Shown piece by piece: positions 1 through 64,000 of a stretch of 64,000 nt of DNA. Positions within the stretch are counted from its first letter, which is position 1, and each line of letters begins with the position of its first letter. Origin of the DNA: Rhodococcus sp. W8901. GTDB lineage: Bacteria; Actinomycetota; Actinomycetes; Mycobacteriales; Mycobacteriaceae. Location: NCBI RefSeq assembly GCF_013348805.1, contig NZ_CP054690.1:3658001-3722000 (forward strand), given 5' to 3'. The position numbers and the translations under genes are program-made. The notes under the pieces are model-generated. The model saw nothing but the letters and a program-made list of their open reading frames with translations. It was not told the origin of the DNA and searched no databases.

Positions 1-1
1 C

Positions 2-1213
2 AAATCCGTTCTGGCCGACCAGATCGACGCCGTCACCCGCGCGTCGGTCGACAAGGGCCTGTCCACCCCCGACCTGTCACTGCTCGTCGACGGCCTGCGC
101 GCCGAACGCGAGCAGGGCATCACGATCGACGTCGCGTACCGCTACTTCGCGACCCCGCGCCGCTCGTTCGTCCTCGCCGACACCCCGGGGCACGTGCAAT
201 ACACCCGCAACACCGTCTCGGGTGCCTCCACCGCGCAGCTTGTGATCCTGCTGGTCGACGCGCGCAAGGGCGTCATCTCGCAGACCCGCAAGCACGCCGC
301 GGTGCTGGCGCTGCTCGGGGTGCCGCGACTGGTGCTGGCGGTCAACAAGATCGACCTCGTGGAGGATCCGGCGACGGTCTTCGCCGACATCTCCGCCGAG
401 TTCCGGTCCCTGACCGGTTCGCTCGGCTGGGCCGCCGAGGACGTCCTGGAGATCCCGGTGTCCGCGCTGCACGGCGACAATGTCGCGGTGCGGTCGGAGA
501 AGACGCCGTACTACGACGGGCCGACGCTGATCGAGCATCTGGAGTCGGTGCCGGTGGACAGCGACAATGAAGGCAAGCACGCTGTGGGCCTGCGCTTCCC
601 GGTGCAGTACGTGATCCGTCCGCGCACCGCCGAGTTCCCGGACTACCGCGGCTACGCCGGACAGGTCGCGGCGGGGTCCGTCGCCCCCGGCGACGAGGTG
701 GTGATCCTGCCGTCCGGAACCCGGACGACGGTCGCCCGGATCGATACCGCCGACGGCGAACTCGACTCCGCGCATGCGGGACGCAGTGTGACGCTGGTGC
801 TCGCCGACGACGTGGACGTCTCGCGTGGCGATACCATCGCCTCGCCGATCTCCGCCCCCGAGCCGATCGACACGTTCGACGCCACCGTGTGCTGGCTGGC
901 CGAGAAGCCGCTGCGGCCGGGTGCGCGTCTGCTGCTCAAGCACGGCACCCGCACCACGCAGGCCATCGTCGGGGCCCTCGTCGAGCGCCTCGACGAGCAG
1001 GAGCTGACGTCCGAGCTGAGCCCGGAAACCCTCGAGCTCAACGAGATCGGCAAGATCACGGTGCGCGTCGCGGAGCAGATCGTGGCGGACGACTACACCG
1101 TCAACCGCCACACCGGCTGCTTCCTGCTGATCGACCCGGCCGGCGGCAACACCCTCGCCGCCGGACTCGTCGGCGATGCGATCGCGGCCGTCGAACTCGG
1201 TGAGCGGGTCTGA
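2..1213 (+). CDS. cysN: Sulfate adenylyltransferase subunit 1 (CysN), 5'-truncated by window edge
   Basis: GTPase subunit of ATP sulfurylase: with CysD it activates sulfate to adenosine 5'-phosphosulfate, driven by GTP hydrolysis, in cytoplasmic sulfate assimilation. The open frame enters from the left edge, so 403 residues are seen. Visible motifs are GITIDVAYRYF (switch region) near fragment residue 39, DTPGH near 60 and NKID near 115, followed by EF-Tu-like beta-barrel domains. The P-loop must lie just upstream of the edge. The protein ends about 30 residues after the barrel domains with no APS kinase (CysC) domain, so this is CysN alone and not a CysNC fusion. The next gene starts 4 nt after its stop, so the two are probably co-transcribed. 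Family assignment is secure. Confidence 0.96.
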   Translation, partial: KSVLADQIDAVTRASVDKGLSTPDLSLLVDGLRAEREQGITIDVAYRYFATPRRSFVLADTPGHVQYTRNTVSGASTAQLVILLVDARKGVISQTRKHAAVLALLGVPRLVLAVNKIDLVEDPATVFADISAEFRSLTGSLGWAAEDVLEIPVSALHGDNVAVRSEKTPYYDGPTLIEHLESVPVDSDNEGKHAVGLRFPVQYVIRPRTAEFPDYRGYAGQVAAGSVAPGDEVVILPSGTRTTVARIDTADGELDSAHAGRSVTLVLADDVDVSRGDTIASPISAPEPIDTFDATVCWLAEKPLRPGARLLLKHGTRTTQAIVGALVERLDEQELTSELSPETLELNEIGKITVRVAEQIVADDYTVNRHTGCFLLIDPAGGNTLAAGLVGDAIAAVELGERV

Positions 1214-1217
1214 GACC

Positions 1218-1994
1218 GTGACGCGGCTGATCACGGCGGCGATGCCGCCAATGATCGCTGTCGCCCACGGCAGCCGTGACCCCCGATCCGCTCGGGTGGT
1301 CTCGGCTGCCGTGGCGGCGATCCGCGCCCGGCGGCCGGAACTCGACGTGCGGCTGTGCTTCCTGGACCTGAACGCGCCGTCGGTCGATCAGGTGGTCGAT
1401 GCGGTTGCCGCCGAGGGACATTCGTCGGCAGTCGCCGTCCCGTTGCTGCTCGGCAGCGCATTCCATGCTCGGGTGGATCTGCCCGGAATCCTCGCCGCTG
1501 CCCGGGCCCGGCATCCGCAGCTGACCGTGCTGCAGTCGGGCGTCCTCGGGCACGACCGTCGACTGATCGACGCGGTGCGCAGCCGGATCACCACGGCCGG
1601 CGCCACCGCCGACGACGCCGACACCGGGGTCGTGCTCGCGGCGGTCGGATCGTCACACACCGCCGCGAACGACGACACCCGTAGGCTGGCCGCGGTCCTC
1701 GCGGAGGGTACGCGGTGGGCCGGCGCTGTCACCTGTTTCGCGACCTCCGCGGAGCCCACCGTCGGTCAGGCAATCTCCCTGCTGCGCTCGAGAGGGGTCG
1801 AACGCATCGTGATCGCCCCGTGGTTCCTCGCTCCCGGCCGCCTCACCGACCGCCTCGGTGCCGCAGCATTGGCGGCTGCCCCCGAGGTGCTGTTCGCCGA
1901 CACCATCGGTGCACACCCCCATCTCGCGGACGTCGCGCTCGATCGATACGAAGCAACGCTCGCCGTGGACGCCCGGATCGAACGGTCCGCTTGA
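1218..1994 (+). CDS. Sirohydrochlorin chelatase, CbiX/SirB family
   Basis: Predicted metal chelatase inserting Fe2+ (siroheme) or Co2+ (cobalamin) into sirohydrochlorin; next to cysN the siroheme role for sulfite reductase is the natural reading. The 258-residue protein has two CbiX-like halves: the first opens with IAVAHGSRDPRSA, whose His is the usual metal ligand, and the second has VGSSHTAANDDTR. I chose GTG 1218, four bases after the cysN stop; in-frame ATGs at 1242 and 1251 are alternatives. An upstream extension would overlap cysN. The last 150 bases overlap a predicted ORF on the other strand. Which metal is inserted cannot be read from the sequence. Confidence 0.9.
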   Translation: MTRLITAAMPPMIAVAHGSRDPRSARVVSAAVAAIRARRPELDVRLCFLDLNAPSVDQVVDAVAAEGHSSAVAVPLLLGSAFHARVDLPGILAAARARHPQLTVLQSGVLGHDRRLIDAVRSRITTAGATADDADTGVVLAAVGSSHTAANDDTRRLAAVLAEGTRWAGAVTCFATSAEPTVGQAISLLRSRGVERIVIAPWFLAPGRLTDRLGAAALAAAPEVLFADTIGAHPHLADVALDRYEATLAVDARIERSA

Positions 1995-2304
1995 CGGTTC
2001 CTCGGTACTCGTTGCGGCTCAGGTGATGAGGCCTATTCCGGACAGGTCGGGCGTTGCGTGTCCGTCGCCATGCGCTGACCGCAATCGCCACTGCTGCCAC
2101 CGACAGGAGATCGGAGACCGTCAGACCGTGTTCCGGGCTCAGGCTCCACAGGACACCGCCCTCCAACGGGCCGTTGGCGAACACCCACACGACCGCAACG
2201 GAAACCAGTGCTGTGGCGGCGGGCCGAATCGGCTTCGCCAGGCACCACGCCGAGAGAACAACCAAGATGTTCATCGTGAGGGCGGGATAGAAGTAGTCAG
2301 CCAT
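1843..2304 (-). CDS. Small predicted membrane protein, unrecognised, with an implausible C-terminal tail
   Basis: The first 90 or so of 153 residues look like a real small membrane protein: three hydrophobic segments (about residues 5-22, 27-45 and 62-78) and an AGGAGA ribosome-binding site 8 nt before the ATG. The remainder is Arg-rich, lacks membrane segments and is antisense to the 3' end of the sirohydrochlorin chelatase gene, so it may be read-through after a lost stop or frameshift. I recognise no family. It points away from the sulfur genes and its function is unknown. Confidence 0.45.
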   Translation of the reverse strand: MADYFYPALTMNILVVLSAWCLAKPIRPAATALVSVAVVWVFANGPLEGGVLWSLSPEHGLTVSDLLSVAAVAIAVSAWRRTRNARPVRNRPHHLSRNEYRGTVKRTVRSGRPRRALLRIDRARRPRDGGVHRWCRRTAPRGQPPMLRHRGGR

Positions 2305-2389
2305 CGAAAGTCTCCTGGTTCACACCGGCGATTGCGCACCATTCTCCCTTCTGCTCAGCCGGGCGAGCTGTTCGCCCCGTCCCGCTGAA

Positions 2390-2641
2390 TCACGTTCGAA
2401 AGGCCATCCCGCGATCACCCAACGCCTCACCGAGGATCCGGATCGCCTTCGGGCCCACGCCGTGCATCGCAAGCAGTTCGGATTCGGTGTGCCGGGCAAC
2501 GTCCTCGAGTGACGACAGTCCCGCACCGGCGAGCGCCCTGGTTGCGGGCCGACCGATCGCGGGAGGCAGGTCACCGCTGCCGGGCTCGGACACCTCGGGC
2601 ATCGCCATCGCGGCCTTGCGGAGGTGACGGATCGTCGTCAT
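2390..2641 (-). CDS. Helix-hairpin-helix DNA-binding domain protein
   Basis: An 83-residue protein made of one helix-hairpin-helix unit: LPPAIGRPATRALAGAG, then a repeat with LLAMHGVGPKAIRILGEAL, the classic hGxGxxxA DNA-backbone contact. I place the start at ATG 2641 because a TACGAT box sits 7 nt upstream (2649-2654), the spacing of leaderless actinobacterial transcripts; an upstream in-frame ATG would add 16 low-complexity residues. The family is common in actinobacteria and uncharacterised; nonspecific DNA binding is inferred from the fold only. Confidence 0.75.
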   Translation of the reverse strand: MTTIRHLRKAAMAMPEVSEPGSGDLPPAIGRPATRALAGAGLSSLEDVARHTESELLAMHGVGPKAIRILGEALGDRGMAFRT

Positions 2642-2693
2642 ACGAGGGATCGTAGGTGCCCGGACCGACGGCCGTGGCGTTCGGCACAACCGC

Positions 2694-2724
2694 TTTACCT
2701 CGAGTGAACTTCAGGTTCTAGCGT
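2694..2724 (+). promoter_or_regulatory. MerR/SoxR-type promoter with 19-bp spacer and dyad
   Basis: TTTACC (2694-2699) and TAGCGT (2719-2724) are separated by 19 bp, the overlong spacing of MerR-family promoters. The spacer holds the dyad ACCTcgAGT...ACTtcAGGT (2697-2716), close to the SoxR operator consensus ACCTCAAGTTAACTTGAGGT as I remember it. It lies 40 bp upstream of the flavin reductase TTG start. No MerR gene is in the window, so the regulator would act from elsewhere. The motif is seen; regulation is inferred. Confidence 0.6.
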
Positions 2725-2763
2725 CGAGGACGACCCCCTGACGCCCCGACGAAGGACCTCGCG

Positions 2764-3279
2764 TTGACGACCGCCACCCCGATTTCTCAGCTCAACGGCG
2801 ACTTCCGCCGGGCGTTCCGCGGCCACCCCGCCGGTGTCGCGATCATCACCGCGCAGGGCCACGACGGGCCTGTCGGACTGACGTCGTCGTCGGTGTCGTC
2901 CGTCGCGGTGGACCCGCCGATCCTCGGGTTCTCGCTGCAGTCCGATCGGGGCTCGGCCGCCGTCGTCGGATCCGCCGCCAGCTTCCTGGTGCACCTCCTG
3001 ACCGCCGAGAACGTCGCCCTGGCACGGCTGTTCGCCACACCCGGGACCCGACGCTTCGGCCCCGAGATGTCCTGGTCGCACCTCGAGACCGGTGAACCCA
3101 TGATCCACGGAACCGGGCACGTCCTGCGCTGTACGCCCCTGTCGAGCGTGCATGCCGGCCCGGCGACCGTTCTGACCGCCGCCGTGGAGGACATCTACGC
3201 ACCCGAGCACCTCGGGGCGCCACTGGTATACCAGGACCGGAGCTACCACTGCGTGAGTCCGTGGACGGCACTCCCCTGA
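2764..3279 (+). CDS. Flavin reductase-like FMN-binding protein
   Basis: A 171-residue split-barrel flavin-binding protein of the type that supplies reduced FMN or FAD to monooxygenases or reduces flavins with NAD(P)H. Family signatures run in order: FRRAFRGHPAGVAIITAQ, GLTSSSVSSVAVDPPILGFSL, SFLVHLL, RRFGPEMSW and a C-terminal GAPLVYQDRSYH. The start is TTG 2764, chosen because AAGGA lies 7 nt before it and no nearer ATG exists. The MerR/SoxR-like promoter directly upstream suggests induction by redox-cycling compounds. The partner enzyme is not evident in the window. Confidence 0.88.
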   Translation: MTTATPISQLNGDFRRAFRGHPAGVAIITAQGHDGPVGLTSSSVSSVAVDPPILGFSLQSDRGSAAVVGSAASFLVHLLTAENVALARLFATPGTRRFGPEMSWSHLETGEPMIHGTGHVLRCTPLSSVHAGPATVLTAAVEDIYAPEHLGAPLVYQDRSYHCVSPWTALP

Positions 3280-3345
3280 TCATTCGCTCGTTCGACTCGT
3301 CGATAGTCGCGCGAAAATCTTTACCGCAGCTTTATTCTCGTGGCC

Positions 3346-4281
3346 ATGCAGCGAACTCTCCGCCGAGCCCGCCGACGGGTCGGCGCCACGGCGTTCACCC
3401 TCGCCGCCACAGCATCACTCGCACTCACCACCGCCACCGCGCCGGCATCCGCAGCAACTCCGGTGCTCCCGAATCCGGGATCCGTGATCGGTGACCCCTG
3501 GGAACTCCAGACGGTCATGCGCGCCGCGGCCGCGGTCGTCGACCACAGCGCACCCGGCATGTCGATCGCGATCGTCAAGCCCGACCCACACCAGCCGGGC
3601 GAGTCGATCACCACGACCTATTACTTCGGGTTGGCGGACAAGGAGAACAAACACAAGGTCGGCCCGCAGACGCAGTTCGAGATCGCATCGGAGACCAAGA
3701 CGTTCACGGGTGCACTGCTCGCGAAGAGGATCTATCGGGGCCTGGCGGAGCTCGACGACCCCGCCCAGGACTACGAGCAGAACGTCACGTTCCCGACGAT
3801 GGACGGATCTGCCATCACGCTCGGGGATCTCGTCACCCACCGGTCCGGACTCACCGACGATCCGGGCAACCTGCATGCGGGCTGCCCGGGCGACGACCCC
3901 AAATGTGTGGACGCGAAGGCCCTGTACAACCGGACCCTCCTGTGGGAGGGGCTCGAGGCCCCCGGCACACTCGCGAATCCCCCAGGCTCGACGCAGATGG
4001 GCATGGCCTGGCAGCTGTACCCGGCACAGAAGGGCATCGCGTATCCCTACGCGTTCAAGGACGGCGCCTCGAACGGCAGCACCAGCGCCACCTACCTCCT
4101 GCCCTCCGCGGGTTGGGGCGTGACCGTGCTCGCGAACGGTAAGAACGTGCTTCCCGACGACCAGGAGAACCCGACGACCGATCTCGCCGCGCTCGAGCTG
4201 ATGCGTGAACTGGCTCCCGCCGGCCCGCTGGCGGAGGGAAGCAGCAGCGGATCACTGTCCTTCGGTTCCCTCGGCTCCTGA
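3346..4281 (+). CDS. Secreted serine hydrolase, beta-lactamase/penicillin-binding-like fold, internally shortened
   Basis: A 311-residue protein with an Arg-rich Sec-type signal peptide ending near ATAPASA, then a serine beta-lactamase-like hydrolase: nucleophile motif SETK (SxxK) and the HRSGL loop. The third-motif region reads FKDGASNGSTS before LPSAGWGVTVLANGKN, with KDG replacing the usual HTG or KTG. After HRSGLTDD the sequence jumps within about 60 residues to the C-terminal strands, and no clear YxN (usually YSN) motif is present, so the central helical domain looks deleted. ATG 3346 or GTG 3340 could be the start; neither has a good ribosome-binding site. It converges on cysA across a shared terminator. 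Likely extracytoplasmic; activity doubtful. Confidence 0.75.
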   Translation: MQRTLRRARRRVGATAFTLAATASLALTTATAPASAATPVLPNPGSVIGDPWELQTVMRAAAAVVDHSAPGMSIAIVKPDPHQPGESITTTYYFGLADKENKHKVGPQTQFEIASETKTFTGALLAKRIYRGLAELDDPAQDYEQNVTFPTMDGSAITLGDLVTHRSGLTDDPGNLHAGCPGDDPKCVDAKALYNRTLLWEGLEAPGTLANPPGSTQMGMAWQLYPAQKGIAYPYAFKDGASNGSTSATYLLPSAGWGVTVLANGKNVLPDDQENPTTDLAALELMRELAPAGPLAEGSSSGSLSFGSLGS

Positions 4282-4298
4282 ACCGGTACCGGATACAC

Positions 4299-4330
4299 GA
4301 AGGCCCGGCCCCGTGCGGGACCGGGCCTTC
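4299..4330. terminator. Bidirectional terminator between the serine hydrolase gene and cysA
   Basis: Perfect 10-bp stem GAAGGCCCGG/CCGGGCCTTC (4299-4308 with 4321-4330) and a 12-nt loop, between convergent stops at 4281 and 4343. It is followed by a short pyrimidine run on the plus strand. Confidence 0.85.
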
Positions 4331-4342
4331 GTCCTTTCCGCG

Positions 4343-5290
4343 CTACCCGGTGATGTCGGTGGGCCGGACATACACCGTCTCGCCCTCCCGCAGGCCGAGG
4401 ACCTCGGCGTCGCTGCGGGTGATCTGGGCCGAGAGTTCCTGCGCGCCGGTCTTGGGCTGCAACTCCACCCGCACCTCGAACCCGAGGTGCACGACGCGGG
4501 AGACCGTGGCCGCGAACGACTGCGGGATCTGGGTGCGCTCGAGCCGCAGATCGTGCGGGCGCACCAGCTGCCCGTTGAGCCGCGCCACGGGCCCGAGGAA
4601 CGACATCACGAAGTCGTTGGCCGGGGTGTCGTACAGCTCCTGTGGGGTACCGACCTGCTCGATCCGCCCCTTGTTGAGCACCGCGATCCGGTCGGCGACG
4701 TCGAGCGCCTCCTCCTGGTCGTGGGTGACCAGGACCGTGGTCACGTGCACCTCGTCGTGCAGGCGCCGCAGCCACGTGCGCAGGTCGTCGCGCACCTTGG
4801 CGTCGAGCGCGCCGAACGGCTCGTCGAGCAGCAGCACCTGCGGGTCTACGGCGAGGGCACGGGCCAGCGCCATGCGCTGACGCTGACCACCGGACAGCTG
4901 CGCCGGGTAGCGGTGCTGGAAGCCGTCGAGTCCGACGATCGCGAGCAGGTCGTCGACCTTCTTGGCGATCTCGGCCTTGGGACGCTTGCGGATCTTGAGG
5001 CCGAACGCGACGTTGTCGCGCACCGTCATGTGCTTGAACGCCGCGTAGTGCTGGAACACGAAGCCGATGTCGCGCTTCTGCGGCGGGACCCCGGTGACGT
5101 CCTTCCCGGCGATCGTGATGGTGCCCGAGTCGGGCTGCTCGAGGCCGGCGATGGACCGCAGCAGCGTCGACTTGCCCGAACCGCTGGGCCCGAGCAGCGC
5201 CGTGAGCGAGCCCGACGGGATGTCGAGGGTGACGTCGTCGAGCGCGGCGAAATCGCCGTAGTTCTTGCGTGCCCCGGTCACGGTAATCAT
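4343..5290 (-). CDS. cysA: Sulfate/thiosulfate ABC transporter ATPase CysA
   Basis: ATP-hydrolysing subunit of the sulfate/thiosulfate importer. The 315-residue sequence shows Walker [10 protein letters not shown], the Q-loop FVFQHYAAF, signature [15 protein letters not shown], Walker [13 protein letters not shown] and the switch His in [12 protein letters not shown] short TOBE-like C-terminal domain ([10 protein letters not shown] and RPTDITG) follows; the protein is about 30-40 residues shorter than enterobacterial CysA. It is last in the sbp-cysT-cysW-cysA run and its ATG overlaps the cysW stop by 4 nt, indicating translational coupling. Regulation probably comes from the attenuator-like leader ahead of sbp. 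Confidence 0.96.
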
Positions 5291-6093
5291 GTCGTGCTCC
5301 TCTTACGGTCGAGCAGAGTCATCAGCAGGAGGGTCACCACAGCGATCGACATCAGCAGTGTCGCCGCGGCGTAGGCCCCGAAGGTGTTGTGGTCATCGAT
5401 GTAACGGGAGTGCACGAGCAGGGTCAGGGTCTGCGACTGGCCGGGAATGCCCGACGAGACCATGATGACGGCACCGAACTCGCCGAGAGCGCGGGCGACG
5501 GTGAGGACGATGCCGTACGTCAGGCCCCAGCGGATCGCCGGAAGGGTGATCCGGGAGAACGTCTGCCACTTGGACGCCCCGAGCGTGGCCGCGGCCTGCT
5601 CCTGCTCGTCCCCGATCTCGTGCAGCACGGGTTCCACCTCGCGCACCACGAACGGCAGGGTCACGAAGATCGTGGCGATCACCATGCCGGGCAACCCGAA
5701 GATCACCTTGAGGCCGAGCGACTCGACGCCGCCGAACCACCCGTTCGCACCCCACAGCAGGATCAGCGAGACGCCGACAACGATCGGCGACACCGCGAAC
5801 GGAAGGTCGACGACGGACTGGAGCAGCCCGCGGCCGGGAAAACGACCCCGCACGAGGGCCAGCGCGGTGACGATGCCGAAGATGACGTTGATCGGCACCA
5901 CGATCGCGACGATCAGCAGCGACAGGTTGAGCGCCGAGATCGCGGCCGGGGTGCTGATCGCGTGGTAGAAGGCGACGAATCCGTGCTCGAAGGTGCGGTA
6001 CAGGATCACGCCGATCGGCACGATCAGGAGTACGAACAGGTAGCCGAGGACGATGGTGCGCAGGCTTATCCGCGCCAAGGGTGAGATCTTCAC
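5287..6093 (-). CDS. cysW: Sulfate ABC transporter permease CysW
   Basis: Second membrane subunit of the CysUWA sulfate importer, 268 residues with six hydrophobic segments and the EAA-type cytoplasmic loop [23 protein letters not shown] that docks the ATPase. I place the start at GTG 6093, where it overlaps the cysT stop as GTGA; the much longer open frame upstream is only read-through antisense-like sequence within cysT. Its stop overlaps the cysA ATG. Sulfate passes through the CysT-CysW pore after delivery by the Sbp lipoprotein. Confidence 0.95.
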
Positions 6094-6974
6094 TGCGCCT
6101 GCTCCTCTCGGCGCTGGTTGCGCGCGGCGAAGATCCGCAGCACGAACAACGTCGCGAAGGCGATTGCCAGCAGGGTCACCGACACCGCCGCCGCACTGAC
6201 GGGACGGTCGATCTCGATCTGCTGCTGAATGTACTGCGAGGCAACCTGGGTCTCGCGCGGGATGTTGCCGCCGATCAGCACCACCGAGCCGTACTCGCCG
6301 ATCGCGCGGGCGAAGGCGAGCCCGGCGCCACTGATGATCGCGGGTGCGAGCGTCGGCAGCACCACTCGACGGAAGATCGTCCAGTTGTTCGCGCCGAGCG
6401 ACGCCGCGGCCTGCTCCACCTCGCGGTCGGCCTCCATCAGCACCGGCTGCACCGACCGGACCACGAACGGAAGGGTGACGAACGCGAGCGCCACGATCAG
6501 GCCGGGCTGAGTCGCATTGAGGTGCACGTCGATCGGGCTCTGCGGCCCGTACAGCGACAGCAGCACGATGCTGGCGACGATGGTCGGCAACGCGAACGGA
6601 AGATCGATCAGCGAGCCCACGATCCGCTTGCCCGGGAACTCGTCCCGCACCAGCACCCACGCGATCATCGTGCCCATCACCACGTTGATCAGGGCGACGA
6701 TCACCGACACCACGATCGTCACGCGGAGCGCCGCCAGGGCGCCGGGCGCGGTGACCGCGTCCCAGAACCCGGACCACCCGTCCTCGAACGATGTCACTGT
6801 CAGCGCCGCCAAGGGCAGCAACACGATGATGCTGAGCCACAACGCCGCGATCCCGATCCCCAACGGACCGACCGCGCCGGTGACGGCGAACCGGCGCCGG
6901 AAGCGTCCCTTCGGTCTCCGTGGTGGTGCGGCCTGCACGGTCGGCTGTGGCGCCTGAGTCGTCACTGTCGTCAT
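6090..6974 (-). CDS. cysT: Sulfate ABC transporter permease CysT (CysU)
   Basis: First membrane subunit of the sulfate importer, 294 residues, with a charged cytoplasmic N-terminus, six membrane spans and the EAA loop EVEQAAASLGANNWTIFRRVVLP. The chosen ATG 6974 shares one base with the sbp stop (TGATG), the coupling typical of this operon; an in-frame extension to 7157 would run back into sbp. The pair CysT/CysW forms the membrane channel and its loops contact CysA. Confidence 0.95.
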   Translation of the reverse strand: MTTVTTQAPQPTVQAAPPRRPKGRFRRRFAVTGAVGPLGIGIAALWLSIIVLLPLAALTVTSFEDGWSGFWDAVTAPGALAALRVTIVVSVIVALINVVMGTMIAWVLVRDEFPGKRIVGSLIDLPFALPTIVASIVLLSLYGPQSPIDVHLNATQPGLIVALAFVTLPFVVRSVQPVLMEADREVEQAAASLGANNWTIFRRVVLPTLAPAIISGAGLAFARAIGEYGSVVLIGGNIPRETQVASQYIQQQIEIDRPVSAAAVSVTLLAIAFATLFVLRIFAARNQRREEQAQ

Positions 6975-8005
6975 CACTTCGTCGCGTTCTCGTAGATAGT
7001 GGCGATCCGGCCCGAGTCCTGCTCGAACAGATCCTTGTCGACGGTGTCCCAGCCACCGAGGTCGGCGACGGTCCACAGCTGCTGCGGTTCCGGGAAGTCG
7101 GCGGCGTACTCGGCCATGACGGCCGGGTCGACGGGCCGGAAGCCGGCCTCCGCCCACTGCCGTTGCGCCGCGGGGGTATACAGGAAATCACGGAACGTGA
7201 CCGCGGTGGATGCGTTCCGACCGGTCGAGACCACCGCCACCGGGTTCTCGACCTTGAAGGTCGCCGTCGGGGTCACGTGCTCCACCGGATCACCCTTGCG
7301 TTCGGTGAACAGCGCCTCGTTCTCGTAGCTGAGCAGCACGTCACCGGTCCCCTGCAGGAACATCTCGGTCGCCTCGCGGCCGGACTTCGGCTGCACCTTC
7401 ACGTGCTCACCGATCAGCTTGCCGAGATAGTCGAGACCGGCCTGCGGATTCCGCCCGCCGTCGCTCGCGGCCGCATAGGGAGCCAACAGGTTCCACTTCG
7501 CCGACCCGGAGCTGAACGGGTTCGGGGTCACGACCTCGACGCCCGGCCGGAGCAGGTCGTCCCAGTCGCGGAGGTTCTTCGGATTGCCCTCGCGGACGAC
7601 GAGCGTCACCACGGACCCGAACGGGACACCGCCGTAGGTGTCCTTGTTCCAGCTGTCGTCGACCAGCCCCTCCTCGACGAGGCGCGTGATCTCCGGCTCG
7701 ACGGAGAAGCTGACGAGGTCCGCCTGGGCACCGTCCTTCACCTTCCGCGACTGGTCGCCGGACGCCCCGTACGACGGGTTGAACCGCACCCCAGCGCCCT
7801 CGCCGGTCTGGGCGAACGCGGCGGTCACCTTGTCGTAGCCGGGCTTCGGGACTCCGTACGCGAACATGTTGATCGTGCCGCCGCTGCCGTCCGCACCGAC
7901 GTCGACTCCGCCCATGACATCGCTCGAGCCGCCGCTACACCCGGCGAGAGCGACTGCTCCGACCGCGACGAGCGCAGTCAGGAACGAGCGGAACCGATGC
8001 TTCAT
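6974..8005 (-). CDS. Sulfate-binding lipoprotein, copy 1 (operon copy)
   Basis: Extracytoplasmic sulfate/thiosulfate receptor of the importer. The 343-residue precursor has a signal peptide ending in the lipobox LAGC (Cys near residue 22), so it is predicted to be lipid-anchored. Sulfate-binding family motifs are VRFNPSYGASGDQSRKV, the PNPFSSGSAKWNLLAPYAA block and GTGDVLLSYENEA. A GGAAGG ribosome-binding site precedes the ATG. It leads the sbp-cysT-cysW-cysA operon, 198 nt after a Cys-Cys leader ORF. A second, very similar copy lies at 8751-9782. From inspection the copies differ mainly in scattered conservative changes across the whole length. Confidence 0.95.
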   Translation of the reverse strand: MKHRFRSFLTALVAVGAVALAGCSGGSSDVMGGVDVGADGSGGTINMFAYGVPKPGYDKVTAAFAQTGEGAGVRFNPSYGASGDQSRKVKDGAQADLVSFSVEPEITRLVEEGLVDDSWNKDTYGGVPFGSVVTLVVREGNPKNLRDWDDLLRPGVEVVTPNPFSSGSAKWNLLAPYAAASDGGRNPQAGLDYLGKLIGEHVKVQPKSGREATEMFLQGTGDVLLSYENEALFTERKGDPVEHVTPTATFKVENPVAVVSTGRNASTAVTFRDFLYTPAAQRQWAEAGFRPVDPAVMAEYAADFPEPQQLWTVADLGGWDTVDKDLFEQDSGRIATIYENATK

Positions 8006-8150
8006 ACGGATTTACCTTCCTACGGTGCCGGCAGATGCAGAAGAGCTCGCGCCGGAGACCCCGACCGGACGGTCGGTCGGTTCGAATGAGGCCTGGATGC
8101 GGGGAGGTGTTCGCGGTGCACGTCACCGCTGAGCGGAACGGGAGGAGAGA

Positions 8151-8171
8151 GCGCGTTCGGATCGAACGCGC
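8151..8171 (-). promoter_or_regulatory. Hairpin between leader ORF 1 and sbp copy 1, attenuator candidate
   Basis: Perfect 9-bp inverted repeat GCGCGTTCG/CGAACGCGC with a 3-nt loop, starting about 32 nt downstream of the leader-1 stop codon on the minus strand. It has no U-tract, so it would act as a factor-dependent or anti-antiterminator structure. The role is inferred from position. Confidence 0.4.
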
Positions 8172-8203
8172 GTGTCACGACAGAGCGAACACCGAGACAG
8201 GAA

Positions 8204-8293
8204 TCAACAACAGTCGATGTCGGCGACTGCGAGTCGGCCGACAGCGATCAACGCCAGTTCATGGCGGACCTGGTGCGCGACGACTACAGACAC
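8204..8293 (-). CDS. Leader peptide 1 ending Cys-Cys-stop, upstream of sbp copy 1
   Basis: A 29-codon ORF begins with GTG 8293 and ends TGT-TGT-TGA. Its centre reads HELALIAVG and LAVADI. A paralogous ORF of identical length precedes the other sbp copy: 22 of 29 residues agree and nine codons differ only synonymously (residues 6, 16, 17, 21, 23, 24, 25, 26 and 29), strong evidence that the frame is translated. A TAAAGT box lies exactly 7 nt before the GTG, so the transcript is probably leaderless. Tandem Cys codons at the very end, in front of a sulfate importer, fit ribosome-stalling attenuation: low Cys-tRNA would stall the ribosome and let transcription or translation of sbp proceed. Cys-rich leaderless leader ORFs of this kind are known in mycobacteria; this instance is my inference. 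Confidence 0.8.
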   Translation of the reverse strand: MSVVVAHQVRHELALIAVGRLAVADIDCC

Positions 8294-8300
8294 GCGGCAG

Positions 8301-8306
8301 ACTTTA
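8301..8306 (-). promoter_or_regulatory. -10 box of leader 1 / sbp-cysTWA operon
   Basis: TAAAGT on the minus strand, preceded by CTGC, 7 nt before the leader-1 GTG. The other copy has CTGC-TATCGT at the same spacing. No convincing -35 is seen. Confidence 0.6.
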
Positions 8307-8356
8307 GCAGAGCACGGAACCGACGTCCGAATGGCGCGATCCGCCGGCACGGACGG

Positions 8357-8434
8357 TCAGCGGGTGAAGTACCAGGCGATGACGACCAGGACGATCAGCG
8401 CGATCAGCGCCAAGGTCACGCGTGAGCGCGGCAT
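8357..8434 (-). CDS. 25-residue single-span membrane micropeptide
   Basis: Its ATG overlaps the stop of the 74-codon gene as TGATG, so translation should be coupled. The sequence starts MPRSR and continues as one hydrophobic helix of about 15 residues (LALIALIVLVVIAWY) ending in FTR: a basic N-terminus with a single span. I know no family for it. Its position between two sulfate-binding protein genes hints at a link to the importer, but there is no direct evidence; it could equally be a relic. Confidence 0.5.
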   Translation of the reverse strand: MPRSRVTLALIALIVLVVIAWYFTR

Positions 8435-8658
8435 CAGGAACCCTCCACCTTCGTGTGTGCGTCCACCCGGACGTCGGAATCGGCCGGATCGGGGCGACCG
8501 ACCGCCGCGAACAGCGCGGACAGCACGCGGTCGAGCGCCCAGGCGATCCCGAAGCAGGCAGGAATCATCACCACGATCACCAGGACGACCTGGGGGATGA
8601 ACGGCAGGCCGGCGACCCACAGTTCGGCGCCGTCCCACCAGTTCGCGAGTTGATCCAC
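8434..8658 (-). CDS. 74-residue small membrane protein, unrecognised
   Basis: Starts at GTG 8658 with MDQLANWWDG; a TAGGGT box 6 nt upstream (8665-8670) suggests a leaderless transcript independent of sbp copy 2, from which it is separated by a strong terminator. One hydrophobic segment spans about residues 20-46 (PFIPQVVLVIVVMIPACFG), followed by an acidic, polar C-terminus ending TKVEGS. It is followed directly by the coupled 25-residue micropeptide. No characterised homologue comes to mind; an accessory role near the sulfate importer is guesswork from context. Confidence 0.65.
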   Translation of the reverse strand: MDQLANWWDGAELWVAGLPFIPQVVLVIVVMIPACFGIAWALDRVLSALFAAVGRPDPADSDVRVDAHTKVEGS

Positions 8659-8683
8659 CCGACCACCCTAGCCGCTGACGAAA

Positions 8684-8726
8684 CGGTGACCGAACACGGC
8701 GCATCAGTCGCCATGTTCGGTCACCG
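8684..8726. terminator. Strong terminator after sbp copy 2
   Basis: 13-bp perfect stem CGGTGACCGAACA/TGTTCGGTCACCG (8684-8696 with 8714-8726), one mismatch, then an inner GGCG/CGCC and a 7-nt loop. It isolates sbp copy 2 from the small membrane genes downstream. Confidence 0.8.
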
Positions 8727-8750
8727 GCGGCACGGGAACCCGCGCGGTCC

Positions 8751-9782
8751 CTACTTCGTCGCGTTCTCGTAGATGACGGCGATACTGCCCGTCCCCTGCT
8801 TGAAGAGTTCCGCGTCGACGGCGGACCAGCCGCCCAGGTCCGCGATGGTCCACAACTGCTGCGGCTGCGGGAAGTCAGCCGCGAACTCCTTCGCGACAGC
8901 CGGATCGACAGGCCGGAAACCGGCCTCCGCCCACAGCTTCTGCGCCTCCGACGTGTACAGGTAGTCACGGAAGGCGGTCGCCTGGGCAATGTTCGGACTG
9001 TTCGAGATCACCGCCACCGGGTTCTCGATCTTGAAGGTGGTCGGCGGGGTCACGTGCTCGACCGGATCACCGTTCCGTTCGGTGAAGAGCGCCTCGTTCT
9101 CGTAGCTGAGCAGCACGTCACCGGTCCCCTGCAGGAACGTCTCGGTGGCCTCGCGCCCCGACTTCGGCTGCACCTTGACGTGCTCGCCGACCAGCTTGCC
9201 GAGGTAGTCGAGACCGGCCTGCGGGTTCTTGCCACCGTCACTCTTCGCGGCATAGGGGGCCAACAGATTCCACTTCGCCGAGCCGGAGCTGAACGGGTTC
9301 GGGGTCACGACCTCGATGCCGGGCCGGAGCAGGTCGTCCCAGTCCTGGATGTTCTTCGGGTTGCCCTCACGGACGACGATCGTCACGACCGACCCGAACG
9401 GAATCCCCTTGTAGGCGTCGTTGTTCCAGTCCTCGTCGACGAGGCCGGCATCGACGAGGCGGGTGATGTCGGGTTCGACCGAGAAGTTCACGAAGTCGGC
9501 CTGCGCGCCGTCCTTGACCTTCCGCGACTGGTCACCCGAGGCCCCGTAGGACGGGTTGAATCGCACCCCCTTGCCCTCCTCGGTCTCGGCAAATGCGGCG
9601 GTGACCTTGTCGAATCCCGGCTTGGGAACCGCGTATGCGAACAAATTGATCGTGCCGCCGCTGCCGTCGGCGCCGGTATCGGCGCCACCGACGACGTCAC
9701 TCGAGCCGCCGCCGCACGCGGTCAGCGCGACTGCGCCGATCGCGGCGAGTGCGGTCAGGAACGAACGGGAACGGTGCCTCAT
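8751..9782 (-). CDS. Sulfate-binding lipoprotein, copy 2
   Basis: Paralogue of the operon copy at 6974-8005 with the same length (343) and the same blocks: lipobox LTAC (Cys near residue 22), VRFNPSYGASGDQSRKV, PNPFSSGSAKWNLLAPYAA and GTGDVLLSYENEA. The start ATG 9782 has a GGAAGG site 6-9 nt upstream; an in-frame upstream extension is mere leader read-through. It appears monocistronic: its own Cys-Cys leader lies 249 nt upstream and a strong terminator follows. The duplication therefore includes the regulatory leader. It may deliver to the same CysTWA permease with different affinity or oxyanion preference; that is inference. Confidence 0.94.
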   Translation of the reverse strand: MRHRSRSFLTALAAIGAVALTACGGGSSDVVGGADTGADGSGGTINLFAYAVPKPGFDKVTAAFAETEEGKGVRFNPSYGASGDQSRKVKDGAQADFVNFSVEPDITRLVDAGLVDEDWNNDAYKGIPFGSVVTIVVREGNPKNIQDWDDLLRPGIEVVTPNPFSSGSAKWNLLAPYAAKSDGGKNPQAGLDYLGKLVGEHVKVQPKSGREATETFLQGTGDVLLSYENEALFTERNGDPVEHVTPPTTFKIENPVAVISNSPNIAQATAFRDYLYTSEAQKLWAEAGFRPVDPAVAKEFAADFPQPQQLWTIADLGGWSAVDAELFKQGTGSIAVIYENATK

Positions 9783-9832
9783 GGATTGCCTTCCTACCAG
9801 GCTCACAGGTGCTGTGGATGCCGTACGAGAAC

Positions 9833-9854
9833 CGACCCGGCACATGCCGGGTCG
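9833..9854 (-). promoter_or_regulatory. Hairpin ahead of sbp copy 2, attenuator/terminator candidate
   Basis: Inverted repeat CGACCCGGCA/TGCCGGGTCG, 10 bp each side with a 2-nt centre, 51 nt upstream of the sbp copy-2 start. In practice it would fold as an 8-bp stem with a small loop. No matching structure lies at the same place in copy 1. Confidence 0.45.
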
Positions 9855-9944
9855 AGAAGAGCGGAACGGAAAACGGAACACTGAAGTCGGAACTCGGACA
9901 GATGTCCTGGAGTTGACGGCGTTCGGCACGAGCCGCGCACGGGA

Positions 9945-9969
9945 AGTTCCCCGCGACCGGCGGGGAACT
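9945..9969 (-). promoter_or_regulatory. Second hairpin in the sbp copy-2 leader
   Basis: 9-bp perfect stem AGTTCCCCG/CGGGGAACT with a 7-nt loop, 62 nt downstream of the leader-2 stop codon. It is a candidate for the alternative structure of an attenuator. A longer-range pairing is also possible between 9918-9925 and 10014-10021 (GGCGTTCG/CGAACGCC), which would enclose this hairpin. Confidence 0.4.
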
Positions 9970-10031
9970 GGGGTTACGACAGAGGTGCGGTCGAGACCGG
10001 ATCTACGCGCAAGCGAACGCCGAGACCCGCA

Positions 10032-10121
10032 TCAGCAACAGTGAATATCCGCAACTGCAAGCCCGCCGACGGCAATCAACGCCAGTTCATGGCGGATGCG
10101 GTGAGCGGCGGCAGCAGACAC
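10032..10121 (-). CDS. Leader peptide 2 ending Cys-Cys-stop, upstream of sbp copy 2
   Basis: A 29-codon ORF from GTG 10121 to TGT-TGC-TGA, homologous over its whole length to leader 1. It keeps HELALIAVG, LAVADI and the terminal CC, while the second codon block changed from VVV to AAA and residues 8, 9, 20 and 27 are substituted. Codon 29 is TGC here and TGT in copy 1. TATCGT (10129-10134) lies 7 nt before the GTG, again predicting a leaderless mRNA. It presumably senses cysteinyl-tRNA and controls sbp copy 2. The divergent GH15 gene begins about 130 bp away on the other strand. Confidence 0.8.
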   Translation of the reverse strand: MSAAAAHRIRHELALIAVGGLAVADIHCC

Positions 10122-10128
10122 GTCGCCG

Positions 10129-10134
10129 ACGATA
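10129..10134 (-). promoter_or_regulatory. -10 box of leader 2 / sbp copy 2
   Basis: TATCGT on the minus strand, preceded by CTGC as in copy 1, with a 7-nt gap to the leader-2 GTG. Confidence 0.6.
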
Positions 10135-10249
10135 GCAGACGTCCGTCCGTAATCGAACAGTCGGAACGATGCCGAAGAACCCGAACAACCCTGCCGGAGA
10201 CCTCCGCCGAACTGTGGACGCTGACCGACGCACGGTCGATGATGAGGGG

Positions 10250-12220
10250 ATGACGTCGCAGGCCGAGCAGTCCGTGACCACGCCGATCAGAGATTCCGAC
10301 GAGGTCGCACCGAGGCGTCGCAGCGTCTTCCCGCCGATCGACGACTACGCCTTCCTCTCCGACTGCGAGACGAACTGCCTCGTCGCACGCAACGGCGCGG
10401 TCGAGTGGATGTGCGTCCCGCGCCCCGACTCCCCCAGTGTGTTCGGCGCGATCCTCGACCGTAGCGCCGGACACTTCCAGATCGGACCGTACGGCCAGAA
10501 CGTGCCGTCTGCGCGGCGCTACCTGCCGGGTGGGCTGATCCTCGAGACCACGTGGCAGACCCAGACCGGCTGGCTGATCGTGCGTGACGCACTCGTGATG
10601 GGCCCGTGGCACGCCAACGAACAGCGCTCCCCCACGCGCCGTCGGACACCGTCGGACTGGGACGCCGAACACATCCTGTTGCGGACCGTCAAGTGCGTGA
10701 GCGGCACCGTCGAGTTGGAGATGAGTTGTGAGCCGGCGTTCGACTACCACCGCGCCCCGGCGCACTGGGAGTACACCGGAAACGTGTACGAGGAGGCCAC
10801 CGCCACGTGCCGCACCGCCTCCCCGGGCGAGCAGCCGACGCTGCGGCTGACGTCGAATCTGCGGCTCGGACTCGAGGGGCGCGAGGCCCGCGCGCGCACC
10901 CGCATGGTGGAGGGCGACAACGCGTTCGTGGCCTTGTCGTGGTCGGAGCCGACGGCCCCGCAGACCTTCGAGGAAGCCGCCGACAAGATGTGGCAGACCA
11001 CCGAGTGCTGGAGACAATGGGTGACGATCGGGCGTTTCCCCGACCATCCGTGGCGGAGCCACCTGCAGAGCAGCGCACTGACTCTCAAGGGCCTGACCTA
11101 CGCACCGACCGGCGCCCTGCTCGCCGCACCCACCACGTCACTGCCGGAAACCCCCGGTGGCGAACGTAACTGGGACTACCGGTACGCATGGGTGCGGGAT
11201 TCGACGTTCGCGCTCTGGGGCCTCTACACCCTCGGGCTCGATCGTGAAGCCAACGACTTCTTCTCGTTCATCTTCGACGCTGCGCAGTCGGACGACGGCG
11301 ATCCGGCCCCACTGCAGGTGATGTACGGCGTCGGCGGCGAGCACACCCTCGTCGAAGAGGAGCTCAGTCACCTGAAGGGATACGACGGGGCCCTGCCGGT
11401 GCGGGTCGGCAACGACGCCTACAACCAGAACCAGCACGACATCTGGGGAACCCTGCTCGACTCGGTGTACCTGCACGTCCGGTCCCGCGACCAGGTCCCC
11501 GAGACGTTGTGGCCGCTGCTCGAGCGGCAGGTCCAGGAGGTCATCGAACACTGGCGTGAGCCGGACCGCGGGATCTGGGAGGTGCGCGGCGAGCCGCAGC
11601 ACTTCACATCGTCGAAGATCATGTGCTGGGTGGCGCTCGACCGCGGCGTCAAGCTCGCCAACCTGCACGGCGAGAAGGCCTACGCGGCGCAGTGGTCCGA
11701 GATCGCCGACGAAGTCAAGGCCGACATCCTCGAGCACGGCGTCGACGAACGCGGGGTATTCACGCAGCGCTACGGGCACCCGTCCCTCGACGCCTCACTG
11801 CTGCTGGCACCACTGCTGCGGTTCCTGCCCGCCGACGACCCCCGGATCCGGGCGACGGTCCTGGCGATCGCGGACGAACTCACCGAGGACGGACTCGTGC
11901 TCCGCTACCGCGTCGAGTCCACCGACGACGGCCTGTCCGGCAAGGAGGGCACGTTCACGATCTGCTCGTTCCTGCTCGTGTCCGCGCTCGTCGAGATCGG
12001 GGAGGTGCAGCGGGCCAGGGACCTGTGTGAACGGCTGCTTTCGTTCGCGAGCCCGCTCAAGCTCTACGGCGAGGAGATCGACCCCAAGAGTGGCCGACAC
12101 CTGGGCAACTTCCCGCAGGCGTTCACCCACCTGGCCCTCATCAATGCCGTCGTCCACGTCATCCGCGCCGAGGAAACCGGCCACACCGGGACGTTCCAGC
12201 CCGCGCACGGCCCTTCGTGA
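10250..12220 (+). CDS. Glycoside hydrolase family 15 protein, probable trehalase
   Basis: A 656-residue GH15 protein with the N-terminal beta-sandwich domain (IDDYAFLSDCETNCLVARNGAVEWMCVPR) and an (alpha/alpha)6 catalytic domain. The conserved RNWDYRYAWVRDSTFALWGL block carries substrate-binding residues and GYDGALPVRVGNDAYNQNQHDIWG continues the active site; acidic residues in EPDRGIWEVRG and GTFTICSFLLVSALVEIG flank the catalytic glutamates. In mycobacteria the syntenic GH15 protein beside the sulfate transporter is a trehalase splitting trehalose to glucose, so I favour that over glucoamylase. I chose ATG 10250; ATG 10169, in the same frame, would add 27 polar residues. Confidence 0.88.
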   Translation: MTSQAEQSVTTPIRDSDEVAPRRRSVFPPIDDYAFLSDCETNCLVARNGAVEWMCVPRPDSPSVFGAILDRSAGHFQIGPYGQNVPSARRYLPGGLILETTWQTQTGWLIVRDALVMGPWHANEQRSPTRRRTPSDWDAEHILLRTVKCVSGTVELEMSCEPAFDYHRAPAHWEYTGNVYEEATATCRTASPGEQPTLRLTSNLRLGLEGREARARTRMVEGDNAFVALSWSEPTAPQTFEEAADKMWQTTECWRQWVTIGRFPDHPWRSHLQSSALTLKGLTYAPTGALLAAPTTSLPETPGGERNWDYRYAWVRDSTFALWGLYTLGLDREANDFFSFIFDAAQSDDGDPAPLQVMYGVGGEHTLVEEELSHLKGYDGALPVRVGNDAYNQNQHDIWGTLLDSVYLHVRSRDQVPETLWPLLERQVQEVIEHWREPDRGIWEVRGEPQHFTSSKIMCWVALDRGVKLANLHGEKAYAAQWSEIADEVKADILEHGVDERGVFTQRYGHPSLDASLLLAPLLRFLPADDPRIRATVLAIADELTEDGLVLRYRVESTDDGLSGKEGTFTICSFLLVSALVEIGEVQRARDLCERLLSFASPLKLYGEEIDPKSGRHLGNFPQAFTHLALINAVVHVIRAEETGHTGTFQPAHGPS

Positions 12221-12269
12221 TCGTTGCGGAACGGCCGCGAATGTCGGTGGCCTGTGTGACGATCGACGC

Positions 12270-12644
12270 ATGCTGGATCACCTCGGAATCCAATGTGCCG
12301 ACCCTGCAGTCGGTGCGGCCTTCTACGACGCGGTGCTCGCTCCGCTCGGCGGTGTTCGAATCAAGGAGTACGGACCCGTCATCGGGTACGGCGTCCCGCC
12401 GCATCCGGACTTCTGGATCAGCCCGCGGGTACCCGCCGACGCCGGGTTCCGCGAGTCGCACATCGCGTTCGTGGCCGAGTCTCGCGCCGCGGTCGACGCG
12501 TTCTTCGCCGCGGCGGTCGAGTCCGGGGCGGAGGTGCTGCACAAGCCGCGTATCTGGCCGGAGTACCACCCGGACTACTACGGCGCGTTCGTGCGCGATC
12601 CCGACGGCAACAACGTCGAGGCGGTCTGCCACCGCCCGGAGTAG
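12270..12644 (+). CDS. VOC (glyoxalase/dioxygenase) family protein
   Basis: A single 124-residue vicinal-oxygen-chelate unit with paired beta-alpha-beta-beta-beta modules: MLDHLGIQCADPAVGAAFYDAVL at the start, HIAFVAESRAAVDAFFAAA in the middle and DYYGAFVRDPDGNNVEAVCH at the end, where His5, His in SHIAF and Glu in NNVEAV are the usual metal ligands. Such one-domain proteins dimerise and may act as lyases, dioxygenases or resistance proteins; the substrate is not predictable. It converges on the nitronate monooxygenase gene with 10 bp between stops. Confidence 0.85.
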   Translation: MLDHLGIQCADPAVGAAFYDAVLAPLGGVRIKEYGPVIGYGVPPHPDFWISPRVPADAGFRESHIAFVAESRAAVDAFFAAAVESGAEVLHKPRIWPEYHPDYYGAFVRDPDGNNVEAVCHRPE

Positions 12645-12654
12645 TTGCGCCGAC

Positions 12655-13587
12655 TCAGAACGTCCGGCGGAGCAGACTCTCCGCGTCGGCCGCGATCGCG
12701 CGCACCACATCGCCCGCCGGTCGTTCCGACGTCACGAGCCCGGCCGCCTCCCCCGCGTACACAACACCCTGATTGCTGTCCGCCGGATCGTAAGCGGCGG
12801 CGAGGGTTTCGTTGTCCGCACCCTTAGCGTGCCACTTCGCGGTGTAGTCGTTGGACAGCGCGCGACCACCCCAGCGGGCCGGCCACGGCTGATCGCGGGC
12901 CTGGTCGAAGATCGACGTGTAGACGGTGTCGGCGCTGCCGGCCTCGATCAGCTTCCTCCGCGCATACTCCGGGCCGATCGTCTCGGGGCTCGCGAGCAGA
13001 GCGGTGCCGATCATCGCGCCCACCGCACCTGCGGCGATCACCGCCGCCAGGCCGCGGCCGGTGCCGATGCCGCCGGCCGCGAGTACGGGCAGGCTCGTGG
13101 CGTCGAGTACCTCCTGCAGCAGCGGCAGCGTACCGATCCGTCCGGTGTGCCCGCCGGCCTCGCCGCCCTGCGCGATCACGAGGTCGACGCCCGCCCGCTC
13201 CACCACACGGAGATCCTCGACGGTGTTGACCTGCGAGACCGCCAATGCGCCGGCTGCGTGCACCCGGTCGACGTAGGGTGCCGGATCACCGAACGACAGC
13301 GACACGACACGCGGCTTCTCGGCGAGCGCCGCCTCGAGCAGCGAGTCGTCGGCGTCGAGCGACCACGTCATGAGGCCGATGCCGAGTGGCCCGCCACCGA
13401 TCTCGCGGGCGACCGCCGACTCCGCCGCGATCCACTCCGGCGTCGAATAGCGCGCCGCACCGAGCAGCCCCAGCCCGCCCGCCCGAGTGACCTGACCGGC
13501 CAGTTCGCCGCCGGCCCGTCCGCCCATCGGGGCACCGAAGATCGGCACCTCCAGCCCGAGCTCACGGGTCAACCAGGTGCCGATCAT
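12655..13587 (-). CDS. Nitronate monooxygenase / FMN-dependent TIM-barrel oxidoreductase
   Basis: A 310-residue member of the 2-nitropropane dioxygenase-like family that uses FMN to oxidise alkyl nitronates; some relatives are enoyl-reductase-like. It has the N-terminal PIFGAPMGG FMN motif, VIAQGGEAGGHTGR with the glycine-rich phosphate-binding turn and the catalytic-type His, and LAAGGIGTGRGLAAVIAAGAVGAMIGT. Its ATG lies 11 nt after the lepA stop with GGAGGGG close before it, so it is co-transcribed with lepA. Physiological substrate unknown. Confidence 0.87.
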   Translation of the reverse strand: MIGTWLTRELGLEVPIFGAPMGGRAGGELAGQVTRAGGLGLLGAARYSTPEWIAAESAVAREIGGGPLGIGLMTWSLDADDSLLEAALAEKPRVVSLSFGDPAPYVDRVHAAGALAVSQVNTVEDLRVVERAGVDLVIAQGGEAGGHTGRIGTLPLLQEVLDATSLPVLAAGGIGTGRGLAAVIAAGAVGAMIGTALLASPETIGPEYARRKLIEAGSADTVYTSIFDQARDQPWPARWGGRALSNDYTAKWHAKGADNETLAAAYDPADSNQGVVYAGEAAGLVTSERPAGDVVRAIAADAESLLRRTF

Positions 13588-13598
13588 CGCGTCCCCTC

Positions 13599-15461
<1,863 letters not shown>

Positions 15462-15489
15462 GCCCTATTCCCTCGTCTCACTCGCGCAC

Positions 15490-15741
15490 CTACATCGACC
15501 CGGTCCGGTTGCCTGTCCCGCACTGGTCCCGCACCAGAACCATATCCACCGCGTCCCGTGCCCGTTCATCATCTCCCGGCCACAGGTGCGCATAGACGTC
15601 CAGTGTGACAGCTGGCGACTTATGTCCTAAATACTGAGCCACCATCGGGACCGACGCACCCGCGAAAATCAGCGTCGACGCGAAGAAGTGCCGGAGGTCG
15701 TGGAAGCTCTTCCCGTCAGGCAGACCGCAGTCCCGGCGCAC
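15490..15741 (-). pseudogene. Tyrosine integrase, C-terminal stump only
   Basis: The 83 readable codons hold the C-terminal catalytic part of a phage-type tyrosine recombinase: HDLRHFFASTLI (box II H-x-x-R), VAQYLGHKSPAVTLDVYAHLWP (second His and the nucleophilic Tyr). The first catalytic Arg and the DNA-binding N-terminal domain are missing; homology stops at about 15741, where a tail-gene fragment begins on the opposite strand, so a deletion joined the two. It points toward the attachment repeat in lepA, the normal place for an integrase. Almost certainly inactive. Confidence 0.85.
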
Positions 15742-16508
15742 GATGACGCGTTGACGGAGAAGGCGGATCTTGGGCCTGATGTGAAGGTTCTGCAGGCGCA
15801 GCTTCCGGTGGTGTCGAAGACGGATGTTGGCCTCGGCCAGGTCGACAACACCAAGGATGCCGACAAGCCGGTGTCTGGCCCGCAGGCTGCTGCTTTGGCT
15901 CCGAAGGAGTCTCCGACGTTTACGGGGACGGTGTCTGTGTGGTCTGTGAAGTTCACGTCTGGCGCTGTTGCGGGTCGGGTGTGGACGGCGTCGGCGGCGG
16001 ATGGGTCTGGGTCGTGGCAGGCTGTGGCGTCGGGTGCGCCGGGCGTGGTGGTGAACGGCAACCGTGGCAATCCGCCGACAGGGACTACCGCGACAGGTGA
16101 TGGCTCGATCGCGATCGGACGCAACGCGGCAATGACGTCCCCGTCAGGAACGGGCCATGTGGTGATTGGATCCGGGGCAACGGTGACTGTTCCCGTCATA
16201 GGGAACGGCTCTGTCGCGATTCGACTCAACTCATCTGCGGGAGCCACCGCGGCAGCAGTCGGCTGCTCTGCTCAGGCGGCAGACAATGCCACTGCTGTCG
16301 GATATACGGCAAAAGCGACCGGAACCTACGACACCGCTTTCGGCTTCAGCACCACCGCCAGTGGCGGGTTCGGCGTGGCTCTTGGGCGGAATGCCGCAAC
16401 GTCTGGCGGCCAGAATGGCACGGCCATTGGATCTGGCGCGAAGTCGACCCACGCGAACTGGTCGTGAAGATCGGCGGCACCGACATCGTCATCGCAACCC
16501 AGCCATAG
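15742..16508 (+). pseudogene. Phage tail-fibre-like protein, 5'-truncated and frameshifted near the end
   Basis: From about 15750 the frame resembles the C-terminal half of actinophage tail or minor tail proteins: KTDVGLGQVDNTKDADKPVS, SPTFTGTVS, then head-repeat units of the trimeric adhesin kind (IAIGRNAAM, TAVGYTAKATGTYDTAFGF, VALGRNAAT, AIGSGAK). The N-terminal half is absent and the fragment abuts the integrase stump. The frame stops at 16467 after THANWS, but one base earlier in phase the sequence continues ELVVKIGGTDIVIATQP to a TAG at 16508, a normal tail-fibre ending, so a one-base deletion near 16450 broke it. Codon use is visibly richer in T than in the host genes. Confidence 0.75.
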
Positions 16509-16515
16509 GAGCACC

Positions 16516-16719
16516 ATGCAAATCACCTTCGAACTACCCGACGAACACATGCCCCGCGCATACCGAGTCGCCTGCTACAGCCTCAGTGGACACGATCCCG
16601 ACACCTGCGCTGTGCACCTGCAACGATTCGCACAGAAAATGGCGCTCGAACACGTCGCCTTCACCGAACGCCGGATGGCGGAACAGGAAGCCGTCGATGC
16701 ACTCGAACCACTGGCATGA
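16516..16719 (+). CDS. Small phage-type protein, function unknown
   Basis: A 67-residue soluble protein starting MQITFELPDEHMPRAY, with AGGAGC 4-9 nt before its ATG and only 7 nt after the tail-protein TAG. It contains two Cys (VACYSL, DTCAV) and a long C-terminal helix (FAQKMALEHVAFTERRMAEQEA). It looks like the ORF that commonly follows tail-fibre genes in actinophages, but I do not recognise a family. It ends 1 nt before a strong terminator. Confidence 0.6.
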   Translation: MQITFELPDEHMPRAYRVACYSLSGHDPDTCAVHLQRFAQKMALEHVAFTERRMAEQEAVDALEPLA

Positions 16720-16720
16720 C

Positions 16721-16757
16721 AATGGCCCCCACCCTCACCCGAGGAGTGGGGGCCATT
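16721..16757. terminator. Bidirectional terminator in the phage remnant
   Basis: Perfect 12-bp stem AATGGCCCCCAC/GTGGGGGCCATT (16721-16732 with 16746-16757), 13-nt loop, between two convergent small genes. Confidence 0.88.
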
Positions 16758-16789
16758 TCTGCGTTCACAGGAACGGTTTCGCGTGCCAG

Positions 16790-16903
16790 TCAGCTAGCGG
16801 CGCTCAGTGCACCGGCGATGCCGAGGATAACGAGACCTCCGAAAGCCCAGCTGACAATGCCGGCAATGTTTTCGACCAGCGTGAACTCGGAGAACGAACC
16901 CAT
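16790..16903 (-). CDS. 37-residue single-span membrane peptide
   Basis: Starts at ATG 16903 with an excellent AAGGAG site 7 nt upstream. The peptide begins MGSFSEFTLVENIAG, then carries a glycine-rich hydrophobic helix (IVSWAFGGLVILGIAGAL) and ends SAAS. Size and amphipathic N-terminus resemble small actinobacterial membrane peptides; a holin-like or toxin-like role is possible but unsupported. It is convergent with the phage ORF at 16516 and shares its terminator. It may be element cargo. Confidence 0.6.
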   Translation of the reverse strand: MGSFSEFTLVENIAGIVSWAFGGLVILGIAGALSAAS

Positions 16904-17302
16904 AGCTAACTCCTTCAAGTGATAGTGGCTGTACGGCAAATTCTGCCGGATGCCGAAAAACTAGCCGCTTGTGCTGGCTGTGTCACGTTGTGGTGTGGGG
17001 AGGGTATAGGTGAAATCGGCAAATTGACAGCCTCCCGAAGGTATGGCTGGGCGCCCCACTCAAAGGGGGGTGAGGCGCCCGGGACGGCTGCCGCCGGCTT
17101 CCGGCTTGTATGGCGTGGCGGCGGGTGTTCGAACTGACGGGTTCGTAGCGTGCCGTAGGAGACCGTGGGGGTGGCCCGGAGGCTTCCTGCCACTCGACCG
17201 GCCGGAGAGTTGGCTCTCAGAGGGTTCTGCCTCCCCGCGGTCTCCGTTCGCTGCCTGGCTCGACACAGGAACGTCACTACTTGGTGGTGGCCGGAAGCCG
17301 AA
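16904..17302. other. Non-coding stretch before the IS110 transposase: candidate left end with structured RNA
   Basis: About 400 bases without a convincing gene. IS110-group elements keep a non-coding left end before the transposase that encodes the bridge RNA, and this is where it should lie. I see nested inverted repeats, such as GGGCGCC at 17049-17055 with GGCGCCC at 17074-17080. Exact element ends cannot be fixed because IS110 elements lack terminal inverted repeats. The 5' part must also hold the promoter of the 37-residue peptide. Confidence 0.4.
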
Positions 17303-18399
17303 ATGCCGACAGCGGATACCCCCCGTCCACCAGCACACGGAGGCACACCCACGGTGATCGTGATCGGAATCGACCCGCACAAGTCCACCCACACCGCAAC
17401 CGCCGTCGACTCGGCGACCAACAGGGATCTCGGATCACTCCGGATCCGGTCGTCATTCGACGACTATGCCCAGCTGATGACCTGGTCCAAGCAGTGGCCG
17501 GACAGGATCTGGGCGGTGGAGAACGCGTCCGGACTCGGTCACCACCTCACTCAATGGATGATCAGCCGAGGCGAGGCTGTCGTCGACATCCCGTCGACCG
17601 CGACCGCACGGGTGCGCGAACTGTCCCGTGGCGGCCGGCGGAAGAACGACCGCATCGACGCTGCAGCGGCGGCGTGTGTCGCGTTCTCGCAGGGCGACTT
17701 CCGGCCGGTCGCCCCGGAAGGCCACACCGACGTGCTGCGGATCCTCGACGAACGGCGGATCGACCTGGTCAAACAGAACGGCAGGCTCGTCAACCAGCTC
17801 CATGCCCTGCTGCGGGAGCTGTTCCCAGGTGGTCTGGAACGCGAGTTCGACACCGAAGCCGCCGCCCAGCAGCTGAAAGCCTTCGGTCCGGACAGTGGGG
17901 CGGATGCGATGAGAAAGAACATCGCCCTCGACATCATCGGCGACCTCCGCCGACTCCGCTTTCAGATCGACGACCTCACCAACCGGATCAAGACCGAACT
18001 CGCCGCCTGCGGCACCACGCTGCCGAAGATCCCAGGCGTCGGAACAGTGACTGCCGCCCGAATCCTCGCTCGCACCGGCAACCCGATGCGGTTCGCGAAC
18101 GAAGCCGCGTTCGCGAACTACACCGGCACCGCGCCCGTCGAGATCGCCAGCGCCGACAAACAACGGCACCGGCCATCCCGCAGTGGCGACCGAATGCTCA
18201 ACTCGGCCATCCATATCGTCGCCGTCACCCAGGCCAGGACACCCAGCAGCGACGGCTACGCCTACCACCAGCGGAAGATGGCCGAGGCAAGACCTCACGC
18301 GAAGCAATGCGCTGCCTCAAACGGCAAGTCGCGAAACGACTCTGGCGAACAATGCGGGACGACTTCGAGTGGCAGCTCGTGATGCCCCGCGTCTCCTAG
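17303..18399 (+). pseudogene. IS110-family transposase with a C-terminal frameshift
   Basis: DEDD RuvC-like N-terminal domain: VIGIDPHKSTHTA (first Asp), AVENASGLG (Glu), RRKNDRIDAAAA (Asp). The C-terminal Tnp_20 domain follows: LPKIPGVGTVTAARIL, NYTGTAPVEIASADKQRHRPSR with the catalytic Ser region, and DRMLNSAIH. After QRKMAE the frame is wrong: one missing G near 18285 sends translation to a stop at 18382, whereas the next frame reads GKTSREAMRCLKRQVAKRLW and ends at 18399, the normal ending. About 359 codons are in the first frame. Start ATG 17303 is the most likely of several. The stop overlaps the convergent HAD gene. Probably inactive unless frameshifting rescues it. Confidence 0.8.
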
Positions 18400-19157
18400 A
18401 GCGCAGTAGCGAGCAGCGAGATTTCAGCAGCCACGGCCGCCGGATCTGCGCTGACAGTGACATGCGCGACGGTGTCGAGACTCGCGTGCGATCCGACCCG
18501 TACTGCCCGCTCCGCGTTCTTCAGCAGGTCGAAGTCATTGAGGTCATTGCCGAACGCGACGTAGTTCGTGTGCCCCAACGACTCCAGGGCCTCCCACTTA
18601 GTGGTGGACCCCGGCGCGAAGTCGATGATCCCTTCCTCAAGGTGGTGGTTGACCGTCAGTCCCAGAGCTCGACCGGCCGCCGCGAGTGCCGGCATGTCGT
18701 TCGCCCCGAGAACCAGGAACTTCACCACCTCAGGCAAGTCGGCAAATCCGACCATCTGCGCGAGATTGCCTTGATCGACCCGTCCACGGATCGGATGGTC
18801 ATGCGCGCCGGTGTAGGCGTAATCCCAGGGCCCGTCCGCGAGATACGTTGCGTCGAAATGTTCGACGGCGTCCATCAGCTCCTGCAGCACGGCAGCGTCA
18901 AATGCGGCGCGGGCCTGTACCTGTCCGCCGACTGACACGAGACTTCCATTCCCGCCGATCAGCGTCGCGGACGCAAAGGCGCCGTCAAGGACAGGCAGGA
19001 GGTCGCGGATGGGGCGCGCTGACGCGAAAACTGGATGGTATTCGGCTCGTTCGCATTCCTCGATTGCCGCCAGGATTCGGTCATCAATCGTCCGGCCGTC
19101 AAAGCAGAGTGTGCCGTCGATGTCGAAAACTACTGTCCGGGCGTCGAGAGTGAGCAT
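18396..19157 (-). CDS. HAD-superfamily Cof-type phosphatase
   Basis: A 253-residue HAD hydrolase of the Cof class: motif I VVFDIDGTL with both catalytic Asp residues near 11-13, motif II FASARP, a C2-type cap domain (residues about 80-185), motif III Lys in TTKWEAL and motif IV YVAFGNDLNDFDLL. It would dephosphorylate small phosphometabolites; the substrate is not predictable. Its last codon overlaps the IS110 transposase end, so the IS lies flush against it. Inside the lepA-integrated element it is either cargo or host sequence captured with it. Confidence 0.85.
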   Translation of the reverse strand: MLTLDARTVVFDIDGTLCFDGRTIDDRILAAIEECERAEYHPVFASARPIRDLLPVLDGAFASATLIGGNGSLVSVGGQVQARAAFDAAVLQELMDAVEHFDATYLADGPWDYAYTGAHDHPIRGRVDQGNLAQMVGFADLPEVVKFLVLGANDMPALAAAGRALGLTVNHHLEEGIIDFAPGSTTKWEALESLGHTNYVAFGNDLNDFDLLKNAERAVRVGSHASLDTVAHVTVSADPAAVAAEISLLATAL

Positions 19158-19202
19158 CGGAACATCCTACTAACCGACGATGGTCTGACCGAAAGGCCAA
19201 GG

Positions 19203-19239
19203 TGGTGTCGGCCAGCGCTTCCCTCGCTGGCCGACACCA
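19203..19239. terminator. Strong hairpin terminator after the PH/SHOCT gene
   Basis: 15-bp perfect stem TGGTGTCGGCCAGCG/CGCTGGCCGACACCA (19203-19217 with 19225-19239), 7-nt loop CTTCCCT. It ends the 19337-19879 transcript before the HAD gene. Confidence 0.85.
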
Positions 19240-19336
19240 GGCTTTGACCCACTGCGATGTTCGAAGGATCCTGCGATTGACAAACACACAGGAACCCTCC
19301 GTCCACATCGCGCAACCTACGCGCCGGGTCCGACAA

Positions 19337-19879
19337 TCACATCCGAGCCAGCAGCTCCGCCTTCTTCGTCGCGAACTCGTCCTCACCGAGCACGCCCATA
19401 TCCGGCAGCTCCGCGAGCTTCTTGATCTGGTCGGCAATATCCGGCGCCGCGGCGGCCTGCATCACGATCGGGGCGGGAGCTGACGGAGCCGACGCATCGG
19501 CCTTCACCTTCCTGAACGCCTGGATGAACGTCTCAGCGCGGCCGTGCGCAACCTGCTTGATCTCTGCCGAACGGCCCGAAATCGAGATGCTGATGACCTC
19601 GCCGCCCATCTTCTTCGCGTGACCCAGTGACCCGATGGCTGAGAACTCGAACTCTTCAACCTGCGCGCCGAGGAGCGACTTGTCGAAGAAGAACAGGCGC
19701 TGCGTGGTCAGGACGAGCATGCCCTGCTTGCCGCCATAGACGCCCTGGGCGGGCTCGACGACGCGCTCATCGGTGTGGACGCACGGAGTGAGGGCTGAGG
19801 CCTCCTGGAATCCGAAGAACCGGCCCATCTTCACTGGTCCCACACCAGCGCCGAAAGCGGGCAGGTTCAGCCGACTCAA
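19337..19879 (-). CDS. Bacterial PH-like domain plus SHOCT domain protein
   Basis: 180 residues: a PH-like domain over about residues 35-125 (GMLVLTTQRLFFFDKSLLGAQVEEFEF and VISISISGRSAEIKQVAHGRAETF) and a C-terminal SHOCT helix pair (ADQIKKLAELPDMGVLGEDEFATKKAELLARM). Such proteins are frequent next to integrases in actinobacterial prophages, possibly in lysogen physiology or superinfection exclusion; no role is proven. The start is uncertain: TTG 19879 opens the frame, ATG 19828 (MGRFFGF) is the alternative. It lies right beside the distal attachment repeat. Confidence 0.78.
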   Translation of the reverse strand: MSRLNLPAFGAGVGPVKMGRFFGFQEASALTPCVHTDERVVEPAQGVYGGKQGMLVLTTQRLFFFDKSLLGAQVEEFEFSAIGSLGHAKKMGGEVISISISGRSAEIKQVAHGRAETFIQAFRKVKADASAPSAPAPIVMQAAAAPDIADQIKKLAELPDMGVLGEDEFATKKAELLARM

Positions 19880-19916
19880 CCGAACCTATAAAACAGCTTG
19901 ACCTGCAGTAATGCGA

Positions 19917-20018
19917 TCAGCCCAGGTGGTGGGACTCGCCGTGCACGATGTGCGCGATGATGCAGGAGTTCCGGATCTTCGCGGGATCCGTGAACGTCTT
20001 GTCGGCGAAGCTGCTGAT
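19917..20018 (-). pseudogene. Displaced and decayed original 5' end of lepA
   Basis: Thirty-three codons read [16 protein letters not shown] then [12 protein letters not shown] before a stop at 19917. They match LepA residues about 2-29 (compare [19 protein letters not shown] at 15461), with Phe-to-Ser and Asp-to-Val changes that destroy G1. The expected start codon is ATC (20016-20018), preceded by AAGGGG at a ribosome-binding-site distance, so the initiator ATG has mutated. This is the host's pre-insertion lepA start, cut off when the element integrated. Confidence 0.82.
19946..19994. repeat. Attachment-site repeat, distal side (att core)
   Basis: Second copy of the 49-bp lepA segment at 15386-15434 (48 of 49 identical), same orientation, inside the displaced lepA 5' relic. 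Similarity continues weakly on both sides because both copies are lepA-derived. Confidence 0.82.
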
Positions 20019-20153
20019 TTCTGGACCCCTTACCGGGACTGGCACCGGCCCGTTGGCGGGCCACTGTCACGGCGCAAGGATGGTCCAATCACACGCAACG
20101 CCGATTTCTCGGTGCACGGTCGGCGGCACCGGACACAACTAAGCTCGGGCACC

Positions 20154-20711
20154 ATGGCGAGCACGTGGGGCAGCATCGGCAGAAAGCTGGGAGACTTCGC
20201 CGTCGCGCAGGGCCCGAAGCTGCTGAAGCAATTACAGAACTCCGGGACCGTCAAACGCGCGACCGAGGCGATCAGTGGATCCGGACACCCGGGGGTCAAG
20301 CCCGGCCGCCCCGTCGCACACTCTTCGGCGCCCACCGCGCACCGCGCCCGCCGGATCGAATACTCCCCCAGCCTCGACGGGCAGGCCGATCCGGGCGAGG
20401 TCGTCTGGACGTGGGTCGCTTACGAAGAGGACCCGCGTCAGGGCAAGGACCGTCCAGTCCTCGTCGTCGGGCGGGACGGCCACACATTGCTGGGGTTGAT
20501 GCTGTCGTCGAACCGCGAGCGGGACGACGACCGCAACTGGTTGGCCCTGGGCACCGGCACGTGGGATTCGGAGCACCGCCCCAGCTGGGTTCGCCTCGAT
20601 CGCGTCCTGGACGTCCCGGAGGCGGGCATCCGTCGCGAGGGCGCCATTCTCGATCGCCCCCGCTTCGAGGCGATCGCCGCGCGCCTGCGATCGGACTACA
20701 GCTGGAGCTGA
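20154..20711 (+). CDS. PemK/MazF-like family protein beside lepA
   Basis: A 185-residue protein: a basic N-terminal third (RKLGDFAVAQGPKLLKQLQN), then a PemK-like barrel (GEVVWTWVAYEEDPRQGKDRPVLVVGRDGHTLLGLMLSSN and HRPSWVRLDRVLDVPEAGIRREGAILDRPRFEAIAARL). The equivalent gene sits divergently next to lepA in mycobacteria, so it belongs to the host side of the integrated element. No antitoxin gene is adjacent, so a free-standing role is more likely than a toxin-antitoxin pair; endoribonuclease activity is not established. A TAAGCT box 8 nt before ATG 20154 suggests a leaderless start. Confidence 0.78.
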   Translation: MASTWGSIGRKLGDFAVAQGPKLLKQLQNSGTVKRATEAISGSGHPGVKPGRPVAHSSAPTAHRARRIEYSPSLDGQADPGEVVWTWVAYEEDPRQGKDRPVLVVGRDGHTLLGLMLSSNRERDDDRNWLALGTGTWDSEHRPSWVRLDRVLDVPEAGIRREGAILDRPRFEAIAARLRSDYSWS

Positions 20712-20729
20712 GTTCTCGAACAAACGAAA

Positions 20730-20766
20730 GGAAGGGTCCGCCGCATCCCGTGCGGCGAACCCTTCC
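20730..20766. terminator. Bidirectional terminator between the PemK-like and aquaporin genes
   Basis: Stem GGAAGGGT/ACCCTTCC (20730-20737 with 20759-20766) continuing into an inner CCGCA/TGCGG stem, between convergent stops at 20711 and 20781. Confidence 0.82.
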
Positions 20767-20780
20767 GTCACTTATTGCGG

Positions 20781-21614
20781 TCAGTCGTTGAGACGATCGA
20801 ATCGACCGAACAGCGCGCGATAGATGACTGCACCGAGCGCGCCGCCGATCAGCGGGAAGACGATGAACAACCACACCTGACCCATTGCACCGTCCTGGAA
20901 CGGAGCAACCGCGAAGCTGCGGGCCGGGTTTACGGACGTGTTGTCGATCGGGATCGAGATGAGGTGGATCACCGCGAGGGTGAAGCCGATGGAAACACCC
21001 GCGAGGGGCACATCCGAAAGCTGATCGGTCGAGGCGAGGACGACGAACACGAGCAGTGCCGTCAGCAGGATCTCGATCGTCATCGCCGCACCGATGCCGT
21101 AGCCGGGCTCGATGAGCTTGCCCAGCGGTCCGCTCTCCGCCGACGGACTGTGGATGCCCCAGCCGTTCGCGGCGAGTCCGTCGGTCTTTCGGTCGTAGGT
21201 CGGCAGGCTCTGCGCGATCGCATACACCGCCAACCCGGCGAAAAGACCACCGATCACCTGCGCGAGCGCGTACAGGCCGGCCTTGGCTGCGGAGATGCGG
21301 CCGAGGATGAAGTGGCCCAACGTCACCGCGGGGTTCACGTGGCATCCCGAGATCGGGCCGATCGAGTAGACGAGGAACATCAGCGTCAGACCGAACGCAA
21401 GCGCGATACCGAGCTGACCGACCTTGGCCCCCGCGAAAACTGCAGTACCGATTGCGGAGAAGACGAGCACGAAGGTCCCTACGCCCTCGGCCAGGTACTT
21501 CTTCAGATCGGAGATCGGCTCCTTCTCCGCAATCTCCTGTGCCGTGCCCTCAGCCCGGTACTTCTTCAGGCCGGAATTCGACCCCTCGTCCGCAATATCC
21601 TTGGCTGTCGACAT
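20781..21614 (-). CDS. Aquaporin (MIP family channel)
   Basis: A 277-residue six-span channel with both NPA boxes: GCHVNPAVTLGH in the first half and NTSVNPARSFAVAPF in the second. The Arg after the second NPA and the His in ALAFGLTL...ISGCH context suit a water-selective AqpZ-like pore rather than a glycerol facilitator. An unusual cytoplasmic N-terminus of about 45 residues repeats a motif (SGLKKYRAEGTAQEIAEKE, SDLKKYLAEG), suggesting an internal duplication. Start ATG 21614; an 18-codon upstream extension lacks support. It fits the osmotic theme of ectABC but is not linked to it. Confidence 0.92.
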   Translation of the reverse strand: MSTAKDIADEGSNSGLKKYRAEGTAQEIAEKEPISDLKKYLAEGVGTFVLVFSAIGTAVFAGAKVGQLGIALAFGLTLMFLVYSIGPISGCHVNPAVTLGHFILGRISAAKAGLYALAQVIGGLFAGLAVYAIAQSLPTYDRKTDGLAANGWGIHSPSAESGPLGKLIEPGYGIGAAMTIEILLTALLVFVVLASTDQLSDVPLAGVSIGFTLAVIHLISIPIDNTSVNPARSFAVAPFQDGAMGQVWLFIVFPLIGGALGAVIYRALFGRFDRLND

Positions 21615-21766
21615 ACACCCACCTCTCGAACCGCGTTGCCTGCGTTGTCGATCGGACTTTACGTACAAGAAGGTCGGTTTCCCGGGATTTCGGATAGGCC
21701 CGAGTCCGAATCGGTATGCGGGAGCGCCGGTTCCGCCACGAAAACGCGAACCGGACGATCGTCGGT

Positions 21767-21796
21767 TTGAGATCGCCGTGCCGATGCTGGTAGTGT
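21767..21796 (+). promoter_or_regulatory. Probable rpsT promoter
   Basis: TTGAGA (21767-21772), 18-bp spacer, TAGTGT (21791-21796), 70 bp before the rpsT GTG. It fits a housekeeping sigma-factor promoter. Confidence 0.55.
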
Positions 21797-21865
21797 CGTC
21801 GGTCGGCGCACCCTTGCGCTCAGAGCTTTTCGACAGTAACCAGCAAAGACGACAGGATTTTACGC

Positions 21866-22126
21866 GTGGCCAACATCAAGTCCCAGGTGAAGCGGATCCG
21901 CACCAACGAGCGCAACCGACTCCGCAACCAGTCGGTCAAGTCCTCGCTGCGTACGGCGATCCGTTCCTTCCGCGAGGCCGCGGCAGCCGGTGACAAGGAC
22001 AAGGCCAACGAGCTCCTCGTCGCCACCAGCCGCAAGCTCGACAAGGCAGCCAGCAAGGGCGTCATTCACGCCAACCAGGCTGCCAACAAGAAGTCGGCGC
22101 TTGCGCAGGTCGCCAACTCTCTCTGA
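21866..22126 (+). CDS. rpsT: Ribosomal protein S20
   Basis: 86 residues, full length: [21 protein letters not shown] at the start and [19 protein letters not shown] at the end, the helical 16S rRNA-binding bundle of the small subunit. It starts at GTG with AGGA 9 nt upstream and is followed by its own terminator, so it is monocistronic. It diverges from the aquaporin gene and converges on holA. Confidence 0.97.
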
Positions 22127-22168
22127 CAAGTTTCTGACGGTTCCGCCGTCGCAAGCTCTGTAGAAAAA

Positions 22169-22199
22169 AGCCCCCGATCATCGATCGGGGGCTCTTTTC
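22169..22199 (+). terminator. Intrinsic terminator of rpsT
   Basis: Stem GCCCCCGAT/ATCGGGGGC (22170-22178 with 22184-22192) preceded by AAAAAA and followed by TCTTTTCC, so it can work both ways. One of the few U-tracted terminators here. Confidence 0.92.
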
Positions 22200-22300
22200 C
22201 GTGCGCGGACGAGGCGGTGTGGAAGTACTCGGACTGGCGGGAGACGGATCCGGCCGGGACACGACCCCGACCCCGCCCGAATCCGGCCGGTCGGCGCCCG

Positions 22301-23278
22301 TCAGCGGCCGCCGTGGAGCGCCACGACCCGCTGGACCGCCCACTCGACGGCGAAGTCGGCGTCGGCGGCCTGGCCCTTCACGTCGGCATTGAGCTTGGCG
22401 ACAACCTGCAGCGCCTCACCGATCGATGCCGGGTCCCATCCGCGCGCCTGTCCCTGCGCTTTCTTGATCTTCCACGGCGGCATTCCCAGCTCCGACGCCA
22501 TCCGGAACGGGTCGCCTCGGCCAGCCGAGCCGACCCGCGCGATGGTGTGGACCGCGTCAGCGAGGGCATCGGCGAGGAGGACGTGCGGGACACCGCGATG
22601 CATGGCCCACCGTAGGGCCTCCATGGCGCCACGCCGATCGCCGGCCACCGCCTTGTCGGCGACATCGAAGCCCGACACCTCTGCCTTGCCGGAGTAGTAC
22701 CGCTGGACCGCGACGGCGTCGATCTTGCCACCGGTATCGGCCACCAGCTGCGAACACGCGGCGGCCAGTTCACGCAGGTCCGATCCCACGGATTCGACGA
22801 CCAACTCGATTACCTCGGGCGAGACTCGCACACCCGCGGCACGGAACTCTCCCCGGACGAATTCCACCCGCTCACCGGGCTTGAGCTTGGCGCACTGGTG
22901 CACGGTGGCACCCGACTTCTGGAGCACACCTGCCATCGCCTTCGCCCGGCCGGCGCCGGAGTGGAGCACGATCAGCACCACGCCCTCGGGGAGGTCCGCG
23001 GCCGCGTCCTGCACGAGGGCCACCGCGTCCTTGCCGGCCTCGGCCGCGGCCTCGAGCACGAGCACCCGATCCTCCGCGAACAGGGAGGGGCTGAGCAGTT
23101 CCGCCAACTCCGGAGCACTGGTGTCCCCCGCGCGCAACCGCGAGACCGGAACGTCCTCCGCCGCCGAACCGGCCGCGGCGCGGACGGCGGCGATGACCGA
23201 GGCGACCGCCCGCTCGACCAACAACTCCTCGTCACCGAGAACGAGGTGGAGCGATTCGGGCCGCGTAGAGGTGCTCAC
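22301..23278 (-). CDS. holA: DNA polymerase III subunit delta
   Basis: Clamp-loader delta subunit, 325 residues, which opens the beta sliding clamp. It has the N-terminal [14 protein letters not shown], the degenerate AAA+ fold, [28 protein letters not shown] in the middle and the C-terminal collar domain ([13 protein letters not shown]). It starts at GTG 23278, overlapping the comEC stop as GTGA, so it is the last gene of comEA-comEC-holA. Confidence 0.95.
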
Positions 23279-25665
23279 CGGACGATGGTGCCATGAGAGC
23301 GCCCCACCACCGCAAGTGCCCCGGACCCGGACCGAACCACCGCGACGTCGCCGTCGCGGTCGGTTCGCATCGTCACCGCGCCGAGTGCGCCGACCTTCGC
23401 GACGATGCCGGGATTGGGATGCCCGAACAGGTTGTCGGCGCCCACGCTCACGACCGCGACCCGGGGCCGGACCGCGGTGAGGAATTCCGGTGCGGTGGTG
23501 CGGGATCCGTGGTGCGGCAACTTCAGGACGTCCGCGCGCAGCGACACCCCCGAGCGCAGCAACGCCCGCTGGCCGGACTCCTCCACGTCGCCGGTCAGCA
23601 GGATGCGGCCGGCGGGAGTCTCGGCCATGATCACCAGCGAGCCGTCGTTGGCGGCGTCGTCGGCGGCCGCGGGGTCACGCGGCGTCGGGACCAGAGGACC
23701 CAGCACCGTCATCCGCAGGTCGGCCACCGTCAGTTCGCGCCCCGGTTCGAGCCGCAGCAGCCCGGCTCCGGCCCGTGAGGCGGCGGCCGACACGAAGCGG
23801 AAGCCGCCCCGGGGAAGGTCGGCCGGACCGATCGCCACCGCGCCGACTGCCCGGTCGCCGAGGACGCCGTCGAGTCCGCCGTAATGGTCGGCGTGTAGGT
23901 GGGTGATGATCACGAGCGCGATCTCGTCCACACCGAGACGGCGCAGGCACTGGTCCATTGCCCGCGGCTCGGGTCCCGCATCGACGACGACGGCCCGACC
24001 GTCGCCCGCCGCCAGGACCAGACCGTCGCCCTGACCGACGTCGCACGCGACGAACCGCCAACCGGCCGCGGGCCATCCCGGCGAGTACAGCCGCGTCGGT
24101 ACCCATATCGTCGCGACACCGATGCCGAGCGCCAGCAGCATGCGGCGCGAGGATCGGTACCGCATCGCCAACCCCGCCAGCACGACGCCGACCGACACGA
24201 TCACCGCTCCGGTCAGCCCACCGGCGACGACCACCGTCCCTCCCGGCACCGCCGCGGCCCGGTCCGCCGCCTCGAGGAGCCACCACAGCGGCGGGCCCGC
24301 GATCCGGACGACGAGGGCGGCCGCCGGGAGCCACACGGACGCCAGGATCGCCGTCACCGCCCCGACGATCGTGATCGGTGCGACCACCGGCGCGACGAGG
24401 ACGTTCGCGACGATCGACACCACGCTCACCGTGCCCGACATCGCGGCCACGAGCGGTGCGGTCACGACGAACGCCGCCACCGCGACCGCCCACGTCTCGG
24501 CGAGCCAACGCGGCCAGCCCCGCGCCCGGAGCCGTTCCACCAACACCGGAGACACCAGCACCAGTCCGGCGGTCGCGGCCACCGACAGCGCGAACCCGAA
24601 ATCGACAGCGAGCGCCGGAAACAGCGCGAGCAGCACGATCACCGAGCCGGCGAGTGCGGGGATCGCCTGCTTCCGCCGTCCGGTCGTCAACGCCAACAGT
24701 GCGATACAGCCCATCGCCGCGGCGCGCAGCACACTCGGGGAGGGCCGGGCGACCACGACGAAGGCAGCCAGCGCCACGCCCGCCAACAGCGCCCCGGCGC
24801 GCGGGCCAACCCCGATCCCCCGCACCACCAACAGGACTGCACCGAGGACGATCGAAATGTTCGCGCCGGACACGGCCGTCAGGTGCGAGAGCCCGGCCGC
24901 GGTGAACTCGTCCTTCACCTCCTGCGGCAGCGCGGAGACATCGCCGACGACGAGTCCGGGCAACAACCCGGCCTGATCCGCCGGGAGTGCCTCGGCGGTC
25001 GCCGTCGCCAGCCGATCACGGATCGCCCCCGCCCAGCGCTGGATCACGGGCGGTGGGCCGACGCCGGACGGCGGACCGGTGGCCCGCACCACGGCGACGG
25101 TGAGGTCACTGCGCTGCGGTGTGTCGAGACGGCCCCGCAGTGTGAGCCGCTGTCCGGGAAGCAGGGCAGCCCATTCGGGCCCCTCCGCGAACACCAGAAC
25201 CGCGCCGCCCGCGCGGATCTCCGTTCCGCGGTCGGTGACCGCGCGCAACGACGCCCGGATCATCAGCTGACGCCCGCCCCCGAACCCTGCGCTCCGCAGC
25301 GGCTTCGGATCGTCGTCGACGATCACGGACAGGGTTGCCGAACCACCCGCTGCCGCGCGCACCGCGAGAGGATGGGCTTCCACGGCGTGGGTGCGCACCG
25401 CGATCGCCACCGCAAACCCGGATCCGATCAGCGTGGCCGCCAGGAGACCCGCCGCGATCATCGCCCACCGCGATCCGCGCGCGTCGGCGCCGGTCCGACG
25501 GCGCACGAGAATCGGAACGGCCAGCACCGTCCCGACGCACGCGAGGACCACCGCCGCCACCACCGCGCAGCGCCACCCGGCGTGCAGTCCCAGGAGCATG
25601 ACACCCCAACTCACGAGCGCGGCCGGAACCAGTCTGAGATCGAGCTGGTGCTCCCGCTCCGTCAC
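23275..25665 (-). CDS. comEC: ComEC/Rec2 DNA-uptake channel with C-terminal metallo-beta-lactamase domain
   Basis: A 796-residue polytopic membrane protein predicted to pass single-stranded DNA during natural transformation. In order: two N-terminal membrane spans, a DUF4131/OB-like extracellular domain, the competence domain with about ten spans ([21 protein letters not shown] is the family signature), and a metallo-beta-lactamase domain with [11 protein letters not shown] and KLPHHGSRT metal motifs. I use GTG 25665, overlapping the comEA stop as GTGA; the longer frame upstream lies within comEA. No other competence genes are in the window, so active uptake is not shown. Confidence 0.94.
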
Positions 25666-26585
25666 AGCACCACCAGTTCGCGCAGCTTCGCCAGCCGCGC
25701 CGGACCGATGCCGTCCACCTCCCCCAGTTGCGCGATGTCGGTGAACTTGCCGTTGGTCTGGCGCCACGCCACGATCGCGGCGGCGGTGACCGGGCCCACC
25801 CCCGGCAGCGCGTCCAGCTCCGCCTCCCCGGCGGTGTTCAGGTTGACCTTGCCGACGGCCTTCGCGGTCGCGCCGGGTGTGGCCGCCGCCGCGCTCGCCC
25901 CCGAGCTCACGCGGGCGCTGCCGACCGTGACCGGCGCGCCCTCAGCCGGGGCGACCCCCACCAGTATCTGGTCGCCGTCGTCGACACGCTCGGCCATGTT
26001 GAGCCCCAACACATCCGCGCCGGGTCGCGGGCCGCCGGCCGCGGCGAGCGCGTCGGCGATCCTCGACCCCGGTGGCAGCAGCACCAGACCCGCCTGATTG
26101 ACCAGGCCCACGACACTCACCACCACCTGGGCAGCCGGTTCCGGGGGTGCGGGCGGCGCCGCCTGTGAGGAGACGCTCTCGGCAACTTCGGTGTCTCCGG
26201 CCCCGACGTCCCGGACCTCCACGGCAGGCAGCGGCGGAACCACCTGTGCGGTGGGCCTGTCCCGCCACACCGTCACCGCCGCGATTCCCGCCGCCACCAG
26301 CGCGACGACGACGAGCGCCGCGGCACCACGACGACCGGGACTCAGCCGGGCGCCGGGCCAGCGCGGAGACGGACGTTCGGGGCCCGGTTCGGCGGAGAAA
26401 TCGTCCGCCTCGGTTGCCTCGGCCAGCCACTCGGGAGCCCAGGCGCGTGGGTGCGCCTCCCCCACAGCGTTATCGGAGTCGTCGTCGTGGTCGCGGCCGC
26501 TCGACCCGACACGAGCCGACGGCGGCAGCACGGCAGCCGAGGCGAGCCGTCGCCGCACCCGCGCACGATCCTGATCGGTACCCAT
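25662..26585 (-). CDS. comEA: ComEA-like helix-hairpin-helix DNA receptor
   Basis: A 307-residue protein: a cytoplasmic disordered N-terminus (about residues 1-85), one membrane span (AALVVVALVAAGIAAVTVW), an extracytoplasmic SLBB domain (VVSVVGLVNQAGLVLLPPGSRIADAL) and a C-terminal ComEA-type double helix-hairpin-helix (VNLNTAGEAELDALPGVGPVTAAAIV, then GEVDGIGPARLAKL). It would bind incoming DNA and pass it to ComEC, the next gene, to which it is coupled by GTGA. A TACCGT box 7 nt before the ATG (26593-26598) suggests a leaderless start. Confidence 0.93.
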   Translation of the reverse strand: MGTDQDRARVRRRLASAAVLPPSARVGSSGRDHDDDSDNAVGEAHPRAWAPEWLAEATEADDFSAEPGPERPSPRWPGARLSPGRRGAAALVVVALVAAGIAAVTVWRDRPTAQVVPPLPAVEVRDVGAGDTEVAESVSSQAAPPAPPEPAAQVVVSVVGLVNQAGLVLLPPGSRIADALAAAGGPRPGADVLGLNMAERVDDGDQILVGVAPAEGAPVTVGSARVSSGASAAAATPGATAKAVGKVNLNTAGEAELDALPGVGPVTAAAIVAWRQTNGKFTDIAQLGEVDGIGPARLAKLRELVVL

Positions 26586-26654
26586 GACGCCGACGGTAGG
26601 GTCCCGCCGCGACGGCGGAACCCCGGAGAGCCCGCCGGAAAGAAATCCTGTGGA

Positions 26655-27533
26655 TCAGAGATCGGCTGTGGATGACGGGCCGGAATCGTGTTCCGGCAGC
26701 GCCGCGTCCGCGCCCCCGGGACAGACGACGATGCCGATCGCACCCGGTCCGACGTGCGCGCCGAGCACGGACCCGATCTCGGTGACGATCAGTTCGCTGA
26801 CATCCGGGATCCGTTCCTTCAGCTGAGCGGCGATCTCCTCGGCACGCTCGGGCGCCTGCGAATGATGCACCGCGATCGCCGCGCGCTCCGCGCCCGCCTG
26901 CTCCACGGCCGCATCGACCAGTTTCGCGAGCGCCTTCGTCGAGGTCCGTGTCTTCTCGCGCAGCACCAGCTTGCCGTCGACCAGGTGCAGGACCGGCTTC
27001 ATCGCCAACGCGGTGCCGAGCAGCGCCGCAGCGGTTCCGATCCGGCCACCGCGTCGCAGATGGTCCAGGCGGTCGACGACGATCGACGTCCGTCCGCGCG
27101 CCGCGACCTCGACCGCTCTCTGATACACCGACTTGAGGCTGCCTCCCGCGCGCGCGACCCGCGCCGCGGCCAGCGCCGGGTAACCCAGACCCATCCCCGT
27201 CGACTCCGAGTCGACGATGCGGACCATCTCCCCCAGCTTGTGCGCCGCCTGCCGGCCCGCCTCCCACGTGCCCGACAGCTGCCGCGAGATGTGGACGGCC
27301 ACCACCCCGTCGCCGCCACTGTCGGCCAATGCCGCCGCATACGCGTCGCCGAGTTCTCCCGGAGACGCGCCCGAGGTGGTCACCCCCGACAGATCGTCCG
27401 GGACGTCGTCGATGCCGTCACGCAGATCCGTGCCACCGCTGAGCAGATGCAGCGGCACGACCCGAATGCCGTACCGGTCCACCAGTTCGGGCGACAGACA
27501 GGCGGAGGAGTCGGTGACTACGACGACAGGCAC
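26655..27533 (-). CDS. DegV-family fatty-acid-binding protein
   Basis: 292 residues. It has the DegV start PVVVVTDSSACL, TSGASPGELGDAY, HISRQLSGTWEAG (second phosphate/carboxylate-binding Ser), and the two-domain layout with MKPVLHLVDGKLVLREKTRT opening the second domain. Relatives bind fatty acids and feed FakA-type fatty acid kinases. It starts at GTG 27533, 4 nt after the octT stop, so the two are coupled. A 30-residue Gly/Asp/Ser C-terminal tail (GGADAALPEHDSGPSS) looks non-conserved. Confidence 0.9.
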   Translation of the reverse strand: MPVVVVTDSSACLSPELVDRYGIRVVPLHLLSGGTDLRDGIDDVPDDLSGVTTSGASPGELGDAYAAALADSGGDGVVAVHISRQLSGTWEAGRQAAHKLGEMVRIVDSESTGMGLGYPALAAARVARAGGSLKSVYQRAVEVAARGRTSIVVDRLDHLRRGGRIGTAAALLGTALAMKPVLHLVDGKLVLREKTRTSTKALAKLVDAAVEQAGAERAAIAVHHSQAPERAEEIAAQLKERIPDVSELIVTEIGSVLGAHVGPGAIGIVVCPGGADAALPEHDSGPSSTADL

Positions 27534-27537
27534 GCCA

Positions 27538-28398
27538 CTACCCTATTTCGATCTCGTCGGAGGTGGTCGAGCGACGGACGTTCTTGATCGCGTCGATCAT
27601 CGCGGCCGCCACCTCCTCGTGCGCGTCCCAGCCCCAATGGATTCCGTCCGGATTCGCACGATCCGAGAAGACGTTCTCCCGCACCGCGGCCGCGAGATCC
27701 ACCATCGGCACACCCTTGTCCGACGACCATGCCTCGAGGGCACGGACCGCGGGGGCACGCCCGGTGTGCACACGACCGTAGGCATCGCAGCGATGCACGG
27801 ACGGATAGGTGCCGATCACCGGCAGGTCCGGGCGGATCGCTGCCAACGCGTCGCGGCAGCTCTCCAGGTACTCCACCGACAGCTTGGGCGGCAACGCCAC
27901 CGGACGGCCCAGCTTCGACAGCCGTGGCTGCAGCCATTGGTAACCGGACCGGACGACGCGCCGCAACGCCGGCGGCCGGATGTAGCGCAGCTGTTCACGC
28001 AGCGCCGTCGGCAGCGGTGACGGCAGCGAATCCATGCCGCCGACCGCGAAGACGACGGCACCGGCCTGCGGCACCGCGGCCCACACCCGCGGGTCCTGTG
28101 TGATCGCCCACCACGCGTCACGGCTGGTCCAGCCGATGCGCGCGACGAGTTCCACCCGCCAGCCCAGATCCTTCGCGACCAGGGTCGGCCAGATCCGCGG
28201 ATGGTCGGCCGGCAGCCCGCCCTTCGGCCCGTAGTAGGCCAACGAGTCGGCGACGACCAGCAGCACCGGCTGCCCCGAGCTGTCACCGACGGCGGGGCCG
28301 TCAGAGGACGTCACGACGGCGGGGCCGTCAGCGGACGTCACGACGGCGGGGCCGTCAGAGGACGTCACTGGCCACGCTCGCTGACGCGTTCCACACAT
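27538..28398 (-). CDS. octT: Diglucosylglycerate octanoyltransferase (OctT)-like SGNH hydrolase
   Basis: Predicted to acylate diglucosylglycerate in the priming of 6-O-methylglucose lipopolysaccharides, on the basis of fold and placement next to gpgP as in mycobacteria. SGNH blocks are [12 protein letters not shown] (catalytic Ser), FAVGGMDSL and a C-terminal [12 protein letters not shown] (Asp/His). The open frame gives 286 residues, but its first 37 or so are encoded by three 27-bp repeats (28288-28368) translating as DGPAVVTS units and overlapping the gpgP 3' end. The true start may be one of the GTG codons inside the repeats or the [12 protein letters not shown] region just after. Confidence 0.86.
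28288..28368. repeat. Three tandem 27-bp repeats at the gpgP-octT junction
   Basis: Units 28288-28314, 28315-28341 and 28342-28368 are identical but for one base in the middle unit (AGAGG versus AGCGG). Each is a multiple of three, so the octT frame stays open whatever the copy number. The gpgP stop codon (28355-28357) lies in the third unit. Confidence 0.9.
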
Positions 28399-29020
28399 CC
28401 AATCGCCATACCGGATCTGTCCCCTCCCCGTGTCCGCTGAGCTGCACCCAGCTGGTGTTTCCTAGTCCACCGAGCACCGGCCACCGATCCACCGGCAGGT
28501 CGAGCAGTCGCGCCGTGAGCGCGGCGATGAGGCCGCCGTGTGCGACCAGCACCAACGGATCCGAACCCCAGGATCCGTACCGTTCGAGCTGATCGAGCAC
28601 GACGGGCAGGCTGCGGGCCGCGACGTCGATCCGGCTCTCACCGGCGGGCGGCGCCCATTCGGCGTCGGTGCGCCACCGTGCGCGCGCACCGGGCGAGATG
28701 ACGTCGACGTCGGTGTGGGTGAGGCCCTGCCAGTCCCCCAGGTGGGTCTCCCGGAGCCGGGCATCGGTCTCCACCGGCAACCCGATGTGGTCGCCGAGCG
28801 CGAGCGCGGTGTCGTGCGCGCGGCGCAGATCCGACGACACGATCGCGAACGGACGCTTGTCGGCGAGCGCCTGCGCCGCCGTCTTCGCCTGCGCGCGGCC
28901 CAGATCGGACAGGTCGGTGTCGAGCTGTCCCTGCATCCGGTCCGACGCGTTGTATTCCGTCTGACCGTGCCGCAGCAGGATCAGACGTTTGACCGCGGGC
29001 CCCGCCGCGGCCGAGGTCAC
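28355..29020 (-). CDS. gpgP: Glucosyl-3-phosphoglycerate phosphatase (GpgP)-like histidine phosphatase
   Basis: A 221-residue phosphoglycerate-mutase-like phosphatase: [10 protein letters not shown] with the phospho-accepting His at residue 18, the [11 protein letters not shown] Arg block, [11 protein letters not shown] acid and [11 protein letters not shown] second His. By synteny with mycobacteria it dephosphorylates glucosyl-3-phosphoglycerate to glucosylglycerate, substrate for the octT-linked pathway. The start is GTG 29020, overlapping the rsfS stop as GTGA; a longer frame runs inside rsfS. Its 3' end lies within the tandem repeats shared with octT. Confidence 0.9.
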
Positions 29021-29436
29021 TGCTCCGGCTCCCCGGCGTCGTCCGCCGGATCGGGCTCGATCGACAGCTGCCGCGGCTCGACACCCTCGACCGGGATCTC
29101 CGGGCAGTCCTTCCACAGCCGATCCAGCGCATAGAAGTTGCGCTCGTCGGTGTGCTGGACGTGGACGACGATGTCGACGTAGTCGAGCAGCGCCCAGCGA
29201 CCCTCACGGGTGCCCTCGCGTCGCACGGGCTTGTGCCCGGCCTCGCGCAGCTTGTCCTCGACGTTCTCGACGATCGCGTTGACCTGACGCTCGTTGGGGG
29301 CGGAGGCGATGACGAAACAGTCCGTGATCACCAACTGCTCCGAGACGTCGAGCACCACCACGTCCGAGGCCAACTTCTCGTCGGCCGCCAGTGCCGCGAT
29401 GCGTGCCATCTCCATGGCGTCGTTCGATGCGCTCAC
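29017..29436 (-). CDS. rsfS: Ribosomal silencing factor RsfS
   Basis: 139 residues. RsfS binds L14 on the 50S subunit and blocks subunit joining in starvation. Family signatures are VVVLDVSEQLVITDCFVIAS, ERQVNAIVENVEDKLRE and EGRWALLDYVDIVVHVQHTDERNFYALDRLW. The final 25 residues ([20 protein letters not shown]) are a non-conserved acidic tail. It follows nadD directly and overlaps gpgP, a gene order widely conserved in actinobacteria. Confidence 0.95.
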   Translation of the reverse strand: MSASNDAMEMARIAALAADEKLASDVVVLDVSEQLVITDCFVIASAPNERQVNAIVENVEDKLREAGHKPVRREGTREGRWALLDYVDIVVHVQHTDERNFYALDRLWKDCPEIPVEGVEPRQLSIEPDPADDAGEPEQ

Positions 29437-30189
29437 TCAGTGTTCTCCCGGTTCTGCTTGTACTGAAGATTGTGAAGGGTCTGCGGGTGCTTCGCCGGGC
29501 GACTGTCGCGCCGGAACCGGCTCGGACATCGTGACCGCACCGTCCAGGCGTGCCACACCGCTCGGCTGGTACAGGTTGCGCTTGCTGATGTACTGGACCA
29601 CGCCGTCCGGCACGAGGTACCAGACGGGCCGGTGTTCGCTGGCCCGCAGTCGGCACTCCGTCGACGAGATCGCCAGGGCCGGGATCTCGATCAGGGTCAC
29701 CGCGTCGCGCGGCAGCCGCTCGAGGTGCGACGAGAGGTGCTCGGTGTGCAGCTCGTAGCCGGGCCGCGAGACGCCGACGAACTTGGCGAGCGCGAACAGT
29801 TCCTCCCAGTCCTGCCACGACAGGATGCTCTCGAGCGCGTCGGCGCCCGTGATGAAGAACAGTTCGGCGTCGGGATGCTGCGTTCGCAGGTCCCGCAGCG
29901 TGTCCACCGTGTAGGTGACCTTGGCTCGGTCCACGTCGACGCGGCTCACCGAGAACCGCGGATTCGACGCCGTGGCGATCACCGTCATCAGGTAGCGGTC
30001 CTCGGCGGGGCTGACCTCGCGATCGTCCTTCTGCCACGGCTGACCGGTGGGCACGAAGATCACCTCGTCGAGGTCGAATCGATCCGCGACCTCACTGGCC
30101 GCCACGAGGTGCCCGTGGTGGATCGGATCGAAGGTGCCACCCATCACGCCCAGGCGGCGCCGTCGGGTGATCGCTGTCGGCTGCTGCAC
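29437..30189 (-). CDS. nadD: Nicotinate-nucleotide adenylyltransferase
   Basis: NAD biosynthesis: transfers AMP from ATP to nicotinate mononucleotide. It has the nucleotidyltransferase motif [11 protein letters not shown] (residues about 17-27), [10 protein letters not shown], and the second motif AISSTECR. At 250 residues it is some 45 longer than usual; the extra is a Pro/Ser/Glu-rich C-terminal tail after ISKRNLYQP. It starts at GTG 30189 with a TAAGCT box 8 nt upstream, and ends at the base before rsfS begins. Confidence 0.95.
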
Positions 30190-30225
30190 GATGATCCAGC
30201 TTACGGGTTGACGCAGCTCACGAAT

Positions 30226-31671
30226 TCACACAGGCAGCAAACCGGCAACCACCGCGGCCAGTTGCTGCGCGGATCGGCACTCGTGCATGTCGATCACCTC
30301 GTTGTAGACCAGCGCCGCCGAGTCACCCGTACCCCACTGACCATGCGGTTCCGGGTTGAGCCAGTGCGCGTGCTTGGCGACCGACACCAGGTGTTCGAGC
30401 GCGGGAAGACCGGGATCACGGTAGTTGTTGCGCCCGTCACCCAGGACCAGCAGCGAGCTGCGGCTGGTGATGGATTGCGCGTACCGCTCCGCGAACACCC
30501 CGAGCGCGTGACCGTAGTCCGAGTGTCCGTCGTACGTGATCAGGTCGGCTTCCCGGACCATCCGCGACATCGCGACGCCCAGGTCGGAGCCCGTGTCGAA
30601 GAACCGGGTGACCTCGTCGGTGGTGTCGATGAACGCGAACACCCGCACCCGCGAGAACTGCTCACGCAGAGCATGGACCAACAGCAACGTGAAATGGGAG
30701 AACCCGGCCACCGAGCCGGAGACGTCACACAGCAGCACCAGCTCGGGCCGGGCCGGGCGCGGCTTACGCTGTACCAGATCGATCGGGACGCCGCCGGTGG
30801 ACATGGACTTGCGCAGCGTTCGACGCAGGTCGATCGCGCCCGCCCGCGCCCGACTGCGACGCACCGCCAGCCGGCTCGCCAGCAGCCGCGCCAGCGGGGT
30901 GACGCTGCGCCGCAGGGCCGTCAGCTCCGCGTCCGACGCACGCAGGAAGTCCACCTCCTCGGCGAGCTTGGGCACGCCGTAGCTCGCGACCCTCTCCTTG
31001 CCGATCTGTTCCGCGGACCTCCGCCGGGTCTCCGACTCGACCATCTTGCGGAAGTCCGTGATCCGCTGCACCGCGGCGCGCTTGGCCACCTCGGAGGCGT
31101 AGTCCCCCGCAGGTCGTTCGCCGTCCTGCTGATTGCCGAGCAACCCGGAGAGGATCTTCTCGATCAGCCTGTCGGGGGCGACGTTGCGCAGCGCCTGGTA
31201 CGCCGAGAACGACGGCCCGTTGGACGATTCGTACCGGCCGAGTTCGTCGACCATCTGCGCGACCAGCACCTCGAGCTGTTCGAGGGCCTCGGGCGAGTCG
31301 CCGGAGAGGAGTTCGGCCAACAGCTCCCGCAGCGCGTCGAGGTCGACCTCGCCGTCGGGCGACCGTGGCAGCGACCGGTCGATGCCACTGTCGTCGCGCG
31401 CACCGACTCCGACGGGGAACCACAGGTCGAACAGCGCGTCGAAGGTCGCGCGGTGCGTCGGGCGGCGCAGCAGCGAGCAGGCGAGCCCCTCGCGCAGCGC
31501 CTCGCGGTCCAGGAGATCGAGAACCGACATCACCTGGCCGGCATCGACGGTCTCGGACGGGCCGACCGAGATCCCGCGGCGCCGCAGCGCCTCGACGAAG
31601 TCGACGAGATGACCCGGAATTCCGTGCGGCGCCGGCGGACCTCCACGGCGGTGTGCTGGCGACGTGGCCAT
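30226..31671 (-). CDS. VWA-domain protein, CoxE-like, partner of the MoxR ATPase
   Basis: 481 residues: an N-terminal helical region with HLVDFVEALRRRGISVGPSE, a basic middle (LAVRRSRARAGAIDLRRTLRKS) and a C-terminal von Willebrand A domain with the MIDAS motif LLCDVSGSVAGFS near residue 318 and downstream VFAFIDTTDEVT and GDGRNNY metal-binding loops. MoxR ATPases and such VWA proteins act as chaperone pairs for cofactor insertion or complex assembly; no client gene is adjacent. Start ATG 31671 lies 13 nt after the MoxR stop. An upstream in-frame extension reads into the MoxR gene. Confidence 0.88.
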   Translation of the reverse strand: MATSPAHRRGGPPAPHGIPGHLVDFVEALRRRGISVGPSETVDAGQVMSVLDLLDREALREGLACSLLRRPTHRATFDALFDLWFPVGVGARDDSGIDRSLPRSPDGEVDLDALRELLAELLSGDSPEALEQLEVLVAQMVDELGRYESSNGPSFSAYQALRNVAPDRLIEKILSGLLGNQQDGERPAGDYASEVAKRAAVQRITDFRKMVESETRRRSAEQIGKERVASYGVPKLAEEVDFLRASDAELTALRRSVTPLARLLASRLAVRRSRARAGAIDLRRTLRKSMSTGGVPIDLVQRKPRPARPELVLLCDVSGSVAGFSHFTLLLVHALREQFSRVRVFAFIDTTDEVTRFFDTGSDLGVAMSRMVREADLITYDGHSDYGHALGVFAERYAQSITSRSSLLVLGDGRNNYRDPGLPALEHLVSVAKHAHWLNPEPHGQWGTGDSAALVYNEVIDMHECRSAQQLAAVVAGLLPV

Positions 31672-31684
31672 CGGCTCGATCCCC

Positions 31685-32566
31685 TCAGTTGAGGCGCAGC
31701 TCGGCGGCGGCGCGCTGCTGATCGGCCCGATGCTTGAGCACGACACCCATCGTGGCGCGGACCGCGTCGTCGTCGAGAGTGTCGAGACCGAGCGCGAGCA
31801 GCGTGCGACCCCAGTCGATGGTCTCCGACACCGACGGCACCTTCTTGAGCTGCATGCCGCGCAGCACGTTGACGGTGCGCACGAGTTGCTCGGCGATGGC
31901 CTCCGGCAGTTCCGGGACGCGGCTCGCGAGGATCCGGCGCTCGAGCTCTGCGTCGGGGAACTCGAGGTGCAGGAACAGGCAGCGACGCTTGAGCGCCTCC
32001 GACAGCTCCCGTGTCGCGTTGGAGGTGAGCACCGCGAAGGGCTTGCGCGTCGCGGTGATCGTGCCGAGCTCGGGAATGGTGACCGCGAAGTCGCTGAGGA
32101 CCTCGAGTAGCAGACCCTCGATCTCGACGTCCGCCTTGTCGACCTCGTCGATCAGCAGCACGGTCGGGTCCTCGCGGCGGATCGCGGTCAGCAACGGGCG
32201 CGACAGCAGGAACTCCTCGGAGAACACGTCCTGCTTGGTGGCGTCCCAGCTGTGATCGCTGCCGGCCTGGATCCTGAGGATCTGCTTGGCGTGGTTCCAC
32301 TCGTACAACGCGCGAGACTCGTCGACGCCCTCGTAGCACTGCAGGCGCACCAGTTCCGCGCCCGACGTCTGCGCGACGGCGCGGGCCAGTTCGGTCTTGC
32401 CGACGCCGGCGGGGCCCTCGATCAGGAGCGGCTTGCCCAATCGGTCAGCGAGGAACACCGCGGTGGCGGTCGCCTTGTCGGAGAGGTAGCCGGTCTCGGC
32501 GAGTCGCGCGATGACGTCGTCGACGCTCGCGAACAGCGGCGGTGCAGTCGGCAGGGCCCGGTCCAC
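31685..32566 (-). CDS. MoxR-family AAA+ ATPase
   Basis: 293 residues: Walker A GPAGVGKTEL at about 51-60, Walker B VLLIDEVDKAD, sensor 1 TSNATRELSEALKRRCLFL and a C-terminal lid helix domain. GTG 32566 is chosen because AAAGGAG lies 7 nt before it. It is co-transcribed with the VWA gene downstream and lies 19 nt after proA in the same direction, so a proA-moxR-VWA unit is likely. A chaperone role is family knowledge; the substrate is unknown. Confidence 0.92.
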   Translation of the reverse strand: MDRALPTAPPLFASVDDVIARLAETGYLSDKATATAVFLADRLGKPLLIEGPAGVGKTELARAVAQTSGAELVRLQCYEGVDESRALYEWNHAKQILRIQAGSDHSWDATKQDVFSEEFLLSRPLLTAIRREDPTVLLIDEVDKADVEIEGLLLEVLSDFAVTIPELGTITATRKPFAVLTSNATRELSEALKRRCLFLHLEFPDAELERRILASRVPELPEAIAEQLVRTVNVLRGMQLKKVPSVSETIDWGRTLLALGLDTLDDDAVRATMGVVLKHRADQQRAAAELRLN

Positions 32567-32585
32567 ACTCGCTCCTTTCGGGCCG

Positions 32586-33869
32586 TCAGGCCGGTCGGGT
32601 ATGACCGTCTCCCCAGACAGTCCACTTGGTCGAGGTGAGCTCGCCCAGGCCCATGGGGCCGCGGGCGTGGAGCTTCTGCGTGGAGATCCCGATCTCTGCG
32701 CCGAACCCGAACTGTTCACCGTCGGTGAATGCGGTCGAGGCGTTGACCATAACCGCGGCGGCGTCGACGCGGGCGGTGAACTCGCGCGCGGCGGACAAAT
32801 CGGACGTCACGATGGCCTCGGTGTGGCCGGTGCCGTACCGGTCGATGTGCTCGACGGCCGCGTCGAGACCGTCGACGACCTTGAGCGCGATGTCGAGAGT
32901 CAGGTACTCCTCGGACCAGTCCTCCTCCGTGGCCGGCACCAGTCCGGGCAGGTCGCCGTGCACGGTGACGCTCTGCATCTGCAGGGCCTGCAGCAGCTGC
33001 GGCACCGCGGTGTCGGCGATCGCGGCGTCGATCAGCAGCGTCTCCGCGGTGTTGCACACGCTGGGACGCCGGGTCTTGGCGTTGAGGACGATCTTCTCGG
33101 CCATGTCCAGGTCGGCCGCGGAGTGGATGTAGACGTGGCAGTTGCCGACACCGGTCTCGATGGTGGGCACGGTGGCGTCGCGCACCACCGCGTTGATCAG
33201 CCCGGCGCCACCGCGCGGGATGACGACGTCGACCAGACCGCGGGCCTGGATCAGGTGGGTGACACTCGAGCGGTCCGCGCTGGGCAGCAGCTGCACAGCG
33301 TCCTCGGGCAGTCCCTCCGTCGCGAGGGCGGCGCGCAGCACCTTCACGAGCGCGGCGTTGGACTCGGCCGCCGACGACGATCCGCGCAGCAGCGCCGCGT
33401 TGCCGGACTTGAGCGCGAGGCCGAACGCATCGACCGTGACGTTGGGGCGGGCCTCGTAGACCATGCCGACCACACCGAGCGGGACGCGGACCTGGCGGAT
33501 CTCGAGCCCGTTGGGCAGCGTGGAACCGCGGACGATCTCGCCGACCGGATCCTGCAGGCCCGCGACCTGACGCAGGCCGGACGCGATGCCCTCGACCCGA
33601 TCGGCGGTCAGCCGCAGCCGGTCGAGCAGCGATTCCTCGGTACCGGCCGCACGCGCGGCCTCGATGTCCTCGGCATTGGCGGCCAGGACGGCGTCGGTCG
33701 CGGCGAGAACGGCATCCGCAGCCGCATGCAGGGCGGCGTCCTTCTGCGCGGTGGTCAGCAGCGCCAGCACACGGGACGCGACACGCGCGCGGCGAGCGGC
33801 GCCGTGCACCGCCTCCCGAGTGTCCCCGGCTTCGCCGGCTGCGGGTGAAGTATGCGTCGCGGCAGTCAT
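32586..33869 (-). CDS. proA: Gamma-glutamyl phosphate reductase
   Basis: Second step of proline synthesis: NADPH-dependent reduction of glutamyl-5-phosphate to the semialdehyde. It is a 427-residue aldehyde-dehydrogenase-fold protein with [18 protein letters not shown], the catalytic Cys in [15 protein letters not shown] and [25 protein letters not shown] 33869 has TAATCT exactly 6 nt upstream (33876-33881), so the mRNA is probably leaderless. proB is 14 kb away at 46891, not in the same operon. Confidence 0.96.
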
Positions 33870-33934
33870 CTCTACAGATTAGCGACCGCGCCGGGCGCAT
33901 AATCTATCTGCCCACGCGCCGTCTGCGTAAGGAA
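33870..33934. promoter_or_regulatory. Compact divergent promoter region proA / permease
   Basis: Only 65 bp separate the two starts. On the minus strand TAATCT (33876-33881) serves proA; on the plus strand TAATCT (33900-33905) precedes the permease, whose TAAGGA site lies just before ATG 33935. The two -10 boxes are 18 bp apart and could interfere. Confidence 0.5.
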
Positions 33935-35326
33935 ATGTCATTGTCACGACACGAGACGATCCCCGAAGCGCCCTCGGAGGGGTACAGCCGCGGACTGAAC
34001 TCGCGCACCATCCAGATGATCGCCCTCGGCGGCGCGATCGGCACCGGGTTGTTCTACGGCGCCGGCGGTGCGATCGAGGAGGCCGGACCGTCACTGATCC
34101 TGGTCTACCTCGCGGCCGGTCTCGTGATCTTCGTCATCATGCGGGCGCTCGGCGAACTCCTCACCTACCGGCCGATCTCGGGCAGCTTCGCCGAGTACGC
34201 CGAGGAGTTCCTGGGCCGGTTCTTCGGGTTCGCGACCGGCTGGGCGTACTGGGCGGTGTGGGCCGCGACCTGTATGGCCGAGATCACCGTCGCCGGCAAG
34301 TACGTCGAGTACTGGTGGCCGAGTGTGCCCACGTGGCTGACTGCACTGGTGGTGCTGCTCGTGTTGTTCGGCGCCAATCTGATCTCGGTGAAGCTCTTCG
34401 GTGAGGCCGAGTTCTGGTTCTCGGCCATCAAGATCACCGCGATCCTGGGCATGATCCTCATCGGCATCGGGGTGCTCACGATCGGCTTCGGTCACGCGAC
34501 CAACCCGACCGTGACGAACCTGTGGGCCGACGGCGGTGTGTTCCCGAACGGATTCGGCAGCGCACTGATGAGCCTGCAAGTGGTGATGTTCGCGTACGTC
34601 GGCGTGGAACTGGTCGGTGTGACGGCGGGCGAGGCCGAGAATCCCAAACAGACGTTGCGCAAGGCGATCAACACCCTGCCGTTCCGCATCGGGCTGTTCT
34701 ATGTCGGTTCTCTCATCGTCATCCTGTCGGTCGCGAGCTGGCGGGACTTCGAGGCCGGCAAGAGCCCGTTCGTGGAGGTGTTCGAGCAGATCGGCATCCC
34801 GGCAGCCGCCGGCATCATGAACTTCGTGCTCCTCACCGCGGCACTGTCGTCGTGCAACTCCGGCATCTACTCGACGGGCCGGATGCTGCGGAGCCTCTCG
34901 CTGCGCCGCCAGGCGCCCGCGGCGTTGAGCCGGCTCAGCAGCCGGCAGGTTCCGTACGCGGGTCTCACCATGTCGGCCGGCGCAATGGTCATCGGCGTCA
35001 TCGTGAACGTCCTGTCTCCCGATCGCGCCTTCGTCTACATCACGTCGGTGTCGACGATCGGGATCATCTTCGTGTGGGGCGTGATCCTCATGTGCCACCT
35101 CCGCTACCGCCGATTCGTCAACAGCGGCGCGCTGCCGGCGTCCGACTACCGACTGCCCGGCGCGCCCTACACTAACTGGATCGCACTCACATTCCTGGCG
35201 TTCGTCGTCGTGCTGCTCTTCTTCACCGAGACCGGCCGGATCGCGCTCGCCGTCGGCGCCGTGTTCGGCGCGTTGGTCGTCGGCGGCTACTACGCCCTCC
35301 TCGGGCGCGCTTCCTCTCGCTACTGA
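33935..35326 (+). CDS. APC-family amino acid permease (GABA/aromatic/AnsP-like)
   Basis: A 463-residue, 12-span amino acid/proton symporter. The AAT-family opening GLNSRTIQMIALGGAIGTGLFYGAG forms the substrate-binding TM1, followed by RALGELLTYRPISGSFAEYA and, further on, SSCNSGIYSTGRML and YAGLTMSAGAMVIGV. ATG 33935 has TAAGGA 4-9 nt upstream; the frame can be extended 30 codons back into the proA promoter, which is unlikely. The substrate cannot be told; GABA, asparagine and aromatic amino acids are all handled by close relatives. Confidence 0.9.
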   Translation: MSLSRHETIPEAPSEGYSRGLNSRTIQMIALGGAIGTGLFYGAGGAIEEAGPSLILVYLAAGLVIFVIMRALGELLTYRPISGSFAEYAEEFLGRFFGFATGWAYWAVWAATCMAEITVAGKYVEYWWPSVPTWLTALVVLLVLFGANLISVKLFGEAEFWFSAIKITAILGMILIGIGVLTIGFGHATNPTVTNLWADGGVFPNGFGSALMSLQVVMFAYVGVELVGVTAGEAENPKQTLRKAINTLPFRIGLFYVGSLIVILSVASWRDFEAGKSPFVEVFEQIGIPAAAGIMNFVLLTAALSSCNSGIYSTGRMLRSLSLRRQAPAALSRLSSRQVPYAGLTMSAGAMVIGVIVNVLSPDRAFVYITSVSTIGIIFVWGVILMCHLRYRRFVNSGALPASDYRLPGAPYTNWIALTFLAFVVVLLFFTETGRIALAVGAVFGALVVGGYYALLGRASSRY

Positions 35327-35330
35327 GGGC

Positions 35331-35462
35331 ACGGTCACCGACGACGCCGCCGTCGAGCGTGCCGTCGGGGCCACGGTGCTCGGAAATGCCATCGACTAGT
35401 TCTGCGCTTACGCCTACCTCACGACCACGATCGGCAAGGCCTTCGTCCCGGACGTCGGCGCT
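35331..35462 (+). pseudogene. N-terminal remnant of an MHS/ProP-type metabolite transporter
   Basis: Directly after the permease stop, one frame reads VTDDAAVERAVGATVLGNAID, stop (TAG 35397), then FCAYAYLTTTIGKAFVPDVG. MHS-family transporters begin almost this way, with WFDFGxYAYL in place of the stop and FC: TGG has become TAG and a few bases are missing. Nothing of the remaining protein is left. The 3' half overlaps the MFS gene end on the other strand. Confidence 0.65.
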
Positions 35463-36610
35463 CGTCGTTCTCGTCCGAGGGCGAGCGTCTCGGCCCCTAG
35501 GAGGACGAGCGCGACCAGGGCGAGGGCTGCGCCGATCCAGCCGACACTGGGGTACCCGAATCCGGCAGTGAGTACGAGTCCACCGAGCCAGGGGCCGACG
35601 CTGATGCCGACGTTGAACGAGGCGGTACTGCCTGCCGCGACGAGCGCCGGTGCCGCCGGAGCGATTCCGAAGACCCGCGCGTTGAGCGCGGGGTTGGCAC
35701 CGAACCCTGTCGCTCCGAGGAGGAACACCAGGATCACCATCGGAAGAACCGATTCGGCGGTCAGCGCGATCAAGGCCGAGCAGACGAGCAATCCGGCGAA
35801 CCCGACCCCGAGGACCCGAACGGGCCACCTGTCGAAAGCCCGACCCCCGAGCGCGATGCCCAGCAGCGCCCCGACTCCGTAGACCGACAGCACCGCGGGA
35901 ACCCACGCCGGCGCAAGCCCGGTGGTGTCGATCAGCAAGGCGCCCAGGTAGGAGAACGTGACGAGCAGCGCGGCCGTCGAAGCCGCGGTCATGGCATAGG
36001 ACAGCCACAGACGGGGCCGCGCCATCGCTCGAAGCTCATCACGAACCCGCGGCGGCTCACTCGGCGTCAGGGCGGGCACCCGCGCCGCGACACCGGCCAT
36101 CGCCGGCAACGACAGGACGACCACCGCCCAGAATGCACCACGCCAACCGAAGTTCTGCCCGATCCAGGTACCGGCGGGCAGCCCGATCACCGTCGCCACG
36201 GTGAGTCCACCGGCGACGATGCTCATCGCGCGGCCGCGCCGGTGACCGGGAACCAGTTCCATCGCGGTGCTCGCGGCGACGGCCCAGAACCCCGCGTACA
36301 CGAACGCACCGATGAACCGGCTTGCGAACAGCGTCTCGAAGCTCGAGCTCGTGGCCCCCACCACGTGCGCGAGGACGAACACCCCGGTGAACAGCAGCAG
36401 AGCGCGACGACGGGGCCACCGCAAGGTCGCGATCGTGAGGACCGGGGCTCCGATGACCATCCCGAGCCCGAAACCTGAGATCAACAGGCCCGCCTGCGGG
36501 ACCGAAACGCCCAGGTCGACAGCAATATCGGGAACCAGCCCGGCCAGCATCAGTTCGCTGGTGCCCTGGGCGAAGATCGCGAAACCGAGGACGAAAACTG
36601 TCGTCGGCAT
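35414..36610 (-). CDS. MFS drug exporter, Cmx/CmrA-like chloramphenicol efflux group
   Basis: A 398-residue, 12-span major facilitator. The DHA1-type start MPTTVFVLGFAIFAQGTSELMLAGLVPDIA, FGLGMVIGAPVLTIATLRWPRR (motif A), VIGLPAGTWIGQNFGWRGAFW and the C-half LGATGFGANPALNARVFG place it with chloramphenicol and arabinose-type exporters. The last 17 or so residues are antisense to the transporter remnant at 35400-35462, so the normal C-terminus may have been replaced. A TetR gene is divergent 144 bp away and probably represses it. Start ATG 36610, with an 11-codon upstream extension possible. Confidence 0.88.
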   Translation of the reverse strand: MPTTVFVLGFAIFAQGTSELMLAGLVPDIAVDLGVSVPQAGLLISGFGLGMVIGAPVLTIATLRWPRRRALLLFTGVFVLAHVVGATSSSFETLFASRFIGAFVYAGFWAVAASTAMELVPGHRRGRAMSIVAGGLTVATVIGLPAGTWIGQNFGWRGAFWAVVVLSLPAMAGVAARVPALTPSEPPRVRDELRAMARPRLWLSYAMTAASTAALLVTFSYLGALLIDTTGLAPAWVPAVLSVYGVGALLGIALGGRAFDRWPVRVLGVGFAGLLVCSALIALTAESVLPMVILVFLLGATGFGANPALNARVFGIAPAAPALVAAGSTASFNVGISVGPWLGGLVLTAGFGYPSVGWIGAALALVALVLLGAETLALGRERRAPTSGTKALPIVVVR

Positions 36611-36685
36611 CAGAGCATCACCCCGCCGCCGACGCCGATCCACTGTCCCTCAGCCGTAGCCCGCCGATCCATGTACCCCACTCCA

Positions 36686-36713
36686 TTTCTTTAGTGACCG
36701 TTACAGAAAGAAG
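36686..36713. promoter_or_regulatory. Possible TetR operator between exporter and regulator
   Basis: The divergent 144-bp gap holds an imperfect dyad: outer arms TTTCT/AGAAA around GTGAC-C-GTTAC. The TetR promoter carries TAAAAT (36742-36747) 7 nt before its ATG. The operator is inferred from the symmetry. Confidence 0.35.
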
Positions 36714-36754
36714 ACCCTAGCACCTTGTGTAGCGCTTGCTCTAAAATGTGACCC

Positions 36755-37345
36755 ATGGTGACAACGCTTCGCGGGCGCCCTCGCTCGTTCGATCGAGATG
36801 CGGCGTTGGACAAGGCGATCCGGCTGTTCTGGCGTCAGGGCTACGAGGCCACCTCGGTGCGCGATCTCACCGAAGAACTCGGTATCGGGGCCCCGAGCCT
36901 GTACAACGCGTTCGGCGACAAGCAGCAACTCTTCGCCGAGGCGCTTCAGGTGTATGTCGAGCGCTACGGCGGCTTCATCGACCGCGCGCTGGCCGAGGAG
37001 CCGACCGCGAAGGCGGCAGCAGCCCGGGTCTTCCGCGACGGCCCGCTGCGCTACACCCGCCCAGACCTTCCGGCCGGCTGCCTCGTTGTCGATGGCGACG
37101 CGGGCACATCCAACGCCGAGGTCGCAGCGTTGCTGACCGAACTCCGCACGAGCAACGTCACGGCGTTCGCCGCAAAGATCCGGACCGATATCCACGCGCA
37201 CGTTCTGCCGGCCGACACGGACGCCGTCACACTGAGCCGCTACACATTGACGGTGCTGAACGGCTTGGCCCACGCCGCCCGCCAGGGGGCCGGCCGGGTC
37301 CAACTCGAGGGCGTCGCCGAGCTTGCCCTGCGCGCCTGGCCCTGA
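36755..37345 (+). CDS. TetR/AcrR-family repressor
   Basis: 196 residues with the N-terminal helix-turn-helix: FDRDAALDKAIRLFWRQGYEATSVRDLTEELGIGAPSLYNAFGDKQQLFAEAL, typical of the YcdC-type subgroup. The C-terminal ligand domain has GCLVVDGDAG and LSRYTLTVLNGLAHAARQGA, resembling regulators of electrophile or drug-responsive exporters. Divergent to the MFS exporter gene, so it most likely represses that gene and itself. A TAAAAT box 7 nt upstream of the ATG indicates leaderless mRNA. Confidence 0.9.
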   Translation: MVTTLRGRPRSFDRDAALDKAIRLFWRQGYEATSVRDLTEELGIGAPSLYNAFGDKQQLFAEALQVYVERYGGFIDRALAEEPTAKAAAARVFRDGPLRYTRPDLPAGCLVVDGDAGTSNAEVAALLTELRTSNVTAFAAKIRTDIHAHVLPADTDAVTLSRYTLTVLNGLAHAARQGAGRVQLEGVAELALRAWP

Positions 37346-37443
37346 GCGGCCGCCACCGCAACCCCAATCGTCGGACGAACGCCGACCCGCGGCCAGACGG
37401 CACGCTCCAGGCGCGCCGACCTCGCCGCGCCTAGGGTCGAGGG

Positions 37444-38316
37444 ATGTCCGCGAACAGAGTGGTCGTAGTCGGCAGCATCAACATGGACCTGGTGGCCCGG
37501 ACACCTCGGATGCCCGCGCCGGGCGAGACGATCCTGGGCACAACCTTCGCGACCACCCCGGGCGGCAAGGGTGCCAACCAGGCGATCGCGGCCGCCAGGG
37601 CGGGCGCGGACGTCGCCTTCGTCGGCGCGGTGGGCGACGACACCTTCGCGCTCGACCTCCGCCAGGCTCTCGTCGACGCCGAGGTCGACGCCGAGCGACT
37701 GCGGGAGGTGTCGGGACCCAGCGGGGTCGCCGTGATCACTGTCGACGACGACGGGCAGAACTCGATCGTCGTGCTCCCCGGCGCCAACTCGCGCGTCCTC
37801 GACCTCACCGACGAGGAGCTGAGGCCGGTCGCCGACGCCGACGTCCTGTTGTGCCAGTTGGAGATTCCGGTCGAGACGGTGACCGCGGCGGCCCGGCACG
37901 GCTCCGCGCACGACACCGTCGTGATGCTCAATCCCTCTCCGGCACGGCCCCTTCCGGACGAATTGATCGCTTCGGTCGATGTCCTCGTCGTCAACGAGAC
38001 CGAGGAGCAGCAGCTCGGCCGGGACACCCTCGCGCGGGTGGCGCACGTCGTGACGACCCTCGGCGCAGACGGCGCGCGCTACCGCGGCCCGCAGGGCGAC
38101 CGGGTGCAGGTCGGCTCCCCCGACGTCGATGCCGTCGACACCACGGGAGCCGGCGACGCCTTCACCGGCGCACTCGCGTTCGCGTGGGACCGCGGCCCGC
38201 GCGACGCCCTGACCTTCGCCTGCGCGGCGGGCGCGCTGGCCACCACCCGACCGGGCGCGAGCGCCGCGTCGCCGACGCGCGCGGAGATCGAGGCGCTCCT
38301 GTCCGAGAACACCTGA
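37444..38316 (+). CDS. rbsK: Ribokinase (PfkB family)
   Basis: 290-residue PfkB sugar kinase phosphorylating ribose to ribose-5-phosphate. It has the N-terminal GSINMDLVARTPRMPAPGETILG, the GGKGANQAIAAARAGA signature 1, and the ATP-site VDTTGAGDAFTGALAFA with catalytic Asp in GAGD. No rbs transporter is next to it. TAGGGT 6 nt before ATG 37444 (37432-37437) suggests a leaderless start. The orthologous position in mycobacteria also holds rbsK. Confidence 0.92.
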   Translation: MSANRVVVVGSINMDLVARTPRMPAPGETILGTTFATTPGGKGANQAIAAARAGADVAFVGAVGDDTFALDLRQALVDAEVDAERLREVSGPSGVAVITVDDDGQNSIVVLPGANSRVLDLTDEELRPVADADVLLCQLEIPVETVTAAARHGSAHDTVVMLNPSPARPLPDELIASVDVLVVNETEEQQLGRDTLARVAHVVTTLGADGARYRGPQGDRVQVGSPDVDAVDTTGAGDAFTGALAFAWDRGPRDALTFACAAGALATTRPGASAASPTRAEIEALLSENT

Positions 38317-38363
38317 TACCGAATTCACTTGGCACGCTCGGCGTCCGTCCGTACGGTCCCCCT

Positions 38364-38846
38364 GTGAACACACCGATCGCACCCGCGCTGCGCCCGTGCC
38401 TCGGGCCTCGGGAGTGGCCCGCCCTCGTGCGCATCTGGCGCAGCGCCGTCGAGGCCACCCACGACTTCCTGACACCGGACGACGTCGACTTCTACGAGTC
38501 ACGGATGCTCGGCGACTACCTCCCCGCCGTCGAGGTGACGGTCGCGACGGTCGACGGGCTACCGGCCGGATTCTCGGGGCTGGCCGGAAGCTCCCTCGAG
38601 ATGCTCTTCGTCGACGGCGCACGCCTCGGTCGCGGCGTCGGATCCGCACTTCTGCGCCGAGCGGTAGCCGAGCATCCCGATCTGCATCTGGATGTGAACG
38701 AACAGAATCCCCGCGCGGTCGACTTCTACCGGCACCACGGCTTCGTCACGACGGGTCGCTCGGCCACCGATGACGACGGGCGCCCGTTCCCGATCCTGCA
38801 CATGGCACGCGCGACACACCCCAGCGACGGGCGTTCCCGCCGCTGA
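38364..38846 (+). CDS. GNAT acetyltransferase
   Basis: 160 residues; acetyl-CoA-dependent N-acetyltransferase fold with LEMLFVDGARLGRGVGSALL (motif A, pyrophosphate loop) and LHLDVNEQNPRAVDFYRHHGFVTTG (motif B), ending PFPILHMAR. It resembles YjaB-like proteins with the ATHDFLTPDDVDFY start. The substrate is unknown. GTG 38364 has TACGGT 6 nt upstream (38352-38357), a leaderless arrangement; it lies 47 nt after rbsK. Confidence 0.85.
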   Translation: MNTPIAPALRPCLGPREWPALVRIWRSAVEATHDFLTPDDVDFYESRMLGDYLPAVEVTVATVDGLPAGFSGLAGSSLEMLFVDGARLGRGVGSALLRRAVAEHPDLHLDVNEQNPRAVDFYRHHGFVTTGRSATDDDGRPFPILHMARATHPSDGRSRR

Positions 38847-38894
38847 TCCGACCGTCGTCGCCGACCTGTCGGCCCCCTCGGGCACGATGGACCC

Positions 38895-40994
38895 ATGACG
38901 ACCGCGACCACTGCAGATCTCCGTGACGAGGCCGAACGGTTGCTCCGGGAGCTGGCCGGCCCGCAGGCCACGCTCCGCGAGGACCAGTGGACCGCGATCG
39001 AGGCGCTGGTCGTCGGACGACGGCGCGCGCTGGTGGTGCAGCGCACCGGCTGGGGCAAGTCGGCGGTGTACTTCATCGCCGCGAAGCTGCTGCGGGCGCA
39101 CGGGCACGGGCCGACCGTCATCGTCTCGCCGCTGCTCGCCCTGATGCGCAACCAGGTGGCCTCGGCCGAACGCGCCGGCGTGCGCGCGGCGACGATCAAC
39201 TCCGGCAACATGACGGAGTGGGACGAGATCCACCAGCGCGTCGCGGCCCGGGAACTGGACGTGCTGCTGGTCAGCCCCGAGCGTCTCAACAATCCCGACT
39301 TCCGGGACCAGGTGCTGCCGTCGCTCGCCGCCGACGCCGGTCTGGTCGTGGTCGACGAGGCGCACTGCGTCTCGGACTGGGGTCACGACTTCCGGCCCGA
39401 CTACCGCCGGATCCGCACCCTCGTGGAGGAACTGGGCGAGGGGATTCCCGTCCTCGCGACGACCGCGACCGCCAACGACCGCGTCGTCGCGGACGTCTCG
39501 GCGCAGCTGGGTGTCGGCGGCGCCGAGACCCTCGTGTTGCGCGGCGGCCTCGAGCGCGAGTCGCTGCACATGTCGGTGGTCCGGATCGCGAACGCCACCC
39601 AGCGCGCCGCGTGGCTCGCCGAGCACCTCGACGAACTGCCCGGATCCGGGATCATCTACACCCTGACCGTGTCCGCGGCGCGGGACCTGGCGAGCCTGCT
39701 GGCCGACCGCGGCCACCGCGTCGCCGCGTACACCGGGCAGACCGACGCCGCCGAGCGGGAGGCACTCGAGACCGACCTGCTGAACAACGACGTCAAGGCG
39801 CTGGTCGCCACGTCGGCGCTGGGGATGGGCTTCGACAAGCCGGATCTGGGTTTCGTGGTGCACCTCGGCGCACCCTCGTCCCCGATCTCGTACTACCAGC
39901 AGGTGGGCCGCGCCGGCCGATCGACCGACAGCGCCGAGGTGGTGCTGCTGCCCGGCAGCGAGGACCAGCAGATCTGGAGCTACTTCGCCTCGGTGTCGTT
40001 CCCCCGCGAACACATCGTCCGGAAGGTGATCGACGTCCTCGACACCGAACGTCCGCAGTCCACGCAGGCCCTCGAACCGCTCGTCGAACTCAACCGGACG
40101 CGACTCGAACTGGTCCTCAAGGTCCTCGACGTCGACGGCGCGGTGCGTCGGGTCCGTGGCGGCTGGGTCGCCACGGGGCAGCCCTGGACGTACGACGCGG
40201 AACGCTACGGCCGCCTCGAGGTGGCACGCCAGGCCGAGCAGGAAGCCATGCTCGAGTACGAGCGCACCGACGAGTGCCGCATGACGTTCCTGCGCCGCCA
40301 GCTCGACGACCCCGGGCTGGGCGACGGGGACGGGCGCTGCGGCCGCTGCGACAACTGCGCGGGCCCCAAGTACAGCGCCACGGTCAGCGAGGCGGCGGTC
40401 GCCGACACCAGGCAGCGGCTCGAACGGCCCGGCATCGACCTGCTCCCCCGCAAGCAGTGGCCCACCGGCATGGCGAAGCTCGGAATCAGCCTGTCCGGCA
40501 AGATCACCGACGGCCCCGACACCGGCCGCGTCCTGGGCCGACTGTCCGACCTCGGCTGGGGACAGCGCCTGCGGACGCTGCTCGACGGCCCCGACGCGCC
40601 CGTGCCCGACGCCGTCGTCGATGCGTGCATCAAGGTCCTGGCGGCCTGGGATTGGGCGGAGCGGCCCGCCGCCGTCATGTGCCTCGAGTCCACCACCCAC
40701 CCGGTGCTCATGCGGTCCCTGACCGCCCGGCTCGCCGAGGTGGGTCGCCTCACCGACCTGGGAGTGCTGCACGAGCGGCCGGACCATCCGCCCGTCTCGG
40801 CGGCCAACTCGGCCTACCGTGTCGCGGGTCTCGACGGCGCGTGGGAGGTGCCCGATCTCACCGGAATCGACAGCCCGGTGCTGCTGCTCGACGCCGTCAC
40901 CGACACGGGTTGGACGCTGACGATGGCGGCGCGGATCCTCCGCCGGGCAGGAGCTCCCTCCGTCCTTCCTTTCGCGCTCGCCACCCCCAAGTGA
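38895..40994 (+). CDS. RecQ-family DNA helicase with C-terminal phosphoribosyltransferase-like domain
   Basis: 699 residues. Helicase motifs: QRTGWGKSAVYF (I), SPLLALMRNQV (Ia), DEAHCVSDWGHDFRPDY (II plus the RecQ aromatic loop), ATTATA (III), YTGQTDAAERE, ATSALGMGFDKPD (V) and YYQQVGRAGR (VI). A Zn-binding region follows (ECRMTFLRRQ, CGRCDNC). There is no clear HRDC domain. Instead residues about 500-699 end in VLLLDAVTDTGWTLTMAARILRRAGA, which matches the PRPP-binding loop of phosphoribosyltransferases. The tail may regulate or link unwinding to nucleotide chemistry; its activity is unproven. It is monocistronic as far as I can see. Confidence 0.9.
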   Translation: MTTATTADLRDEAERLLRELAGPQATLREDQWTAIEALVVGRRRALVVQRTGWGKSAVYFIAAKLLRAHGHGPTVIVSPLLALMRNQVASAERAGVRAATINSGNMTEWDEIHQRVAARELDVLLVSPERLNNPDFRDQVLPSLAADAGLVVVDEAHCVSDWGHDFRPDYRRIRTLVEELGEGIPVLATTATANDRVVADVSAQLGVGGAETLVLRGGLERESLHMSVVRIANATQRAAWLAEHLDELPGSGIIYTLTVSAARDLASLLADRGHRVAAYTGQTDAAEREALETDLLNNDVKALVATSALGMGFDKPDLGFVVHLGAPSSPISYYQQVGRAGRSTDSAEVVLLPGSEDQQIWSYFASVSFPREHIVRKVIDVLDTERPQSTQALEPLVELNRTRLELVLKVLDVDGAVRRVRGGWVATGQPWTYDAERYGRLEVARQAEQEAMLEYERTDECRMTFLRRQLDDPGLGDGDGRCGRCDNCAGPKYSATVSEAAVADTRQRLERPGIDLLPRKQWPTGMAKLGISLSGKITDGPDTGRVLGRLSDLGWGQRLRTLLDGPDAPVPDAVVDACIKVLAAWDWAERPAAVMCLESTTHPVLMRSLTARLAEVGRLTDLGVLHERPDHPPVSAANSAYRVAGLDGAWEVPDLTGIDSPVLLLDAVTDTGWTLTMAARILRRAGAPSVLPFALATPK

Positions 40995-41073
40995 TACCGA
41001 ACGTGACCAGGCTCACATTGAGTGCCCCACCTGCACGACTGCGGGGTCTCATCTGCCCGATTTCCGGGGATCC

Positions 41074-41102
41074 GTGAAATCGTGACGCAGGGTTGTTACG
41101 TT
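41074..41102 (+). promoter_or_regulatory. Probable ectABC promoter
   Basis: GTGAAA (41074-41079), 17-bp spacer, TACGTT (41097-41102); ATG 41113 is 10 bp further, leaving almost no 5' leader and no ribosome-binding site. The stress-responsive sigma factor cannot be told. Confidence 0.4.
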
Positions 41103-41112
41103 CGATTCATCA

Positions 41113-41640
41113 ATGACGCCAATACAAACGCGAGTTACCCCGACCACCGTGCCGGACGCGGTGGAGTTCCGTAAGCCACAGATCTCAGACGGAGTCCGGC
41201 TCTGGGAGATCGCCAAGGATTCACAGACGCTCGACGTCAACTCGAGCTACTCATACCTGTTGTGGTGTAGAGACTTTCAAGACACGTCGATCGTCTCCAC
41301 CGTCGACGGCCGGGTGACCGGATTCGTCACCGGATACATTCGCCCCGAGGCCCCGAACACCCTGTTCGTGTGGCAGGTGGCCGTCGATGCCGCCCAGCGA
41401 GGCCGGGGACTGGCCGGACGCATGCTGAACGATCTCCTCGACCGCGTTGCGCTGCAAGGCGTCTGGAATCTGGAGACCACGATCAGCCCGGACAATGTCG
41501 CGTCGATCGCGCTGTTCACGTCCGTCGCCCATCGCAGAGGTTCGACGATCACCGACCGGAAGCTGTTTTCCCCGAACGACTTTCCCGACGCGCATGCAGC
41601 TGAGAATCTCTACACGATCTCGCCGCAGCACGCTTCCTGA
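41113..41640 (+). CDS. ectA: L-2,4-diaminobutyrate acetyltransferase
   Basis: Second biochemical step of ectoine synthesis: acetylates diaminobutyrate at N-gamma. A 175-residue GNAT protein with [21 protein letters not shown] (EctA hallmark), [37 protein letters not shown] (acetyl-CoA loop) and [15 protein letters not shown]. First gene of ectABC, 17 nt before ectB. Its start lacks a ribosome-binding site, consistent with near-leaderless mRNA from the promoter just upstream. Confidence 0.96.
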
Positions 41641-41657
41641 GGAAGGAACACTCACTC

Positions 41658-42917
41658 ATGACCACTGTCGAGACCAGCATTTTCGAATCCCTCGAGTCCG
41701 AGGTGCGGAGCTACAGCCGGAACTGGCCGACCGTCTTCGAGTCAGCGTCCGGAGCCTGGATCCGCGACGAGGCCGGCCGCGACTACCTGGACTTCTTCGC
41801 CGGGGCGGGCGCCCTCAACTACGGGCACAACAACCCCGTCATGAAACAGGCCCTGATCGACTACATCGCGAGCGACGGCATCACCCACGGCCTGGACATG
41901 TCGACCGTGGCCAAACGCGACTTCCTGAAGAGCTTCCAGCGCAACATCCTCGAGCCCCGCGGGCTCGACTACAAGGTCCAGTTCCCCGGTCCCACCGGAA
42001 CGAACTCGGTGGAGGCCGCACTGAAACTGGCCCGCAAGGCCACCGGCCGCGAGTCGGTCATCAACTTCACCAACGCTTTTCACGGTATGACGTTGGGTGC
42101 ACTGTCGGTCACCGGCAACTCCATGAAACGTGCCGGCGCAGGTGTGCCGTTGGTGCACGCGACGCCGATGCCGTTCGACAACTACTTCGGTGGAGTCATG
42201 GAGGACTTCCACTGGTTCGAGCGCGTCCTGGACGACTCGGGTAGTGGACTCAACCGCCCGGCCGCGGTGATCGTCGAGACCGTGCAGGGCGAGGGCGGCG
42301 TCAACGTTGCCCGGCCGGAATGGCTGCGCGCCCTCTCCGAGCTGTGCACCCGCCGCGACATCCTGCTGATCGTCGACGACGTGCAGATGGGGTGCGGACG
42401 CACCGGCCCGTTCTTCTCGTTCGAGGTCGCGGGCATCACCCCGGACATCGTCACGCTGTCGAAGTCGATCGGCGGTTACGGCCTGCCGATGGCGCTGACC
42501 CTCTTCAAGCCGGAGCTGGACCTGTGGGCGCCGGGCGAGCACAACGGCACGTTCCGCGGCAACAACCCCGCGTTCGTGACCGCGACGGCCGCCCTGGACC
42601 ACTACTGGTCGGACGACGCACTGCATCGGGCCACGCTCGCCAAGGGCGCGCGGATCAACCAGATCTTCTCGAACCTGGCTGTCACCTTCGACGGCGTGAG
42701 CACGCGCGGCCGCGGCATGGTCCAGGGTCTCGTGTTCGACGATCCCGGGATGGCCGTGAAGGTGTGCGGCATCGCGTTCGACGAGGGACTGCTGGCCGAG
42801 ACGTCCGGCCCGTCGGACGAGGTGGTCAAGCTGCTGCCGCCGCTCACCATCACCGACGCCGAACTCGATCACGGGCTGAGCATCCTGGCCGAGGCCACCG
42901 CCAAGGTCTTCGCCTGA
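41658..42917 (+). CDS. ectB: Diaminobutyrate-2-oxoglutarate aminotransferase
   Basis: 419-residue class III PLP aminotransferase that makes L-2,4-diaminobutyrate from aspartate semialdehyde with glutamate. It has [66 protein letters not shown], and the PLP lysine in [17 protein letters not shown] precedes its ATG. Full length for the family. Confidence 0.97.
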
Positions 42918-42957
42918 CCGCGCCCACGCCCACACTTCAGCGACGAGAGGAACTCTC

Positions 42958-43374
42958 ATGATCGTTCGCACGACCGACGACATCACCGACACCGACCGCG
43001 ACATCACGAGCGACGACGGCAACTGGCGCAGCAAGCGCATCGTTCTCGCCGGCGACGGCGTGGGATTCTCGTTCCACGAGACCACGATTCGCGCCGGATC
43101 GGTCAACGAATTCCACTACGCCAACCACATCGAGGCGGTCTGGCTGGTCGAGGGCGACGGCATCCTCACCGACCTCGACAGCGGCGAGGTGTACCAGTTG
43201 CGGCCCGGGTCGATGTACCTGTTGAACGGCCACGAACGGCACCGCGTGGAGCCCGTCACCCAGATGCGCATGCTGTGCGTGTTCAACCCCCCGGTGACCG
43301 GTCGCGAGGTGCACGACGAGAACGGCGTCTACCCGCTCGTCTCCCTCGACGAGACCGATGCCGCGGCGTCGTAG
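42958..43374 (+). CDS. ectC: Ectoine synthase
   Basis: 138-residue cupin that cyclises N-gamma-acetyl-diaminobutyrate to ectoine. It begins MIVRTTDDI and contains FSFHETTIRAGSVNEFHYANHIEAVWLVEGDG with the metal-ligand Glu and His, and PGSMYLLNGHERHRVEPVTQM. AGAGG lies before its ATG, 40 nt after ectB. No ectD hydroxylase or aspartokinase gene follows; the next gene is convergent, so this locus makes ectoine, not hydroxyectoine, unless ectD lies elsewhere. Confidence 0.97.
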   Translation: MIVRTTDDITDTDRDITSDDGNWRSKRIVLAGDGVGFSFHETTIRAGSVNEFHYANHIEAVWLVEGDGILTDLDSGEVYQLRPGSMYLLNGHERHRVEPVTQMRMLCVFNPPVTGREVHDENGVYPLVSLDETDAAAS

Positions 43375-43400
43375 GTTCCGCCCACAGCGCGCGAAGACAC

Positions 43401-43436
43401 GTGGTGGCCGGGTCGATTCGTCGACCCGGCCACCAC
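43401..43436. terminator. Terminator shared by ectC and the YhgE gene
   Basis: 16-bp perfect stem GTGGTGGCCGGGTCGA/TCGACCCGGCCACCAC closed by a TTCG tetraloop, between convergent stops at 43374 and 43469. It is the strongest hairpin in the window. Confidence 0.93.
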
Positions 43437-43468
43437 CGTCGTCAGTTCCGGCCCGCCGGCCGCAGGGA

Positions 43469-45373
43469 TCAGCCGATCCGCTGCATCTCGATGGTCGGAT
43501 CCTCCATCGGGGGAATCTCGTCCGCCGCCGGTTCCTGCCGGCGGCGCCACCAGATGGTGAAGGCCACCGCCACGACGACGAGCGCGGCGAGTGCCGCGAC
43601 CGCGATCCAGAAGCGCGGCCCGTAGTACCCGACGAGCACCATGCGGATCGCGTTGCGGGCCCACGTCAGCGGCATCAGCGCGTGCAGCCACTGCACCGGC
43701 GTCGGCATCTGCTCGATCGGATAGACCGCGCCGAACGCGAAGATCTGGATCATCAACGCGCCGAGCGCGATGAAGGTGCCGTTGACCGCACCGAAGACGA
43801 CGGTGAACAGCCGACCGGACGCGACCGCCGCCGCGCCGACCAGGATCATCACCGCGATCATCGCGACCACACTCGGCGGGTCCACATCGGCCACCACGAA
43901 CGCCACCACCGACAGCGTCAGGGCCGCGACGAGGGTCACCAGCGCCGGGATCCGGTAGCGGCGCAGGCCCTCCCGGACGACGCCCGCGTGGACGCGCTGC
44001 GGGCGGCCCGGCCGCGGTCGGACCACGAACCACATCAGGATGCCGCAGAGGAACAGCAGCACGGACATCACCGCGGGCACGGCGCCCGGACCGAACCCGG
44101 CGGCCGGGTTGGGGTTGCGTTCGGCAACCGCGACCGGCGAGGACAGCAGGTTCGCGGTGGTGGCGCGCTCCTCCTCGCTGAACTGCGGCACCTGCTTGGC
44201 GCCGTCGGACAGTCCGGTCGCGAGCTGGGTGCTGCCTTCGTCGAGCTGGCCGACGCCCTTCGAGAGTTCGCCGAGGCCGTCACGCAGCTGGACACTGCCG
44301 GGGGCGAGCTGCCCGAGCCCGGCCGACAGTTCGTTCGCACCGGTCGCGAGCTGGTGCGCGCCCTGCGAGAGCTGGCCGAGCCCCGAGTTCAGCTCGCCCG
44401 CGCCCGCCGTGGCCGCCATCAGGCCGCCGCGGTAGTCGGCCGTCGGGTCGGTGAGCTGACGCGCGAGTTCGCGTGCCCCGTCCCGCAGTTCCGCGAGCTG
44501 ACCGCCGATCTCGCCCGACTCACCGACGATGGCCAGCACGGGGCCGGTCACCATGTCGACGATCTCGCTGATCTGCTTGGCGCCGGCACCGAGCTCGTCG
44601 GTGCCACCGACGAGCTGGTTCAACCCGGCGCCGAGTTCACCAGATCCGGCGGCCGCTTCGTCGGCGCCCGTCGCGAGCTGGCCCGCGCCGGTGGCGAGTT
44701 CCTTGCCTCCCGCGTTCGCCTGCCCGAGTCCGGTCGCGAGCTCCTGACTGCCCGCGTACAGCTGGTTGGTGCCGGCCAGAGCCTCTCCGGTGCCGTCGGA
44801 GAGCTGCTGCGCGCCGGCGGCCGCCTCACCCATCCCCTTGCCCACGTCGCCGAGTCCGACGAGGACCTGGTCGACGGACTGCTCACCGATCGACTCGGAG
44901 ACCGCGGACCGCACCTGTGCCATCACGCTCTCGCCGACAGGAGTCGCGACGAGGCTGTTGTAGTCGTTGTAGACGACGTCGAGCTGGGCCTTGCGCCCGT
45001 TCCCCGTCGCGGCACTCGCGACGTCGGCGCTGAACGTCTCCGGGATGACGACGGAGAAGTAGTAGGTGCCATCGTCGACACCGGTCTGTGCTTCCTGCGG
45101 CGAGACCACCTTCCACGAGACGTCGCCACTCTCGACGAGGGCGGCCACTACCTCGTCTCCGGCGACGATGCGAGTGCCGTCGACGTCGGCGCCCGCATCG
45201 GAGTTCACGATCGCGACGGGCATCCGGTTCACGGTGTCGCCCGGATCCCACAGGGCCCACATGTAGAACGCCGCGAAGGACAGCGGCGCGATCACGACGA
45301 TCGCGAGGATCGTGCGAATCACGTGAGCGCGGCGAGCCGACGGGCCTGCGGCACTGCTCTGGGTTGGCACCAT
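43469..45373 (-). CDS. YhgE/Pip-family membrane protein
   Basis: 634 residues: an N-terminal span (TILAIVVIAPLSFAAFYMWALW), an extracellular YhgE domain (VNRMPVAIVNSDAGADVDGTRIVAGDEV), a long helical hinge of about 250 residues built from X-G-X-X-X-L repeats (GAGQLATGADE, GSGELGAGLNQL, GVGQLDEGSTQL), and five C-terminal ABC-2-like spans. Firmicute relatives are phage-infection receptors or ESX/YukE-linked secretion proteins; in actinobacteria the role is unknown. ATG 45373 is preferred, but the frame runs to 45505. A near-perfect dyad at 45434-45447 may be its operator. Confidence 0.88.
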   Translation of the reverse strand: MVPTQSSAAGPSARRAHVIRTILAIVVIAPLSFAAFYMWALWDPGDTVNRMPVAIVNSDAGADVDGTRIVAGDEVVAALVESGDVSWKVVSPQEAQTGVDDGTYYFSVVIPETFSADVASAATGNGRKAQLDVVYNDYNSLVATPVGESVMAQVRSAVSESIGEQSVDQVLVGLGDVGKGMGEAAAGAQQLSDGTGEALAGTNQLYAGSQELATGLGQANAGGKELATGAGQLATGADEAAAGSGELGAGLNQLVGGTDELGAGAKQISEIVDMVTGPVLAIVGESGEIGGQLAELRDGARELARQLTDPTADYRGGLMAATAGAGELNSGLGQLSQGAHQLATGANELSAGLGQLAPGSVQLRDGLGELSKGVGQLDEGSTQLATGLSDGAKQVPQFSEEERATTANLLSSPVAVAERNPNPAAGFGPGAVPAVMSVLLFLCGILMWFVVRPRPGRPQRVHAGVVREGLRRYRIPALVTLVAALTLSVVAFVVADVDPPSVVAMIAVMILVGAAAVASGRLFTVVFGAVNGTFIALGALMIQIFAFGAVYPIEQMPTPVQWLHALMPLTWARNAIRMVLVGYYGPRFWIAVAALAALVVVAVAFTIWWRRRQEPAADEIPPMEDPTIEMQRIG

Positions 45374-45433
45374 GAAGGGCTCTCTCTCGTGGTCCGAGGC
45401 GCGCCGGACGAACGTGTGGCCGCCGACGACGCT

Positions 45434-45447
45434 GGACATACGTCCAA
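45434..45447. promoter_or_regulatory. Possible operator upstream of the YhgE gene
   Basis: TGGACATACGTCCA, a 14-bp dyad with 5-bp perfect arms, 60 bp before ATG 45373; a half-match CGGACA follows at 45451-45456. TetR-type operators look like this. No regulator gene is adjacent. Confidence 0.3.
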
Positions 45448-45476
45448 ATCGGACACGATAGAGAGTGCCGGACCTC

Positions 45477-45510
45477 GGGGTGGGCGCTTTCACGAAATTG
45501 CCCACCCCGA
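45477..45510. terminator. Terminator after the VOC gene
   Basis: 10-bp perfect stem CGGGGTGGGC/GCCCACCCCG (45477-45486 with 45501-45510), 14-nt loop, 9 nt past the 45519 stop on the minus strand. Confidence 0.8.
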
Positions 45511-45518
45511 TCGGCCGA

Positions 45519-45992
45519 TCAGCTCACGGGGTCGGGGAAGAACAGCTCCCGCGCCCGGCGGGCCACCTCCTCCGGTGGGACGTCCTCGACCCGGGTGCAG
45601 ACGGCCCAGCGGTGGCCGAACGGGTCGAGGAACACCCCGTGCCGGTCACCCGAGAAGGTGTCCGCCACGGCCGTGATCAGGTGCGCGCCCGCACGCACGG
45701 CGGCGTCGACGAACGCGTCGGTGTCCTCGACGTACACGACGAGCGACGAATGCACCCAACCCTGCTCGGGCGCCTTCAGCCCGAAGTCCGGCATCTCCTG
45801 GGAGAGTTGGAGCATCGAGTCGCCGATCCGGATCTCGGCGTGCATCACGGTGCCGTCCGGGGCGTCCATCCGGTCGACGATCACCGCGCCCAGACCGCGG
45901 ACGTAGAAGTTCAGGGCGGCGTCCCCGTCGGGGACGGCCAGGTACGGCGTCAGGGTTCGGTATCCGTCGGGGATCGGTTTCACTGTGGTCAT
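45519..45992 (-). CDS. PhnB-like VOC family protein
   Basis: 157 residues of the PhnB/glyoxalase-like subgroup: YRTLTPYLAVPDGDAALNFYVRGLGAVIVDRMDAPDGTVMHAEIRIGDSMLQLSQEMP, SLVVYVEDTDAFVDAAVRAGA and RHGVFLDPFGHRWAVCTRVEDV. The metal-ligand set is incomplete compared with glyoxalase I, so catalysis is uncertain. I use ATG 45992; the frame extends upstream only into the divergent sirtuin gene. The C-terminal VPPEEVARRARELFF helix is typical of the group. Confidence 0.85.
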   Translation of the reverse strand: MTTVKPIPDGYRTLTPYLAVPDGDAALNFYVRGLGAVIVDRMDAPDGTVMHAEIRIGDSMLQLSQEMPDFGLKAPEQGWVHSSLVVYVEDTDAFVDAAVRAGAHLITAVADTFSGDRHGVFLDPFGHRWAVCTRVEDVPPEEVARRARELFFPDPVS

Positions 45993-46062
45993 GGCGACAA
46001 TTCTCGAACGCCGACGGCGGTCGTGGATTGAACGGATCGGACACGCGCCTACCCTGGATCGG

Positions 46063-46881
46063 GTGATCGACCGAATGCTCGACCTGCTCCGCGGCCGTCG
46101 CGTGTGCGTACTGACCGGCGCGGGCATCTCCACCGATTCCGGGATCCCGGACTACCGCGGACCCGACTCTCCCCCGCGCAACCCGATGACCTACCAGCAG
46201 TTCGTCGGCGACCCGTCGTTCCGGCGGCACTACTGGGCCCGCAATCACCTCGGGTGGCGGCACATGGATGCGGCCCGGCCCAACGCGGGCCACCGCGCGC
46301 TCGCGGCACTCGAGAACGCCGGCGTCGTGCAGGGCGTGATCACCCAGAACGTCGACCTGCTGCACACCAAGGCCGGCAGCCGGCACGTCATCGATCTGCA
46401 CGGCAGCTATGCGCAGGTCCGTTGCCTCGACTGCGGCAACCGGATGTCGCGGATGACGCTCGCCGAGCGCCTCGACGCCGCCAACCCCGGCTTTGCCGAG
46501 ACCGTCTCCGCCGCAAGCGGTGTGGAGATCGCCCCCGATGCCGACGCTGTCGTCGAGAGCACCGAGCACTTCCGGATGGTCGACTGCGCCGCGTGCGGAG
46601 GCATGCTCAAACCGGACATCGTGTACTTCGGCGAGAGTGTCCCGAAACCGCGGGTCGCGGCGTCGTTCCAGATGGTCACCGACGCCGACGCCCTGCTGGT
46701 CGTCGGCTCGTCGCTCACCGTCATGTCCGGGCTGCGATTCGTGCGCCGCGCCGCCCGCGACGGCATCCCGGTCGTCATCGTCAACCGCGGTACCACCCGC
46801 GGCGACGAGTTCGCCGCCCTCAAACTCGAGCAGGGCAGCTCCGAGGTCCTGCAGTCCCTCGTCGCCGCCCTGCCAGGCTGA
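46063..46881 (+). CDS. NAD-dependent protein deacetylase (sirtuin, class II-like)
   Basis: 272 residues: Rossmann NAD site VLTGAGISTDSGIPDYRGPDSPPRNP, catalytic TQNVDLLHTKAGSRHVIDLHGSYAQV with the general-base His, Zn ligands CLDC and CAACGG, and VVGSSLTVMSGLRF. The TQNVDLLH and long N-terminal helix fit SIRT4-type class II sirtuins. It would remove acyl groups from lysines such as those on acyl-CoA synthetases. I choose GTG 46063 because TACCCT (46050-46055) lies 7 nt before it, a leaderless pattern; an upstream in-frame start at 45985 would overlap the VOC gene. Confidence 0.9.
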   Translation: MIDRMLDLLRGRRVCVLTGAGISTDSGIPDYRGPDSPPRNPMTYQQFVGDPSFRRHYWARNHLGWRHMDAARPNAGHRALAALENAGVVQGVITQNVDLLHTKAGSRHVIDLHGSYAQVRCLDCGNRMSRMTLAERLDAANPGFAETVSAASGVEIAPDADAVVESTEHFRMVDCAACGGMLKPDIVYFGESVPKPRVAASFQMVTDADALLVVGSSLTVMSGLRFVRRAARDGIPVVIVNRGTTRGDEFAALKLEQGSSEVLQSLVAALPG

Positions 46882-46890
46882 TCGGGCTCG

Positions 46891-47991
46891 CTACAGCGGC
46901 ACCAGATCGTCGGCGTGGACCACCGGGCGGTGCATGTCCGCCGGCAGATCCGTGGTCGAGCGCCCCAGCATCTCCTCGATCTCGGTCGAGTCGTACGCCA
47001 CCACGCCGCGCGCCACCGGACGTTCCTCCGGGCCGATCAGCGAGACCACGTCGCCGCCGTAGAAGCGGCCGCCGACCGCGGTGATGCCGGCGGGCAGCAG
47101 CGATCGCCGACGCTCCACGACTGCCCGTACCGCGCCGGCGTCCAGGTGCAGCGCGCCCTGGGTGTCGGCCGCATGACGCACCCAGAACTTGCGCGCCGAC
47201 ATGCGATGCGGCCGAGCCGCGAAGACCGTGCCGACATCGGCGGTGGTGAGGGCGGTCGCCGCGTCGGAGGCCGCGGTCAGCAGCACCGGGACACCCGAAT
47301 CGGCGGCCAGACGCGCGGCGGAGAGCTTGGACGCCATCCCGCCGGTGCCGAGCGCGCCCCCGGAGCCTGCCACCACACCGTCGAGATCCTCGGGGCTGTT
47401 GACCTCGGGAATCAGTGTGGCCCCGCCCTTTCGGGGATCACCGTCGTACAGTCCGTCGACATCGGAGAGCAGCACCAGCGCGTCCGCACCCACCAGGTGC
47501 GCGACCAGCGCAGCGAGCCGGTCGTTGTCACCGAACCGCAGTTCGGTGGTCGCGACGGTGTCGTTCTCGTTGACGATCGCGACCGCATGTAGCGCCCGCA
47601 ACCGGTCGAGAGTGCGCTGCGCGTTGCGGTGCTGCGTGCGACGGGCGATGTCGTCGGCGGTGAGCAGCACCTGACCGACGGTGCGGCCGTACCGCGCGAA
47701 CGACGTACCCCACGCGTGGGCCAGCGCCAGCTGACCCACGCTCGCCGCAGCCTGCTTGGTCGCGAGATCCCTTGGGCGGTGGGTCAACCCGAGCGGCGCC
47801 AGGCCCGCGCCGACCGCGCCGGACGAGACGACGACCACGTCGGACCCGGCCCGCATCCGTGCCTCGAGCGCGTCCGCGAGCAGGTTGAGCCGGCCCACAT
47901 CCAGTCCGCCGATCAAGCTGGTGATCGCCGACGACCCGATCTTGACGACGATGCTGCGCGCCGACGCGATGGAGGCTCTGGTCTCACTCAC
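46891..47991 (-). CDS. proB: Glutamate 5-kinase
   Basis: First step of proline synthesis, ATP-dependent phosphorylation of glutamate. 366 residues: amino-acid kinase domain ([75 protein letters not shown]) and a C-terminal PUA domain ([38 protein letters not shown]). ATG 47991 overlaps the obg stop by 4 nt. Feedback inhibition by proline is a family property. Confidence 0.96.
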
Positions 47992-49448
47992 TTGTCTTTG
48001 GGATCCTCACTCGGCAGTCCGCGCCGCGCCCGCTGCGCATGCTTACGTTCGGGGGCTCCGATGCGGTCGACCTGGTCCAGTCGCGCGTCGGTGCCGCGGC
48101 CGGTGCGGACGATGTCCACGCCCGCCGCCGTCTGCGGCTCCCACTCGAAGCCGACGTCGCCGATGGTCACGAACGCGCCGGGCTCGGCGCCCTGCTTGAC
48201 CAACTCGTCCTCGACGCCGAGGCGGGCCAGGCGGTCCGCCAGGTAGCCCACGGCCTCGTCGTTGTCGAACGCCGTCTGTCGCACCCACCGCTCGGGCTGG
48301 GTGCCGCGGACGATGAAGCCGCCCGGGTTCTCCGGGTCGGCAATGACGCTGAATCCGGTCTCCTTCGCGGCGATCGGACGGATCACCTGCCGCTTCGGCT
48401 CCGCCTTGGGATGCGCCTCGCGGTAGTCGTCAACCATCTTCGCGAGCGCGAAGGTCATGGGCCGCAATCCGTCTCGGCTCACCGCGGAGATCGTGAACAC
48501 CGGCCAGCCGCGGGCCTCGAAGTCCGGGGTCACCATCTCGGCGAGCTCGGCGGCCTCGGGCACGTCGGCCTTGTTGAGGATCACGATGCGCGGCCGGTCG
48601 GCGAGGTCACCGAGGCCGGCGTCGCCCTGGAGCGCGGGCTGGTACGCCGCCAACTCGGCCTCGAGCGCGTCGACGTCGGAGATGGGGTCCCGACCCGGCT
48701 CGAGGGTCGCGCAGTCCACGACGTGCGCGAGCACCGCGCACCGCTCGAGATGCCGCAGGAAGTCCAGGCCGAGGCCACGACCCTGGCTGGCCCCCGGGAT
48801 CAGCCCCGGCACGTCGGCCACCGTGAACGTCGTGTCACCACTCGACACCACACCGAGGTTCGGCTGGAGCGTCGTGAACGGGTAGTCGCCGATCTTCGGC
48901 TTGGCAGCGGAGAGGACGGACACCAGCGACGACTTGCCGGCGGACGGGAAGCCCACCAGCCCGACGTCGGCGACGGACTTGAGCTCGAGGACCAGGTCCC
49001 CTTCCTCGCCGTCCTCGCCGAGCAGCGCGAAGCCCGGGGCCTTGCGCGCCTTGGACGCCAGCGAGGCGTTGCCGAGGCCACCGCGACCGCCACGGGCTGC
49101 GACGAATCGGGTACCGACCCCGACGAGGTCGGCCAGGATGTTGCCCGCCTTGTCGAGGACGACGGTGCCGTCGGGCACCCTGAGGGTCAGATCGGAGCCG
49201 TTGGCACCCTCACGGTTGCCACCCATCCCCTGGGTGCCGTTGGTCGCCTTCGCGCGGGGATGGAAGTGGAAGTCGAGAAGGGTGTGGACGTTGCCGTCCA
49301 CCTCGAGCACGACATCCCCGCCGCGACCACCGTTTCCACCATCGGGGCCGCCGAGCGGCTTGAACTTCTCGCGGTGGACGGAGGCGCAACCATTGCCGCC
49401 TTTTCCGGCGCTGACGTGCAGCACCACGCGGTCAATGAATCGGGACAT
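47988..49448 (-). CDS. obgE: Obg GTPase (CgtA)
   Basis: 486-residue ribosome-assembly and stress GTPase. Glycine-rich Obg fold first ([30 protein letters not shown]), then the G domain ([50 protein letters not shown]) and a C-terminal OCT domain ([30 protein letters not shown]). An extra basic tail ([17 protein letters not shown]) follows. It acts on 50S maturation and overlaps proB. It is separated from rpmA by two hairpins, so it probably has its own promoter. Confidence 0.97.
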
Positions 49449-49528
49449 GACTGCCGGATCCTTCCTCAGTCAAAGATCTTGCGGTTGATGCAGTGTGACG
49501 GAGACGACGCACTGCGGTGAAAACGACA

Positions 49529-49568
49529 GTAGGGGCGGGCAGGGTTTGAGACCCTGGCCCGCCCCTAC
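49529..49568 (-). terminator. Terminator after rplU-rpmA
   Basis: 12-bp stem GTAGGGGCGGGC/GCCCGCCCCTAC (49529-49540 with 49557-49568) extended by AGGGT/ACCCT inside. A second hairpin CGGACTCG/CGAGTCCG (49588-49607) lies just upstream of it in the transcript. Confidence 0.85.
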
Positions 49569-49627
49569 TGGGAGATCGGAACGGAATCGGACTCGTCACC
49601 GAGTCCGAACCGTAAGTGGCAGCAGAC

Positions 49628-49891
49628 CTAGGCCTCTGCCGCGACCGGAACGATGTTCACGGTCTTGCGCCCGCGCTTGGTGCCGAACTCGACGGCGCCC
49701 GCAGCGAGAGCGAACAGGGTGTCGTCACCGCCACGACCGACGTTGACGCCGGGGTGGAAGTGGGTGCCACGCTGGCGCACGAGGATCTCACCGGCGCTGA
49801 CGGACTGGCCGCCGAAGCGCTTGACGCCGAGTCGCTGTGCGTTTGAATCGCGACCGTTACGGGAGCTGGATGCGCCCTTCTTATGTGCCAT
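49628..49891 (-). CDS. rpmA: Ribosomal protein L27
   Basis: 87 residues beginning [29 protein letters not shown], the standard L27 N-terminus that reaches the peptidyl-transferase centre; no Firmicute-type cleaved extension. Downstream of rplU by 35 nt and in the same operon. Confidence 0.97.
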
Positions 49892-49926
49892 GTCGAATCC
49901 CTCCAGGAATCGGTGAAAAGCTCGAG

Positions 49927-50238
49927 CTACTTGATGCCGGTGACCTTGAGGACCGTCAGCTTCTGACGGTGACCCTGGCGCTTGTGGTAGCCGGTCTTGT
50001 TCTTGAACTTGTGGATCCGGATCTTCGGGCCCTTGGTGTGCTCGACGACCTCACCGGTCACGGAGATCTTCGCCAGCTTGTCGGCGTCGGTGGTCAGCTC
50101 GGACCCATCGACCACGAGGACCGGGGCAAGCGAGACAGCGGTGCCGGGCTCACCCTCGATCTTCTCGACCTTGACGAGGTCACCAACAGCGACCTTGTAC
50201 TGCTTTCCGCCGGTCTTGACGATCGCGTACGTTGCCAT
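49927..50238 (-). CDS. rplU: Ribosomal protein L21
   Basis: 103 residues, full length: [20 protein letters not shown] at the start and [20 protein letters not shown] near the end, the 23S rRNA-binding part. Its ribosome-binding site AGGGG lies in a 14-bp segment that is repeated 79 bp further upstream in the leader (50322-50335). A good promoter is at 50397-50426. Confidence 0.97.
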
Positions 50239-50242
50239 CGGA

Positions 50243-50335
50243 CGGCTACCCCTTGCTACTTCGAACGTGCTCGCGCCGCTGCCCTAAAGGCTTTCAGTGC
50301 TGCGCGACTGGTCTGGTGTGGCGGCTACCCCTTGC
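50243..50335. repeat. 14-bp direct repeat of the rplU ribosome-binding region
   Basis: CGGCTACCCCTTGC occurs at 50243-50256 and again at 50322-50335. On the transcribed (minus) strand it reads GCAAGGGGTAGCCG; the proximal copy is the rplU Shine-Dalgarno region. Confidence 0.75.
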
Positions 50336-50396
50336 GCGCCCGTGGTATGCCCAAATCGGGCGCAGCAGAGCGGTATCGCCGGGTAGCGACCGGTCA

Positions 50397-50426
50397 AGAT
50401 TACGGGACGGCGACCGTCAGGGTCAA
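50397..50426 (-). promoter_or_regulatory. rplU-rpmA promoter
   Basis: TTGACC (complement of 50421-50426), 18-bp spacer, TAATCT (complement of 50397-50402). It leaves a leader of about 150 nt before the rplU ATG. It is the best consensus promoter in the window. Confidence 0.75.
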
Positions 50427-50505
50427 ACTGGCCGGTCGACCGGTCCCGATGTGGCACTCCGCCGCCCCGTGTCACATACGGAGCGGCGGCCTACCACAGT
50501 ATTCG

Positions 50506-53500
50506 TCAAGCCTCGGCATCCACCGGCGGGCCCGCGGGACGTGCAGCGGCACGACGGCGGCGCGGACGACGTGCCGGGGGCACCTCACCGTCCGACGACT
50601 CCGAGGGCCCTGCTGCCTCCACTGACGCCTCTGCGACCGCAGGAGCCGCCTCTTTGGGCGCCTCGGGGGCAGCGGACGGCACCGACTCGGGCTCCGGAGC
50701 GGACTCGGGCTCCGTGACCGGAATCACGAACACCGTTCCCGTGTCGGAGGTCTCACCGACCGGGGCGGCTGCCGCACGGGACACCCGCCGGCTGCGGCGG
50801 CGTCCCCGGGGGGCCGCCTCCTTCTCCGTGTCGGCGTCGGACGCCGCGGGCGTCTCGGGTTCGGGCTTCGTCTCGGGTTCGGGCTTCGGCTCGGACTTCG
50901 CCTGGGGCTGGGGTTCGAGTTCGACCCCGGCCTCGTGCGACGCGTGCTCGTCCGGATGCGACTCGTGCTCGCCGTGATGCGAGGCCATCGCGAGCGCCAC
51001 CGGATGCGCCCGCTTCACGGTCGCGTCCGCAGCCGACTCTTCCGGACTCGGGTGCGGATGCGCCTGCTGCCCGTCTGCCACGGGTTCCGGCGCAGCCGCG
51101 GCGGCGCGGTCACGACCGCGCTTCTTGCGGCCACCCGACTCCTTGGACTGGCCCCGGCCACCGTCGTCGGTCGACTTCACCTCGACGGGTTCGCTGTGCA
51201 CGATGATCCCGCGACCGTGGCAGTGCTCACACGTCGTCGAGAATGCCTCGACCAGTCCGGTGCCCAGCTTCTTGCGGGTCATCTGGACCAGGCCGAGCGA
51301 CGTGACCTCGGATACCTGGTGCCGCGTGCGGTCCCGACCGAGCGCCTCGGTGAGTCGACGCAGGACGAGATCGCGGTTGGACTCGAGCACCATGTCGATG
51401 AAGTCGACGACGATCATGCCGCCGATGTCGCGCAGGCGCATCTGCCGCACGATCTCCTCGGCCGCTTCGAGGTTGTTACGGGTGACCGTCTCCTCGAGAT
51501 TGCCGCCGGCACCGGTGAACTTGCCGGTGTTGACGTCCACGACGGTCATCGCCTCGGTGCGGTCGATCACCAGCGTGCCACCCGAGGGCAGCCACACCTT
51601 GCGGTCGAGCGCCTTGGCGAGCTGCTCGTCGATGCGATGCGTCTCGAAGACGTCCGGGGTGCCGGACTCCACGACGTGCCGCTCCACCCGCGGCAGCAGA
51701 TCCGGTGCGACGGTCTTGATGTAGGTCTCGACCGTGCTCCAGGCCTTCTCGCCCTCGATCACGAGCTTCGAGAAATCCTCGTTGAACAGGTCGCGGACGA
51801 CCTTCACGAGCAGATCGGGCTCCTCGTACAGCGCCTGCGGCGTGCCCGACTTGCCCTCCTTCGCCTTCGCGGCCTGTTCCTCGATGGTCGCCCACTGCGT
51901 CTGCAGTCGGGTGACGTCGCGCGACAGCTCTTCCTCGCTGACGCCCTCGGACGCCGTGCGAATGATCACACCGGCGTCGGCCGGGACGATCTCGCGGAGG
52001 ATCTCCTTGAGGCGCTTGCGCTCGGTGTCGGGCAGCTTGCGGCTGATACCGGTCGACGTGCCACCCGGCACGTACACCAGGAATCGTCCGGCCAGGCTGA
52101 TCTGCGTCGTCAGGCGCGCGCCCTTGTGACCGACCGGATCCTTGCTGACCTGGACCAGCACCTGGTCGCCGGGCCGCAGGGCCTGTTCGATCTTGCGGGA
52201 ATTGCCGCCGAGACCGGCCGCCTCCCAGTTGACCTCACCGGCGTAAAGCACGCCGTTGCGGCCACGCCCGATGTCGATGAACGCGGCCTCCATGCTGGGC
52301 AGCACGTTCTGGACGCGACCGAGGTAGACGTTGCCGACCATCGACGACGAGGACGACCCCGTGACGAAGTGCTCCACCAGAACGCCGTCCTCGAGGACCG
52401 CGACCTGCGTGGATGCCGCCGGGTTGGTGCCGCCGACCTTCTCGCGGACAACCATGACCCGGTCGACCGCCTCGCGGCGTGCCAGGAACTCGGACTCGCT
52501 CAGGATCGGGGGACGGCGACGGCCGGCGTCGCGGCCGTCACGACGGCGCTGACGCTTGGCCTCGAGCCGCGTCGAGCCGCTGATGCCCTGGACCTCGTCC
52601 TTGACGGCGCGGGCCTTGTTGCGCGGTTCACGCTCGTGGACGACGGTGTTCGGCGGATCGTCCTCGGACGAGACCTCCCCGTCGCTGCCGCCCTTGCGCC
52701 GACGGCGGCGGCGACGACGACGGCTGCTGTCGCCGGACTCGTCCGACTCGGCGTGCTCGTCCTCGGCGGACTCGGGAGCCTCGGCCGCTTCCACGGCGTC
52801 GTCCTCGGAAGCCGTCGCCTTGTCGGCCTCGTGAGCCTTCTCGGCGTTGTCGGCCTCGTCTGTGTCGTCCGACTCGGCGCCGTCGGCCTGCTGCTCTCCA
52901 CGGCCTCGACCGCGGCCACGGCGTCCACGACGACGGCGGCGCTGCTGCTCACCGCCCTCGCTCTCGCCGCCGTCGGCGCTCTCGGCGCCCGCGGCGGTTT
53001 CGGTGTCTTCGGTGCTCTCCGTGTCTTCCCGGGCACCGGAGGTCGCCTCCGCGTCCTCGGCGACGGCGGCCGGCGCGGCTTCGTCGGCCGCGGTCTGCGA
53101 CTCGTCGGTCACCTCGGGGGCGGCGGCCGCGCGACGGCTGCGACGACGACGCGGTGCGGTCTCGGCGGCGGCCGCTTCGGGCTGGAGGAACAGCGGGGCC
53201 TGCACCACCGCGGGTGCGGCGGCCGACTCGTGCTCGGTGCCGAGTTCGACGTTGGTGAAGAGCCCGGTGAAGTCGTCGCCGGAGCGGGCCGGCTCGACGG
53301 GCGTGGCCTCGGCGGGGGCTTCGGTCTCGGTGGCGGCCTCGATCACCGGCTCTGCGGCGACCTCGACCTTCGGGGCGGCCTTCTTGCGCGCCCGCTTGCG
53401 GGGCGCGGGCTTCTCGGCGGGCGCGGGCTCCGCGGCGGGCTCGGGCTCGACCGGGGCAGCCTCGGCGGAGGCGGTCTCCACGACAGGCTCGGCGGCAGGC

Positions 53501-53760
53501 TCCGCCGGAGCGGTCTGCGCGGCACCGGACACGGTGGCGTGGATGCGCTCGGCGATATCGCGCTGGAGGCTGGACTGCGCGCTGCGCAAATCGGTGCCCA
53601 GCGCTGCGGCCTCCGCGAGCACCTGCTTGCTCGTGACACCGAGCAGCTTGGCGAGCGCGTGCACGCGGATCTTCTCGGGGAGCACCGGGGTGGTACTCGG
53701 GTCGACCGACGCTTCCGCGATCGGTTCCTGAACAGTTTCGGGCGGCGCTTGATCGGCCAC
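50506..53760 (-). CDS. rne: Ribonuclease E (Rne/Rng family) with long disordered arms
   Basis: 1084 residues. N-terminal about 28-75 resembles the IF-2 N-terminal domain (KIRVHALAKLLGVTSKQVLAEAAAL). Residues about 80-430 are disordered Glu/Ala/Pro- and Arg-rich stretches, including a run of more than ten Arg/Lys ([13 protein letters not shown]). The catalytic core follows: S1 domain (GNVYLGRVQNVLPSMEAAFIDIGRGRNGVLYAGEV), 5'-sensor and DNase-I-like domain with metal Asp in VDVNTGKFTG and VVDFIDM, and the Zn-link CEHCHGRG. The C-terminal 200 residues are again low-complexity, likely a degradosome scaffold. Start GTG 53760 has GAGGAG 6 nt upstream. It is the main mRNA-decay and rRNA-processing enzyme. 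Confidence 0.95.
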   Translation of the reverse strand: MADQAPPETVQEPIAEASVDPSTTPVLPEKIRVHALAKLLGVTSKQVLAEAAALGTDLRSAQSSLQRDIAERIHATVSGAAQTAPAEPAAEPVVETASAEAAPVEPEPAAEPAPAEKPAPRKRARKKAAPKVEVAAEPVIEAATETEAPAEATPVEPARSGDDFTGLFTNVELGTEHESAAAPAVVQAPLFLQPEAAAAETAPRRRRSRRAAAAPEVTDESQTAADEAAPAAVAEDAEATSGAREDTESTEDTETAAGAESADGGESEGGEQQRRRRRGRRGRGRGRGEQQADGAESDDTDEADNAEKAHEADKATASEDDAVEAAEAPESAEDEHAESDESGDSSRRRRRRRRRKGGSDGEVSSEDDPPNTVVHEREPRNKARAVKDEVQGISGSTRLEAKRQRRRDGRDAGRRRPPILSESEFLARREAVDRVMVVREKVGGTNPAASTQVAVLEDGVLVEHFVTGSSSSSMVGNVYLGRVQNVLPSMEAAFIDIGRGRNGVLYAGEVNWEAAGLGGNSRKIEQALRPGDQVLVQVSKDPVGHKGARLTTQISLAGRFLVYVPGGTSTGISRKLPDTERKRLKEILREIVPADAGVIIRTASEGVSEEELSRDVTRLQTQWATIEEQAAKAKEGKSGTPQALYEEPDLLVKVVRDLFNEDFSKLVIEGEKAWSTVETYIKTVAPDLLPRVERHVVESGTPDVFETHRIDEQLAKALDRKVWLPSGGTLVIDRTEAMTVVDVNTGKFTGAGGNLEETVTRNNLEAAEEIVRQMRLRDIGGMIVVDFIDMVLESNRDLVLRRLTEALGRDRTRHQVSEVTSLGLVQMTRKKLGTGLVEAFSTTCEHCHGRGIIVHSEPVEVKSTDDGGRGQSKESGGRKKRGRDRAAAAAPEPVADGQQAHPHPSPEESAADATVKRAHPVALAMASHHGEHESHPDEHASHEAGVELEPQPQAKSEPKPEPETKPEPETPAASDADTEKEAAPRGRRRSRRVSRAAAAPVGETSDTGTVFVIPVTEPESAPEPESVPSAAPEAPKEAAPAVAEASVEAAGPSESSDGEVPPARRPRRRRAAARPAGPPVDAEA

Positions 53761-53859
53761 GTATTCTCCTCGAGCCCCCGGGCGCGTCCACCCGTCTTTC
53801 ATCGGATGTGACGCGGCCGCGCGGGGGCGATGGTTGTGTACTCGCACCGGGGGTACGAG

Positions 53860-53889
53860 ATTGTATGGTCTCGCTCCACGTGGTTCACA
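53860..53889 (-). promoter_or_regulatory. Probable rne promoter
   Basis: TACAAT (complement of 53860-53865) with TGTGAA 18 bp upstream (complement of 53884-53889). It gives a 5' leader of roughly 90 nt, where RNase E autoregulation could act; no homology to the enterobacterial rne leader is implied. Confidence 0.5.
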
Positions 53890-54165
53890 GTGTCCGTTAA
53901 TCACTGCGGAATCGCGCGGTGCCTGGCTGGATGGCGGCGATCCACGGCGCGAGCGCCTGACCGTTCACGACGTGAGCGCCTGATCATCCAGCGTGCCGCA
54001 CGGAACAGGGATTACCTGCGCCGGTAGGGCAGCGATGACGGGCTTCGCACCGTGGTGTCATCCGATCGGATCCGCGTGGAGCAAAATTGCGGTCCGACCG
54101 ATTTCAGTATCCCACACCTGGGCCGGGTGTCCTCTCATCGGCGCACCGGTAGGTGGCAAAACAAA
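53890..54165. other. Intergenic stretch between rne and ndk, no gene found
   Basis: I see no convincing coding frame on either strand. It holds a 10-bp direct repeat GAGCGCCTGA (about 53949 and 53974) and AT-richer patches near 54080-54165. It probably carries upstream rne promoter sequence only. Confidence 0.5.
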
Positions 54166-54202
54166 GGGACGCTCCGCGGGCACGACGGCCCGGGAGCGTC
54201 CC
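54166..54202 (-). terminator. Terminator of the valS-folC-DUF4233-ndk unit
   Basis: 10-bp perfect stem GGGACGCTCC/GGAGCGTCCC (54166-54175 with 54193-54202) with inner GCGGG/CCCG pairing, 12 nt past the ndk stop; on the transcribed strand the stem is followed by TTTGTTTTGCC. Confidence 0.9.
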
Positions 54203-54214
54203 GAGTTGTGGGCC

Positions 54215-54634
54215 TCAGGCCCGAGCGAGCTGGGGAAACCAGAGCGCGATCTCACGCTCGGCCGACTCGACGGAGTCGGATCCGTGGACCAGATTCTGTC
54301 CGCCGTCGAGGGCCAGGTCGGCACGGATGGTGCCGGGGACCGCCTTCTCGACCGGGTCGGTACCACCGGCGATCTGACGGAACGCGGCGATCGCGCGCGG
54401 GCCTTCGAGCACAGCGGCCACGAGCGGCCCGGAGGTGATGAAGTCGAGCAGCCCCGGGTAGAACGGCTTGCCTTCGTGTTCGGCGTAATGCGTCGCGGCG
54501 ACATCGCCGGGCGCCGTCCGCAGTTCCATCGCCGCAATGGTCAGACCCTTGCGTTCGATGCGGGAGAGGATCTCGCCGACATAGCCACGGGCCACGCCGT
54601 CGGGCTTGATCAGTACCAGGGTGCGCTCAGTCAC
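54215..54634 (-). CDS. ndk: Nucleoside diphosphate kinase
   Basis: 139 residues: [42 protein letters not shown], and the phospho-His motif [16 protein letters not shown]. Balances NTP and dNTP pools. GTG 54634 has TAGGCT 7 nt before it (54642-54647), so besides reading through from DUF4233 it may have its own leaderless transcript. Confidence 0.97.
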
Positions 54635-54652
54635 GGCGAACAGCCTAGACGG

Positions 54653-55054
54653 TCAGTCTCGTTGCCCCGGCAGCAGACCCCGCTCGATCCGGCGCGCGAT
54701 GTCCTTGCGCAGGTACACGATGTACAGCCACACCGCACCGAACAGAAGACCGATCACGCCGAGCGCGGTGTCGATGAAGAAGCCGAGGATCGTGAGAACC
54801 TGCAGCGTGAGGTTGAACTTCATCGCCCACGGTCGTCCCTGCACTCCGGCGCCCAGGATCATCAGCAGCGCCAGCACACAGATGTACAGGCCCGACGCCC
54901 ACGTCAGGCCCTTCGAGTTGACGACGGCAACGACGGGTAGCGCCAACAGCACCACGATCGCCTCGAGGATGAGGGTTCCCGCCATCACACCGCGGAAGCC
55001 CTTCCACGGATCCTTCGCCGGCGGCTGGAACTGGGGTTCTGGGGTGTCGCTCAC
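54653..55054 (-). CDS. DUF4233 membrane protein
   Basis: 133 residues, four hydrophobic segments: GVMAGTLILEAIVVLLALPVV, LTWASGLYICVLALLMILGAG, FNLTLQVLTILGFFIDTALG, and GLLFGAVWLYIVYLRKDIARR. This family always sits between folC and ndk in actinobacteria; its function is unknown. GTG 55054 overlaps the folC stop as GTGA. Confidence 0.9.
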   Translation of the reverse strand: MSDTPEPQFQPPAKDPWKGFRGVMAGTLILEAIVVLLALPVVAVVNSKGLTWASGLYICVLALLMILGAGVQGRPWAMKFNLTLQVLTILGFFIDTALGVIGLLFGAVWLYIVYLRKDIARRIERGLLPGQRD

Positions 55055-56481
55055 GCGGGGTCCTTTCCGAACAGGGAGCGGGCAACGCCCGCGGTGACGA
55101 CCGAACCGGTGACGACGACGCCCGCCCCCGAGACTGCCTCACCGGGCTCGGCGACCTCCTCGGCCAGCCCGATCGCGGTCTCGAGCGCGTCGGCCAGGGT
55201 GGGCGCGACGACGACCCGCTCGTCGCCGAACCGTGCCACGGCACGGTTCGCGAGGTCCTCGACATCCATCGCCCGAGGCGATCCGTTGTGCGTGACGACG
55301 AGCTCGTCGAATACAGGCTCGAGTGCGTCGAGGATGCCGTCGACGTCCTTGTCCCCCATGACGCTGACGACACCGACGAGCTTGCGGAAGTCGAACTCGG
55401 CAACCAGCGCGGCCGCCAGGGCCTGCGCCCCGTGCGGGTTGTGCGCGGCATCGAGGAACACGGTCGGCGCGCTGCGGACCCGTTCGAGACGGCCCGGGTT
55501 GACGACGGACGCGAAGCCCGCACGGATCGCATCCGCGTCGAGCTGCCGGTCGGGTCCGGCACCGAAGAACGCCTCGACCGCGGCGAGCGCGAGCGACGCG
55601 TTGCGCGCCTGGTGCTCGCCATGCAGCGGCAGGAAGATGTCCTCGTACACGCCGCCGAGGCCCTGCAGCTCGAGCTGCTGGCCGCCGATCGCGATCTGCC
55701 GACGCAGTACCCGGAACTCCGAGCCCTCACGCGCCACCGCGGCGTCCGCCTCGACGGCCCGGCGCAGCAGCACGTCCATCGCCTCGGGGCTCTGCTCGGC
55801 GATGATCGCGACGGTGTCGATCGGGGCGACGCCCTCGACTCCGCTCTCGCGACCCTTCTTGATGATCCCGGCCTTCTCCCCCGCGATCGACTCGAGGTCG
55901 GGGCCCAGGTACTCGACGTGGTCGAGCCCGATCGGCGTGATCACCGCGACCTGGGCGTTGATGACGTTGGTGGCATCCCACTTGCCGCCCAGACCGGTCT
56001 CGACGACCGCGACGTCGACCGGCGCCTCCGCGAAGGCGGCGTAGGCCATCGCCGTGGTGACCTCGAACTTGCTCATCGCGGGACCACCGGCAGCCTCGGA
56101 CTGCCTGTCGATCATCGCGATGTACGGCTCGAGCTCGCGGTACGTGTCGATGTAGGTGCGCACCGGGATCGGCGCGCCGTCGATGCTGATCCGCTCGGTC
56201 GCCAGCTGCAGGTGCGGACTGGTGGTCCGGCCGGTCCGCCGATGCAGGTGGGTGAGCAGGGCGTCGATCATCCGCGTCACCGACGTCTTGCCGTTGGTGC
56301 CGGCGACATGGATGGCCGGGTAGCTGAGCTGCGGCGAGCCGAGCAGATCCATCAACGCGGAGATCCGGGTCAGCGACGGCTCGATCTTGGTCTCGGGCCA
56401 GCGCTTGTCCAGTTCCGCCTCGACGAGCGCGAGTTCGGCGAGGTCGACCGGGGTGGGATCTCCCGGGCGTTCGGTGCTCAC
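55051..56481 (-). CDS. folC: Folylpolyglutamate synthase / dihydrofolate synthase
   Basis: 476-residue Mur-ligase-like enzyme that adds glutamate to dihydropteroate and to folates. It has [35 protein letters not shown] (P-loop), [23 protein letters not shown] and [14 protein letters not shown]. Start GTG 56481, overlapping the valS stop as GTGA; the much longer upstream frame is antisense-like read-through of valS. Confidence 0.96.
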
Positions 56482-59138
56482 GCTCCGCCCAGCTCCTTCA
56501 GACGTGCGGACATGCGGGCGATCTCCTCCTGCGCCACCTGCTGACGGGCGCGGATCTTGTCGACGACCGCGTCGGGGGCCTTCGCGAGGAACGCCTCGTT
56601 GGACAGCTTCGCGGTGGTGCCCGCAAGCTCCTTCTCGGCGGCCGCGAGGTCCTTCTCCAGACGCTTCTTCTCGGCGCCCAGGTCGACGGTGCCCGACGTG
56701 TCGAGTTCCACGGTCACGGTGGCCTTGCTCAGGCGCACCTCGACCGAGGCGGTCGCGGAGAAGCCGTCGGCGGGCTCGGTGAGCTTGGCGAGTGCCGCCA
56801 CCGAGGCGAGCTGGCCCTCGACGTCGGCGTCGGCCGCACCGGACAGGCGCGCGGCCACCTTCTGCGACGGCTTGAGGCCCTGGTCGCTGCGGAAACGACG
56901 CACCTCGGTGACGAGGCGCTGCATGTCCTCGATCCGCTGCGCGGCAACGGGATCCGCGGCAACGCCGGTGGCGGTCGGCCAGTCGGCGATCACGACGGAC
57001 TCGCCACCGGTGAGCACCTTCCACAGCGTCTCGGTGACGAACGGGATCACCGGGTGCAGCATCCGCAGCAGCGTGTCGAGGACGTTTCCGAGGACCGCCT
57101 TGGTGCCCTCGGCGTGGTCGGAGCCCTCCGCCAGCTGCACCTTGGCGAGCTCGAGGTACCAGTCGCACACCTCGTCCCACGCGAAGTGGTAGAGCGCCTC
57201 GCACGCCTTGGAGAACTCGAACTTCTCGAATGCCTCGTCGACCTCGGTACGGACCTGCTCGAGCCGGTCCAGGATCCAGCGGTCGGCGTCGGTGAGCTGA
57301 TCGCGCGCCGGCAGGTCCGCGACGACGGCACCGTTCATCAGCGCGAACTTGGTGGCGTTGAACAGCTTGTTCGCGAAGTTCCGCGACGACTGCGCATGGT
57401 CCTCACCGACGGCGAGGTCGCTGCCCGGGTTGGCGCCGCGGGCGAGCGTGAAGCGCAGCGCGTCGGCGCCGAAGCGGTCGACCCAGTCGAGCGGGTCGAT
57501 GCCGTTGCCGCGCGACTTCGACATCTTCTTGCCGAACTGGTCGCGGACCAGGCCGTGCAGGAACAGGTCCTGGAACGGCACCTTGCCGCCGCCCACCGCG
57601 TCGTCGCCGGCCACGTACGTGCCGAACATCATCATCCGGGCCACCCAGAAGAACAGGATGTCGTAGCCGGTGACGAGAACGCTGGTGGGGTAGAACTTCT
57701 CGATCTCGGGGGTCTTGTCGGGCCAGCCCATCGTGGAGAACGGCCACAGGCCCGACGAGAACCACGTGTCGAGGACGTCGGGGTCCTGCTCCCAGCCCTC
57801 GGGTGCGGTCTCGTCCGGGCCGAAGCACTGCACCTCGCCGTTCGGTCCGTACCAGATCGGGATGCGGTGGCCCCACCACAGCTGGCGCGAGATGCACCAG
57901 TCGTGCATGTTGTCGACCCATGCGAACCAGCGCGGCTCCTGGCTGGCGGGGTGAATGACGGTGTCGCCGTTGCGAACCGCGTCACCGGCGGCCTTGGCGA
58001 GCGCATCGACCTTGACCCACCACTGCATCGACAGCCGCGGCTCGATGGTCTCGCCCGAACGCTCGGAGTGGCCGACGCTGTGCACGTACGGGCGCTTCTC
58101 GGCGACGACGCGGCCCTGCTCGGCGAGCACCTCGCGGACCTTCACGCGGGCCTCGAAGCGGTCCATGCCGTCGAACTGCGTTCCGGTGTCGGCGATCTTG
58201 CCGGTCTTGTCCATGATGGTCGGCATCGGCAGGCTGTGCCGGACGCCCATCTCGAAGTCGTTGGGGTCGTGCGCGGGCGTGATCTTCACGGCGCCGGTGC
58301 CGAACGCGGGGTCGACGTAGTCGTCGGCGATGATCGGGATCTGCCGGCCGGTGAAGGGGTGCTCGAGCGTGGTGCCGACGAGGTGCTTGTAGCGCTCGTC
58401 GTCGGGGTGGACGGCGACCGCGGTGTCACCGAGCATCGTCTCGACACGGGTGGTCGCGACGATGACGTGCGGCTCGTCGTCGTTCAGCGAGCCGTAGCGC
58501 AGCGAGACGAGCTCGCCCTCGACCTCCTCGAACTTCACCTCGATGTCCGAGATCGCGGTCTGCAGCACCGGCGACCAGTTGACGAGGCGCTCGGCGCGGT
58601 AGATGAGGCCGTCGTCGTACAGGCGCTTGAAGATGGTCTGGACGGCGCGCGAGAGGCCCTCGTCCATCGTGAAGCGGTCGCGGGACCAGTCGACGCCGTC
58701 GCCGATGCGACGCATCTGGCCCTGGATGGTGCCGCCGGACTCGCGCTTCCAGTCCCAGACCTTCTCGATGAACTGCTCGCGGCCGAAGTCTTCCTTCTTC
58801 TTGCCGTCCGCGGCCAACTGCTTCTCGACGATCGTCTGCGTCGCGATGCCGGCGTGATCCATGCCGGGCAGCCACAGCACCTCGAAGCCCTGCATGCGCT
58901 TGCGGCGGCACAGCGCGTCCATCAGGGTGTGGTCGAGCGCATGGCCCATGTGGAGGCTGCCGGTGACGTTCGGCGGCGGCAGCACGATCGAGTAGCCGGG
59001 ATTGTCGCTCGACGGGTCGGCCGTGAAGTAACCGGCGTCTACCCAGCCCTGATACAAGTCGGCCTCTACCGCACTGGGATCCCAGCTCTTGGGGAGGGCG
59101 TCTGCGGGGTTCTGGGGAGTCTCTGGCGCACTGGTCAC
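56478..59138 (-). CDS. valS: Valyl-tRNA synthetase
   Basis: 886 residues, class I synthetase: [18 protein letters not shown] (HIGH motif as HMGH), a CP1 editing domain ([32 protein letters not shown]), [17 protein letters not shown] (KMSKS), an anticodon-binding domain and a C-terminal coiled coil ([26 protein letters not shown]). GTG 59138 has TACGAT 6 nt upstream (59145-59150), so transcription and translation may start together. It heads valS-folC-DUF4233-ndk. The upstream region carries a 10-G run on this strand. Confidence 0.97.
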
Positions 59139-59188
59139 CCCCCAATCGTAGTCAGTGCCGCCGAATCGTCCGGACCCGGCTCGGCGCC

Positions 59189-59211
59189 CCCATCGCCCCC
59201 GCCCCCCCCCC
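59189..59211 (-). other. Guanine-run cluster upstream of valS, potential G-quadruplex
   Basis: On the minus strand three G-tracts (10, 5 and 5 G) lie within about 25 nt, 50 nt before the valS start. A long homopolymer next to a leaderless promoter could be length-variable or fold as a quadruplex. Confidence 0.5.
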
Positions 59212-59217
59212 TCGCGT

Positions 59218-59271
59218 TTTGCGCACTTATCGGTCCCGGCTCGGCCCGTCCAGGAACGACAAGTGCGCAAA
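59218..59271. terminator. Long-loop palindrome between the S9 peptidase and valS
   Basis: 11-bp perfect arms TTTGCGCACTT/AAGTGCGCAAA (59218-59228 with 59261-59271) around a 32-nt loop, starting 8 nt after the peptidase stop. It could terminate the peptidase mRNA; the layout also resembles a dispersed palindromic intergenic repeat. No second copy is in the window. Confidence 0.6.
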
Positions 59272-59279
59272 TCGGCGGA

Positions 59280-61328
59280 TCAGGATCCCAGTACATCGGG
59301 CAGTGGCACGTCCTCCTCGAGCACGTGCTCGGCGAGGAACGACTCCACCACCTGGTACCAGATCTTGGCGTGCTGGGGGCTGAGCACCCAGTGGTTCTCG
59401 TCGGGGAAGTACAGGAACCGGTGGTCGGTCTCCCCCTGGGCGTCGGCGGGCAGCCCCGACTCGGACAGCAGTTCGTACCAGAGCCGCAGTCCCTCACCGA
59501 TCGGCACGCGGTAGTCCTTGTCGCCATGGATCACCAGCATCGGGGTGACGATGTCGGCGACGTACAGGTGCGGGGAGTTCTCGAACGCCATCTCGGGCGT
59601 CATCTCGCGCTGCCAGTACCAGGCGGCGTCGGTGGTGGGACCGAACTGGTCCAGCGCCCACAGGCTCGCGTGCGTGACGATCGCCTTGAAGCGGTCGGTG
59701 TGGCCGGCGATCCAGTTCGCCATGTAGCCGCCGAACGAGCCGCCCATCGCGGCCGTTCGCTTCGCGTCGATCTCCGGCAGCGCCTCCGCGGCGTCGGTGA
59801 TCGCCATCAGATCGGTGTAGGGCGCCTTGCCCCACTGTCCCCAGCCGCGTTGGACGAAGTCCTGACCGTATCCGGTGGACAGCGCGGGATCCGGCAGCAG
59901 CACCGCGTACCCCTTGGCGACCAGCAGCCACGGGTTCCAGCGCCACGACCACGTGTTCCACGAATTCAGCGGGCCGCCGTGCACCCACAGCAGCAGCGGC
60001 GCCGGGCGTTCCGCCGACGCCGAGTCGGGCAGTGCCAGCCACGAGCGCAGCGGGGTGCCGTCGGCGGCCTGCCCCACTACCTCGGCGAGGCGGCCGGGCA
60101 GCCGGGGCGACACCGACGGGGCACGCAGTTCCGTGACGGAGCCGACGTCGCCGACGAGGGCGATCCGCACCGGGTGCGGCGGCCGCGCGTACGAGGCGCG
60201 CATCGCGTACACCGCGGAGCCGTCCGGGGCCGGACGCAGATCGGTGTAGGCGGCGTCGTCGGTCGTGAGCGCCGCCGGTGTATCGCCGCGCAGCAGGAAG
60301 ATCGGGCCGCGACCGCGGTCGTCGGCGGTGACGAGCAGGCCGTCACCGCCCGGCAGCCACGCGACGGCCGTCGGCCAACGATCCCAGCCCGGGGCGAGAT
60401 CCTCGACGACCCGGCTCGCGAAGGTGATGCGGTGCAGCGTGATTCGTGGCGCCTGCTCCGGATCCCCGTGGGATTCACGCAGGTACACGACCTGCGTGCC
60501 GTCGGGCGAGATCGCCGGATGCAACAAGTCCGCCGTGTCGTCCTCGACGAGCGTGGTGCGCTCCCCCGTCGCCACGTCGATCCGCACCAGGATCGTGCGC
60601 ATCGTGCCGAGTACACCCGGGACCGACCAGGTGCTGACGACGAACGATCCGTCGTCGGCGAGCGCGTAGTCGGCGTCGCGCAGCGCGACGCCCGGCATCG
60701 GCGTCAGGTCGTCGAGCACGATTTCCTCGGCGGCACCGCCGCTGGTGGCACCTGCCAGCAGGTGCGGGACGTCGGGGCCGAGGTCGTGGTCCCAGTGCCG
60801 CACCGGGTATCCGGTGTGCAGGACGGCCGAGACCTTCTTGTCCTTGCGCTCGCCGCGGATCCGCTCGTCGTCCTCGACCGTCCCGGAGGCCCCGAGGACA
60901 CCGGTGCTCACCACGACGCGCGCCGCCGACCGCGCGGCACGCACGCCCGCGATCCCGCCACCGCGTCCGGCCACCCGGCAGGCCTCGCCACCGGCGGCGG
61001 GCAGGCGCCACAGTGACGCCGCCGTGTCGTCGGAGTCGTCGGGCGAGGGCCGCGTCGACGTGAACAGCAGATCGCCGTCGTGGGTGAACGCGGCGCCGGA
61101 TTCGCCCTTCGATCCCCACGTGAGCCGCCGCGCGGGGCCCGCACCGGCCGGATCGATCTCCCACAGCGCGGACACGTACTTGGTGGCCGTGTCGTCGAGC
61201 ACCGCCTGCGCGACGACGAGCCGGGTGCCGTCCGGGGACAGCTCGAGGCCGGACATGCGAGGCAGGGCGAGGTAGTCGTCCAGGTCCTGGAAGGGGGTGC
61301 CGAGAGAGTGCTGCGGGGTCGAGGTCAC
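59280..61328 (-). CDS. S9-family prolyl oligopeptidase / acylaminoacyl-peptidase
   Basis: 682 residues: an N-terminal seven-bladed beta-propeller (repeats such as ISPDGTQVVYLRESHGDPEQ and LSPDGTRLVVAQ) and a C-terminal alpha/beta hydrolase with PLLLWVHGGPLNSWNTWSW, nucleophile GGSFGGYM near residue 530, acid in VIHGDKDYRVP and His in FPDENHWVLSPQH. No signal peptide, so cytoplasmic peptide turnover. It starts at GTG 61328. Exact specificity (dipeptidyl, acylaminoacyl) cannot be read. Confidence 0.93.
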   Translation of the reverse strand: MTSTPQHSLGTPFQDLDDYLALPRMSGLELSPDGTRLVVAQAVLDDTATKYVSALWEIDPAGAGPARRLTWGSKGESGAAFTHDGDLLFTSTRPSPDDSDDTAASLWRLPAAGGEACRVAGRGGGIAGVRAARSAARVVVSTGVLGASGTVEDDERIRGERKDKKVSAVLHTGYPVRHWDHDLGPDVPHLLAGATSGGAAEEIVLDDLTPMPGVALRDADYALADDGSFVVSTWSVPGVLGTMRTILVRIDVATGERTTLVEDDTADLLHPAISPDGTQVVYLRESHGDPEQAPRITLHRITFASRVVEDLAPGWDRWPTAVAWLPGGDGLLVTADDRGRGPIFLLRGDTPAALTTDDAAYTDLRPAPDGSAVYAMRASYARPPHPVRIALVGDVGSVTELRAPSVSPRLPGRLAEVVGQAADGTPLRSWLALPDSASAERPAPLLLWVHGGPLNSWNTWSWRWNPWLLVAKGYAVLLPDPALSTGYGQDFVQRGWGQWGKAPYTDLMAITDAAEALPEIDAKRTAAMGGSFGGYMANWIAGHTDRFKAIVTHASLWALDQFGPTTDAAWYWQREMTPEMAFENSPHLYVADIVTPMLVIHGDKDYRVPIGEGLRLWYELLSESGLPADAQGETDHRFLYFPDENHWVLSPQHAKIWYQVVESFLAEHVLEEDVPLPDVLGS

Positions 61329-61391
61329 CCCTGATTGGTACCACGCCGAGACGGCCCGTGACGGCCGTCACGGTGCACGTTCACGATGCGA

Positions 61392-62000
61392 TCACCGCGG
61401 ATTGCGCCACATCTTCCACAGTGTCGGACCACCGTTCGGGATCACGATCTCTCCGGTGACCTCGAACCCGAAGCGTTCGTAGTAGGGGATGTTCGCGTGC
61501 TTGCTGGATTCGAGGTAGGCCGGCGCCGCCTCGGCATCGCAGCGGGACAGGCGCGAGTTCAGCAGTGCCTTGCCGTAACCGCCACCGCGGCCTGCCGAGG
61601 AGGTGCCGATGGTCGCCAGATACCAGTGCGGTTCGGTGGGATGTGCCGACTCGAGCGCATGCGAGACCTCGGCACCGACGCGCAGGTACCGGCCCAGTGC
61701 GCGCGCCACGGTCGGCAGGCTCAGGAAGGAATCGAACGCCGACTGCTTCCACCGGCCCGGCGGATCCCACAGCGCACCGCCGACGATGGTGCCGTCGGCC
61801 GACTCGGCCAGCTCCGCACCCCCGCCGGAGAGATGGTGGTAGCGGATCTCCGCCGCGAACAACCGGGCCAGGCCGGCCGGCCGCTTCGAGGCGTCGGGCA
61901 ACATCCAGCTCATCACGGGATCGTCGTCGAACGCCTCGGCCAGCGCACGTGAGAGCGCGGGAATGTCCGGTCGGGTCACGGGTCGCACGACGGCTGCCAT
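61392..62000 (-). CDS. GNAT acetyltransferase
   Basis: 202 residues: RPVTRPDIPALSRALAEAFDDDPVMSWMLPD, HWYLATIGTSSAGRGGGYGKALL (acetyl-CoA loop) and AYLESSKHANIPYYERFGFEVTGE, ending GGPTLWKMWRNPR. This layout is common among streptomycete and rhodococcal acetyltransferases of unknown substrate, some next to toxin or antibiotic genes. TACTCT 7 nt before ATG 62000 (62008-62013) suggests a leaderless start. Confidence 0.88.
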   Translation of the reverse strand: MAAVVRPVTRPDIPALSRALAEAFDDDPVMSWMLPDASKRPAGLARLFAAEIRYHHLSGGGAELAESADGTIVGGALWDPPGRWKQSAFDSFLSLPTVARALGRYLRVGAEVSHALESAHPTEPHWYLATIGTSSAGRGGGYGKALLNSRLSRCDAEAAPAYLESSKHANIPYYERFGFEVTGEIVIPNGGPTLWKMWRNPR

Positions 62001-62022
62001 AACCGCGAGAGTACCGGCCGGG

Positions 62023-63069
62023 TCAGCCCAGCAGCGGTGCGATTCGGGGCGGGATCTGCTGCAACGCGTACGGCAGGCTCAGCACGGTGCTCCACGTCAT
62101 GGCCTCCGCCGCCTCGTCGTCGAGGATGACCGCGCGCCCGTCCTCGACGACGTCGAGTGTCCGATAGATCGGCGTCTTCGCGAGCTCGGCGCGGAGATCG
62201 TCGCCGAACCCGCCCCCCGCGTACCAGACGAGGAGGTCGACGTTCGCGAGCGACAGCTGCTCGGTACTGATCTCGGCAAAGTTCGTCTTGCGGATCTGCT
62301 CGGCCACAGGCGGATTCACGAATCCGAGTTCGCTGAAGAAGCGAACCTTGGGGTCCTCCGGTCCGTACACCCCGAACTGGCCGGGCCCCTTCAGCGCCCC
62401 GACGAGCACCGTCTTGCCGGCGAACACCGGGTTGGCGAGCGCGACATCGGTGAACTGCTGCTGCACCCCCGACACCAGTTCGGCGGCTCGGTCCTGCCGC
62501 CCCAGTGCCTCCCCCAGGATCATGGTCTGGTCCTGCCAGCGCACGCCGTAGTCCGCGACCCCGGCCGGTTGCGCCACCGTCGGGGCGATCGCGGAGAGCT
62601 TGTCGCACTGGCCCTGCGTGAGGCCCGAATACGTACCCACGATGAGGTCGGGGGCGACGCCCGCCACCTTCTCGATATCGATGCCGGTGCTCGCGCTGCC
62701 GATGACCGGCAGTTCCGCCTCACCCAATTCGTCCTGCGCCCACGGCCACACCGCGCTCGGGTAGTCGCCGTACCAGTCGAACACCCCGACCGGCACCGTC
62801 CCGAGAGCCAGCAGTGCGTCCTGGTCGTTGTAGCCGACGCTCACCACCCGCTTGGGCTGGGCGGGCACCGTGGTCTGCCCGTACTTGTGGGCCACGGTCG
62901 CGCCGGGGGCGTCGTCGGAATCGCCGCCACCGGATTCCGCGCCGGCGCATGCCGCCGCGAACGCGAGCAGCGCACCGGTGCCACCGATCAGGAACCCCCT
63001 CCGCGAGAGGGCACCCATGTCCCGGCGTCCGACCGTCCCGAAGCCGTGTCCAGGTCCGCAATCCCCCAT
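62023..63069 (-). CDS. Tat-exported iron-siderophore-binding lipoprotein
   Basis: 348 residues: a twin-arginine signal (SRRGFLIGGTGALLAFAAACAG) with the lipobox AAAC, then a FecB/BtuF-type periplasmic-binding fold: VPAQPKRVVSVGYNDQDALLALGTVPVGV, PDLIVGTYSGL, TVLVGALKGPGQFGVYGP and FAEISTEQLSLANVDLLVW. It would capture a ferric siderophore for an ABC importer whose genes are not in the window. Start ATG 63069, with GGAGGG 8 nt upstream; ATG 63018 is another choice. An IdeR-like box lies at 63108-63126, so iron starvation should induce it. Confidence 0.92.
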   Translation of the reverse strand: MGDCGPGHGFGTVGRRDMGALSRRGFLIGGTGALLAFAAACAGAESGGGDSDDAPGATVAHKYGQTTVPAQPKRVVSVGYNDQDALLALGTVPVGVFDWYGDYPSAVWPWAQDELGEAELPVIGSASTGIDIEKVAGVAPDLIVGTYSGLTQGQCDKLSAIAPTVAQPAGVADYGVRWQDQTMILGEALGRQDRAAELVSGVQQQFTDVALANPVFAGKTVLVGALKGPGQFGVYGPEDPKVRFFSELGFVNPPVAEQIRKTNFAEISTEQLSLANVDLLVWYAGGGFGDDLRAELAKTPIYRTLDVVEDGRAVILDDEAAEAMTWSTVLSLPYALQQIPPRIAPLLG

Positions 63070-63107
63070 AGGTAGACCCTCCGTTCGCGACCACAGCCAG
63101 CACTCGA

Positions 63108-63126
63108 GTAGGTAAGGCTCACCGAC
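63108..63126 (-). promoter_or_regulatory. IdeR/DtxR-like iron box
   Basis: GTAGGTAAGGCTCACCGAC matches the 19-bp IdeR/DtxR consensus TTAGGTTAGGCTAACCTAA at 14 positions, including the TAGGT core and AGGCT-ACC. It sits between the siderophore-binding gene (start 63069) and the divergent oxidoreductase (start 63190). Confidence 0.75.
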
Positions 63127-63189
63127 CCTACCCCGCGGTTCGGTGCGTCGGACCGTGCATCGCGGGAATTCGGGGGCCAGTATGGGTCC

Positions 63190-64000
<811 letters not shown>

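Follow-up and report, generated by a model that had tools for sequence, protein, structure and literature searches.

Leader peptides are commonly viewed as series of control codons. In TnaC and further arrest-peptide or Rho-linked leaders, a short leader has a conserved C-terminal part and is followed by an untranslated region after the stop codon. Attenuation by Cys-codon upstream open reading frames (uORFs) was proposed by Shell 2015 (PMC4633059), and according to PMC9031893 and PMC13236596 it was shown in M. smegmatis by Canestrari 2020.

In this study, we analyzed a window of 64,000 nucleotides from Rhodococcus sp. W8901 (NZ_CP054690.1, positions 3,658,001 to 3,722,000; genus Prescottella in GTDB family Mycobacteriaceae). 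An earlier note on this DNA had described two minus-strand ORFs of 29 codons with GTG starts, CTGC and a TANNNT box 7 nt upstream and a Cys-Cys-TGA end, each before its own sulfate-binding protein gene. Both ORFs were confirmed, as were the two downstream genes, sbpA and sbpB, by profile matches. The locus comprises the following features:

8204..8293 (-), leader A ORF, VSVVVAHQVRHELALIAVGRLAVADIDCC followed by the stop codon; 29 codons, GTG start; NF042937 43.6 bits, cut-off 31
8301..8306 (-), -10 box TAAAGT of leader A, 7 nt 5' of the GTG, CTGC directly before the box
6974..8005 (-), sbpA, sulfate ABC transporter substrate-binding protein; TIGR00971 161.6 bits, cut-off 155.5
6090..6974 (-), cysT permease; TIGR02139 269.1 bits, cut-off 246.1
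5287..6093 (-), cysW permease; TIGR02140 349.4 bits, cut-off 329.1
4343..5290 (-), cysA ATPase; TIGR00968 414.9 bits, cut-off 342.75
10032..10121 (-), leader B ORF, VSAAAAHRIRHELALIAVGGLAVADIHCC followed by the stop codon; 29 codons, GTG start; NF042937 52.2 bits, cut-off 31
10129..10134 (-), -10 box TATCGT of leader B, 7 nt 5' of the GTG, CTGC directly before the box
8751..9782 (-), sbpB, sulfate ABC transporter substrate-binding protein; TIGR00971 169.0 bits, 80.5% identical to sbpA

The distance from leader stop to sbp start is 198 nt (A) and 249 nt (B), and the Cys codons before UGA are UGU-UGU in leader A and UGU-UGC in leader B. We read both ORFs, with a probability of about 0.8, as leaderless leader-peptide attenuators of the Ms4533A (NF042937) kind that are likely cysteine-responsive, one per sbp gene, and arose by duplication of a leader-sbp module.

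Comparison of the two ORFs by codon, including the stop, yielded 14 identical, 9 synonymous and 7 non-synonymous codons. The earlier count of 22 matching residues out of 29 was correct, but the nine synonymous codons that had been counted on top of these lie within the 22. Nucleotide differences at codon positions 1, 2 and 3 number 3, 4 and 12, and ungapped identity is 71/90 in the ORF, 13/20 just upstream, 10/40 further upstream and 22/40 downstream. The pattern TANNNT-N7-RTG occurs 10 times in the window and opens an ORF of 15 to 50 codons twice, namely at leaders A and B, both Cys-Cys-ended; no ORF like these was opened by it in 100 first-order Markov windows. Furthermore, a DNA search of the whole genome returned two places at E <= 0.001, which are leaders A and B. 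Similarity by itself would be expected even of a chance or non-coding residue of the duplication, because the copies are paralogous. This explanation is ruled out by the codon differences (9 synonymous versus 7 non-synonymous, with 12 of 19 nucleotide differences at third positions), the shuffled windows and conservation of the leader over 22 genera, and it retains practically no probability.

Since leaders A and B each score above the threshold of NCBIfam NF042937 (leader_Ms4533A, "Ms4533A family Cys-rich leader peptide"), the earlier suggestion of an undescribed leader family in Nocardiaceae was not borne out; by profile score, A and B are members of an already catalogued leader-peptide family. 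NF042937 leaders were found in all 14 Prescottella genomes, in 93 of the 151 Mycobacteriaceae genomes that were sampled and also in a second, large-genome family. The resulting collection holds 124 distinct leaders from 22 genera. Thirteen places were left out of it (G033:C1, G038:C28, G086, G100, G113, G126:C4, G136:C21, G147, G354, G379, G397, G420 and G490), and L109 (no leaderless start, weak match) and L128 (doubtful start) were excluded from counts, though both carry UGU at the aligned Cys. TANNNT stands at exactly 7 nt in 105 of the 112 leaders outside g51 and g52, i.e., in Mycobacteriaceae, as located by a start picker that favors such starts. The next gene is an sbp homolog in the 111 Mycobacteriaceae rows with an assigned start; outside this family, a peptide-type binding-protein gene follows in g52 and a sulfatase in g51. 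The same genome also contains a leader of another Cys family, NF042936 (Ms4527A), before a gene for sulfite/nitrite reductase that lies 3.7 kb beyond the window.

Two leader copies occur in 11 of 14 Prescottella genomes, and in the tree copy A forms a clade of 11 rows (87/96). Judged from these gene copies, the leader-sbp module is to be regarded as duplicated as a unit in an ancestor of most Prescottella species, in agreement with the earlier proposal that leader and sbp were duplicated together. Among the 11 genomes with a pair, copy A always has two Cys codons, and a single one is left in copy B of 6. The pair offers a natural comparison within a single locus: about half of the species that keep both paralogous leaders have lost a Cys codon from one of them.

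All 124 leaders use UGU at the aligned Cys (the last match being taken as register in leaders with two D..C matches), compared with a UGU share of 16 to 21% in ordinary genes. The codon after it encodes Cys or Arg. Two or more Cys from the aligned position on were found in 66 distinct leaders and a single one, usually then followed by Arg, in 58/124, so that a terminal Cys-Cys was rejected as a general rule. The earlier note had taken loss of the frame or of the terminal Cys-Cys among relatives as evidence against its reading; this came about by half, since the frame is kept and the second Cys is not. Selection across homologs, for which that note had proposed dN/dS, was assessed as pN/pS. Upstream of the Cys, codons -13 to -9 are constrained at the protein level (0.16; 0.07 to 0.22), while the N-terminal codons are near-neutral (0.94; 0.70 to 1.38), and conservation as protein covers the last 19 codons of the peptide. 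In Prescottella alone, where detection bias is small because all 14 genomes have the leader, the values are 0.13 for the core and 0.80 for the N terminus; the core is less constrained as protein in g18 (0.78) and g52 (0.51). The pN/pS run that gave the Prescottella, g18 and g52 figures left out L120, L135 and L136, and the run behind 0.16 and 0.94 includes them. This pattern of substitution suggests that the peptide's own sequence matters, beyond the Cys codons.

Two hairpins were predicted inside each leader ORF, with weaker evidence for HP2 than for HP1:

8252..8266 (-), HP1 of leader A, hairpin CGCCA-TGAAC-TGGCG within the ORF
10080..10094 (-), HP1 of leader B, within the ORF
8207..8224 (-), HP2 of leader A, GC(c)GACA pairing with the Cys codons UGU-UGU
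10035..10052 (-), HP2 of leader B

HP1 is present in 110/124 leaders versus 36.8 under synonymous recoding (SD 5.3, maximum 50 among 200 recodings). HP2 occurs in 102/124 versus 14.8 under plain recoding; this excess is mostly explained by UGU, which itself carries nearly all of it, as the null with UGU fixed rises to 91.9 (SD 3.6, maximum 102 among 300). What is left for HP2 is a preference for CGC/CGT in the Arg codons after Cys (52/56 versus 61% in genes). Folding of whole leaders was no stronger than that of recoded ones (mean z +0.73, 34 leaders), and a search with Rfam at gathering score gave 0 matches in the window, with only a chance-level sX6 (E 0.94) in 7990 to 10250.

As leaderless attenuators, the two leaders would work as follows. 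Transcription would begin at the GTG, and translation of the 29-codon peptide would follow immediately. If charged tRNA-Cys ran short, the ribosome would halt at a UGU that lies one or two codons short of the stop; with ample cysteine, it would complete the leader and depart. The halt would raise expression of the sbp mRNA and, for copy A, also of cysT-cysW-cysA. Position, frame, family membership, protein-level conservation of the last 19 codons, UGU invariance, one ORF hairpin and co-duplication with sbp were observed, and the transcription start, the halt, the cysteine dependence and the effect on sbp are inferred. The earlier reading of leaderless leaders with a Cys end before sulfur genes, which most likely act as cysteine-responsive attenuators, is supported.

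Some observations fit such an attenuator less well. The second Cys that a pure hungry-codon design would want is missing in 58/124 leaders and in copy B of 6/11 Prescottella pairs, the core is weaker as protein in g18 and g52, and downstream structures differ between genera. Here the nascent chain may contribute: the conserved C-terminal LALIAVG-x-LAVAD[IV]-x-C could itself slow or halt the ribosome at UGU/stop from within the exit tunnel, with cysteine sensed via nascent chain and slow codon and not via a run of Cys codons. We hold this tentatively, at less than even odds. It is consistent with a protein constraint limited to the part that would occupy the tunnel with Cys at the A site, a constraint which in Prescottella, too, separates core from N terminus, and which holds in codons -13 to -9, outside both hairpins. 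That one Cys suffices in 58/124 leaders agrees with it, as does the sister family NF042936, where 30/30 loci (found via that profile) carry RRH[VI]D-x-KRV with varied codons. However, the conserved residues could serve another end, e.g., a product acting in trans, and both families were found via peptide profiles, which favors conserved members. Another alternative is a functional small protein, a short membrane-like peptide that stands before sbp by happenstance and regulates nothing. The hydrophobic core and the strong protein-level conservation would suit this, but the near-neutral N terminus, the invariant UGU, the conserved RNA hairpin and the different sulfur or uptake genes downstream in different lineages make it very improbable. 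Our preferred reading is a cysteine-responsive attenuator of a kind already described, to which an arrest-peptide component may be added.

How the leader would act on sbp was approached through the gaps between leader and gene, in which the following features were assigned:

8006..8203 (-), C-rich, G-poor untranslated gap, leader A to sbpA
8185..8193 (-), P3 arm after leader A, GGTGTTCGC, pairing with 8106 to 8114; Prescottella alignment, 5 to 6 of 6 sequences per pair
8106..8114 (-), P3' arm on the leader A side, GCGAACACC; Prescottella alignment
8061..8076 (-), GC-rich hairpin in the gap from leader A to sbpA, terminator-like but with no U run; 4 to 6 of 6 sequences per pair
9783..10031 (-), untranslated gap, leader B to sbpB
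10014..10022 (-), P3 arm after leader B, CGGCGTTCG, pairing with 9917 to 9925; 4 to 5 of 5 sequences per pair
9917..9925 (-), P3' arm on the leader B side, CGAACGCCG; Prescottella alignment
9834..9853 (-), hairpin before sbpB, GACCCGGCATGTGCCGGGTC, terminator-like without U run; 3 to 5 of 5 sequences per pair

Prescottella clearly shows the long-range P3 pairing, which did not recur generally in other genera; downstream structures vary from genus to genus. A consensus scan for intrinsic terminators (hairpin plus U run) found none in the gaps and one chance-level match inside leader A. For the output step we place control at the sbp start site and Rho each somewhat short of even odds and consider an intrinsic terminator unlikely.

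Under start-site occlusion, pairing of the leader end, direct or by way of other hairpins, would mask the sbp start, and a halted ribosome would free it. This mechanism was reported for a sister leader in M. smegmatis (Canestrari 2020, according to PMC13236596 and PMC9031893). In g29, a helix of 12 pairs joins the Cys tract and stop to a downstream site (8 to 10 of 10 sequences per pair), and a halted ribosome would break it; the leader end ranks near the top among partners of the start region in g20 (mean rank 0.03) and g24 (0.15). Against this, no such pairing stands out in Prescottella (mean rank 0.68), and neither general assay gave a signal. When 109 loci were folded at equilibrium with a ribosome on the Cys codon, on the stop or with none, exposure did not change between Cys and stop (mean change for Shine-Dalgarno -0.006, P 0.94; for the start codon +0.008, P 0.46; L109, L117, L128 and L138 excluded). 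Over 121 loci, the leader end did not outrank other sequence windows as a partner for the start region of its gene (mean rank 0.555; L109, L117, L138 and g52 rows with no start found excluded). Direct pairing of this kind, at which several RNAalifold pictures had hinted, also did no better than partners from other genera. Both results weigh against the attenuator, too, and occlusion is a possibility that we rate below even.

In Rho-dependent attenuation, the gap after the stop would be the Rho loading region, and a halted ribosome, or a structure permitted thereby, would bar Rho. C exceeds G in the gap of 104/111 Mycobacteriaceae loci (mean C 0.38, G 0.27) versus 73/127 ordinary upstream non-coding stretches, controls that come from a crude gene finder and include untranscribed DNA. 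The same holds in the first 150 nt of the gap in 17/17 g52 loci and in 27/29 gaps of NF042936 leaders, and genus means of the skew are positive in 18/21; leader ORF and sbp, unlike the gap, are balanced in C and G. Furthermore, Rho-dependent termination in an M. tuberculosis uORF leader is reported in PMC12810186. However, the skew is modest (+0.10 in Prescottella), its rows are not independent, and there is no obvious way for a ribosome two codons before the stop to shield a 200-nt gap. The C-rich gap hints at a putative Rho involvement, and Rho-dependent attenuation as a whole is conceivable with less than even probability.

The attenuator reading may be extended to a composite cysteine sensor, which we consider rather unlikely in this full form: the conserved nascent chain LALIAVG-x-LAVAD[IV]-x-C in the exit tunnel would cause hesitation of the ribosome at a single obligatory, wobble-read UGU, the ORF hairpins would time the ribosome versus RNA polymerase, and release or halt would decide Rho loading on the C-rich gap. 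Such a leader would not be a plain poly-Cys counter, and since the second codon alternates between Cys and Arg (UGY/CGY) with RNA pairing kept, its copies would be tunable. If the peptide core takes part in sensing, as the near-neutral N terminus versus the constrained C terminus suggests, actinobacteria would possess an extensive natural collection of cysteine-dependent stall sequences that spans more than one bacterial family and different sulfur and uptake genes.

Among known systems, NF042937 is matched in the position before sulfate-transport genes, and the window differs in having two copies adjoining in one locus, each with its own sbp. Compared with TnaC-type leaders, the residues differ, and stalling, ligand and Rho dependence of the window leaders are putative; shared are the short length, the conserved C-terminal part and the untranslated region 3' of the stop. 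NF042936 has another peptide, stands before nirA-type genes and has UGU at the aligned first Cys codon in only 13/29, but it resembles the leaders described here as a Cys leader with an invariant-looking non-Cys core (RRHVDxKRV), UGU-rich Cys codons (71/110) and a C-rich gap. Relative to the mycobacterial polycysteine ORFs, relatives of the window leaders often have only one Cys codon and show a conserved core and hairpin, with a putative cysteine response in this genus; like those ORFs, as described in PMC4633059, leaders A and B are short and predicted to be leaderless, with terminal Cys codons, and stand before sulfur genes.

Two short ORFs that an earlier note had described as paired GTG-started leaders, each with a TANNNT box 7 nt upstream and a Cys-Cys-TGA end, were confirmed in the window:

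8204-8293, minus strand: leader A ORF, 29 codons, GTG start 7 nt after TAAAGT, end UGU-UGU-UGA
10032-10121, minus strand: leader B ORF, 29 codons, GTG start 7 nt after TATCGT, end UGU-UGC-UGA

Leader A is followed by the sulfate-binding-protein gene sbpA and by cysT, cysW, and cysA, and leader B by sbpB, which shares 80.5% identity with sbpA. The window holds 10 TANNNT-N7-RTG sites, only two of which, those of leaders A and B, open an ORF of 15 to 50 codons; no comparable ORF with a Cys-Cys end occurred in 100 simulated Markov windows. Codon-by-codon comparison verified the claimed match of 22 of 29 residues between the copies and revealed 14 identical, 9 synonymous, and 7 non-synonymous codons (n = 30). 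Between sbpB and leader A (8357-8656, minus strand) lie two further small ORFs, of 74 and 25 codons, neither of which matched a Pfam or NCBIfam family.

The proposal that the peptides represent an undescribed leader family fails, since both exceed the cutoff (31 bits) of NF042937, the "Ms4533A family Cys-rich leader peptide," with 43.6 bits (leader A) and 52.2 bits (leader B). In the GTDB family sample, 93 of 151 genomes contained a leader match (E ≤ 0.01; 72 above cutoff), and the same search yielded none in 14 control genomes. Class-wide, matches were found in 40 of 394 genomes and 6 of 138 genera (E ≤ 0.001; 36 genomes above cutoff), including 17 genomes of genus g52 and one of genus g51. 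All 14 genomes of the window's genus (Prescottella) carry the leader, 11 of them in two copies. Outside Prescottella, two leader-sbp modules on separate contigs were observed in one g26 genome (G038; L095 and L097), one reading CR (one Cys) and the other CCR (two).

A tree of 46 binding proteins grouped the 25 Prescottella copies together (support 100/99). One clade (87/96, below the tool's strong-support mark) held the 11 copy-A proteins, all from two-copy genomes; copy-B proteins and three single copies were not resolved in this tree. The leaders track their sbp genes, which bears out the claim that the two were duplicated as one module.

In the 111 Mycobacteriaceae leader loci with an assigned start, an sbp homolog comes next. 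Excluded from these was L109 (genome G023), which resembles a leader weakly (26 bits), showed no leaderless start, and precedes the gene for an ABC ATPase that by eye looks like part of a sulfonate importer. Genus g52 carries a gene for an SBP_bac_5 lipoprotein directly after the leader, and in one genome this gene leads an operon that also encodes two permeases and an ABC ATPase; the best NCBIfam matches there, most of them under cutoff, include importers of glutathione and of oligopeptides. This arrangement would imply cysteine control of a peptide-type importer. At many g52 loci (among L058-L062 and L121-L133), the box 7 nt upstream of the ATG reads CATATT rather than TANNNT. In g51 (L131 and L220), a leader-like ORF just below the cutoff (29.9 bits) is followed by a sulfatase gene.

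For comparison across homologs, 130 leaders were read and aligned on the cysteine of D-x-x-C (position 0), giving 124 distinct sequences from 22 genera. All 124 use UGU at the aligned Cys, compared with 17 of 80 Cys codons in ordinary genes of the window and 83 of 506 at the named loci. Leaders of NF042936, a second Cys leader family (Ms4527A), use UGU for 71 of 110 Cys codons and in 13 of 29 first Cys codons; thus, UGU is favored in Cys leaders generally and fixed in the NF042937 family. The following codon is UGU (52), CGC (47), UGC (14), CGU (5), CGG (4), or AGC (2). The terminal Cys-Cys stands for both window leaders but not for many relatives: from the aligned place onward, 58 leaders have a single Cys, 60 have two, 4 have three, and 2 have four. 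Within Prescottella pairs, all 11 copy-A leaders have two Cys and 6 of the 11 copy-B leaders have one. A few g29 leaders have an extra Cys upstream of the aligned one.

Non-synonymous and synonymous changes in within-genus pairs (n = 648; codon bootstrap ranges in parentheses) showed that the peptide is constrained at codons -13 to -9, with a pN/pS of 0.16 (0.07-0.22), and nearly neutral at its N terminus (codons -26 to -19; 0.94 [0.70-1.38]); pS was similar (0.32 and 0.35, respectively). Values were 0.31 (0.15-0.75) at codons -18 to -14, 0.45 (0.32-0.70) at -8 to -6, and 0.20 (0.02-0.46) at -5 to 0. Prescottella alone gave 0.13 for the core and 0.80 for the N terminus; the least constrained cores were those of g18 (0.78) and g52 (0.51). 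The constrained segment is the portion that would occupy the exit tunnel when the Cys codon sits in the A site. Such tunnel-side constraint would match the expectation for a nascent-chain element, and the leader anatomy makes an arrest-peptide contribution worth testing.

A hairpin inside the ORF, HP1 (CGCCA-N4..6-UGGCG, codons -18 to -14), occurs in 110 of the 124, compared with 36.8 expected from 200 same-peptide recodings (SD 5.3, maximum 50). At its outer pair, 86 leaders have C-G and 8 have G-C, and g52 uses a different register with a loop longer by one base. We treat HP1 as real. A second hairpin, HP2, in which the Asp codon pairs with UGU, is possible: all six pairs occur in 102 of 124 leaders (91.9 expected with UGU held), and Arg codons after the aligned Cys are CGC or CGU in 52 of 56 cases (61% in genes), which supports HP2 beyond the fixed UGU. 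At g29 loci, within the 50 nt that begin at the Cys codons, a 12-pair helix links the Cys tract and the stop codon with a downstream site (8 to 10 of 10 sequences per pair); this helix would compete with HP2.

The untranslated gap between leader stop and sbp is C-rich and G-poor, with C exceeding G at 104 of 111 Mycobacteriaceae loci compared with 73 of 127 control stretches. The same holds 3' of the leader stop at 17 of 17 g52 and 27 of 29 NF042936 loci, and genus means of the skew are positive in 18 of 21. The downstream fold is genus specific, each genus examined having its own; Prescottella conserves the long-range helix P3 and GC-rich hairpins. Modeled start-site exposure did not depend on the ribosome halt position, and the leader end did not stand out as a pairing partner of the start region of the next gene.

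Among the matches listed by text searches of an incomplete literature collection, no paper dealt with the UGU rule, HP1, or the core of the peptide, which does not prove novelty. Shell 2015 (PMC4633059) proposes attenuation via a Cys-uORF for mycobacteria, PMC9031893, PMC13236596, and PMC9094748 give secondary accounts of Canestrari 2020, and PMC8079986 lists eight leader peptides for S. lividans, none from the NF042937 family. About 3.7 kb past the low end of the window, an NF042936 leader (L141, G000:C1:3654251-3654313; 49.3 bits, cutoff 45) precedes a nitrite/sulfite reductase gene. Another ORF (L142, G000:C1:5225204-5225251), matching NF042936 under the cutoff (20.2 bits), precedes an OsmC gene; with GTG 7 nt after TACAGT, RRRHVDF, and two UGU codons, it is perhaps another Cys leader. 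Given these two loci, several sulfur genes of this genome may share such leaders. The window pair is an additional, duplicated set of members of an already described leader kind.
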